A stretch of 40,421 nt of DNA, taken from positions 1-40,421 of the forward strand of contig JAFTUL010000018.1 of the NCBI GenBank assembly GCA_017466275.1, read 5' to 3'. The DNA comes from Clostridia bacterium (GTDB lineage Bacteria > Bacillota > Clostridia > UMGS1883). Within the stretch, counting starts at the first letter, position 1. Each line of letters starts with the position of its first letter. Under the pieces are notes generated by a model. The model was given only the letters and a program-made list of their open reading frames with translations. It did not search any database and had not been told where the DNA came from. The position numbers and the translations under genes are program-made. Shown in pieces: positions 1-40,421 of this stretch.

Positions 1-36
1 GCAATTTTTCTTAAAAACAATATCAGCATAGCTCAT
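1..36 (-). CDS. thyA: Thymidylate synthase, first 12 codons (partial)
   Basis: Reading leftward from an ATG at 36, the twelve codons to the window edge give MSYADIVFKKNC, with a GAGGT-like ribosome binding site just upstream (41-48). A start of the form MSYAD-x-VF is familiar from clostridial thymidylate synthases, which make dTMP from dUMP with methylene-tetrahydrofolate. The call rests on 12 residues only, so it is tentative. The gene is divergent from the secreted-protein gene at 178. Confidence 0.4.
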   Translation of the reverse strand, partial: MSYADIVFKKNC

Positions 37-116
37 AACTGCTACCTCGCTTTCATACCCTTAATTTTACCATTTTTATAATGATAAGTCAAGCAGATAA
101 AATCACCGAAAACCAC

Positions 117-145
117 TTGAAGAAATGTACTTTATGTGCTATAAT
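117..145 (+). promoter_or_regulatory. Sigma-A type promoter
   Basis: TTGAAG (117-122), 17 bases, then a perfect TATAAT (140-145). It lies 32 bases before the start of the secreted protein at 178, leaving room for the GGAGG ribosome binding site at 167-171. Confidence 0.75.
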
Positions 146-177
146 AATTAAAGTTAGCCTTTCTTTGGAGGTTTATT

Positions 178-1896
178 ATGAAAAATACTATAAAAAAATT
201 TATCTGTGCCTCTCTTGCGTTTTCACTTTTTTTGGCTGTGCCGAGTGCTTTTTCCGCAAATGTAGGCGATAAAACAGGCGACGTTTTATCAACGGATATT
301 GTGACATATATCGAGGGGGTAAAGGTTCCCTCTTTCAATATTGCAGGCAGAACAGCAATTGTGGTGGAGAACCTAAATGCAATGGGACTCCCCTTTGAGG
401 TATGGTATGTCGATACTACCCGTACCCTTTCAATTTCCGAGGGGAAGGGCGGTGTGCGGGATTACTTCCATTTTGCTGACAATGAATCCACCGCACCTAT
501 CGGAACACCTATCATGGACGTTCTTTACACCGATATTGAGACGTTCTATCAGGGAAAGAAATTGGAAAGCTTTAATATAGGCGGATTCACCTGCGTTTAT
601 GTAACTGACCTTGCATCACTTTACGGACGCTACACCTTTAATGAGGATACCCGTGCAGTTGATATTTTCAGGCAGAAAGATGAGGCTATGGGCGAGGCAT
701 TCAGCAAGGAAACCTCTGTAAAGCTTCCTGCAAATGAAAGTATCATTTCAAGAGGGGACACAATGGTCCGCTGGGGTAGCCCTCAAAAAAGCTATCTTCT
801 GAAAAATGATGACGGAACATACAGCACAATTGAATTTTCAGGCGGACTGAATATTGAGCAGTATGACAGCGATTTCAGGCACATTTCTTCCAAGAAAATC
901 AAGCTTGATTACCCCATTTTCGGTGGTTTTCTGGCAGGGCTTGAATACAACTATGTAGTGTGCGGTCAGGAAAACCAAAAGGACAGCGATACTCTGACAG
1001 TTATAAACATTTCTGTCTTTGATAAAAGTTTCAAAAAGGTTAAGGACATTCCTATAAAGAATTGCAGGGCCTCGGTCCCCTTTGATGCATCCAATGTTTC
1101 ATTGGCAGAAAACAGCAATCTCCTTGTTCTCCACACAGCAAGAAGCCAGTACAAGGAACAAAACGGCACAAATCCGCAAACGCAGTTGACGGTAATTGTA
1201 GATAAGAGCAGTTGGACTGTCGTAAACACTCTTGACAAGTTCCAGCCCAACCATACAAGCCACGCACTTAAAGGGTATGCAGATTTTGACAAAAATAAAA
1301 TCGTAACTCTGAACTACTCCGACGCAAATCCCGTGAGAGGTGCGTTTATTCACGAAATGGCTCTTGACGGAAAGCTTCTTTCAACAACAAGTATATTCAA
1401 AGTACCCGGTCCTGCATCCGCAAACTGTACAGGTGCTATGATAGGCGGTTTCGGGGTTTCGGGCAGGTCCTATATTACGGCACTCAGCACTATCGACCAT
1501 TCTCTTGCTACGGATTATTCCGACACGGCAATTGAGGGTATAAGCTCCGAGGAAAGAGATATTGTCATACTGACTACCGACAAGGACAGCAAGGAAACAA
1601 AAAACACCCCTCTCACCTACTACTCAGGTGAGGGAAAGACCGCATCAGTACCTTATCTTGTAAATCTTGAAAGCGGCAGGTTTATGGTGTTGTGGCAAAG
1701 ATTTGATGAAAAGGCAAATACAAGCAAAATCTTCTGCTATGCATTATTAGACAAGAACGGAAAGCTTCTGGGCGAGGCAATGGCGGCAGAGGGGTATCTT
1801 TCAGCCCATTGTCAGCCTGTAGAAATTGACGGTAAGGTTATGTGGTACACGAACACTGCCTCGGGCAGAATTTTCTATGAAATTGATTTAAAATAA
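178..1896 (+). CDS. Secreted protein with two copper-amine-oxidase-N-like repeats and a large C-terminal domain
   Basis: The 572-residue product starts with a Sec signal peptide (residues 1-26, KK then a hydrophobic core ending SAFSA). Two related repeats follow at about residues 34-92 and 104-163, each of the form D-[VI]-x-T-[DY]-I-x-[TY]-x-x-G-x-K-[VL]-x-[SF]-F-N-I-[AG]-G. These resemble the small beta-rich stalk domains annotated as copper amine oxidase N-terminal domains in clostridial surface proteins; they do not imply oxidase activity. The remaining 400 residues have alternating beta-strand patterns that could form a propeller, and I recognise no catalytic motif. A GGAGG ribosome binding site at 167-171 supports the start. 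The next gene, 30 bases downstream, carries the same domain type, so the pair is probably co-expressed at the cell surface. Confidence 0.7.
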   Translation: MKNTIKKFICASLAFSLFLAVPSAFSANVGDKTGDVLSTDIVTYIEGVKVPSFNIAGRTAIVVENLNAMGLPFEVWYVDTTRTLSISEGKGGVRDYFHFADNESTAPIGTPIMDVLYTDIETFYQGKKLESFNIGGFTCVYVTDLASLYGRYTFNEDTRAVDIFRQKDEAMGEAFSKETSVKLPANESIISRGDTMVRWGSPQKSYLLKNDDGTYSTIEFSGGLNIEQYDSDFRHISSKKIKLDYPIFGGFLAGLEYNYVVCGQENQKDSDTLTVINISVFDKSFKKVKDIPIKNCRASVPFDASNVSLAENSNLLVLHTARSQYKEQNGTNPQTQLTVIVDKSSWTVVNTLDKFQPNHTSHALKGYADFDKNKIVTLNYSDANPVRGAFIHEMALDGKLLSTTSIFKVPGPASANCTGAMIGGFGVSGRSYITALSTIDHSLATDYSDTAIEGISSEERDIVILTTDKDSKETKNTPLTYYSGEGKTASVPYLVNLESGRFMVLWQRFDEKANTSKIFCYALLDKNGKLLGEAMAAEGYLSAHCQPVEIDGKVMWYTNTASGRIFYEIDLK

Positions 1897-1926
1897 TTAA
1901 ATATATAAAACAAAAGGAGAGATTTT

Positions 1927-2337
1927 ATGAAAAAGATTTTGGCAGTACTTGTGGCACTTATTACAGTATTCGGTGCTACCGCAGCGTTTGCCGCAGACAT
2001 TACGGTAAAGGTAAATGATGAGGTTGTTACATTCGACCGCGAGCCTTATATGGAGGGCGGAAATGTTATGATTCCTTACCGTTTTGTTGCAGAAAAGCTT
2101 GGTGCAACAGTTGCATGGGACGGCGATACAAAGACTGTATTTACAGCTCTTGGTGACATTGTGACAACCCTGCAGATAGGAAATGCAAACATTTTTACTG
2201 CTGACGGTGTTACTAATGCACAGGTTGCTCCCGCTTTGGTAATTGACAGAACTTTCGTAACAGGTGACGTTATTGCAAAGGCATTCGGCGTAGACGTAAG
2301 CTTCGACGAAGCTACCTCCACAGTTACAGTAAAATAA
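1927..2337 (+). CDS. Small secreted stalk-domain protein (copper amine oxidase N-like)
   Basis: A 136-residue exported protein. Residues 1-22 are a signal peptide ending AAFAA. The rest is a single domain: ITVKVNDEVVTFD, then a PY-[RK]-F-V-A-E-x-L-G-A-x-V-x-W-D-G-D-T-K-T-V core (about residues 57-81). That V-x-W-D-x-x-T-K-T-V pattern is the hallmark of the stalk domain of secreted Firmicute proteins annotated as copper amine oxidase N-terminal domain. No anchor or enzymatic domain follows, so it is probably a wall-associated or soluble structural module. An AAAGGAGAG ribosome binding site precedes the ATG, and it is probably cotranscribed with the gene ending at 1896. Confidence 0.75.
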   Translation: MKKILAVLVALITVFGATAAFAADITVKVNDEVVTFDREPYMEGGNVMIPYRFVAEKLGATVAWDGDTKTVFTALGDIVTTLQIGNANIFTADGVTNAQVAPALVIDRTFVTGDVIAKAFGVDVSFDEATSTVTVK

Positions 2338-2396
2338 AATAACACACATAATTCATTCTTTCTGCATATAATAAAAGCGATAGGGAGGATGATATT

Positions 2397-3440
2397 ATGG
2401 ATTCAAAAATCAGATTTTTCCTCGGTGCTAATTCGGGGAGTGATTTTGTTACTTATTTTAAGCAGCTGCAAAGACAGAATTGTTCTATGCAGCTGCTTAT
2501 TTTCAAGGGAGGACCTGGGAGCGGAAAGTCATCCCTTATGAAAAGGGTTATGAAATTCGCGGAAGCTAAGGGACACACGATTGAGGCTATTGCGTGTGCA
2601 TCAGACCCGCACTCATTGGATGCCGTAATCGACCACTCAGCCTCTTTTGCAATGATGGACGGCACTGCACCGCATACCGAGGACCCATCTCTGCCAGGGG
2701 CAAGGCACCACATTGTATATACGGGAGATTTGTGGGATACGGCAAAGCTTTCCGCCAACAACCGTGAGATAGAGAAGCTTTCAATAGAGGTTTCTGACTG
2801 TCACAAAGGAGCAGGAGCATATATCAAAGGTGCCGCGGCACTACTTTCAGAAAATATGAGATATGCGGAAAGCTATCTCCAAAAGAAAAAAGCTCTTGCC
2901 TTTGCAAACAGTATTATAGGAAAGCTTAAAGGCTCGGAAGAATCAAAAACTGAAAAAAGGCTGTTAAGTGCCGTCAGCGTAGGAGAAATAAAGCTGTTTC
3001 CCGAAACTCCGTATATTCTTGCCGACAAGGTGTTTATAATCGACGACGATATGGGAGCGGCTTCCGATTTTATTCTGAAAGCAATTTCCTGCGGGGCAAA
3101 GCTCAAGGGTGAAAGTTTTATTTACTGCCCCTGCTCCGTAATGCCGAAAAAATGCGACCACCTGATTTTCCCAGACAGTCGTATTGCGGTAGTAACTCAG
3201 AACAGGTTTCTCCATTTTAACGGCATAGCAGAGGAAGAAAAATTTTACAATCCTCTTCCCCTTGCGAAAGAATGTGTAACACGGCAAAAACACGCAAAGG
3301 AGCTTTTAGACAAGGCTTGCTCACTTGTAAAAAAAGCAAAGGATATACACGACGATCTGGAAGCTTTTTACATTGATGCAATGGATTTTAGCGGGACAGA
3401 CAAGGTTTTTGAGGACATAATAACAAGATTTTACTCATAA
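2397..3440 (+). CDS. P-loop ATPase/GTPase of unknown role (PRK06851-like)
   Basis: A 347-residue cytosolic protein with a clear Walker A motif GGPGSGKSS at about residues 39-47, followed by AFAMMDGT/TAPHTEDP-type segments that I associate with the uncharacterised clostridial family PRK06851. A FIIDDD stretch lies around residue 207. From memory, full members of the family often have two nucleotide-binding halves; here only the N-terminal half has a recognisable P-loop. A strong AGGGAGGATGA ribosome binding site sits just before the start. No signal peptide or membrane segment is visible. Its substrate is unknown and the neighbours do not suggest one. Confidence 0.6.
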   Translation: MDSKIRFFLGANSGSDFVTYFKQLQRQNCSMQLLIFKGGPGSGKSSLMKRVMKFAEAKGHTIEAIACASDPHSLDAVIDHSASFAMMDGTAPHTEDPSLPGARHHIVYTGDLWDTAKLSANNREIEKLSIEVSDCHKGAGAYIKGAAALLSENMRYAESYLQKKKALAFANSIIGKLKGSEESKTEKRLLSAVSVGEIKLFPETPYILADKVFIIDDDMGAASDFILKAISCGAKLKGESFIYCPCSVMPKKCDHLIFPDSRIAVVTQNRFLHFNGIAEEEKFYNPLPLAKECVTRQKHAKELLDKACSLVKKAKDIHDDLEAFYIDAMDFSGTDKVFEDIITRFYS

Positions 3441-3489
3441 GAACCTCGACAATTTCCGACCTAAATATATGAAATTTTTAGGAAAAAGA

Positions 3490-3518
3490 TTGACTTTTTA
3501 CACTATACATTGTAAAAT
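3490..3518 (+). promoter_or_regulatory. Sigma-A type promoter
   Basis: TTGACT (3490-3495), exact 17-base spacer, TAAAAT (3513-3518), followed by a GGAGGGATAAA ribosome binding site and the ATG at 3552. Confidence 0.7.
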
Positions 3519-3551
3519 AAAAGGGTAGATAAAATCTCTCGGAGGGATAAA

Positions 3552-4046
3552 ATGAAAAACGGTCTTACAAAACAGGATAAGGAAAAGCTCAGCAACAGAA
3601 TTGTCCTGCTTTCTTCATTTATAATTTTATACGCTTTGCTTCTTATGTTTTTCAGAAGAATGTGTTCATTCTCCTCAACAGTTCTGGGAGCAATAACTTT
3701 TATGGATTTTCTCAAGTGGATTTCTCTTGTAGGTGCAATGATTTGTGCCGCATGGAGTGCATATAAGGACAGAAAGGGCTACTATCTTTACAGTGGTATG
3801 TTCCTGTTTGTTTTCCTCAGTATGCAGATTATCCGTTCACCGCTTCAGGATAACAGAGCGTATGCAATTGCTTATCTGGGTCTTTTGGTTGCGTTTGTGC
3901 TTACTCAGGTTTATTACGCACTTAAAATCCGCAGAAAATATGACGGCGGTTGGAAGATTGCATTTTTATCTGTTACATTTGCAAGCATTGCAATCCTCGC
4001 TGTTGCGGCAATGGAGCCTCGCTTCTGGGAAATTCTTCCCTTTTAA
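3552..4046 (+). CDS. Small integral membrane protein, unknown function
   Basis: A 164-residue protein whose N-terminal 20 residues are polar and charged (MKNGLTKQDKEKLSNR), followed by four or five hydrophobic helices at about 18-35, 50-68, 77-95, 101-121 and 134-155. A basic loop (KIRRKYDGG) separates the last two helices. I recognise no family motif. It has its own promoter and is closed by a strong terminator, so it is a single-gene unit. A transporter subunit or a sensing role are both possible; nothing in the sequence decides. Confidence 0.6.
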   Translation: MKNGLTKQDKEKLSNRIVLLSSFIILYALLLMFFRRMCSFSSTVLGAITFMDFLKWISLVGAMICAAWSAYKDRKGYYLYSGMFLFVFLSMQIIRSPLQDNRAYAIAYLGLLVAFVLTQVYYALKIRRKYDGGWKIAFLSVTFASIAILAVAAMEPRFWEILPF

Positions 4047-4064
4047 ATCTATTGAATTACAGTA

Positions 4065-4093
4065 AAGCCGTTCTCGTTTGAGAACGGCTTTTT
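4065..4093 (+). terminator. Intrinsic terminator after the membrane-protein gene
   Basis: Perfect 11-bp stem (AAGCCGTTCTC at 4065-4075 with 4080-4090), 4-base loop, then a T run to 4093. Confidence 0.85.
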
Positions 4094-4110
4094 CACAGTC
4101 TGTTATAGAA

Positions 4111-4141
4111 AAAAAGCAGTACGCAATGCGTACTGCTTTTT
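4111..4141 (-). terminator. Intrinsic terminator of hup (works in both directions)
   Basis: Perfect 14-bp stem AAAAAGCAGTACGC (4111-4124) with 4128-4141 and a 3-base loop. Read on the minus strand it ends in a T run 17 bases past the hup stop. It stands back to back with the rightward terminator at 4065-4093. Confidence 0.85.
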
Positions 4142-4157
4142 CTATGTTATCGTCAAA

Positions 4158-4430
4158 TTATTTAACGATGTTCTTAAGAGCCTGACCAGCCTTGAAAGCG
4201 GGAACCTTAGAAGCAGGAACCTTAACCTTAGCCTTAGTCTGGGGATTGATGCATTCACGAGCAGCTCTTTCTCTTACTTCGAAAGTACCGAAGCCAACGA
4301 GCTGAATCTTGTCACCCTTCTTAAGAGCATCTTCAACAGCACCAACAAAAGCGTTAAGAGCCTTTTCAGCGTCCTTCTTGGAAAGTTCAGCGTTTGCTGC
4401 AATTGCTGCTACGAGTTCTGTCTTATTCAT
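4158..4430 (-). CDS. hup: HU family DNA-binding protein
   Basis: A 90-residue protein of exactly HU length. It starts MNKTELVAAIAANAELSKKDAEKAL and carries the family signature GFGTFEVRERAARECINPQT, followed by the K-x-x-x-P-A-S-K-V-P-x-F-K-A-G end. HU is the main nucleoid architectural protein: the beta-arm around residues 55-75 grips the minor groove and bends DNA. An AAAGGAGG ribosome binding site precedes the ATG. It has its own promoter (4501-4529) and terminator (4111-4141), so it can be expressed far above the upstream operon. Linkage to mazG and a SpoVB-like flippase is typical of Firmicutes. Confidence 0.97.
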   Translation of the reverse strand: MNKTELVAAIAANAELSKKDAEKALNAFVGAVEDALKKGDKIQLVGFGTFEVRERAARECINPQTKAKVKVPASKVPAFKAGQALKNIVK

Positions 4431-4500
4431 TATTTTTCCTCCTTTTATTTATTTGTAAAATATAAATCTTGCGATTATATCGCACATTGATGTCTTCCTT

Positions 4501-4529
4501 ATAATACCATATTATTTCCCTATATTCAA
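4501..4529 (-). promoter_or_regulatory. hup promoter
   Basis: On the minus strand: TTGAAT (4529-4524), 17 bases, TATTAT (4506-4501). It overlaps the stop codon of mazG (4526-4528). Confidence 0.65.
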
Positions 4530-5167
4530 GTGTTTTCTTCAATATTCTTGAAATTTTTGATAAATTTTTTTGTAAAAAGTGCCAATTCTGCCTCGGGGTC
4601 TACCCCATTTTGATGGGCAATGGCGCAAATTTCAAAAAGTCTGGCACCGATTTCTTCTCCTGAGAGCTTTTCCTCGCTCTCAATAGTGTAAAGATTTGCC
4701 TTGACAGCCTTCCCTATAACCTTGGTTGCTCTTGAGAGTGACGGGAGGGATTTTGTAATGGATTCCATTGCTTCATACGCAGTTTTCTGCCCGCGTTGGC
4801 TCTTTTTGATTTTCTCCCAGTTATCGAGCACTTCCCCACTGTCTTTGACCGATACATCACCAAAAACGTGCGGATGGCGTTCTATCATTTTTTTAGATAC
4901 TGCATCTGTAACATCATCAATGGTGAAAGTGCCCTCTTCCTTGCCTATCTGTGCGTGCATAACCACCTGCAAAAGCACATCTCCAAGCTCGTCCGCAATT
5001 TTCATAGGGTCGCCCTCGTCAATTGCATCATTTGCCTCATATGCCTCTTCAAGAAGGCACGTTGCAAGAGATTTGTGAGTCTGTTCTCTGTCCCACGGAC
5101 ATCCTCCCGGAGCACGGAGTTTTTCAATTATATCGCAAAATTCGTAAAAACCAATTTTCTTTTCCAT
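4526..5167 (-). CDS. mazG: MazG family nucleoside triphosphate pyrophosphohydrolase
   Basis: The 213-residue product hydrolyses nucleoside triphosphates to monophosphate and pyrophosphate (house-cleaning of noncanonical NTPs). The MazG signature is near the N-terminus: LRAPGGCPWDREQTHKSL, then the Mg2+ ligands in LLEEAYEAND and ADELGDVLLQVV (residues about 45-75). A weaker second domain follows, as in two-domain MazG proteins. Unlike Bacillus YabN there is no fused methylase domain. I place the start at 5167 because a GAGGGGATAACAGT ribosome binding site directly precedes it; an upstream in-frame start at 5200 would overlap the flippase. Last gene of the leftward operon, 4 bases after the flippase. 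Confidence 0.92.
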   Translation of the reverse strand: MEKKIGFYEFCDIIEKLRAPGGCPWDREQTHKSLATCLLEEAYEANDAIDEGDPMKIADELGDVLLQVVMHAQIGKEEGTFTIDDVTDAVSKKMIERHPHVFGDVSVKDSGEVLDNWEKIKKSQRGQKTAYEAMESITKSLPSLSRATKVIGKAVKANLYTIESEEKLSGEEIGARLFEICAIAHQNGVDPEAELALFTKKFIKNFKNIEENT

Positions 5168-5171
5168 ACTG

Positions 5172-6647
5172 TTATCCCCTCTTGAATTCTTCCTTAACAA
5201 TACACCTTGTTTTAATCACAAGCAATAAATATACTACCGCTGCAAGCCCAATGCTTACAAGCAGCATCAGCGTGCCACCTGTAAAGGTATGCAGGGCTTT
5301 CGCCCCACCGCAGGATACGAGGGCACATAAACCAAGCTTTCCTATAACCTTTCCTCCACCTGAAAGCGGGGTAATTTTAAGGAGAAGCAGGGTGTTTAAA
5401 ACTGCACCCAGCCCGAATGCTAATGCTGTAGAAAGAACAGCACCCTCGATTCCATAGAGCTTTATAAAAAAGATATTAAGAATAAACTTCAGTATAACTG
5501 CACCCGTGGTTATCCATATCGGAAGCCATACCCTGCCGAGAGTCTGAAGCATTGCCGTAACGGTTTGCATATAGGGTATAACAAGCACCGTTACACCCGT
5601 AAGTGCAAGAAGTCCCCAATGGTTTTGCGAAGAGTATATTAAAAGAAGAAGTTCTTTCGGGAAAAGAATCATTCCCAAAGCACAGGGAAGTGCCGCAAGG
5701 AATATGAGCTTTATCACCCTGACGCTGTTTTCACCGAGGGCTTTTTTGTCGCCTTTCGCAAATGCCAGCACAGGCACGGCACTTGCCGTAAAGGCTGAAA
5801 TTACAGTAGCAGGCAGGTTATAGATTGTGTTTGCACGTGTCAGGTAACCGAAAAGCTTGAGCCTTTCTCCCTCCGCAACACCTATATGTGAAAGAATCTG
5901 CGGAACACTCACCGTGTCCAGAAGCATTACTGCCGTAAAGCCGAATGCACCCAAGGTCATGGGAACTGAAATTTTAAAAACTGTCCACGCTTTTTTAAAA
6001 GAAGCTTCTCCCTTTTCGGGCTTTGCACGGCGGAAAGAAATTTCAAGAACGAGTGATGCAAATATTGCACCTGCACTCACGCCTGCGATTGCTCCCGCTG
6101 CACCGTAGGAAATTCCCATTTTATATGTCATTGCACAAATGCCTATTCCCAAGATTACTTTTGCAAGGCTTTCTGCAAGCTGACTTATTCCCGAGGGGGT
6201 CATTATGCTTTTTCCCTGAAAATATCCTCTTCGTGAGCTGATTATACCCATAAATGGAAACGCTACTGAAAGCACTCTTAAAGGTGGTGCCGCAAATGCA
6301 TCTCCGCCGCCTGAAAGCACCCTTGCCAACGGCTCGGCAAATACAAACAGCAATATCCCCGAAAGGGTGGTTATAACCGTAACGAATAAAAGAGTTGATT
6401 TGCAGAGAGAAGATGCCTCTCTTTCATCACTTCCAGCAATAAGGCTTGAAAGTGCAATGGGAATACCCGTCACACAGAAAGCCAGTACCACATTATATAT
6501 AGAGTAGGCACTCTGGTAAACGCCTATTCCCTCCTCGTGAAGAAACAGCCTGTCCAGAGGGATTTTAAGTGCTGCACTCATTATTTTGCACAGTATGGAT
6601 GCCACGGCAAGCACCGTCGCACCGTAAAGAAAGCTTTGCTTTTTCAT
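5172..6647 (-). CDS. Polysaccharide/lipid flippase of the MOP superfamily (SpoVB/YabM/MurJ-like)
   Basis: A 491-residue polytopic protein with about 14 hydrophobic segments. The N-terminal half has the family pattern: TVLAVASILCKIMSAALKIPLDRL, G-x-G-x-Y-Q-S-A-Y-x-x-Y, then GIPIALSSLIA and RRGYFQGKSIMTPS. Proteins of this group (Bacillus SpoVB, YtgP, YabM) move undecaprenyl-linked cell-wall or spore-cortex precursors across the membrane. The gene order flippase-mazG-hup matches the yabM-yabN neighbourhood, so a YabM-like role is favoured. The start overlaps the stop of the upstream DUF2344 gene by one base (TAATG), implying translational coupling. Confidence 0.88.
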   Translation of the reverse strand: MKKQSFLYGATVLAVASILCKIMSAALKIPLDRLFLHEEGIGVYQSAYSIYNVVLAFCVTGIPIALSSLIAGSDEREASSLCKSTLLFVTVITTLSGILLFVFAEPLARVLSGGGDAFAAPPLRVLSVAFPFMGIISSRRGYFQGKSIMTPSGISQLAESLAKVILGIGICAMTYKMGISYGAAGAIAGVSAGAIFASLVLEISFRRAKPEKGEASFKKAWTVFKISVPMTLGAFGFTAVMLLDTVSVPQILSHIGVAEGERLKLFGYLTRANTIYNLPATVISAFTASAVPVLAFAKGDKKALGENSVRVIKLIFLAALPCALGMILFPKELLLLIYSSQNHWGLLALTGVTVLVIPYMQTVTAMLQTLGRVWLPIWITTGAVILKFILNIFFIKLYGIEGAVLSTALAFGLGAVLNTLLLLKITPLSGGGKVIGKLGLCALVSCGGAKALHTFTGGTLMLLVSIGLAAVVYLLLVIKTRCIVKEEFKRG

Positions 6648-7276
6648 TAAATCACATTCATTTCTAAATCAAAAATCTGTTTTCTGTGATAACGGCAGTC
6701 ACCGCTGTTATATCCTGCAATGTATTTGTTCATTGCGGCAATTACAACCTCGGGCTTGAGGTTATTTCGGCTTCCTGCTGAAAGAGTCATTTCTATTTTG
6801 CCCAAGGTTACCTTTATACCCTTTATATCGGGGCGGATGTCGGTTTCCTTAATACCGCTTTTCGTTTTCTTTTCAATCAGGATTTTATCCATAGCAAGAA
6901 ACTCAAGAATTCCTGCGGGGGTCTTTTCGGGGAACACCTGATAAAGGGCAATGTCAAGCTTTTTCATATTGCTCTTTCCCTCGTGAACAGAGAGGATTTT
7001 AACACCGTCGGGCAGGACACGGTTAAACCGCTGCATAATCTCTTCAGTAGAAAGCTCCTCTGTAAGGGCTATTTCGAGAATTTCGCACTCGCTAGTGTAC
7101 CCTACCGACAACGGCAGAGCAAAACCCAAAAGCGGATGAGGATTGAAGCCCTCAGAATAAGCAATCGGAAGATGCGCTCGGCGGAGTGCCCTGCCGAACA
7201 TTCTGACAAAATCCAGATGTGATACATACTTTACATTTTCCGTTTTTTCATAGCGGAGATAGTAGTTATTATTCAA
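6647..7276 (-). CDS. DUF2344 / TIGR03936 family radical-SAM-associated protein
   Basis: A protein of about 209 residues. Near the N-terminus is the family core YYLRYEKTENVKYVSHLDF, then GRALRRAHLPIAYSEGFNPHP and ALPLSVGYTSECEI. This family is found next to, or fused to, the TIGR03960 B12-binding radical SAM protein and is assumed to act with it; the reaction is unknown. I place the start at a TTG (7274-7276), because the DUF2344 homology starts right after it and it lies about 10 bases behind an AAAAGGA site. This overlaps the end of the upstream radical SAM gene by 8 bases, which suggests coupled translation. Confidence 0.85.
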   Translation of the reverse strand: MNNNYYLRYEKTENVKYVSHLDFVRMFGRALRRAHLPIAYSEGFNPHPLLGFALPLSVGYTSECEILEIALTEELSTEEIMQRFNRVLPDGVKILSVHEGKSNMKKLDIALYQVFPEKTPAGILEFLAMDKILIEKKTKSGIKETDIRPDIKGIKVTLGKIEMTLSAGSRNNLKPEVVIAAMNKYIAGYNSGDCRYHRKQIFDLEMNVI

Positions 7277-9122
7277 AGCACACACATCCTTTCTTTTCCT
7301 TGCACAGCTTTGCCGCACCGCAGCCTGAGCATTTTTCACGGCAGTTCGGTGTTGTAAGTGCCTGCTTTGCCTTTTCGTTTTCGTTTATCATAAATTCTCT
7401 TGTTACTCCAATGTCAACGAAATCCCATGGGAGAATTTCGTCATAATCACGCGCACGTGTGTAAAATTCCATATCTATGCCACAGTCATTAAATGCCTGC
7501 TCCCACTTTTCAAGGCTGAAGCATTCGTTCCAGCCGTCAAGCTTACATCCAAGCTCATGCGCACGGAGAAGCACCTTGCCGAGTTTTCTGTCACCGCGGG
7601 CAAACACACCCTCAAGCACGCTGACATCACTCTGGTGGTAATTATAGCGGATTTTACGGTTTCTGATTTCGTTTTTAAGGAAAAGCTGTTTTTCCGAAAG
7701 TGTTTCTATGCTGTCCTGAGCCGCCCATTGGAAAGGAGTAAATGGCTTTGGCACAAAGCTTGCCACACTAAGTGTCACAGACGGAGGACGGCGTTTGTTG
7801 GTTTTGTCACTTTTGTAGAAGCATTCCACAACCTTTTCAGCAAGCTCGGAAATTCCTTTAATATCGGGATAATCCTCGTAGGGAAGTCCAATCATAAAGT
7901 ATAGTTTCACGCTGTTCCAACCACCCTCAAAGGCAAGGGTCGCCGATTTTATAAGGTCCTCCTCGGAAACATTTTTGTTTATAACATCACGCATACGCTG
8001 ACTTCCTGCCTCGGGGGCGAAAGTAAGTCCGCTTTTTCTGACCTTCTGCACTCTTTCCATAAGGTCAAGGCTGAAATTGTCTACTCGAAGCGACGGAAGT
8101 GAAAGGCTGACTTTCTCCTTTTCTGTAAGTGCTAATAGCTTGTCCGTAAGTTCGGGAAGCTGTGTGTAATCGCTTGTAGAAAGGCTGGAAAGCCCCATTT
8201 CCTCATACCCCGTAGATTCGATAAGTGCGCAGGCATCCTTTACAAGCGTATCTGCACTCTTTTCTCTGACGGGACGATAAATCATACCTGCCTGACAGAA
8301 TCTGCAACCGCGGATACAACCGCGGAAAACCTCAATATTGCTTCTGTCATGCACAATATCGGAGAAAGGAACAATAAATTTGTCGGGGTAAGTAACCTTG
8401 TCCAAATCAGAGATAATTCTTTTCTTGACCTTCACAGGGGCTTCTGGGCAGTTGGGAGCCATACTCTTTATTGTTCCGTCTTCGTTATATGAAACGTCGT
8501 AGAGTGAGGGGACATATATACCCTCAATCTTTGCAATTTTTTTAAGGTAGTCTTTTCTTGTACCGCCCTCTTCTTTCCATTCGTTGAAAGCATCCATCAG
8601 CTCGCCGATTACATCTTCTCCCTCACCCATAGTGAAAAAGTCGAAAATTTCAGCAAGGGGTTCGGGATTATATGCACAAGGGCCACCGCCGTTTACAAAG
8701 GGGTCGTCCTCGCCACGCTCGGAAGAAAGAAGCGGTATCCCCGCAAGAGATAGCATATTAAGGACATTTGAATAGCACATTTCGTACTGGAGTGTTATGC
8801 CGAGGAAATCAAACTCCTTTACGGGGGTATGGGTTTCGTTTGTAAAAAGAGGGACTCCTGCTTCCCTCATTTCCTCCTCCATATCAATCCACGGGGCAAA
8901 GACACGCTCGCAATAAGTGTCCTCCCTTTTATTTAAAATATGGTAGAGGATTTTCATACCAAGATGACTCATTCCCACCTCGTAGGTATCGGGGAATGCA
9001 AAGGCATAGCGGATTTTAACATCCTCAGGGTTTTTTATTACGCTGTTAAGCTCCCCGCCACAGTAGTGGGTTGCTTTCTGTACTTTTGAAAAAAGCTTAT
9101 CTAAATTCTGTAAACTGCTCAT
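7269..9122 (-). CDS. TIGR03960 family B12-binding-type radical SAM protein
   Basis: A 617-residue protein. The N-terminal third (FAFPDTYEVGMSHLGMKILYHIL, then DFLGITLQYEMCYSNVLNML) is the cobalamin-binding-like domain. The radical SAM cluster motif C-x3-C-x2-C is in EVFRGCIRGCRFCQAGM at about residue 280. The SAM-binding region (TFAPEAGSQRMRDVINKN) and LYFMIGLPYE follow. The C-terminus is cysteine-rich (NCREKCSGCGAAKLCKEKKGC), a possible second Fe-S site. The family is widespread in anaerobic Firmicutes, always with the DUF2344 partner found here directly downstream. Its substrate is not known. Confidence 0.9.
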   Translation of the reverse strand: MSSLQNLDKLFSKVQKATHYCGGELNSVIKNPEDVKIRYAFAFPDTYEVGMSHLGMKILYHILNKREDTYCERVFAPWIDMEEEMREAGVPLFTNETHTPVKEFDFLGITLQYEMCYSNVLNMLSLAGIPLLSSERGEDDPFVNGGGPCAYNPEPLAEIFDFFTMGEGEDVIGELMDAFNEWKEEGGTRKDYLKKIAKIEGIYVPSLYDVSYNEDGTIKSMAPNCPEAPVKVKKRIISDLDKVTYPDKFIVPFSDIVHDRSNIEVFRGCIRGCRFCQAGMIYRPVREKSADTLVKDACALIESTGYEEMGLSSLSTSDYTQLPELTDKLLALTEKEKVSLSLPSLRVDNFSLDLMERVQKVRKSGLTFAPEAGSQRMRDVINKNVSEEDLIKSATLAFEGGWNSVKLYFMIGLPYEDYPDIKGISELAEKVVECFYKSDKTNKRRPPSVTLSVASFVPKPFTPFQWAAQDSIETLSEKQLFLKNEIRNRKIRYNYHQSDVSVLEGVFARGDRKLGKVLLRAHELGCKLDGWNECFSLEKWEQAFNDCGIDMEFYTRARDYDEILPWDFVDIGVTREFMINENEKAKQALTTPNCREKCSGCGAAKLCKEKKGCVCFE

Positions 9123-9139
9123 TTTGTTCTCCTATGTTT

Positions 9140-9343
9140 TCAGAAAGGGAAAATTTCCTTTAAAAAGTTTATAAAGAAACCTCCTGCTTTCCGTATATTT
9201 ATGCTTTTTGTCCAGACGGGACTGAGTTTTTCAATAAATCCCGACGCAAAAAGTCCGATTACAAATAAAATTATGAAAATACCTATTGCAAATGCAGTTC
9301 TGTATGCAAGCATTATAAGGTATTTTTTTGTTTTTTCTTTCAT
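9140..9343 (-). CDS. Small single-pass membrane protein, unknown
   Basis: A 67-residue protein: a basic start (MKEKTKKY), one or two overlapping hydrophobic stretches (residues about 8-33, AFAIGIFIILFVIGLFASGF), then an amphipathic tail that ends INFLKEIFPF. The ATG at 9343 is preceded by an AGAGGTG ribosome binding site; an in-frame GTG nine bases upstream overlaps that site and is less likely. It sits inside the operon, 24 bases after the methyltransferase stop and 17 bases before the radical SAM gene. I recognise no family. Confidence 0.6.
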   Translation of the reverse strand: MKEKTKKYLIMLAYRTAFAIGIFIILFVIGLFASGFIEKLSPVWTKSINIRKAGGFFINFLKEIFPF

Positions 9344-9376
9344 TTCGCTCACCTCTGTACAAGGTATGCGAAAAAA

Positions 9377-10501
9377 TCACTTAAAATACTGATAGAGGTA
9401 ACATTTCAGCATTCCGTTATAGAGCTTTCTCTTTTTATCGGCAGGTCTGCCATAGCATTCCTCAAACCCCTCGTGGGACGTAAGGATATACTTGCCGATA
9501 TTGGTATACTCCGAAAAATGCTTACCGATTTTTCTGTAAAGACTTTCACAGCTTGTGTTATCCATAAGCCTTTCTCCGTAAGGAGGGTTGGAAACAAGTA
9601 CTCCCTTTTCCTCAAAAAGAGGTACCTTTGCCGCATCACATACAGAAAAGCGTATATATTTATCAACACCTGCTTTTTTGTCATTTTCCATTGCAAGCCT
9701 GACTGCATCTTTATCAATGTCAGAAGCAAATATCGTCGGTTCGAGTGCATTATCGATAATGGAACGTGCTTCCTCACGAACATCATCATAAAGCCCTCTT
9801 CCCATTATACGCCACTTTTCGCTGACAAAACTTCTGTTAAGACCGGGGGCAATCTTCTTTGCATAAAGTGCCGCTTCAATAGGGATTGTTCCGCTTCCGC
9901 AAAAGGGGTCAATAAAAGGCCTGTCCCCGCGCCAGCGGGTAATATCTATCATAGAAAATGCCAAGGTTTCACGCATAGGGGCAACTACGCCCTGCGCTCT
10001 GTACCCCCTCTTATAAAGAGGCTCTCCCGTGGTGTCAAGGTATATTGTCGCAACATCACGCATCAGGGAAAACTGAATACGCATCATAGGTCCTGTTTCC
10101 TCAAACTGCTCAATTTTGTACTTTGTCGAGAGTCTTTTTACAGCCGCCTTTTTCACAATACTTGTGCAGGCAGGCACACTGGAAAGCTGACTTTTAAGAG
10201 AGGTTCCCTTTACAGGAAACGCACAGTCCTGCTGTATGAAATTTTCCCATTCTATATTGTACACACCCTGAAACAGTTCTTCAAAGGTGGTTGCCTTGAA
10301 CTGAGCCATTTTTATGAGAACACGCTGTCCCGAGCGTACATTAACATTAGCAAGGGCAATCGCCTCAAAATCACCCTCAAAAGTTACTCTGCCGTCTGTA
10401 ACCTCGGTAGTTTCGTAACCCAAGGAACGTACCTCGTGAGCAAGGGTTGCTTCCGTGCCGAAAAATGTCGGTATAGTCAGAAGAAGTCGGTTAGATGACA
10501 T
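9377..10501 (-). CDS. THUMP-domain rRNA N2-guanine methyltransferase (RlmL/YpsC-like)
   Basis: A 374-residue SAM-dependent RNA methyltransferase. Residues about 1-160 hold a ferredoxin-like/THUMP RNA-binding region (TIPTFFGTEATLAHEVRSLGYETTEVTDGRVTFEG is cut here only by its position, residues 8-41). The Rossmann domain shows FIDPFCGSGTIPIEAALYA (SAM binding, about residue 195), FASDIDKDAVRLA, and the catalytic N-P-P-Y in LVSNPPYGERL (about residue 306). This is the pattern of enzymes that methylate exocyclic N2 of guanine in 23S rRNA. GGAGG precedes the ATG, and it is the first gene of the leftward operon, driven from 10535-10563. Confidence 0.9.
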   Translation of the reverse strand: MSSNRLLLTIPTFFGTEATLAHEVRSLGYETTEVTDGRVTFEGDFEAIALANVNVRSGQRVLIKMAQFKATTFEELFQGVYNIEWENFIQQDCAFPVKGTSLKSQLSSVPACTSIVKKAAVKRLSTKYKIEQFEETGPMMRIQFSLMRDVATIYLDTTGEPLYKRGYRAQGVVAPMRETLAFSMIDITRWRGDRPFIDPFCGSGTIPIEAALYAKKIAPGLNRSFVSEKWRIMGRGLYDDVREEARSIIDNALEPTIFASDIDKDAVRLAMENDKKAGVDKYIRFSVCDAAKVPLFEEKGVLVSNPPYGERLMDNTSCESLYRKIGKHFSEYTNIGKYILTSHEGFEECYGRPADKKRKLYNGMLKCYLYQYFK

Positions 10502-10534
10502 GGGATTTCCTCCAAATCATTATATATCTATCTT

Positions 10535-10563
10535 ATTATACATTAAATAAGGAGCTTTTACAA
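10535..10563 (-). promoter_or_regulatory. Promoter of the leftward THUMP-radical SAM-flippase-mazG operon
   Basis: Minus strand: TTGTAA (10563-10558), 17 bases, perfect TATAAT (10540-10535), 34 bases before the start at 10501. Confidence 0.75.
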
Positions 10564-10571
10564 GAAATTTA

Positions 10572-10600
10572 TTGCCCTTTTGAGTGAAATAGGATATAAT
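10572..10600 (+). promoter_or_regulatory. Promoter of the rightward amylase-rlmD operon
   Basis: TTGCCC (10572-10577), 17 bases, perfect TATAAT (10595-10600). The -35 boxes of this and the divergent promoter are only 8 bases apart. Because the -10 lies at 10595-10600, the amylase must start downstream of it. Confidence 0.75.
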
Positions 10601-10621
10601 ATATTATTGAGGTGGTATACA

Positions 10622-12562
10622 TTGCGTATAGAACATAATTCGGGCAAGCTTTTTTACCGAAACCCATTTGGTGCCTGCCCTACTGATACACAAATTACAT
10701 TAAGGCTTTGCGTAGAGTCATTTTCCGTTCCTGAGAGGGTTTGTTGCATTATCGATAACGTTGAAACAGAGATGGAGTATGCATTTGAAACAAATGGGAA
10801 CAGAATCTACGAAGGTATGATAGAAACGCCCTCTGAGGGAGGACTTTTATTCTATTACTTTTTTGTATGTGTTGACGGATGCACGCTCTATTACGGTAAC
10901 AATTCCGCACACACTGGCGGTTTGGGAGAAGAATACAGCTCTGTACCTGAGAGCAAATATCAGATAACAGTCTACAACAAGGACTTTAAAACGCCTGATT
11001 GGATGAAAAATGCAGTTGTATACCAGATTTTCCCCGACAGATTCATGAGAGGAAAAGAAACGCCATTCCACGGAATAGAAAGAAAATGGAATGAAGAGCC
11101 TTTTTACCGTCCCGACCAATTCGGCGGAGATTATCTTTCCAATGACTTTTTCGGAGGCAATTTTGACGGTATTAAAAAGAAGCTTCCCTATCTTAAAGAT
11201 TTGGGCATTACTGCAATATACCTCAATCCCATTTCCAAGGCGTTTTCAAACCACCGCTACGACACGGGAGATTATGAAACCCCTGATGAGCTGTTGGGCA
11301 GCGTAAAGGATTTCGAGGAGCTTTCCAAAGAGGCAGAAAGAGAGGGAATCCGCATTATTCTTGACGGAGTTTTCAGCCATACGGGTGCCGACAGCAGATA
11401 TTTTAACAAATACGGTAATTACAATAGTATCGGTGCATACCAAAGCAAGGAATCCCCCTTTTACAGTTGGTATACTTTTGCCTCTTACCCCGACAAATAT
11501 GAATCATGGTGGGGTTTTGACACACTTCCCAATGTTAATGAATTAGACAAGAATTTTACAGAATATATTGCCGAGGGAAAAAACAGCGTTATAAAAAAAT
11601 GGCTTCGCCGGGGGGCTTCGGGCTTCCGTCTTGATGTGGCAGACGAGCTTCCTGACGAGTTTATCAAAATCCTCAGAAAATCTCTTAAAGAGGAAAATCC
11701 AGACTCGCTTTTGATTGGCGAGGTTTGGGAGGATGCTTCCAATAAAGTAAGCTATGGCGAGCAGAGGAATTTCCTGATGGGTGATGAGCTTGACAGCGTG
11801 ATGAACTATGTTTTCCGTGACGCGGTGCTTTCCTACCTTACTACGGGAGAGGCAAATGTGTTTTCAGGCAGGCTCCACTCACTTTTGGAAAATTATCCGA
11901 AAGAAGCACTTTATACGGCAATGAATCTTCTTTCCACCCACGACGTGCCGAGGGCACTTACGGTGCTTGCCGACACCCCTGATTTCCGCACACTTTCAAG
12001 GCAGGAGCAGCACGATTATGTTATATCCGAGGATAAGCTGGACCTTGCCAAAAGGAGAATGGTCCTTGCAATATGCCTGCAGATGACACTCCCCGGGGCA
12101 CCCACGGTGTATTACGGTGATGAAATGGAAATGACGGGGTTTGCAGACCCCTTTAACCGTGCGCCTATGGATTGGGAACACGGAGAAAGCGAGATAATGA
12201 GACAGCTAAAGCTTTTTACAAAATTGAGAAATGCCACACCCTCTCTCCGCACCGGCTTTTGCACTACTATATTTGCGGAGGGCGGAGTCTTTGCCTTTAT
12301 GCGAAACCTCGAAAACGGCAAGGATGCTTTTGGAAAAAAACAAAGCAAAGATGAAATTATCATTATCGTTAATGCAAGTAGAGACAGTCAATATATAAAC
12401 CTTAATTTATCCCCGTGGGGAATTGCTTCTCTTTCCGATACATTAAGCGGAGAAAAAATTGCTGACGGGTATAATTTATCAATGGAGATACTACCCCTTT
12501 CATACAGAATATTTACTCCCGAAAGGAAGCAGGGCAAATGTACAAAAATACAGAACATATAA
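10622..12562 (+). CDS. Intracellular alpha-glycosidase, GH13 (neopullulanase/cyclomaltodextrinase-like)
   Basis: A 646-residue enzyme. The first 120 residues are a beta-rich N-terminal domain. The catalytic TIM barrel starts at WMKNAVVYQIFPDRF. All four GH13 regions are visible: DGVFSHTG (about residue 248), FRLDVADE (nucleophile Asp, about 337), LIGEVWE (acid/base Glu, about 366) and LSTHDVPR (Asp, about 439). It hydrolyses alpha-1,4 links in maltodextrins or cyclodextrins. No signal peptide, so it acts in the cytosol. I choose the TTG at 10622: a GAGGTGG site precedes it and the -10 box excludes earlier starts. It overlaps rlmD by 25 bases. Confidence 0.9.
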   Translation: MRIEHNSGKLFYRNPFGACPTDTQITLRLCVESFSVPERVCCIIDNVETEMEYAFETNGNRIYEGMIETPSEGGLLFYYFFVCVDGCTLYYGNNSAHTGGLGEEYSSVPESKYQITVYNKDFKTPDWMKNAVVYQIFPDRFMRGKETPFHGIERKWNEEPFYRPDQFGGDYLSNDFFGGNFDGIKKKLPYLKDLGITAIYLNPISKAFSNHRYDTGDYETPDELLGSVKDFEELSKEAEREGIRIILDGVFSHTGADSRYFNKYGNYNSIGAYQSKESPFYSWYTFASYPDKYESWWGFDTLPNVNELDKNFTEYIAEGKNSVIKKWLRRGASGFRLDVADELPDEFIKILRKSLKEENPDSLLIGEVWEDASNKVSYGEQRNFLMGDELDSVMNYVFRDAVLSYLTTGEANVFSGRLHSLLENYPKEALYTAMNLLSTHDVPRALTVLADTPDFRTLSRQEQHDYVISEDKLDLAKRRMVLAICLQMTLPGAPTVYYGDEMEMTGFADPFNRAPMDWEHGESEIMRQLKLFTKLRNATPSLRTGFCTTIFAEGGVFAFMRNLENGKDAFGKKQSKDEIIIIVNASRDSQYINLNLSPWGIASLSDTLSGEKIADGYNLSMEILPLSYRIFTPERKQGKCTKIQNI

Positions 12563-13887
12563 CAGAGATTATTGCATTCGGCTCCGATGGTGAGGGAATT
12601 GCCAAACCTGACGGGTTTACGGTTTTCGTTCCCGGTGCAGTCAAGGGCGATATTGCAAGAATCCTTATAATAAAAGAAAAAAAGAATTACGGTTACGGCA
12701 AGCTTTTGGAAATAATTAAGCCGTCACCGCTCCGCACTGAGCCACGTTGCGAGGTTTTTCAGAAATGTGGTGGGTGCAGTATGCAGAGTGTTGAGTACGT
12801 GCATCAGCTTGAGTACAAAAAGAACAAGGTGCTTGACTCTCTTGTACGAATCGGCGGATTTTCCGAGGCAAAGATAGATTCCGTCACGGGAAGCAATCCT
12901 TGTTATAATTACAGAAATAAGGCACAGTTCCCCGTAACGGTTATTGGCGGAGAAGTGCGCGCAGGCTTTTACGCTCCCCACAGCCACAGAGTCGTTGTCC
13001 CTGAGGCGTGCAGTCTGCAGGATGAAAGAACAAACGAAGTTGTCCGCGACGTATGCAAGTGGGCAACCGCTAATAGCATTGATGTTTATGACGAGGAAAC
13101 AGCTACCGGAAATCTCCGCAGAATATGTATGAGAATAGGAAAAAGCGAGGCGGTGCTTGTCCTTGTTGCTAAAAAAAGCCTACCCTTTACCGAAAGCCTT
13201 GTTGATACAATTACGGAAAAGTTTCCTTTCGTGAAAGGAATTGTTATAAACATAAACCCCGACAGAACAAATAATGTGTATGGTGACAGAGATAAGGTCA
13301 TATATGGGGTTCCGTACATTATCGATAATGTTGGCGAAATAAAATACAAGGTCCATTATAAAAGTTTTTATCAAGTGAACCCCTATACAACCAAGCTTCT
13401 TTATGAAAAAGCATTGGAGCTGGCTGGCCTTGATAAAGGAAAGACCGTGTTTGACCTTTACTGCGGAACGGGAAGCATCAGTCTGTTCCTTGCCCAAAAA
13501 GCACAGAAAGTTGTCGGCATTGAAATAGTTGAAGATGCCGTAAAAAATGCTAAAGAAAACGCAGAATTAAACAACATTACCAATACGGATTTTTATTGCG
13601 GACCCGCAGAAGATGTTGCACCGAAGCTTATAAGAAGCGGTGAAAAAGCAGATGTAGTTGTCCTCGACCCACCGAGAAAAGGGTGTGAGGAAAAGCTCCT
13701 CCTCTCTATTTCCGAGATGAAGCCTGAGAGAATCGTTTACGTATCCTGCGACCCTGCCACAATGGCAAGAGATGCAAAATACCTTTGCCAGAACGGATAT
13801 ATATTAAAGGAAGCTCACGTGTTTGACCAATTTCCGCAGACCTCGCATGTGGAGTGCTGTGTGCTGCTATATCGGGAGGAAAACTAA
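12538..13887 (+). CDS. rlmD: 23S rRNA (uracil-C5)-methyltransferase RlmD family
   Basis: A 449-residue TrmA/RumA-family enzyme that makes m5U in 23S rRNA. An N-terminal TRAM RNA-binding domain (GSDGEGIAKPDGFTVFVPGA) is followed by the 4Fe-4S ligands (C-x5-C-G-G-C: CEVFQKCGGC, residues about 73-82). The SAM-binding VFDLYCGTGSISLFLA, the DPPRKGC loop and the nucleophile Cys in YVSCDPATMARD follow. The C-terminus is the conserved P-x-T-x-H-V-E segment (PQTSHVECCVLLYREEN). Its 3' end contains the GGGAGGA used as ribosome binding site by the AT-rich cassette that starts 2 bases later, and a second RlmD-like tail lies beyond that cassette. Confidence 0.95.
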   Translation: MYKNTEHITEIIAFGSDGEGIAKPDGFTVFVPGAVKGDIARILIIKEKKNYGYGKLLEIIKPSPLRTEPRCEVFQKCGGCSMQSVEYVHQLEYKKNKVLDSLVRIGGFSEAKIDSVTGSNPCYNYRNKAQFPVTVIGGEVRAGFYAPHSHRVVVPEACSLQDERTNEVVRDVCKWATANSIDVYDEETATGNLRRICMRIGKSEAVLVLVAKKSLPFTESLVDTITEKFPFVKGIVININPDRTNNVYGDRDKVIYGVPYIIDNVGEIKYKVHYKSFYQVNPYTTKLLYEKALELAGLDKGKTVFDLYCGTGSISLFLAQKAQKVVGIEIVEDAVKNAKENAELNNITNTDFYCGPAEDVAPKLIRSGEKADVVVLDPPRKGCEEKLLLSISEMKPERIVYVSCDPATMARDAKYLCQNGYILKEAHVFDQFPQTSHVECCVLLYREEN

Positions 13888-13888
13888 A

Positions 13889-14581
13889 ATGAGCTATACA
13901 AGAGAAAATATTATTAACAAATGTGAGAAAGCATTTGAAGATATTAAGACCTTTTATAAGCAATCATTTATTAATTATGGTGGAAAAACAACAGATACAA
14001 ACGAATATTATACAGAAGTTATTGCAGAATTTTTAACTGATAATTTGGATGAATATATCCATGGTATTCCTAAAATCATAAGAGAAAGTTCATACAAAAC
14101 TCCTACACATACAGGAGAGTTTGATGAAACAACTCCTCGTGAGGAAGAAAAAATTGCAATGGAAATGTTTAATCAATCAAAAGATGGTACTCCTTATAAT
14201 TTGATAGGAAATATTATTGATTACCAAACACCACTAAAGAATAAACGAACTGATATTGCAGGCAAGATAGATTTACTCTCTTATGACGGTAATTGTTTAA
14301 GGGTTTTGGAACTTAAAAAGCCTTTTAGTGATGAAACTATGTTGAGATGTATTCTTGAAGGATATACATATCTAAAAATAGTAGATACTGCTAAATTGCT
14401 TGATAATTTTGAATTACCTGCTAATACAAAAGTAGTTGCTTGTCCATTCGTTTTCAAATATGGTAAGCAGTATCAGGAAATGTTAGAGAAAAGACCCTAT
14501 TTATTCAAGTTAATGACTATGCTTGAAAGCAAACCTTATTACATTGTAAAACAGGATAATGTGTATATCGTGGAGGAATAA
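13889..14581 (+). CDS. PD-(D/E)XK nuclease-like protein of an AT-rich cassette
   Basis: A 230-residue soluble protein, intact, visibly more AT-rich than its neighbours. Residues about 128-152 read TDIAGKIDLLSYDG...VLELKKPF: an Asp, a beta-hairpin, then E-L-K, which is the D-x(n)-E-x-K active-site pattern of PD-(D/E)XK nucleases and related restriction domains. A downstream helix (RCILEGYTYLKI) fits the fold. The N-terminus (TRENIINKCEKAFEDIKTFYKQSF) is helical. The ATG at 13889 uses GGGAGGA inside the last rlmD codons, so it may depend on rlmD transcription. A DNA-targeting effector, such as in phage defence, is plausible but inferred only from fold and context. An alternative is a non-catalytic PD-(D/E)XK-like domain. 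Confidence 0.6.
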   Translation: MSYTRENIINKCEKAFEDIKTFYKQSFINYGGKTTDTNEYYTEVIAEFLTDNLDEYIHGIPKIIRESSYKTPTHTGEFDETTPREEEKIAMEMFNQSKDGTPYNLIGNIIDYQTPLKNKRTDIAGKIDLLSYDGNCLRVLELKKPFSDETMLRCILEGYTYLKIVDTAKLLDNFELPANTKVVACPFVFKYGKQYQEMLEKRPYLFKLMTMLESKPYYIVKQDNVYIVEE

Positions 14582-14585
14582 TCTT

Positions 14586-15323
14586 ATGAAAAAGTTTTTA
14601 GAGTTTTTAAAAGATGAAGATGCTATTGAAAAAATAATAGGCGGTATCTTTGGAGTTGTTGCTATTACAGCAATTATTGTTGAAATGAGTTTAGGTGGTT
14701 TTACCTCTGATGCGATTGCAGGTGGTATCAAAGATATTGCAAGTACTTTGATTACTGTTGTAATGCTTATAGTTGCTATTAAAGCATTAAGACCTAAAGA
14801 GGAAGAGCCGTTCTCTTTTGAAACTGAATTAAAAAGCAAATTAAGTGCTTTTGTTTCTGAAAATGGTAGAATGTTAAAGGCAAAAGATACTGAAGAAGGA
14901 AATCAAAAATTCTATGAATTATATATGGAAACTGATTTTAATGCATACTTCGGAGAGAAAACAACCCTTCGTGCTGGTTGGTTTATGAGAATGCCGCCTG
15001 TAAATGAAAAAGTATATGCAAAAGAAGGATTAAAGATGATATTCCACCTAAATCAAGGTACTTTCTTTGGTCATAATAAACCAGAAAATGAAACAGATGC
15101 TTATGCTGTAATTGGTTAAAAAATTAAATCTTTAATATTAAGAGAAACAGATGAAAACACTTTGGTTTGTCAGTATAATAAAACTAAAAGAGAAATTGAA
15201 ATTGAGTTTAAGAAACCACTTACAACACAAGATGACGTTGATATGTTTGTAGGGGTAATTAAAAAAATCTTTAATAGTTATTTAGTACTTGGTGAAGCAG
15301 GTATTAAAACAGTAGCAGGTTAA
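14586..15323 (+). pseudogene. Two-helix membrane protein with cytosolic domain, interrupted by in-frame TAA
   Basis: The reading frame from ATG 14586 (GGAGG at 14572-14576) has two hydrophobic helices at residues about 16-36 and 46-67, separated by GGFTSDAIAGGIKD, then a soluble domain rich in charged residues. A TAA at 15117-15119 stops it after 177 residues, but the same frame stays open for 67 more coherent codons (KIKSLILRETDENTL ... GIKTVAG) to a TAA at 15321-15323. That stop is 5 bases before the next ATG, so the intact gene was about 245 residues. I recognise no family. The two halves may still be made, or the gene may be decaying; a sequencing error is also possible. Confidence 0.65.
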
Positions 15324-15328
15324 TAATT

Positions 15329-16477
15329 ATGAACATTAAAATACATAGAGGCCAAAACCAAATAGGCGGATCAATAATTGAAGCATCAAGCAAACAAGCA
15401 CGAGTGTTCTTCGACATTGGGATTGAATTAGATGAGGATAAAGAAATTGAAATACCACAAATTGAGGGTTTGTTTTACGGAAGCCAAAATTGTGATGCTG
15501 TTTTTATTTCTCATTATCATTCAGATCACATAGGACTGGCAGATTATTTGCTTCCTGACATACCTGTTTATATTGGCGAGAAAGCCTATAAGGTAATGAA
15601 AGCAGCATCAGATTATAGAGATATTGAAGTCAAGTTTGACCCTATTCTTATAGAAAACGAGAAAATAATAGAGATTAAAGACATCAAGATAACTCCTATT
15701 TTATGCGACCATTCTGCTTTTGACTCGTATATGTTTTTAATAGAAGCAAATGGAGAAACAACTTTATACACGGGTGATTTTAGAGCAAATGGAAGAATGG
15801 ACTTTGACAAATTATTAGAGAAAGTTCCTTGTGTAGATAATTTAATCATTGAGGGAACAACACTTTCTCGTGAGGATTCTATTGAAAATATAGAAGAAGA
15901 AAAATTAGAAGAAATAGCAGTTGAATTTTTAAATAAGTATAAAGGCCCTGTGTTTATTATGATGTCTGCAATGAATATAGATAGAGTTATAACAGTAAAG
16001 AATATTGCAGAAAGAACAGACAGGATATTTTTAGAGGATATTTATACTGCTGATATTACGTCAGCAATAGGAATGACAACAGCAAATACCAGAGTATTTA
16101 TGACAGGCGGAGACAAGCAGTATAAATAGTTACAAAAGTATTCTGATAGTAAGATAGGTAAAAATGAAATTGCAAGAACGCCTTTTGTTATGTGTGTTAG
16201 AAGTTCAATGAAGAACTATTTATCAAAATTGAATGAATTGGTATCGTTTGAAAATGGAGTGTTATTTTATGGTATGTGGAAAGGTTATTTAGAAAAACCA
16301 CAGACAAAAGAGTTTATTGAGTTTATGGAAAGCAAAGGCGTAAAGACTCATATATTGCATACAAGTGGTCATGCCGATAGTATGACAATAGATAAACTTA
16401 TAGAAGACGTAAAACCAAAAAGGATTATCCCTGTTCATACGGAAAATGCTGAATGGTTTGACAGATACAAGGTTTAA
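15329..16477 (+). pseudogene. Metallo-beta-lactamase-fold hydrolase (RNase J-like ends), interrupted by in-frame TAG
   Basis: The frame encodes about 382 residues. The first part has the zinc motif H-Y-H-S-D-H (residues about 64-69), then CDHSAF and TGDFRA, the usual MBL fold ligands. The C-terminal part has HTSGHAD and IPVHTENAEWF, which match the beta-CASP/RNase J end motifs, so a nuclease of that group is likely. A TAG at 16127-16129 splits the frame after GGDKQYK; the following codons (LQKYSDSKIGKNEIARTPFVM) continue the domain without a frame change. Both parts are needed for zinc binding, so the truncated product should be inactive unless the stop is read through. Codon use is AT-rich, as in the two genes upstream. 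Confidence 0.7.
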
Positions 16478-16496
16478 CAATATCCATATGTGATAC

Positions 16497-16565
16497 TGTT
16501 ACAGACACCACACAAGGCACGTAGAATCTGTCACACTTTTGATACGGAATAATTATACGACATAA
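16497..16565 (+). pseudogene. Second RlmD C-terminus-like coding remnant (possible attachment-site junction)
   Basis: In the frame ending at TAA 16563-16565 the codons read HTRHVESVTLLIR (16509-16547). The intact rlmD ends QTSHVECCVLLYR. Shared positions are T-x-H-V-E-x-x-x-L-L-x-R, the conserved end of the RlmD/RumA family. Upstream of 16509 the match stops. This is what an element inserted at the 3' end of rlmD leaves behind: one side keeps a complete gene, the other a displaced tail. The match is short (about 13 residues), so chance is not excluded. Confidence 0.45.
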
Positions 16566-16588
16566 TCTTTTTGTCAAATTGCTATTTT

Positions 16589-16600
16589 AAACAATTGTTT
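16589..16600. promoter_or_regulatory. Palindrome AAACAATTGTTT, possible operator
   Basis: A perfect 12-bp palindrome 54 bases upstream of the XRE-type regulator start. Regulators of this size usually bind such sites in their own control region. Assignment is by position only. Confidence 0.3.
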
Positions 16601-16654
16601 CTGCCAAGTTTACACTTACTAATAAACTTACAATAATGTCAAGAGGTGATTCTT

Positions 16655-16846
16655 TTGAAAGGATTAAAACAAATCAGAAAAGAACGTCGTTTGACACAGT
16701 TAAAGGTTGCTATGGATTTGAATATTTCACGTGAAGCCCTTTCTCATTATGAAAACGGCAAGCGTGAGCCGAGTATTGATATGCTTGTCCAAATGTCAGA
16801 ATACTTCAATGTTTCCATTGATTTTCTCATAAAAGGAGACAGATAA
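16655..16846 (+). CDS. XRE family helix-turn-helix regulator
   Basis: A 63-residue protein that is essentially one Cro/CI-type HTH: LKQIRKERRLTQLKVAMDLNISREALSHYENGKREPSIDML, then the usual LVQMSEYFNVSIDFLIKG dimerisation end. The TTG at 16655 is placed 7 bases after AGAGGTG (16643-16648); an in-frame GTG at 16646 lies within that site and is unlikely. It lies between the AT-rich cassette (and rlmD-like remnant) and the Mn-riboswitch block. It may control the cassette or belong to the same mobile segment; it could also be a host gene, since its composition is less AT-rich. Confidence 0.85.
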   Translation: MKGLKQIRKERRLTQLKVAMDLNISREALSHYENGKREPSIDMLVQMSEYFNVSIDFLIKGDR

Positions 16847-16852
16847 TTTATC

Positions 16853-16881
16853 TTGACAAAAGCTTCCCCTTATGTTAAAAT
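16853..16881 (+). promoter_or_regulatory. Promoter of exchanger gene 1
   Basis: Consensus TTGACA (16853-16858), 17 bases, TAAAAT (16876-16881). The expected transcript start lies just before the riboswitch P1 at 16889. Confidence 0.85.
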
Positions 16882-16888
16882 TTATCAA

Positions 16889-16981
16889 GATAAAAGGGAG
16901 TAGCTAACGGATTTATTCCGTTACAACGGCGTCAGTACGGCATTTTTGCCCGCTTTTGTATGAAACAGCAAGACTTTTATC
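16889..16981 (+). ncRNA. yybP-ykoY (Mn2+) riboswitch, copy 1
   Basis: Conserved aptamer elements in order: GGGAGTAGC, P2 hairpin (TAACGG.../CCGTTA), CGTCAGTACGG, and GCAAGAC. P1 is GATAAAAG (16889-16896) with CTTTTATC (16974-16981). This aptamer family senses Mn2+ and usually turns its gene on. Here the 3' strand of P1 is also the 5' strand of the terminator that follows, so ligand binding should prevent termination. Confidence 0.85.
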
Positions 16982-17012
16982 GCATTCTTTTTGTGCGATA
17001 AAAGTCTTTTTT
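16972..17012 (+). terminator. Riboswitch-controlled terminator, copy 1
   Basis: Perfect 13-bp stem (16972-16984 with 16994-17006), 9-base loop, then eight T. It is mutually exclusive with P1 of the aptamer. Confidence 0.88.
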
Positions 17013-17042
17013 ATTGCATAAAATAAATTCAGAGGTGCGATT

Positions 17043-17996
17043 ATGGAATATATTTTGAATTTAGTATTACTTATCAGTGGCTTTTTCTTTCTTGTAAAAG
17101 GCGCTGACCTTTTCGTTGACGGAAGCAGCTCCGTTGCGAAGATATTTAAAATTCCGTCGGTTATAATAGGTCTTACGATAGTTTCTATCGGAACATCTCT
17201 TCCCGAGGCGGCTGTAAGTATTACGTCATCGCTTCAGGGAAGCTATGACCTTTCTATCGCAAATGTCATAGGCTCCAACATATTTAATTTATTGATGGTT
17301 GTTGGATTTTCCGCACTTATCTGCCCCTTTGTTGTAGATAAGATGATTATGAAGAGAGATTTTCCTCTCTGTATAGGCATAACGGTACTTCTGGCAATTA
17401 TGCTTCGTGACAATATTCTCTCCCGCATCGAGGCAGGTGTTTTGTTTGCAATTTTTATTGCCTACATAATTATTCTGGTAATGTCCGCCCTCAAAAACCC
17501 TCTTTCTGCGGACGAGGACGACAAACCTATGCCTGTTCCCAAGAGCCTTCTTTTAATTCTTCTCGGCGGTGCAGGAATAATCCTCGGTGGAACATTCACC
17601 GTTGACAGTGCCAAGTTTTTTGCAAGTGCTTTTGGAATGAGCGAAATGCTTATCGGCCTTACGGTAGTTGCCGTGGGAACATCTCTTCCCGAGCTTGTAA
17701 CAAGCATTGTTGCAGCAAAAAAGGGTGAAAGCGAAATCGCCCTTGGCAACGTTGTGGGCTCCTGCATATTTAATATTATGTTTATTTTAGGTATGAGCGG
17801 TCTTGTGCATCCTCTCAACTGCGGAATAGAGGCTCTTATCGATGCAGTAATCCTCATTGTGATAAATATCCTTATGTATATTGTTTGTATTACAGGCAAA
17901 AAGATTAACCGTCCCGAGGGGCTTGTCTGCGTAGTAATATATGTGATATATGTTGCATATACTGTATTGAGAGCGTTTGAGATGCTGCCTTTTTAA
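17043..17996 (+). CDS. CaCA-family cation exchanger 1 (YrbG-like), probable Mn2+ exporter
   Basis: A 317-residue protein with about ten membrane helices in two inverted halves. Each half has the alpha-repeat of cation/Ca2+ exchangers: TIVSIGTSLPEAAVSI (about residues 47-62) and TVVAVGTSLPELVTSI (about 207-222), each followed by G-S-[NC]-I-F-N. The family (K+-dependent Na+/Ca2+ exchanger-like, E. coli YrbG) exports Ca2+ or a related divalent ion. A Mn2+ riboswitch directly upstream makes Mn2+ the likely physiological substrate; this is inference. AGAGGTG precedes the ATG. The promoter of its paralogue starts 4 bases past its stop codon, and no separate terminator is seen in between. Confidence 0.9.
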   Translation: MEYILNLVLLISGFFFLVKGADLFVDGSSSVAKIFKIPSVIIGLTIVSIGTSLPEAAVSITSSLQGSYDLSIANVIGSNIFNLLMVVGFSALICPFVVDKMIMKRDFPLCIGITVLLAIMLRDNILSRIEAGVLFAIFIAYIIILVMSALKNPLSADEDDKPMPVPKSLLLILLGGAGIILGGTFTVDSAKFFASAFGMSEMLIGLTVVAVGTSLPELVTSIVAAKKGESEIALGNVVGSCIFNIMFILGMSGLVHPLNCGIEALIDAVILIVINILMYIVCITGKKINRPEGLVCVVIYVIYVAYTVLRAFEMLPF

Positions 17997-17999
17997 TTG

Positions 18000-18028
18000 T
18001 TGACAAATGGTATTTTTTGTGTTAAAAT
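18000..18028 (+). promoter_or_regulatory. Promoter of exchanger gene 2
   Basis: TTGACA (18000-18005), 17 bases, TAAAAT (18023-18028): the same boxes and spacing as copy 1, starting 4 bases after the exchanger 1 stop. Confidence 0.85.
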
Positions 18029-18035
18029 TCTCTCC

Positions 18036-18133
18036 GTAAAAGGGAGTAGCTACCGAGTTTATTTAATTCGGTACAACGGCGTCAGTACGGCAAATCTATT
18101 GCCCGCCTTTGTATTAAACAGCAAGACTTTTAC
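18036..18133 (+). ncRNA. yybP-ykoY (Mn2+) riboswitch, copy 2
   Basis: Same element order as copy 1: GGGAGTAGC, P2 (ACCGA.../TCGGT), CGTCAGTACGG, GCAAGAC. P1 is GTAAAAG (18036-18042) with CTTTTAC (18127-18133). P1 and P2 sequences differ from copy 1 but keep pairing, which is covariation support for the structure. Confidence 0.85.
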
Positions 18134-18166
18134 TGCATTATATTTGTGCGGTAAAAGTCTTTTTTT
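18125..18166 (+). terminator. Riboswitch-controlled terminator, copy 2
   Basis: 13-bp stem (18125-18137 with 18147-18159, one G-U pair), then seven T. Relative to copy 1 a T-A pair has become C-G. Confidence 0.88.
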
Positions 18167-18228
18167 GTGCAAAGGGGATGCACTAAAGACTCACCACACA
18201 ATAAAAATTTTTTATGAGGTGATTTTTT

Positions 18229-19179
18229 ATGGATTACGTACTGAATTTATTTCTCCTGGTTTTTGGTTTTGCCCTTTTGATTAAGGGTGCTGACCTGTTC
18301 GTTGACGGAAGCAGCTCCGTTGCGAAACTGCTTAAGATACCCGCTGTTATAATCGGTCTTACAATCGTTTCTATCGGAACCTCTCTTCCCGAAGCGGCTG
18401 TAAGTATTTCCGCTTCAATTAAAGGGGCTTATGACCTTTCCATTGCCAATGTTGTGGGCAGTAACATTTTTAATCTTTTGAGTGTTGTAGGCGTTTCTGC
18501 TTTTATCTGCCCGTTTATTGTTGATAAGGTAATTATGAAACGGGACTTCCCCTTAAGCATTCTTTCCGCGGTAATTTTAGCTGTAATGATGCGGGACAGA
18601 ACACTTTCGGTTGTGGAAGCAACTATTCTTTTTGTTCTCTTTATAGGTTATATTCTGCTACTTGTACGCTCTGCCCTTAAGAACCGTACCGAGGGGGATG
18701 AATACAAAACTCATTCTCCCTTAAAAAGCATTATCTTTATCATAATCGGTATTGTAGGTATTGTTGCGGGCGGAACTCTTACCGTTGATGCTGCAACATT
18801 CTTTGCAAGAGCGTTTAATATGAGCGAGCTTTTAATTGGCCTTACCATTGTTGCGGTGGGAACGAGTCTTCCCGAGCTTGTAACAAGCGTTGTTGCCGCT
18901 AAAAAGGGTGAGAGTGAAATCGCCTTGGGTAACGTTATCGGCTCAAATATATTCAACATTCTCTTTATTCTTGGTATGAGCGGTATTGTTCATCCCCTTA
19001 CCTGTGATTTCGGTGCAGTTATCGATACCATCCTTCTTATAGGTATGAGTGCCCTGATGTTTTTTATCTACAAGGCAAGAAACAAGGTTTCCCGTCTCGT
19101 GGGACTCCTCGGTGTTGTTATATATGTCATCTATGTTGTATACATTATTCTAAGAGCATACGAAATGCTTCCATTCTAA
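18229..19179 (+). CDS. CaCA-family cation exchanger 2 (YrbG-like), probable Mn2+ exporter
   Basis: A 316-residue close paralogue of exchanger 1; start, alpha-repeats (TIVSIGTSLPEAAVSI and TIVAVGTSLPELVTSV) and the AYEMLPF end are almost the same, while the central loop (residues about 148-170) has diverged. It arose by duplication of the whole promoter-riboswitch-gene unit. TGAGGTG precedes the ATG. The CDF exporter starts 19 bases downstream with its own GGAGG, so both are probably read from the copy 2 riboswitch and induced together by Mn2+. Confidence 0.9.
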   Translation: MDYVLNLFLLVFGFALLIKGADLFVDGSSSVAKLLKIPAVIIGLTIVSIGTSLPEAAVSISASIKGAYDLSIANVVGSNIFNLLSVVGVSAFICPFIVDKVIMKRDFPLSILSAVILAVMMRDRTLSVVEATILFVLFIGYILLLVRSALKNRTEGDEYKTHSPLKSIIFIIIGIVGIVAGGTLTVDAATFFARAFNMSELLIGLTIVAVGTSLPELVTSVVAAKKGESEIALGNVIGSNIFNILFILGMSGIVHPLTCDFGAVIDTILLIGMSALMFFIYKARNKVSRLVGLLGVVIYVIYVVYIILRAYEMLPF

Positions 19180-19197
19180 AAATTTTGGAGGAATAAT

Positions 19198-20358
19198 ATG
19201 ATATCCCTGCTTCTTGGGCGTTTTCTTCCCGAAGATGCCGACCAAAAAACAGCCAGAACTATATACGGTTATGTCTGCGGAGGAGCAGGGATATTTTTAA
19301 ATCTGTTCCTGTTTGCGATAAAGCTTATTATAGGAATTTTCAGCTCATCTATTGCAATAACTGCCGACGCATTCAACAACTTAACAGATGCAGGCTCGTC
19401 CGTCATAAGCCTTTTCGGGTTTATTCTTTCAGGACAGAAAGCCGATAAAGAGCATCCTTTCGGACACGGCAGAATTGAGTATATTGCAGGCATTTTTATC
19501 TCCGTCGTAATTATCTATGTAGGAATAGAACTGCTTCGTTCTTCAATAGGCAAAATTATTCACCCCGGTGAATTCGTTTTTAATATTTATGTAGCTGTTG
19601 TACTTATTATTTCCATATTGGTTAAACTGTATATGGCATATTACAACCGCCGTTGCGGAAAAAAGATACAGTCCTCCGTTCTTTTTGCGGTTGCAACCGA
19701 TTCCATAAGTGATGCCATTGCGACGGGGGCAATTTTGCTGTCATCCGTGTTTATGTATTACACCCATATTCAGATAGATGGTTATGTCGGACTTCTTGTT
19801 TCTCTGCTTATTATAAAGTCAGGTGTTGATGCGGTTATAAAGACATCCTCTCCCCTGCTTGGCGGCATCCCCGACCGCGAATTTGTGAAAAGGGTTGAGG
19901 CAATTGTGCGTGAAAACCCCGAAACGGTAGGGATTCACGACCTTGTTGTTCACGATTACGGTCCCAATAAGATTTTTGTATCTCTTCATATGGAGGTTGA
20001 CGGAAGCAAGGAGATTTTCGTGCTTCACGATGCAGCAGACCTTGTGGAAAGACAGATTTCCGACGAGCTTGGGTGCGAGGCGGTTATTCATATGGACCCA
20101 ATTGATGTGAATAATCCTGTTTTGAAAGAAATTTACGCCACGCTTCAAAAAAGGCTGGATATAGTTTGTCCCGAGGGGAATGTTCACGACCTTCGTATAG
20201 TTCCGGGGCCAACTCACACTAATGTTATTTTTGATTTAATTGTCCCTGCGGAGAGGTTTTTTGCAAAGGATAAAATTTCCGCAGAATTGGAAAAATGCAT
20301 AACGGAAATTGACGAGAATTATTATGCCGTAATAACGGTGGAAACATCATATATTTAG
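19198..20358 (+). CDS. Cation diffusion facilitator, probable Mn2+ efflux (MntE-like)
   Basis: A 386-residue CDF protein: six helices, then a cytosolic C-terminal domain (from about residue 215) with an extra C-terminal extension. Helix 2 has ITADAFNNLTDAG and helix 5 has VATDSISDAIA, so the transport site reads N-x3-D and D-x3-D. Zn-type CDF proteins generally have D/H-x3-D with His in helix 5; the N-D/D-D set fits the Mn2+-exporting group. GHGRIEY follows helix 2 as usual. TTGGAGGA precedes the ATG. Position behind a Mn2+ riboswitch and an exchanger supports Mn2+ export. Fe2+ is the main alternative. Confidence 0.88.
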   Translation: MISLLLGRFLPEDADQKTARTIYGYVCGGAGIFLNLFLFAIKLIIGIFSSSIAITADAFNNLTDAGSSVISLFGFILSGQKADKEHPFGHGRIEYIAGIFISVVIIYVGIELLRSSIGKIIHPGEFVFNIYVAVVLIISILVKLYMAYYNRRCGKKIQSSVLFAVATDSISDAIATGAILLSSVFMYYTHIQIDGYVGLLVSLLIIKSGVDAVIKTSSPLLGGIPDREFVKRVEAIVRENPETVGIHDLVVHDYGPNKIFVSLHMEVDGSKEIFVLHDAADLVERQISDELGCEAVIHMDPIDVNNPVLKEIYATLQKRLDIVCPEGNVHDLRIVPGPTHTNVIFDLIVPAERFFAKDKISAELEKCITEIDENYYAVITVETSYI

Positions 20359-20368
20359 GAGAAACGCT

Positions 20369-21616
20369 ATGTTTAACAAAACTGAATTTTTAGAGGATTT
20401 GAAAAAGCTAATCGCAATCAACAGCATCAACGGAAACTGTGGAGAAAAAACAGATTCCGCACCCTTGGGAAAAGGTATAAATGATGCTATTGAGGCATTT
20501 TTGTCCATTGGCAAAAGATTTGGCTTCAGGACAAAAAATGTAGGCGGTTACTGTGGCTTTGTTGAAATGGGCGAGGGCGAAAAAATGCTTGGAATCATTA
20601 CCCACACCGATACCGTTGAAACAGGCGACGGATGGAGTTATCCTGCCCTCCAGTGCACAGTAGCTGACGACGGAGTTTACGGCAGAGGTGTAATCGACAA
20701 CAAGGGTCCTGCCCTCCTTGCTCTTTACTGTATGAAAGCCATTTCCGACAGCGGAATGAAGCTCGACAAGAGGGTACGTCTTATAATCGGCGGTGATGAA
20801 GAGGCAGGAAGCTGGCAATGTATGAACGCATACAAAAAAACAGAAGAGCTTCCCACAATTGCTTTTTCTCCTGATGCGGATTATCCCGTAGTTTTCGGTG
20901 AAAAGGGACTTCTCCGTGTAAAAATTTCGGGGGTTGAGGAAAACATTGCTCCCGACTTTAAGTTTGAGGGTGGCAAGGTTATAAACATTGTTCCCGACGA
21001 AGCAACGGCTTTCATTGACGGAAAAGAGCTTCACGCAAAAGGCAAATCCGCCCACGGAAGTATGCCTGAAAAGGGTGAAAACGCAATTTTGAAATTAGCA
21101 GATGAAATCTGTTCTCGTTATCCCAATTCCACATTTGCAAGGCTATGTTCTCTCACCACGGCAGAAGCACTTGGCATTGACATTGCCGACGATATGACAA
21201 AAATCAGCGTTAACCCCTCGGTAATCTATGCCGACAGTACAAAATGCGAACTTAGCTACGACATCCGCTACCCTATTACGGCAAACGGAGAAGAGGTTAT
21301 CGCAAATATTGAAAAATCAGCAGAGGAAAAAGGGCTTACGGCAGACATATTCTTCCACGACAAACCCCTTTATGTTCCGCGTGACAGCCATCTTGTAACA
21401 ACACTTTCGGATATATATGCGAAGCATTCGGGAGAGGCGCTGGAGCCTGTTGCAATTGGCGGAGGAACTTATGCAAAAGCGTTCAAAAACTGCGTTGCAT
21501 TCGGGGCAATGCTCCCCGACGAGCCGGAAACAATGCACGCTCCCGACGAATTCTGGAGTTTCAGAAGTATTGACATAAATTTTGACATAATTTCCGATGC
21601 GATTATGAAATTATAA
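20369..21616 (+). CDS. M20 family dipeptidase (PepV/Sapep-like)
   Basis: A 415-residue cytosolic zinc aminopeptidase. Metal ligands are visible in order: H-T-D in IITHTDTVETGDGW (about residue 77), D in YGRGVIDNKGPA (about 109), E-E in IGGDEEAGSW (about 143), D in SPDADYPV (about 168), and H in TMHAPDEFW near the end. The inserted lid domain lies between. PepV enzymes cleave dipeptides from protein turnover. An AGGAGAAACGCT site precedes the ATG, 10 bases after the CDF gene, so it can be read from the Mn2+-riboswitch transcript; Mn2+ may be its cofactor, an inference. A terminator follows at once. Confidence 0.88.
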   Translation: MFNKTEFLEDLKKLIAINSINGNCGEKTDSAPLGKGINDAIEAFLSIGKRFGFRTKNVGGYCGFVEMGEGEKMLGIITHTDTVETGDGWSYPALQCTVADDGVYGRGVIDNKGPALLALYCMKAISDSGMKLDKRVRLIIGGDEEAGSWQCMNAYKKTEELPTIAFSPDADYPVVFGEKGLLRVKISGVEENIAPDFKFEGGKVINIVPDEATAFIDGKELHAKGKSAHGSMPEKGENAILKLADEICSRYPNSTFARLCSLTTAEALGIDIADDMTKISVNPSVIYADSTKCELSYDIRYPITANGEEVIANIEKSAEEKGLTADIFFHDKPLYVPRDSHLVTTLSDIYAKHSGEALEPVAIGGGTYAKAFKNCVAFGAMLPDEPETMHAPDEFWSFRSIDINFDIISDAIMKL

Positions 21617-21619
21617 GGC

Positions 21620-21661
21620 AAACTGGCACAAAAGAACATAGTTCTTTTGTGCCAGTTTTTT
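21620..21661 (+). terminator. Intrinsic terminator after the dipeptidase gene
   Basis: Perfect 18-bp stem (21620-21637 with 21641-21658), ATA loop, T run to 21661. Confidence 0.92.
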
Positions 21662-21680
21662 GAGGGATAGGAAAAAATGT

Positions 21681-21876
21681 TTCAGAACGGACAAACTGAA
21701 CCCGCAGGGGGTACCCGAAGGTGTATATGTATACACCGAGAGGTGAAGTTTGTTCGTAGCAAAAAGGCTTAAAAACAGAAAAATCGATTTGTTTGAGATT
21801 TTTCAACCGATTTAACAAATTTAGCAACTATAAACTGTCTGTATCTCGTATTATTATCGCCTTTTTGCGTTCTGGA
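21681..21876 (+). ncRNA. Candidate structured RNA with a three-way junction
   Basis: This gene-free stretch folds into three abutting stems. P1: 21681-21689 with 21868-21876. P2: 21690-21697 with 21747-21754, containing a hairpin (21720-21737, GGTGTATA...TATACACC). P3: GCAAAAAGGC (21759-21768) with GCCTTTTTGC (21859-21868), perfect. Within P3 is GAAAAATC/GATTTTTC (21779-21786 with 21797-21804). It lies between two terminators, so it may be a separate transcript, on either strand. I recognise no known RNA family; a mobile inverted-repeat element is the alternative. Confidence 0.45.
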
Positions 21877-21899
21877 CTTTTTTTACATCCCTTTAGTGA

Positions 21900-21938
21900 A
21901 AAAAGTCAAAGAAACCATAGTTTTTTCTTTGACTTTTT
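21900..21938 (+). terminator. Terminator-like hairpin before miaB
   Basis: Perfect 15-bp stem (21900-21914 with 21924-21938) ending in a T run. Its right arm contains the -35 box of the miaB promoter. Confidence 0.75.
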
Positions 21939-21957
21939 ATTATATATATTATATAAT
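21929..21957 (+). promoter_or_regulatory. miaB operon promoter
   Basis: TTGACT (21929-21934), 17 bases, perfect TATAAT (21952-21957). Confidence 0.8.
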
Positions 21958-21986
21958 AAAGTGTACTCTAACTTTAAAAAGATTGG

Positions 21987-23399
21987 ATGAGTTTTTTGGC
22001 TGAAAAAAATATATTTATCTCACCTGAGGACAAGGCTCTTCAGGAAGTCTATATAAATTCAATAAAGAACTCTCTTTCAGGGCAGACTAAGTATGCAATG
22101 GTGGAAACCTACGGCTGTCAGCAGAATGTCAACGACTCACAGAGAATCGAGGGAATGCTCCTTGAGATGGGCTTTACCCTGACAGATGACAGAGAAAAGG
22201 CAGATGTTATCATTTTCAACACCTGTGCCATCCGCGAAAACGCCCACGAAAGAGTGTACGGAAACCTCGGTGCGTTAAAACACGTAAAAGCAAGAAAGCC
22301 CTCACTTATAATCGGCATCTGCGGTTGTATGGTACAACAGCCCCAGATTGCAAAAAGGGTTAAGTCAAAGTATAGGCACGTAGACCTTATTTTCGGCACG
22401 CACGTGCTGTGGAAATTTCCCCCTCTCCTCTCTGAGGTTATGGAGCACAGGGAAAGGGTTATCGATATTTCGGGCGACGGAGTAATCTGCGAGGGAACCC
22501 CCGTAAATTACGACGGCGGTGCAAAGGCGTTTGTATCAGTTATGTACGGTTGCAACAACTTCTGTTCCTACTGCATTGTACCCTATGTCCGCGGACGGGA
22601 AAGAAGCAGAATGGAAGAGGATATTCTCTCCGAGATAGATATGCTTGCAAAAAGCGGAGTCAAGGAAGTAATGCTTCTTGGTCAGAATGTAAACTCCTAC
22701 GGCAAGGACCGTGGCGAGGAAAACGGATTTGCAAATCTTCTCAAAAAGGTTTGTCTTATTGACGGCATTGAGAGAATACGCTTTATGTCCAGCCATCCCA
22801 AGGATATTTCCGAGGAGCTTCTGAGGGTAATGGCTGAGGAAGAAAAAATTTGTAAGAGTCTGCACCTTCCCCTGCAATCGGGAAGCAGTAAGGTTCTTTC
22901 GGATATGAACAGACACTATGACCGTGAAAAATATATGGGGATTGTCAAAAAGGCAAAGGAGCTTATGCCCGACCTTTCCCTTACTACTGACATTATTGTA
23001 GGCTTCCCCACGGAAACGGACAAGGATTTTGGTGACACGCTCTCCATCCTGCGTGAAGTTGGGTTTGATTCGATTTTTTCATTCATCTACTCCCCGAGAG
23101 AGGGTACAAAAGCGGCAGAGTGGGAGAATGTTTCCACCAAGGAAGAAATTGACAAACGCTTCCGCACACTCCTTGACCAGCAGAACGAAATAAGCTACAA
23201 GCTTAACCTGCGGCACGAGGGAAATGTGGAGAAAGTTCTTGTTGAGGGGCAGAGTAAAACCGACCCCGATATGATGACGGGCAGAAACTACGCTAACAAA
23301 ATTGTGAATTTCAAGGGTGATGAATCCCTTGTCGGACAAATTATTGATGTAAAAATAACCAAGGCACAGACTTGGATTTTATACGGTGAATTAAAATAA
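21987..23399 (+). CDS. miaB: tRNA-2-methylthio-N6-isopentenyladenosine(37) synthase MiaB
   Basis: A 470-residue methylthiotransferase that adds the methylthio group to i6A37 of tRNA. The N-terminal MTTase domain has the three cluster cysteines (ETYGCQQN, FNTCAIRENA, GICGCM). The radical SAM motif C-x3-C-x2-C is in MYGCNNFCSYCIVPYVRGRE (about residue 190). A TRAM domain closes the protein. The start is either the ATG at 21987 or a TTG at 21996, the latter being better spaced from GGATGAG; I keep the ATG. miaA, which makes its substrate i6A37, lies downstream in the same cluster. Confidence 0.95.
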   Translation: MSFLAEKNIFISPEDKALQEVYINSIKNSLSGQTKYAMVETYGCQQNVNDSQRIEGMLLEMGFTLTDDREKADVIIFNTCAIRENAHERVYGNLGALKHVKARKPSLIIGICGCMVQQPQIAKRVKSKYRHVDLIFGTHVLWKFPPLLSEVMEHRERVIDISGDGVICEGTPVNYDGGAKAFVSVMYGCNNFCSYCIVPYVRGRERSRMEEDILSEIDMLAKSGVKEVMLLGQNVNSYGKDRGEENGFANLLKKVCLIDGIERIRFMSSHPKDISEELLRVMAEEEKICKSLHLPLQSGSSKVLSDMNRHYDREKYMGIVKKAKELMPDLSLTTDIIVGFPTETDKDFGDTLSILREVGFDSIFSFIYSPREGTKAAEWENVSTKEEIDKRFRTLLDQQNEISYKLNLRHEGNVEKVLVEGQSKTDPDMMTGRNYANKIVNFKGDESLVGQIIDVKITKAQTWILYGELK

Positions 23400-23426
23400 A
23401 ATTTATATAAAAGGACGGTAAGAAAA

Positions 23427-23816
23427 ATGGCAGAAATTTTTGAAAAAGCAAGAGAACTCGGTGAAGCAATTATCGAGAGTAAAGAGTATAAGGAGCTTAA
23501 AGAAGCCGAGCTTAAGCAGGAAAATGACGAAGAAGCACTTGCACTTCTCAAGGAATACAGCGATGTGAGAACACGCCTCGGTGCAGAAATTCAGAAAGGC
23601 GACGTTTCAGAGGAAAGAATCGCCGAAATCCGCGAGGAGCTTGAAGAGGCTTATTCCAAAATGACAACAAACGACACAATTACTGCATACATCAATGCAC
23701 AGAGAACATTTCAGGCAGTAATTGACCAGATGAACAATATCCTTTCATTCCACATCACAGGCAAAATCCCCGGAGGTTGCAGCGGCAACTGTTCATCCTG
23801 CAACAGTTGCGGTTAA
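23427..23816 (+). CDS. YlbF/YmcA family protein with cysteine-rich tail
   Basis: A 129-residue helical protein. Residues about 4-105 are the Com_YlbF domain (EKARELGEAIIESKEYKELKEAE, then AYINAQRTFQAVIDQMNNIL). In Bacillus, YmcA, YlbF and YaaT form a complex that carries Fe-S clusters and steers RNase Y cleavage. The tail has four cysteines in C-x3-C-x2-C-x2-C spacing (residues about 118-128), a good Fe-S or zinc site. Its place between miaB and mutS matches ymcA in Bacillus. AAAGGACGG precedes the ATG. Confidence 0.85.
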   Translation: MAEIFEKARELGEAIIESKEYKELKEAELKQENDEEALALLKEYSDVRTRLGAEIQKGDVSEERIAEIREELEEAYSKMTTNDTITAYINAQRTFQAVIDQMNNILSFHITGKIPGGCSGNCSSCNSCG

Positions 23817-23846
23817 TCCACAATTTACTACTAAGGAGGAAAACCC

Positions 23847-26441
23847 ATGGCAGAGCTCACTCCAATGATGAAGCAATACATGGAAATAAAGAAAAAGTGT
23901 CCTGACACCATACTGATGTTCAGACTGGGCGATTTTTATGAAATGTTCTTTGAAGACGCAATTGTGGCTTCCAAGGACCTTGAAATCACCCTTACAGGTC
24001 GTGACTGCGGTCAGGAAGAGCGTGCTCCCATGTGCGGTGTTCCTTTCCACGCGGCGGACACATACATTGCAAGGCTCGTTGCCAAGGGTCACAAGGTTGC
24101 CATCTGTGAGCAGATGGAGGATCCCAAATCAGTAAAGGGGATTGTAAAGCGTGACATCATCCGTATTGTCACCCCCGGTACAATTCTTGATGATTCACTC
24201 CTTAACTCACGAAAGACAAACTATATGGCATCCGTTTGCCGGATTGGTAACGATTGCGGTGTGTCCTTCGTGGATGTTTCGACGGGTGAGCTTTTGGGTA
24301 CAACCCTTTATGACGATATTACCTGCGACAAGCTTATAAATGAGCTTGCACGCTTCTCCCCCGTTGAAATTGCTCTTGGAGGAAACTCCTTTCAGAATAA
24401 GAAAATCACAGAATATATTGAGAGCCGTACAGACGCTCTCACCTTTACATATGACTTTGAGGATGCGGAAAAAGAGTCGCGTGAGCTTTTGGCGTCACAG
24501 CTGAAAAACAGCAACGATATTTCAGACAGACTCCTGCGCGTTTCCGCAACGGCTCTTATCCAATATATCCTCGAAACACAGAAAGCAAAAATGGCACATA
24601 TCCACACAATGGATATTTACACATCTCAGGAATTTGTTGACCTTGATGCCGCAACGGTGAGAAACCTTGAGCTTGTCGAAACAATGCGTGACAAGTCCAA
24701 GCGAGGAAGCCTTTTCTGGGTGCTTGACAACACAAAAACCTCTATGGGTACCAGAATGCTCAAGCAATGGATTCTCCGCCCGCTTGTAAATGCCGCATCT
24801 GTTAATAACCGACTCTCGGGTGTTGAGGAATTGGTGTCCGCAATGGATATCCGTGACGACCTTTCCGACGCACTTACAGGTGTAAACGATATTGAAAGGC
24901 TTATGAGCCGTGTTAGTGTAGGAACGGCAAATGCCCGTGATATGGCATCACTTTGTGTGTCCTTTGCACGCCTCCCATTCCTGCATAAAATTCTGTGCAG
25001 AACGAGAAGCACTATCTTAAGTGTTCAGGCGGCAAACCTTGACACGCTTGAGGATTTAAGGGATTTACTGGAAAGGGCAATTAATCCCGAACCACCGATA
25101 ACACTTCGTGAGGGTAACATTATCCGCGACGGTTTCCTTGAGGAGATTGACAGACTCCGTTCAATTACCCGTGGCGGAAGTAATTTCATTGCAGAGCTTG
25201 AGGCAAGAGAGCGTGAAAGAACGGGAATTAAAACCCTGAAAGTTAAATTCAACAAGGTTTTCGGTTACTTTATTGAGGTTTCTACCTCTCAGCTTTCAAA
25301 AGTACCCGATGATTATATGAGAAAGCAGACTCTCACCAATGGAGAAAGATTCATCACCGCTGAGCTTAAGGAGATTGAGAGCAGCGTCCTCGGTGCAAGC
25401 GAGAAGCTTGTTCAGCTTGAATACGAGGAATTTCAGCGTATCCGCGAGAGAATCTGCGAACATATGGAACGAATCGAAAAAACTGCCCACGCCATTGCCG
25501 TGACAGATACTATCTATTCCCTTGCGGAAGCGGCTGTAAAGAACGGTTACAAGAAGCCTGAGGTCAATCTTTCGGACAAGCTTGTAATAAAAGAGGGCAG
25601 ACACCCCGTTGTAGAAAAAGTACTTTCCGACAGTCTTTTCGTTCCCAATGACACAATCCTTGATTGCAAGGATAACAGAATGTCAGTTATTACCGGCCCC
25701 AATATGGCAGGTAAATCCACATATATGCGTCAGACGGCACTCATTGCACTTATGGCACAGATTGGCTCTTTCGTGCCTGCACAGAGTGCGGAGTGCGGAA
25801 TTATAGACAAGATATTCACAAGAATCGGTGCTTCCGACGACCTCGCTTCGGGGCAGAGTACGTTTATGCTCGAAATGAACGAGGTCAGCTATATCCTCAA
25901 AAATGCTACGAAAAAGAGCCTTTGTATTCTTGACGAAATCGGCAGAGGTACAAGCACCTTTGACGGACTTTCCATTGCCTGGGCAGTTATTGAACATATT
26001 GCAAAAAAAGTAGGAGCAAAAACGCTCTTTGCCACACATTATCACGAGCTTACCGCACTTGAGGGGACTCTTTCGGGCGTAGTGAATTATAACACCGCCT
26101 GCAAAAAGAGGGGCGACGACATCACATTCCTCAGAAGAATTGTCCGCGGCGGCACAGACGATAGCTTTGGTATTGAGGTTGCCAAGCTTGCAGGTGTTCC
26201 CGACAGCGTTATTAAAAGGGCAAAGGAAGTTTTGGCTTCCGTTGAGGGTAACACCCGTGCAAGTGAAACAGGCGGAAAAATCGCCGCTGATATTACAGAA
26301 AAAGATGATGCTTCTATGCAGATTGGCTTTGCCGATATGGAAAACAGCAAGGTTGTGGAAGCACTTAAGGCTATTGATGTTACTACTTTAACACCTATTG
26401 AAGCAATGAACAAGTTGTATGAATTGCAGAAGCTGTTATAA
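23847..26441 (+). CDS. mutS: DNA mismatch repair ATPase MutS
   Basis: An 864-residue protein of normal MutS length. The N-terminal mismatch-binding domain has FRLGDFYEMFFEDA (F-x-E motif, about residue 33). The connector, core and clamp domains follow. The ATPase end has Walker A TGPNMAGKSTYMRQ (about 616), Walker B LCILDEIGRGTSTFDG and ATHYHEL. MutS scans DNA for mismatches and recruits MutL, which is encoded next. AAGGAGG precedes the ATG. It is followed by a 163-base structured spacer. Confidence 0.97.
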   Translation: MAELTPMMKQYMEIKKKCPDTILMFRLGDFYEMFFEDAIVASKDLEITLTGRDCGQEERAPMCGVPFHAADTYIARLVAKGHKVAICEQMEDPKSVKGIVKRDIIRIVTPGTILDDSLLNSRKTNYMASVCRIGNDCGVSFVDVSTGELLGTTLYDDITCDKLINELARFSPVEIALGGNSFQNKKITEYIESRTDALTFTYDFEDAEKESRELLASQLKNSNDISDRLLRVSATALIQYILETQKAKMAHIHTMDIYTSQEFVDLDAATVRNLELVETMRDKSKRGSLFWVLDNTKTSMGTRMLKQWILRPLVNAASVNNRLSGVEELVSAMDIRDDLSDALTGVNDIERLMSRVSVGTANARDMASLCVSFARLPFLHKILCRTRSTILSVQAANLDTLEDLRDLLERAINPEPPITLREGNIIRDGFLEEIDRLRSITRGGSNFIAELEARERERTGIKTLKVKFNKVFGYFIEVSTSQLSKVPDDYMRKQTLTNGERFITAELKEIESSVLGASEKLVQLEYEEFQRIRERICEHMERIEKTAHAIAVTDTIYSLAEAAVKNGYKKPEVNLSDKLVIKEGRHPVVEKVLSDSLFVPNDTILDCKDNRMSVITGPNMAGKSTYMRQTALIALMAQIGSFVPAQSAECGIIDKIFTRIGASDDLASGQSTFMLEMNEVSYILKNATKKSLCILDEIGRGTSTFDGLSIAWAVIEHIAKKVGAKTLFATHYHELTALEGTLSGVVNYNTACKKRGDDITFLRRIVRGGTDDSFGIEVAKLAGVPDSVIKRAKEVLASVEGNTRASETGGKIAADITEKDDASMQIGFADMENSKVVEALKAIDVTTLTPIEAMNKLYELQKLL

Positions 26442-26604
26442 AAGCAAAGATTTTTGCCACAGGCAAAAATCCACATTATGAAAGTTTATCGAGGAAAAAG
26501 CAGCGTACGCGAATTTTCCTCGAAAGAGGAAGAATGATTTATGCGAGGCGAGGCATCGCCGAGGCGGAGCCGTGAATTATTCTGACGACAGGAGGTGACT
26601 CCCC
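26442..26604 (+). other. mutS-mutL spacer with three hairpins
   Basis: Gene-free. Hairpin 1: GATTTTTGCC (26449-26458) with 26462-26471, perfect but lacking a T run. Hairpin 2: TCGAGGAAAA (26489-26498) with 26514-26523. Hairpin 3: 26531-26543 with 26571-26583 (13 pairs, three G-U), enclosing GGCGA/TCGCC. The mutL ribosome binding site follows directly. Could attenuate or stabilise the message, or be a repeat element. Confidence 0.5.
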
Positions 26605-28491
26605 ATGGGAAAAATCAATGTACTTGACAAATTTACTGCCGAGAAAATTGCGGCAGGTGAAGTTGTAGAAAGACCTGCCAGCGTTATAAAAGAGCTGGTG
26701 GAAAATGCCATTGATGCAGGTGCTACAACTGTCACCGTCGAAATTAAAGATGGCGGAACTACATATATGCGTGTCGCCGACAACGGCAGCGGTATGGATA
26801 AAGATGATGCCCGCACGGCATTTTTAAGGCACGCTACAAGCAAGATAAAAACCGATAAGGATTTGGAGCATATTGCAACCCTCGGTTTCCGTGGAGAGGC
26901 ACTCTGTTCCATTGCTGCGGTGAGCCGCACGGAGCTTTTCACCAAGCAACGCACCTCCGACGAGGGTACACACGTAGTGGTTGAGGGTGGCGAGGAAAAG
27001 CTTTTCGAAAGTGCAGGCTGTCCCGACGGTACGACGATTATTGTAAAAAACCTTTTCTTCAACACTCCTGCGAGAATGAAGTTTCTGAAAAAAGATTCCG
27101 TTGAAGCATCTGCCGTAACAGATGTCTGTAACAAGCAGGCACTCAGCCATCCCGACGTTTCAATCCGCCTTATCCGTGACGGAAAGGATGTACTTTTCTC
27201 CCCCGGTGACAACACCCTGAAAAATGCCGTTCACTCGGTTTACGGCAGGGATATTGCAAACTCCACCGCTTCGGTGGACTACACAAAAAACGGCATCCGT
27301 GTTTTCGGTCTGACGGGCAAAAATAACCTTTCAAGGCCGAACAGACTGATGCAGGTATTCTTTATAAACGGCAGATTTGTGGTAAATAAAACGCTTCTTG
27401 CCGCTGTGAGCGAGGCTTACAAAAACGAGCTTATGGTTGGCAGATTCCCCGTATGCATACTGAACGTAGAAATGGACCCTGCCCTTGTGGATGTAAATGT
27501 TCACCCCGGCAAAACGGAGGTTAAATTTGCTTCCGAGCAGGATGTGTACGAGGCTTGTTACTGGGCTGTAAAAAACGCCCTTACGGAAATTGCCGCACCC
27601 AGAGAGGTTGGCATTTTGAATAACAAGGAAGCATTTAAAATGCCCATTACCGTAAAAAATGCAGAACAGATTTCCTTTACCAAGCCCAAGGCAGAGATAA
27701 AGAAGTCGGCATTTACCCCCTACACTCCCCCAAAGGAAACTCCCAAGCCCAAAATTCTTACGGAGAATCAGATTCGGGAAGAAGTTAAGGGGTTTGACGG
27801 AAAGCTTCCTGTAAGAGAAATTGAGGGTGTACAAAGAATAAAAGAAGAAAAGATTGACATTTCCAAGGAAATTCAGAATGCTATTGAAAAGGCACAAGCT
27901 ACCGAAAAGCCCGATACCGTTTGTGATGTAAAAATTATCGGTCAGCTTTTCGATACATATATACTTGCGGAGGGTGACGGCGAATTTTTCCTGATGGACC
28001 AGCACGCCGCACACGAAAGAATCCGCTACGAAGAAATCCGCAGAAGCGGGTACAAGACAGATACTCAGCTTCTCTTAATGCCCATTACAGTGAACCTTAC
28101 TCCCGAGGAAAAGACACTTGCTTTAGAAAGAAGCGAGCTACTCCTTTCTATGGGATTTCAGGTTGAGGATTTTGGGACAAACAGCGTAGTATTACGCTCT
28201 CTCCCCTCCGACTGTCCATTCCAGGAGGGCGAGGGATTGTTTATCGAAATACTCGGCGTTCTGGCAGGTGGAGAGCCGGGCGAGATTTCGGCAATGCTTG
28301 ACAAGGCAATCTACACAATTGCCTGCCGAAGTGCCATTAAAGCACACCAGAAGCTTTCTCTTCCCGAACTTGAAAAGCTATACGCACAGGCTTCTTCACT
28401 TGAGGGTATTACAACCTGCCCCCACGGAAGACCGATTACAGTAAAGCTTACCCGTTACCAGATAGAGAAAATGTTTGGCAGGATTGTGTGA
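26605..28491 (+). CDS. mutL: DNA mismatch repair protein MutL (endonuclease type)
   Basis: A 628-residue protein. The N-terminal GHKL ATPase has KIAAGEVVERPASVIKELVENAIDAGA, the DNGSGM motif and TLGFRGEAL. A variable linker spans about residues 330-430. The C-terminal domain has DQHAAHERIRYEEI, the D-Q-H-A-x2-E-x4-E metal motif of nicking MutL proteins, and CPHGRPI. It therefore cuts the nascent strand itself, consistent with a bacterium lacking MutH. Start supported by GACAGGAGGTG. Four bases short of overlap with nothing; miaA follows 13 bases after its stop. Confidence 0.96.
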   Translation: MGKINVLDKFTAEKIAAGEVVERPASVIKELVENAIDAGATTVTVEIKDGGTTYMRVADNGSGMDKDDARTAFLRHATSKIKTDKDLEHIATLGFRGEALCSIAAVSRTELFTKQRTSDEGTHVVVEGGEEKLFESAGCPDGTTIIVKNLFFNTPARMKFLKKDSVEASAVTDVCNKQALSHPDVSIRLIRDGKDVLFSPGDNTLKNAVHSVYGRDIANSTASVDYTKNGIRVFGLTGKNNLSRPNRLMQVFFINGRFVVNKTLLAAVSEAYKNELMVGRFPVCILNVEMDPALVDVNVHPGKTEVKFASEQDVYEACYWAVKNALTEIAAPREVGILNNKEAFKMPITVKNAEQISFTKPKAEIKKSAFTPYTPPKETPKPKILTENQIREEVKGFDGKLPVREIEGVQRIKEEKIDISKEIQNAIEKAQATEKPDTVCDVKIIGQLFDTYILAEGDGEFFLMDQHAAHERIRYEEIRRSGYKTDTQLLLMPITVNLTPEEKTLALERSELLLSMGFQVEDFGTNSVVLRSLPSDCPFQEGEGLFIEILGVLAGGEPGEISAMLDKAIYTIACRSAIKAHQKLSLPELEKLYAQASSLEGITTCPHGRPITVKLTRYQIEKMFGRIV

Positions 28492-28504
28492 CGGGGGTAC
28501 GGCT

Positions 28505-29431
28505 ATGACAAAAAAAATACCCCTTGTAATCGTTGCAGGTGCAACAGCCTCGGGAAAGACGGGGCTTGGAATAAAACTTGCCGAAAAATTGAACGGTGAG
28601 GTTATCTCCTGCGACTCAATGCAAATATACAAAAATCTATCCATAGGTACGGCAAAACCCACAAAGGAGGAAATGGGGAATATCCCCCACCATATGCTTG
28701 ACGTGGCGGAGCCGTGGGAGGAATTCAGTGTAGAAAAATACTGCTCTATGGCACACGGAATAATCCGTGACATACACAGCCGCGGCAAGCTTCCCATAAT
28801 GGTTGGCGGTACGGGGCTGTATGCAGACAACACAGTTTTTGCAACCACATTCTCCGCACCCAAAAGGGATGAAAAGCTTTCTTCTGAGCTTACGCGTTAT
28901 GCCGAGGAAAACGGCAACGAGGCACTTTTCGAAATTCTCCAAAAAGAAGACCCCGAGGCGGCAAAGACGCTCCATCCCAACGACGTAAAAAGGGTTGTCC
29001 GTGCTATTGAAACTGTCCGCACTACAGGGAAAACGAGGGCTGAGCTTGACAGCGAAAGCCGTCCCGAGGAAAGTCCCTACGATTATATTTACCTTGCAAT
29101 TGATATGGATAGAGAGCTTCTCTACCAAAGAATTGATAAAAGAGCAGATATAATGCTTGAAGACGGACTTCTGGATGAGGTCAGGGAATTTATTCTCCCC
29201 AACCTTTCCCGAATGACAACCGCTGCGGCGGCAATAGGCTACCGTGAAGCAGTATGGTATTTTAAAGGCTTGTGCACCTATACCGAGATGGTGGAGCTTT
29301 TAAAAAGAAACACACGTAGGTACGCTAAAAGGCAACTGACGTGGCTACGAAAGAACAACGAGGTACATTGGCTTGATTTTAAAAACGCACAGAGTCAAGC
29401 TGAAGAATTGATTAACAAGAAAGGATTTTGA
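28505..29431 (+). CDS. miaA: tRNA dimethylallyltransferase MiaA
   Basis: A 308-residue enzyme that adds dimethylallyl to A37 of tRNAs reading UNN codons. P-loop [10 protein letters not shown] at about residues 13-22, then [19 protein letters not shown] and [14 protein letters not shown], all standard MiaA motifs; the tRNA-binding end has [14 protein letters not shown]. The ATG at 28505 is chosen over an upstream one at 28475 that would overlap mutL and lacks a ribosome binding site. With miaB upstream it completes the ms2i6A pathway. Confidence 0.96.
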
Positions 29432-29433
29432 CA

Positions 29434-29682
29434 ATGAAAACACAGGTTAATTTGCAGGACGTATTTTTGAATCAGGTAAGAAAAGACAAACAGGCCATTA
29501 CAATTTTTCTTGTAAGCGGTTTTCAGATAAGAGGTCTTGTAACAGGCTTTGACAACTACACGGTAGTCCTTGATTGTGACGGTAAGCAGGAGCTTATCTA
29601 TAAACACGCAATTTCTACTATTATTCCCACCTACCCCGTAAACTTTATGGCGGCGGAAAAGGAGCAGAGTGAGGCTCTGTAA
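29434..29682 (+). CDS. hfq: RNA chaperone Hfq
   Basis: An 82-residue Sm-like protein: [15 protein letters not shown] (proximal face), [26 protein letters not shown], then the Sm2 motif [10 protein letters not shown]. Hfq hexamers bind small RNAs and mRNAs. An AAAGGA site precedes the ATG, 2 bases after miaA, so they are coupled as in many bacteria. Confidence 0.97.
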
Positions 29683-29720
29683 AATATATTTATTACACAA
29701 AAAGGAGGCGCACACTAAAA

Positions 29721-30935
29721 ATGAATAAATATCTGAAAAGATTTCTGTTTTTTTCACTACTTCTGACTTTCATAAGTACGGTCAGCTATTGCAGTGCGCC
29801 TTTTGATACAGAAACTGCACAAACGATTAATGTCCGTAAAACAATTAACGGAGAGGGATACATTCTCCGAAATGAAACAACGGTATCGCCCCAGTCCAAG
29901 GGGGCATTTGAGTCAGGTGTTCAGGACGGGACAAGGGTTTCCAGGAACGGAAGTCTGGGTATTACCATCAGCGGTAATTATAATGAGGAGCTTGTAGAGC
30001 AGCTTAAATCAGTAACAAAACGAATTGACGATATTGAAAAGGCAAACAGTTTTTCCAATATGTACTCTTCGGATGAAGCACGTATCTTCTCCGGACTTAA
30101 AGACCTTTCCGCGGCAATCCGTGAGGATGTCAGAAATCAGGACTTTATTTCTGCAACGGAAAACGCAACCCAGCTTTCCAATCTGCTTATTAAAAAAGAA
30201 ACTACCGACGACCGCGGTTCAACGGCAAACCTACTTTCGGAGCTTAAAGGAAAAAAGTACGAGCTTGAGCAGCAGCTCGGCGGAATCCGTCAGGAGGTAC
30301 GCTCTCCTGCGGCAGGATATTTCTATACTTCACTCGACGGTCTTGAAAGAACAATCAAGGAAACGGAAATTACAGCGATTTCCACCTCGGAAATTTATGA
30401 GTTTGACAACACTCTTAAAAACAATATCCCCGACGCAGGAAGCATAGGCAAAATTATAGACACCTATGCGTGGTATCTTGCCTGTGTCCTTGGAACGGAC
30501 AAGGTTGCACCGCTTAAAGCAGGAGGCACAGTTACCCTCTCCATTGACGAATCTACAGGGGTTAAGGCAACCGTACTGGCAATAAACGAGGACGATGCAG
30601 GAAGCTGTGCCGTTTTACTCAAATGCACACGCGATATTTCCGGTATTTTTGAGAAACGGAAAGTGGATTTTGAAATCTGTTACGAGGAATATAACGGACT
30701 TTATGTCCCTGCAGCAGCTATAAGAGTCGTGGACGGAGTAACAGGTGTTTACGTGATTAACAGAAATGATGCAGTATCTTTCCGTGCAGTTGACATTATT
30801 CTGCAGGAGGAAGACTACTATATTGTAAGGAGCAGCTTTACTCCCCCTGCGGATGTAAAGTTTTCTCCTCTCAGACTTTATGATGATATTTTGGTAAATC
30901 CGGAGGTGGCACACCGCAATGAGCTTAAAGAATAA
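29721..30935 (+). CDS. HlyD-like membrane-fusion (efflux adaptor) protein
   Basis: A 404-residue protein. It begins with a signal peptide or membrane anchor (residues 1-27, ending SYCSA; the Cys is not in a good lipobox). A beta segment (TINGEGYILRNETTVSPQSKGAF) resembles the lipoyl-like start of HlyD adaptors, then coiled-coil helices (about 75-190), PAAGYFYT, and a beta-barrel part. No ABC transporter or outer partner is encoded nearby. The gene sits just before the yggS-sepF-ylmH division cluster and overlaps yggS by 17 bases, so a link to cell envelope or division is possible. AAAGGAGG precedes the ATG. Confidence 0.7.
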   Translation: MNKYLKRFLFFSLLLTFISTVSYCSAPFDTETAQTINVRKTINGEGYILRNETTVSPQSKGAFESGVQDGTRVSRNGSLGITISGNYNEELVEQLKSVTKRIDDIEKANSFSNMYSSDEARIFSGLKDLSAAIREDVRNQDFISATENATQLSNLLIKKETTDDRGSTANLLSELKGKKYELEQQLGGIRQEVRSPAAGYFYTSLDGLERTIKETEITAISTSEIYEFDNTLKNNIPDAGSIGKIIDTYAWYLACVLGTDKVAPLKAGGTVTLSIDESTGVKATVLAINEDDAGSCAVLLKCTRDISGIFEKRKVDFEICYEEYNGLYVPAAAIRVVDGVTGVYVINRNDAVSFRAVDIILQEEDYYIVRSSFTPPADVKFSPLRLYDDILVNPEVAHRNELKE

Positions 30936-31581
30936 CCTTCAAACCATCCATAAGAAAATTGAGGATGCGTGCCTCAGAGCTAATCGAAATCCCGAGGAGG
31001 TAACTCTCGTTTGCGTATCCAAGACGATTGATGCCGAAACCATCTCGGAGGCTTACTCCCTTGGGGAAAAGGTTTTCGGTGAAAACCGACCGCAGGAGCT
31101 GAGGGACAAGCTTGACAAGGTAGCGGGTGCAAACTGGCACCTTATAGGGCATCTCCAGTCAAACAAGGTAAAATATGTTGTTGGAAAGGCAGCCCTCATC
31201 CATTCCGTAGACAGCCTTAACATAGCATCCGCAATAAATGAGCAGGCAGGAAAGCTCAAGGTTGCACAGGACATTTTGCTTGAGGTTAACATTTCGGGGG
31301 AAGAAAGCAAATATGGTTTGACAACAGAGGAAATCCCTAATATAATTAAAGAGATAGGGATGCTTTCAAATATCCGCTTTAAAGGGTTTATGACTATGGC
31401 ACCCTTGGGTGCACCCGAAAGCGAGATTAGAAGCATTTTCAAAAAAGCAAAAGAGCTTTTTGACTCCCATAAAAAAGACGGTGCAACCATTCTATCAATG
31501 GGTATGAGCAATGATTTTGAGATTGCCATTGAGGAAGGTGCAACTCTGGTAAGAGTGGGACGTGCGATTTTTAAAGGCTAA
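30919..31581 (+). CDS. PLP homeostasis protein, YggS family
   Basis: A 220-residue pyridoxal-phosphate-binding protein of the alanine-racemase barrel fold. The PLP lysine is in VTLVCVSKTIDAETI (K about residue 35), then FGENRPQEL, WHLIGHLQSNKVKYV, IHSVDSL and LSMGMSNDFEIAI at the phosphate site. Family members buffer PLP and keep amino-acid pools balanced. The gene precedes sepF as ylmE does in Bacillus. Confidence 0.95.
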   Translation: MSLKNNLQTIHKKIEDACLRANRNPEEVTLVCVSKTIDAETISEAYSLGEKVFGENRPQELRDKLDKVAGANWHLIGHLQSNKVKYVVGKAALIHSVDSLNIASAINEQAGKLKVAQDILLEVNISGEESKYGLTTEEIPNIIKEIGMLSNIRFKGFMTMAPLGAPESEIRSIFKKAKELFDSHKKDGATILSMGMSNDFEIAIEEGATLVRVGRAIFKG

Positions 31582-31617
31582 TAATTTTAGTAAACATATA
31601 TTTTAGGAGGATTTGTT

Positions 31618-32052
31618 ATGAATTTCACAAAAAAAATCAGTGACCTTATTTTCGGACCCGAAGAAGATGAAGAAGTAGATTTTGCCGCAGAAACTGAAGC
31701 CGCTTCCATGGAGCCTGCCCGTTCTTCCGCAGCAAAAAAATCCAAAATCGTAAGCATTGCCGCAACAACACAGATGAAGGTTGTTGTAGTTTCTATCGAG
31801 CGTTTTGACGAAGCTAAAGAGGTTGTAGACCATCTTCGCAACAAAAAGCCCGTTGTTGTTAATCTTGAAAAGCTTGATAAGGATATTTCCCGCAGAGTTA
31901 TCGATATTATCAGCGGTGCATCCTATGCACTTCAGGGAAGCACACAGAAGGTTGCAAAGGGTATTTTCCTTGTAGCTCCCTACAATGTTGACATTATGGC
32001 AGATGTTCGTGACGAGCTTCAGAATGCCGAGTTCTTCCCATGGGAGGAATAA
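31618..32052 (+). CDS. sepF: Cell division protein SepF
   Basis: A 144-residue protein. The N-terminus is a short amphipathic membrane-binding helix (MNFTKKISDLIFG), followed by an acidic linker and the SepF core (MKVVVVSIERFDEAKEVVDHL, NLEKLDKDISRRVIDIISGASYALQG, KGIFLVAP). SepF bundles FtsZ filaments and tethers them to the membrane. TTAGGAGG precedes the ATG. Its 3' end overlaps ylmH by 13 bases. Confidence 0.95.
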   Translation: MNFTKKISDLIFGPEEDEEVDFAAETEAASMEPARSSAAKKSKIVSIAATTQMKVVVVSIERFDEAKEVVDHLRNKKPVVVNLEKLDKDISRRVIDIISGASYALQGSTQKVAKGIFLVAPYNVDIMADVRDELQNAEFFPWEE

Positions 32053-32816
32053 GCAAAAGTCAGTTCCTTTATTCTCTTGATGCACGCCACAGCGTTATGT
32101 TTGCCCATATCTTTGATATAGCAGTTAAGGCTGACAGGTACGGGTGTGGCGTGTATGGAGATTTTCTGTCCGAAAACAGCATTTCCGAGCTTCTTTCCCG
32201 AAAGGATTTTCTCCCAATGGAGCCGGCTCTTTTCGGTGGTTTTGACGATGCTGAAAGGCAAATGGTGGCATTTTTGCCCGATTATGAGGAGCCGTCTTTT
32301 CCCATCTGTGCAGTAAAGATTTCCTCACCTGTGATAAGCTCTCTTTCCCACCGCGACTTCCTTGGAAGTATTCTGGGCTTGGGTATAAAAAGGGAGAAGT
32401 GCGGCGATATTATCATTGGTGAAAAGGAAGCTTTTGTCATACTTTCCGAGGAGATTTCTTCTTACGTATTGAATTCCCTTGAAAAAGTCGGCAGAGTCGG
32501 TGTTAAATGCGAGATTGTACCCCTTTCAGAAATAAAAGTTCCCGAAAAAAGCTTTAAGCCCATTACCGGAACTGTTTCCTCACTCCGTCTTGATGCGGTT
32601 ATTTCCCTTTTTTCGGGGAAAGGCAGAAGCAAGGCAAGTGAGGTTATTGCAGGCGGACTCGTTTTTATAAACGGAATTCAGGTAATGAAAAACGATTTTC
32701 ACCTAAAAGACGGGGATATTATCTCCCTCAGGGGTAAGGGCAAGGCCACTCTCTCGGTAGGCGGAACAAGCAAAAAGGACAGAATATTTATTACACTCAA
32801 GGTGAGGGGTGTCTAA
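32040..32816 (+). CDS. ylmH: S4-domain RNA-binding protein YlmH
   Basis: A 258-residue protein. The N-terminal part (FLPMEPALFGGFDDAERQMVAFLPDY, then HRDFLGSILGLGIKREKCGDI) is the YlmH-specific region; the C-terminal 75 residues are an S4 domain (SLRLDAVISLFSGKGRSKASEVIAGG). YlmH has been linked to ribosome rescue and lies in the division cluster of Firmicutes. The ATG at 32040 overlaps sepF and has no clear ribosome binding site of its own, so translation is probably coupled. Its last codons form the left arm of the large inverted repeat at 32799-33072. Confidence 0.9.
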   Translation: MGGISKSQFLYSLDARHSVMFAHIFDIAVKADRYGCGVYGDFLSENSISELLSRKDFLPMEPALFGGFDDAERQMVAFLPDYEEPSFPICAVKISSPVISSLSHRDFLGSILGLGIKREKCGDIIIGEKEAFVILSEEISSYVLNSLEKVGRVGVKCEIVPLSEIKVPEKSFKPITGTVSSLRLDAVISLFSGKGRSKASEVIAGGLVFINGIQVMKNDFHLKDGDIISLRGKGKATLSVGGTSKKDRIFITLKVRGV

Positions 32817-33072
32817 CCCCTCAAGGTTTAAAAAGGGAAATTTTGCATAATACTGCAGAAAATTCTGCAAATATACGACAGTATTATTCTTGAATTTTCT
32901 TTGTCTTATTAAAAATTTCCTCTTTTAAAACTCTCCGACCTTAAACGCAGATAAATTTAGGGCAATTTCAATGCGGAGGACGAAGATAGGCTGGCGCCTT
33001 TCAAGGACGACAAATTGAAAGTGTACAAATTTATCAAGTTTAAGGCTTAAGGGGTTAGGCTCCCCTCACCTT
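32799..33072. repeat. Large branched inverted repeat between ylmH and lspA
   Basis: Outer arms: 32799-32826 with 33046-33072 (11 perfect pairs AAGGTGAGGGG/CCCCTCACCTT, then TAACCCCT/AGGGGTTA). Stem 2: 32827-32844 with 32912-32929 (16 of 18), containing ATAATACTG/CAGTATTAT (32847-32855, 32879-32887) and CAGAA/TTCTG. Stem 3: CCTTAAAC (32939-32946) with 33038-33045, ATAAATTT (32951-32958) with 33027-33034, TTTCAAT (32966-32972) with 33014-33020. Together a three-way junction. No gene is present; the outer left arm includes the ylmH stop. RNA element, MITE-like insert or a complex terminator are all possible. Confidence 0.6.
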
Positions 33073-33553
33073 AACACATGGAGTTAAATTATGATTTATA
33101 TTATTGCGGCAATACTTATTGTTGCCCTTGACCAGATTTCAAAAGTACTTACCACCAGACATTTTGCATTGGGAGAGGTTAAGACCATCATCCCCGAAAT
33201 TCTGAGCTTTACCTATGTAAAAAACGAGGGTGCGGCTTTCGGGATTTTGCAGGGGGCAAGGGTTTTCTTTCTCCTTGTGACAATAGTTGTATTTTTTGGA
33301 GTTCTTTACTACATTATAAAAATACACCCTCATTCACGTCTTGAAAAATGGGCGCTTGCCTTTATGGCAGGCGGTGCTGCAGGTAATTTTATTGACAGAC
33401 TTTGTTTTGGCTATGTCCGTGATTTTATATTGGTGGATTTCATAGAATTTCCCGTATTCAATGTTGCAGACTGCTTCGTTTGTATAGGTGCAGGGCTGTA
33501 CATTCTCTATGCTTTTTCCGATATTTTTAAGAAGAAGGAAGAAAAAGAAATCG

Positions 33554-36410
<2,857 letters not shown>

Positions 36411-36411
<1 letters not shown>

Positions 36412-37175
36412 TGCTGTTTGATACACACGCACATTATTACGATAAAAAGTTTGATTCTGACCGTGACGAAATTCTTTCCTCTATGAAAGAAAACGGTGTT
36501 GGTTATATTGTCAATGCAGGGTGCGGAATCGAATCTACAAAAAGAAGTGTTGCCCTTGCAGAAAGATACGACTTTGTGTATGCAACGGCAGGCGTTCACC
36601 CCAATCATACGGAGGATATGAATGACCGTGCGTTGGATGCAATCAGAATGTATGCAAAGCACCCCAAGGTTAAGGCAATCGGTGAAATCGGACTTGACTA
36701 CTATTATAATTTCGTGGACAGAGCCGTGCAGAGAGAGGCTTTTGCAAAGCAGATTGACATTGCAAGAAATGTTAATCTCCCCTTTGTGATTCATTGCCGT
36801 GATGCCTGCAAGGACACCCTTGATATTTTAAAAAGCGAGTACAAGGGCGGCGGTGCGCTGATGCATTGCTTCAGCGAAAGCAAGGAAACGGCTAAAATTT
36901 TGCTTGATATGGGACTTACCATTGCCATAGGCGGTACGGTGACATTCAAGAACAATGTCCGCACGGTGGATGCTGTGAAATACATTCCCCTTGAAAGTCT
37001 TGTGATTGAGACGGACAGCCCATATCTTGCACCTACCCCCCACAGAGGAAAGCGTAACAGCAGTTTATATATCCACTATGTGGCAGAAAAGATTGCCGAA
37101 ATAAAGGGCGTTTCTCCCGAATTGGTTGAAGAAATCACCACGGAAAACGCCAAGAAATTTTTTGATATTGAGTGA
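36411..37175 (+). CDS. tatD: TatD family hydrolase (DNase)
   Basis: A 254-residue metal-dependent TIM-barrel hydrolase. Ligands: D-T-H-A-H (residue about 3-7), EIGLDYY (E about 91), FVIHCRDA (H), MHCFSE (H), and ETDSPYLAP near the end (D). TatD proteins act as 3' exonucleases and are routinely found after metG, as here. Translation is coupled to metG. Confidence 0.95.
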
Positions 37176-37179
37176 TAGA

Positions 37180-38265
37180 ATGAAAAAATTATTTTTCTGT
37201 ATTCTTTGTATGATGCTCGTTTTAACAGCGTGCAACAAAGAATCTTCACAACAAAATAAAAGCTCCTCTCCGCAGGAGCTTTTGTCAAATATGACACTTT
37301 CCGAAAAAGTCGGGCAGATGTTTATTGCACGCTCTCCCTCCGTTGACGCGGATATTTACGCCAAGAAGTACAACTTGGGCGGATATATCCTCTTCGGTCA
37401 GGATTTCAAAAATTCTGACCCCGAAACCTTTAAAACTACGGTGCAGAGCTATCAGGATGCGGTCAATATCCCTATGTTTATTGCCGTTGATGAAGAGGGC
37501 GGTATTGTAAATCGTGCAAGCCGTTATCCGCAGTTTAGGGAAAAGCCTTTCCCCTCCCCTCAGGAGCTTTACAAGGAGGGCGGATTTGATGCAGTAAAGA
37601 AAGATGCAAAGGAAAAGTCGGAATTTCTCCTTGATTTGGGAATCAATATGAATTTTGCCCCAGTCTGCGACATATCGCAAAGCCCCGATGACTTTATGTT
37701 TGACAGAAGCATTGCACTTAATCCCGAAGATACGGCAACCTATGTAAAAACCGTTGTTTCTGAAATGAACTCGGCAGGAATAGGAAGTGTGCTGAAGCAT
37801 TTCCCCGGATATGGAGATAATGCAGACACCCACACCGATATAGTTGTTGATACACGGCCTTACGAAGCGTTTGTAAACTATGATTTTCTCCCGTTTAAGG
37901 CAGGAATTGACGAGGGTGCAGGCGTGGTGCTTGTATCCCACAATATTGTGGAATGTATGGATAAAGAAAGACCTGCTTCCCTTTCCCCCGAGGTTATGAG
38001 GATACTCCGCGAAGAACTTAGGTTTAACGGTCTTATTATTACAGATGACCTTGTAATGGATGCAATAGGGCTTTATACAGACAATGAATCTGCCGCTGTG
38101 CAGGCGGTAATCGCAGGAAATGACCTTTTGTGCTGTACGGATTTTACAGAGCAGATTCCCGCCGTTATAAAAGCAGTCGAGGACGGCAGAATCACAGAAG
38201 AAAGAATTAATGAATCGGTACTGCGTATTCTGAAATATAAAATAGAATTAGGAATTATAAAGTAA
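37180..38265 (+). CDS. GH3 family beta-N-acetylhexosaminidase-like lipoprotein (NagZ type)
   Basis: A 361-residue lipoprotein: lipobox LVLTAC with Cys at residue 18, then a Ser-rich linker. The GH3 barrel has KVGQMFIA, VDEEGG (about residue 104), VLKHFPGYGDNADTHTD (the NagZ KHFPG and D-[ST]-H motif, general acid/base) and ITDDLVMDAI (nucleophile Asp). It cleaves GlcNAc-containing muropeptides or chitobiose-type sugars outside the membrane, consistent with cell-wall recycling. I choose the ATG at 37180, since the lipoprotein signal starts there; an upstream in-frame ATG (37126) would lie inside tatD. A terminator follows the stop directly. Confidence 0.9.
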   Translation: MKKLFFCILCMMLVLTACNKESSQQNKSSSPQELLSNMTLSEKVGQMFIARSPSVDADIYAKKYNLGGYILFGQDFKNSDPETFKTTVQSYQDAVNIPMFIAVDEEGGIVNRASRYPQFREKPFPSPQELYKEGGFDAVKKDAKEKSEFLLDLGINMNFAPVCDISQSPDDFMFDRSIALNPEDTATYVKTVVSEMNSAGIGSVLKHFPGYGDNADTHTDIVVDTRPYEAFVNYDFLPFKAGIDEGAGVVLVSHNIVECMDKERPASLSPEVMRILREELRFNGLIITDDLVMDAIGLYTDNESAAVQAVIAGNDLLCCTDFTEQIPAVIKAVEDGRITEERINESVLRILKYKIELGIIK

Positions 38266-38310
38266 AAAGAAACGAATGCTCGAAATTTTTGAGCATTCGT
38301 TTCTTTCTGT
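38266..38310 (+). terminator. Terminator of the hlyD-like to GH3 gene run
   Basis: Perfect 16-bp stem (38266-38281 with 38291-38306), starting one base past the GH3 stop, with T-rich ends on both sides. Confidence 0.88.
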
Positions 38311-38348
38311 TTAGCAACAAGTCAAGGTAAGCACTTGACTCGGTTTAA

Positions 38349-38682
38349 TTTTATCACATAAGTTTTTTGATGTTGACCTTTATCTCAAATTGTGATAAAA
38401 AATTTTTAACTGACACAAACTTCGGTTTTTGAAACAACGAAGCCGACCGACAAAATTCTGTCCGCATCATTTTCCTCTGCTGGCGGACAGAATTTATAAA
38501 TGTCTGATAATAAGTTTATCAATACATTTAGTTGTCGCAAAGGCAAGGCAGTTTCAAAAACAATACCCGACAGTTAAAGAAAACCACGTCCAATAAATCC
38601 TACGCCCCTGCGAGGGCGTTGAGGGGTGTGGGGAGAATCGCAACTCCCCACCGCTTTTCGCCATTTTGGCGTTCAAAATGGC
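38349..38682. repeat. Gene-free region dense in inverted repeats
   Basis: The stretch 38311-38719 has no supported gene. Pairings: TTTTATCACA (38349-38358) with 38391-38400; TTTTTAACTG (38403-38412) with 38571-38580; GTTTTTGAAAC (38425-38435) with 38551-38561; AAATTCTGTCCGC (38453-38465) with 38483-38495; ACGCCC (38602-38607) with 38614-38619; GTGGGGAG (38628-38635) with 38644-38651; GCCATTTTG (38660-38668) with 38674-38682. The three nested stems between 38403 and 38580 make a long branched arm. The 38600-38690 part looks like an extragenic repeat with stable short hairpins. I recognise no family. Confidence 0.5.
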
Positions 38683-38719
38683 ACGTCCCTAATCGGCTCC
38701 GATTTATAAAATTTTGTGC

Positions 38720-38754
38720 AAAAAAATTTACCCCCTCGGGAATACCCGAGGGGG
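38720..38754 (-). terminator. Terminator of the DUF4282-like gene
   Basis: 10-bp GC-rich stem (CCCCCTCGGG 38731-38740 with 38745-38754); on the minus strand it is followed by a T run (38727-38720). Confidence 0.85.
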
Positions 38755-38772
38755 CATTTATTATTACATCTG

Positions 38773-39294
38773 TTATCTTACTTTATTTCCGCAGTTTGAG
38801 CAGAAAATTACGTCGTCTTCAATCTGCTTTCCGCACTTTTCACAGTACTCAATTACAGGCTGAGCAGGTTCTTCAGGAGCTTCTTCCTGCTTCTCGCTCA
38901 TATTGTTTCTGAGACGGTTGTTAATCTGCATTGTGTTCTTTACAAGGATAATGAACATCATAGTTCCCTCATAAACAAGACGTACAACCACAGGACCTAC
39001 AACCAAGAGAAGCAATCCCGGAAGAGCCAAGCTTTCAGAGTAGTCGTAATAATATTCAACCACGGAGAAAAGCATAAAGAAACCAAAGATAACACAAGCT
39101 ACTGTTGAAAGTATGTAGAAAAATTTAATGATGGATTCGAGCCACAGGCTTCTGAAATTAAAAAGGTCAGACAACCATCTGCAGAAAGGATTAAGTGTAC
39201 AATACTTTCCCTCTGGCATAATGAAAACATAGATACAAATCATTGCCGCAATTACGCCTATAAAACCTAAAACTAATGTTGCTTGAATTGGCAT
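38773..39294 (-). CDS. DUF4282-like membrane protein with C-terminal zinc ribbon
   Basis: A 173-residue protein. A first hydrophobic segment is at residues 4-25, and a pair at about 58-82 and 92-118. The second pair, with FFYILSTVACVIFGFF and LLLLVVGPVVVRLVYEGTMM, resembles DUF4282. An acidic linker (SEKQEEAPEEPAQP) leads to a zinc ribbon C-x2-C-x10-C-x2-C (EKCGKQ ... CSNCGN). A role in signalling or protein tethering at the membrane is conceivable but unproven. The ATG at 39294 follows AGGAGGG; an earlier ATG (39324) lies before that site. It is a single-gene unit. Confidence 0.7.
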   Translation of the reverse strand: MPIQATLVLGFIGVIAAMICIYVFIMPEGKYCTLNPFCRWLSDLFNFRSLWLESIIKFFYILSTVACVIFGFFMLFSVVEYYYDYSESLALPGLLLLVVGPVVVRLVYEGTMMFIILVKNTMQINNRLRNNMSEKQEEAPEEPAQPVIEYCEKCGKQIEDDVIFCSNCGNKVR

Positions 39295-39324
39295 ATAAAA
39301 CCCTCCTATATAATTTATATACAT

Positions 39325-39353
39325 ATTTTAACATAATCTGACAAATTATGCAA
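39325..39353 (-). promoter_or_regulatory. Promoter of the DUF4282-like gene
   Basis: Minus strand: TTGCAT (39353-39348), 17 bases, TAAAAT (39330-39325). Confidence 0.6.
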
Positions 39354-39469
39354 GATGGTTATATTAAAAATGTTTTCTTTTGTTATCATAATGTCATTCC
39401 CATAGTCCCTCAAAGGGTGCAAAAGGAGCAATATCCTATGTTTTCATCTTGCCAACAAAGTAATATGAG

Positions 39470-40000
39470 CTAAGAAAATACGAAAAAATTCCCAAATTGG
39501 GAATTTTTGTGTGTACATTCTTTTTTTATTATACCACAGGCGATTTTTTCTCCTGAATTTCCGCTCGGCTGTGTAGTGAAATCATCCGTTTTTGAATGTA
39601 TAATTACAGTTTTGCCTATTATTTCATCTATTGTAAATCTGTCGGTTAGAAAACCCATAAATGCACTGCCGTTATTTCCGAAAAGTGGTGGCATATCTCC
39701 CGAATGTTCGGGGTGCGGACAATTATAGGGGTTATAATGGGTTTTTGCATCTGCATACGGGTCAGTTTCGTTTCCGGTGCAGCTTTCCCCGCTATGAATA
39801 TGGAAACCAAAGACGTTTTTTCCACATTTTCCCCCATTTTTGGGAAGCCCCTGTGCATCTACCACTACAAACACCTTTTCCATCAACCTGTAAAAATAGA
39901 CATTTGCCTTTACTGATTCATACTCATCCTTTCCGCGCACATTTGCATATGCCGCAGGCGGTCTTTTCAACATTGATGATAATGCTAAATAATTCATCAT
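39470..40000 (-). CDS. Cu/Zn superoxide dismutase family protein, cytosolic
   Basis: A 176-residue protein. The SODC blocks are present: FGFHIHSGESC (two Cu His), THYNP (bridging His), HPEHSGDMPPL (Zn ligands and H-x-G-D-like turn), and GKTVIIHSKTDDF (last Cu His), followed by PSGNSGEKIACGII. It has no signal peptide, which is unusual for a bacterial Cu/Zn SOD, so it would act inside the cell. The start at 40000 follows GGGAGAG; the next codon is also ATG. The C-terminal 15 residues after GIIKK run across a terminator hairpin (39484-39508), hinting that the original stop was lost. Confidence 0.85.
   Translation of the reverse strand: MMNYLALSSMLKRPPAAYANVRGKDEYESVKANVYFYRLMEKVFVVVDAQGLPKNGGKCGKNVFGFHIHSGESCTGNETDPYADAKTHYNPYNCPHPEHSGDMPPLFGNNGSAFMGFLTDRFTIDEIIGKTVIIHSKTDDFTTQPSGNSGEKIACGIIKKECTHKNSQFGNFFVFS
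39484..39508 (-). terminator. Terminator hairpin inside the SOD 3' end
   Basis: Near-perfect stem AAAAATTCCC (39484-39493) with GGGAATTTTT (39499-39508) and a 5-base loop, T run on the minus strand. It lies within the last codons of the SOD frame. Confidence 0.7.
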
Positions 40001-40017
40001 ATAAAAACTCTCCCGAA

Positions 40018-40039
40018 ATAATGATTTCAGAATCATTAT
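40018..40039 (-). promoter_or_regulatory. Palindromic operator overlapping the SOD -10 box
   Basis: Perfect 9-bp arms ATAATGATT (40018-40026) and AATCATTAT (40031-40039) around 4 bases. The minus-strand TATAAT (40040-40035) lies within it, 35 bases before the start; a matching -35 is weak. AT-rich palindromes of this size are typical for Fur/PerR-type regulators, which would fit SOD. Assignment to a regulator is inference. Confidence 0.5.
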
Positions 40040-40081
40040 ATGATGTGTTAGTGCAGCTTGATTATATTAAAAAGGAACACA

Positions 40082-40112
40082 AAAAAGCAAGTCGTTATGA
40101 CTTGCTTTTTTT
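40082..40112 (-). terminator. Terminator after the left 5S-like segment
   Basis: 13-bp stem AAAAAAGCAAGTC (40082-40094) with GACTTGCTTTTTT (40099-40111), 4-base loop. The right 5S copy is followed by a similar but diverged hairpin. Confidence 0.88.
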
Positions 40113-40114
40113 GG

Positions 40115-40180
40115 TTCCGGCGACGACCTACTTTCCCAGGCGGCTTCCCGAGAGGTTAATCAGCACTGCAGAGCTTAACT
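40115..40180 (-). pseudogene. Truncated 5S rRNA, 3' half
   Basis: Reading leftward, 40180 to 40115 gives TTAAGCTCTGCAG, a middle loop, and GGGAAAGTAGGTCGTCGCCGGAA, which aligns over its length with the 3' half of bacterial 5S rRNA. The 5' half is absent: no sequence upstream can pair with the 3' end to form helix I. The 5S match begins at about 40180; the sequence beyond is unrelated. Confidence 0.65.
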
Positions 40181-40352
40181 AATGTGGAGGAATTACAGTA
40201 TAGCCCGTGATTCAAGCCTTCAAGAGCGCAGAAGAACGGTAAGCTATACTGCATGCCAAAACACACGAGAAAACGCCTGTCCTCTCTCTGGCAGGCGGAG
40301 GCTCGATTGTGTTTACGGTGGGAACGGAGTTTCCGTTCCGAACAAAAATAAA
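40181..40352. other. Structured spacer between the two 5S ends
   Basis: No gene. CAGTATAGC (40197-40205) pairs with GCTATACTG (40243-40251). GGAACGGA pairs with TCCGTTCC around a 3-base loop (40321-40339). A longer arm pairs AAACACA-type sequence at 40259-40266 with TGTGTTT at 40307-40313 and encloses CGCCTG/CAGGCG (40274-40298). Its origin is unknown. Confidence 0.4.
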
Positions 40353-40381
40353 AAAGAGCAAGTCTTTCGACTTACTCTTTT
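40350..40381 (-). terminator. Terminator after the right 5S copy
   Basis: Stem AAAAGAGCAAGTC with GACTTACTCTTTT (one mismatch), loop TTTC; T run on the minus strand. Related to the terminator at 40082-40112. Confidence 0.8.
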
Positions 40382-40385
40382 TAGT

Positions 40386-40421
40386 TCCGGCGACGACCTA
40401 CTTTCCCAGGCGGCTTCCCAC
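40386..40421 (-). rRNA. rrf: 5S rRNA, 3' end (runs off the window)
   Basis: The last 36 bases contain the same 3' end as the left copy (GGGAAGCCGCCTGGGAAAG, then TAGGTCGTCGCCGGAA). This is probably the intact 5S gene closing an rRNA operon that is transcribed leftward from beyond the window. Confidence 0.75.

What the first reader, a model, noticed from the sequence alone, without database searches (positions are those of the whole stretch)
16853..19179. Duplicated Mn2+ riboswitch-exchanger units
Two successive copies of promoter (TTGACA-17-TAAAAT), yybP-ykoY aptamer, terminator and CaCA exchanger. The riboswitch family is known to sense Mn2+; CaCA exchangers are usually called Ca2+ transporters. 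The arrangement argues that these exchangers export Mn2+. Diverged aptamers could give two different response thresholds.
Basis: partly seen in the sequence, partly recalled or inferred. Interest (0 to 1): 0.65.

Follow-up and report, generated by a model that had tools for sequence, protein, structure and literature searches.

The report
Tandem metal riboswitches controlling cation exchangers
Two neighbouring RNA metal switches of the known manganese (yybP-ykoY) class each control their own sodium/calcium-exchanger-type gene, and the same pairing recurs at a third of such genes sampled in this bacterial class, so these 'calcium' exchangers may really serve manganese export, or this branch of the switch may really sense calcium.

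Summary
Two complete transcription-attenuation units (promoter, compact yybP-ykoY-type aptamer, terminator, CaCA exchanger gene) stand in tandem at 16853-19179. The second runs on into a CDF metal exporter with an N-D-D-D site. Rfam does not call either aptamer: RF00080 gives no hit even at E=10. The best hit is RF02617 'Streptococcus sRNA 10', which looks like a riboswitch leader filed as an sRNA. Folding and compensatory changes support a three-way-junction aptamer whose P1.1 strand is shared with the terminator, with one base covarying in both helices. In 291 genomes of the same class, 35 of 99 CaCA genes carry such an aptamer upstream on the coding strand, 0 on the other strand, 0.02 expected. 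The tree needs at least 15 gains or losses, so recruitment was repeated.

Mn2+ is the best-supported ligand, since the metal-binding loops and the invariant adenosine are kept. It is not settled: the closest characterised relative, the S. pneumoniae mgtA leader, responds to Mn2+ and Ca2+; the exchangers keep ordinary Na+/Ca2+-exchanger ion sites. 'Two thresholds' has no support in the binding loops, which are identical in both copies. The riboswitch class is known. CaCA as a major target is absent from the exporter list in the review I could read.

The parts
16853..16881 (+). promoter 1, TTGACA-17-TAAAAT with TG before the -10
16889..16981 (+). aptamer 1 (P1.1 16889-16896 with 16974-16981; L1 16897-16902; L3 GUCAGUAC 16931-16938, A41 equivalent at 16934)
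   Evidence: RF02617 42.6 bits; fold; covariation
16970..17008 (+). terminator 1; its 5' arm is the 3' strand of P1.1
17043..17996 (+). CaCA exchanger 1, 317 aa (PF01699)
18000..18028 (+). promoter 2, TTGACA-17-TAAAAT, begins 4 nt after the CaCA 1 stop codon
18036..18133 (+). aptamer 2 (L3 GUCAGUAC 18081-18088)
   Evidence: RF02617 33.6 bits; fold; covariation
18123..18161 (+). terminator 2; its 5' arm is the 3' strand of P1.1
18229..19179 (+). CaCA exchanger 2, 316 aa (PF01699)
19198..20358 (+). CDF cation efflux protein, 386 aa, site A residues N-D-D-D; 18 nt after CaCA 2, no leader of its own, probably the second gene of unit 2
   Evidence: kept after CaCA 2 in L021, L015, L017

Best explanation
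Each leader is an ON-type, transcription-terminating metal riboswitch of the yybP-ykoY (Mn2+) class in its compact three-way-junction form. Without metal the 3' strand of P1.1 pairs into the terminator and transcription stops. When the metal joins loops L1 and L3, P1.1 forms, the terminator cannot, and the exchanger (for unit 2 also the CDF protein) is made. The products most likely lower excess cytosolic Mn2+, with Ca2+ as a possible second or alternative substrate. Shown here: anatomy, covariation, competing helices, conservation, statistical association. Taken from the literature on relatives: metal binding by the core and ON behaviour. Inferred: Mn2+ as the ligand in this organism, and Mn2+ as the transported ion.
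For: Core L1 GGGAGUA and an 8-nt L3 GUCAGUAC matching L. lactis GUCAAUUC in length, with the Mn-binding adenosine kept; PMC6754395 describes that adenosine as invariable and its role in Mn2+ binding. Thermodynamic folding of each aptamer gives P1.1, P1.2, P2, P3, L3 and the upper stem with no constraint. In 8 leaders of the genus, 8 of 27 aptamer pairs have changes on both sides (0 of 500 shuffles reach this), and the terminator has 5 such pairs; one column (win1 U, win2 C) covaries with its P1.1 partner and its terminator partner at once. 32 of 35 CaCA-linked aptamers share the P1.1 strand with a terminator. Reverse survey 35 of 99 same strand, 0 opposite strand, shuffles 0.02; at least 15 label changes forced on the CaCA tree. 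Related aptamers precede MntP, UPF0016, TerC and P-type ATPases, all listed as Mn exporter families (PMC9334652). Five of the 35 CaCA-linked aptamers have the X. oryzae-type L3 found before all MntP and UPF0016 genes in the survey. The co-transcribed CDF has N-D-D-D where the Zn/Cd pump YiiP has D-D-H-D. The genus lacks detectable TerC, UPF0016 and Ca-type P-type ATPases.
Against: RF00080 does not match. The S. pneumoniae three-way-junction relative binds Ca2+ more tightly than Mn2+ in vitro, as reported second-hand. Ion-site residues of the exchangers do not differ with or without the aptamer. MntP genes in relatives G299, G301, G307, G309, G311, G312 and G318 have no aptamer upstream, while CaCA genes in G307, G311, G312 and G318 do. 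The same L3 type also precedes OadB, Na/Pi-PhoU and CitMHS genes, whose role in Mn2+ handling is not obvious.
Confidence: 0.6

Rival explanations
1. The aptamers are dual Ca2+/Mn2+ or mainly Ca2+ sensors and the exchangers are ordinary Na+/Ca2+ exchangers under feedback control by Ca2+.
For: Closest characterised leader (S. pneumoniae mgtA, formerly CaxP) is described as Mn/Ca-sensing (PMC11434433) with tighter Ca2+ binding (PMC9495176). The L. lactis-type L3 dominates before CaCA (29 of 35) and OadB (8 of 8) but not before MntP or UPF0016 (0 of 17; Fisher p about 5e-9, not corrected for phylogeny). The family's MntP genes mostly lack the aptamer. Exchanger ion sites are those of NCX_Mj apart from D240 to N. 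PMC7266159 expects yybP variants with other divalent ligands.
Against: The same L3 type precedes TerC in other phyla, and is the type of the L. lactis riboswitch shown to sense Mn2+ (PMC6754395). Some CaCA leaders have the other L3 type. No natural Ca2+ riboswitch is known to me. The CDF partner has a Mn-like site.
Confidence: 0.25
2. The leaders are trans-acting sRNAs, as the RF02617 label says, and not riboswitches.
For: RF02617 is the best Rfam hit, and S. pyogenes SSRC10 was seen as a discrete RNA by Northern blot and RACE (PMC3675131).
Against: SSRC10 itself is listed between a hypothetical gene and SPyM3_0440 'putative calcium transporter' on the same strand. A terminated leader gives a discrete RNA. 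Family hits sit directly before metal transporter genes, and aptamer and terminator are mutually exclusive.
Confidence: 0.03
3. The two units have diverged to sense different metals or to switch at different levels.
For: Orthologous copies 1 and 2 are kept separately in several species with copy-specific linkers; G300's second leader even has a fourth helix.
Against: L1 and L3 are identical in both copies in every species seen.
Confidence: 0.12

Closest known systems
yybP-ykoY Mn2+ riboswitch, L. lactis type (PMC11087558, PMC6754395)
   Same: L1 GGGAGUA, 8-nt L3 with the Mn-binding adenosine, P1.1 switch helix overlapping a terminator, ON logic
   Different: three-way instead of four-way junction (no hairpin between P3 and P1.2); L3 positions 42 G and 44 A; not matched by RF00080; downstream gene CaCA instead of a P-type ATPase
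S. pneumoniae mgtA Mn/Ca-sensing riboswitch, three-way junction (Martin 2019, read through PMC9495176 and PMC11434433)
   Same: three-way junction and yybP-ykoY core as described there; the streptococcal-type sequence seen here (L004, GUCAUUAC) precedes a P-type ATPase
   Different: controls a P-type ATPase in single copy; the primary paper was not held and its sequence was not aligned
RF02617 SSRC10, Streptococcus sRNA 10 (PMC3675131)
   Same: best Rfam match to both leaders; same elements including the terminator
   Different: filed as an sRNA with no clan link to RF00080; window copies score 42.6 and 33.6 against a cut-off of 56
NCX_Mj (3V5U) and YrbG-type CaCA exchangers (PF01699, TIGR00367)
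   Same: full-length match, both GTSLPE repeats, T and E ion ligands conserved
   Different: position of D240 is N in both window copies, as in most CaCA of the class

Membership tests
yybP-ykoY (Mn2+) riboswitch | conserved L1 GGGAGUA opposite an AAGA-type strand, next to P1.1 | tested here: met
yybP-ykoY (Mn2+) riboswitch | L3 with the invariant Mn-binding adenosine | tested here: met
   GUCAGUAC at 16931-16938 and 18081-18088; compared with L. lactis and X. oryzae L3 given in PMC6754395
yybP-ykoY (Mn2+) riboswitch | P1.1 competes with the expression platform | tested here: met
yybP-ykoY (Mn2+) riboswitch | match to Rfam RF00080 | tested here: not met
   other likely members also fall under its cut-off, so the failure may reflect the model's reach; I file it by core motifs and say so
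yybP-ykoY (Mn2+) riboswitch | four-way junction | tested here: not met
   three-way; a three-way form is reported for S. pneumoniae mgtA, so this is a topology variant, not a defining failure
yybP-ykoY (Mn2+) riboswitch | binds Mn2+ and switches | not testable with these tools
   needs in-line probing or transcription assays
CaCA exchanger | two Na_Ca_ex repeats and the NCX ion-ligand residues | tested here: met
   (T51, E55, T213, E217 almost invariant; D240 equivalent is N)
Mn-type CDF exporter (MntE-like) | N-D-D-D site A instead of the Zn-type His | tested here: met
   alignment to YiiP; that MntE has this set is from my own knowledge
Mn-type CDF exporter (MntE-like) | NCBIfam MntE equivalog score | tested here: not met
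   91.6 bits against a cut-off of 500, so it is not filed as MntE

The most novel reading that the evidence does not exclude
The three-way-junction, L. lactis-type-L3 branch of the yybP-ykoY class, which in Clostridia precedes Na+/Ca2+ exchangers, cation P-type ATPases, Na+-pump beta subunits, Na/Pi-PhoU and CitMHS carriers, is a natural Ca2+ (or dual Ca2+/Mn2+) riboswitch with its own regulon, distinct from the Mn2+-only branch before MntP and UPF0016.
Probability: 0.2. Interest if true: 0.85.

Novelty: new member of a known kind. Interest (0 to 1): 0.5.

Why it matters
CaCA exchangers are annotated as calcium transporters almost by default. A third of those sampled in this class sit under a metal riboswitch of the manganese class, recruited many times, so either a sixth family of bacterial Mn2+ exporters is hiding in plain sight or a branch of the riboswitch senses Ca2+, for which no natural riboswitch is known to me. 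Both can be tested with short leaders and single genes. It also suggests that Rfam family RF02617 should be reclassified and that RF00080 misses many compact members.

Tried and rejected
Idea that G at L3 position 42 marks an altered-specificity subclass: dropped after L3 was aligned by strand length. Window GUCAGUAC is the L. lactis type and AACAUACU the X. oryzae type; both adenosines are in place, and the GUCAGUAC type also precedes TerC in other phyla. Idea that a change at NCX D240 marks Mn-type exchangers: N occurs in 31 of 35 aptamer-linked and 57 of 64 other CaCA. A covariance model was planned, but the mixed alignment (A2) misplaced P2 and L3 between subtypes, so patterns plus a P1.1 test were used instead. 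Weak RF02617 hits L003, L007-L010 and L012 look like terminators, not aptamers. Papers by Dambach 2015, Price 2015 and Martin 2019 were not held, so I could not check whether their supplements already list CaCA genes. No structure prediction was run: homology to NCX_Mj is clear.

Full report
What is there. Two successive units occupy 16853-19179 on the + strand: promoter TTGACA-17-TAAAAT, leader, terminator, exchanger gene. Promoters score 11 of 12 at 16853 and 18000; terminator-like hairpins of 16 pairs lie at 16970-17008 and 18123-18161. The second promoter begins 4 nt after the first gene's stop codon. Both proteins are full-length CaCA exchangers (PF01699 at 1e-65, TIGR00367 above cut-off), 68% identical. 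A CDF protein (PF01545 plus dimerisation domain) follows the second exchanger after 18 nt, with no leader of its own.

Identity of the leaders. Rfam calls nothing at gathering. With permissive thresholds RF00080 (Manganese, yybP-ykoY) gives no hit at E<=10, while RF02617 'SSRC10, Streptococcus sRNA 10' gives 42.6 and 33.6 bits against a cut-off of 56. SSRC10 was found in S. pyogenes by a screen that meant to discard cis-regulatory leaders; it was detected by Northern blot and lies directly before SPyM3_0440, 'putative calcium transporter', on the same strand (PMC3675131). The one genome hit over the RF02617 cut-off (L004) lies before a P-type ATPase. RF02617 is therefore best read as the terminated leader of a riboswitch. 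Compact aptamers scatter between RF02617 and RF00080, almost all under cut-off, and the two families share no clan.

Structure. Unconstrained folding of each aptamer gives P1.1, internal loop L1 (GGAGUA/AAGA), P1.2, hairpin P2, and P3 with internal loop L3 (GUCAGUAC/C) and an upper stem: a three-way junction. The L3 strand aligns without gaps to L. lactis GUCAAUUC, whose fourth base is the adenosine that contacts Mn2+; the other solved type, X. oryzae, reads AACAUACU (L3 residues from PMC6754395; flanking bases from my own knowledge). On eight leaders from five species of the genus, 8 of 27 aptamer pairs and 5 of 15 terminator pairs have changes on both sides, more than in shuffles or slid controls. 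Alignment column 112 (U in copy 1, C in copy 2) covaries both with its P1.1 partner and with its terminator partner, which supports two mutually exclusive helices. One sister leader (second copy of G300, L013) has an extra hairpin after P3, i.e. a four-way form.

Conservation of the arrangement. G300, G302 and G304 of the same genus have both exchangers in tandem with one or both leaders detected, and G299 at least the second; the CDF gene follows exchanger 2 wherever the locus reaches that far (G299, G302, G304). Copy-specific differences (UAUGAAACAG against UAUUAAACAG linkers, GCUUUUGU against GCCUUUGU) are shared between species, so the duplication is older than these species. L1 and L3 are identical in all of them, so the binding loops offer no reason for different thresholds.

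Is the link with exchangers general? Genes after them are mainly CaCA, P-type ATPase, Na/Pi-PhoU, OadB, CitMHS and TerC. For an unbiased count I sampled 291 genomes of the class. Forward: 105 accepted aptamers (a few are probably chance) precede P-type ATPases (43), CaCA (13, the window's two counted apart), UPF0016 (12), OadB (8), MntP (5) and others. Reverse: of 99 distinct CaCA genes, 35 have the aptamer within about 450 nt upstream on the coding strand, none on the other strand, and 100 rounds of dinucleotide shuffles give 0.02 on average. On a maximum-likelihood tree of these proteins the label changes 20 times (15 forced by well supported branches, shuffled mean 29): clustered but gained or lost repeatedly. 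In 32 of the 35 the P1.1 strand also forms the 5' arm of an intrinsic terminator, so the ON-attenuator design is general.

Mechanism. By analogy with the L. lactis switch (PMC11087558), metal-dependent docking of L1 and L3 stabilises P1.1, which prevents the terminator. Excess metal then switches on the exchanger, and in unit 2 also the CDF protein.

Which metal? For Mn2+: the binding core is intact; related aptamers precede the known Mn exporter families named in PMC9334652, a list that does not include CaCA; five of 35 CaCA-linked aptamers are of the X. oryzae type that precedes every MntP and UPF0016 gene in the survey; the CDF partner has N-D-D-D where YiiP has D-D-H-D. For Ca2+ or both: the characterised three-way-junction relative, S. 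pneumoniae mgtA, is described as Mn/Ca-sensing with tighter Ca2+ binding but stronger Mn2+ activation; L. lactis-type L3 is found before 29 of 35 CaCA and 8 of 8 OadB but 0 of 17 MntP/UPF0016 (Fisher p about 5e-9, phylogeny not removed); most full-length MntP genes fetched from the window's family have no aptamer upstream, the one with it has the X. oryzae type, and CaCA genes in four of those genomes have it. The exchangers' ion-site residues do not distinguish the two readings. The genus has no detectable TerC, UPF0016 or Ca-type P-type ATPase, and MntP in only some species (the window genome is about 61% complete), so CaCA plus CDF may be the main efflux route for either ion.

Novelty. The switch is a member of a known class in a topology already reported. 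What I could not find in the held literature is CaCA as a major target; the original papers on the class were not held, so a mention in a supplement cannot be excluded.

Noticed in passing
window 15329-16477: Metallo-beta-lactamase/RMMBL gene read in one frame but with a single in-frame stop at 16127-16129; either a nonsense mutation or an assembly error.
   Followed up: partly
window 16655-16846: Short 63-aa ORF resembling an XRE-type helix-turn-helix regulator ends just before promoter 1 (read by eye, not tested).
   Followed up: no
Rfam RF02617; L004 1501-1606: 'Streptococcus sRNA 10' looks like the terminated leader of a metal riboswitch before a P-type ATPase and seems misfiled as an sRNA.
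   Followed up: yes
L029, L042, L046, L053, L057, L077, L088 and others: GUCAGUACGG-type aptamers stand before Na+/Pi-cotransporter-PhoU proteins (PF02690, PF01895), an unexpected target for a manganese switch.
   Followed up: partly
L028, L049, L063, L068, L098, L099, L111, L115, L142, L160, L243, L255, L256, L278-L280: Aptamers of this class precede the beta subunit of the Na+-pumping oxaloacetate decarboxylase family (PF03977), all with L. lactis-type L3.
   Followed up: partly
L027, L030, L040, L047, L084, L108, L113, L117, L141: Aptamers precede CitMHS/ArsB-like permeases (PF03600).
   Followed up: partly
L087, L107, L144, L171, L208; L031, L048, L070, L076, L097; L035, L094, L227: Aptamers near or before membrane-protease and SPFH genes: M48 peptidase (Selenomonas, G478), Zn_peptidase_2 (Thermus), Band_7 proteins, which hints at membrane protein quality control under metal stress.
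   Followed up: no
L146, L147, L259, L261, L264, L265; L236-L241: Aptamers precede an ABC transporter ATP-binding gene in several families, and a lipoprotein-like gene in one family.
   Followed up: no
L013 about 2656-2790 (G300, second leader): A sister leader in the same genus carries an extra hairpin after P3, a four-way-junction form of the same switch.
   Followed up: partly
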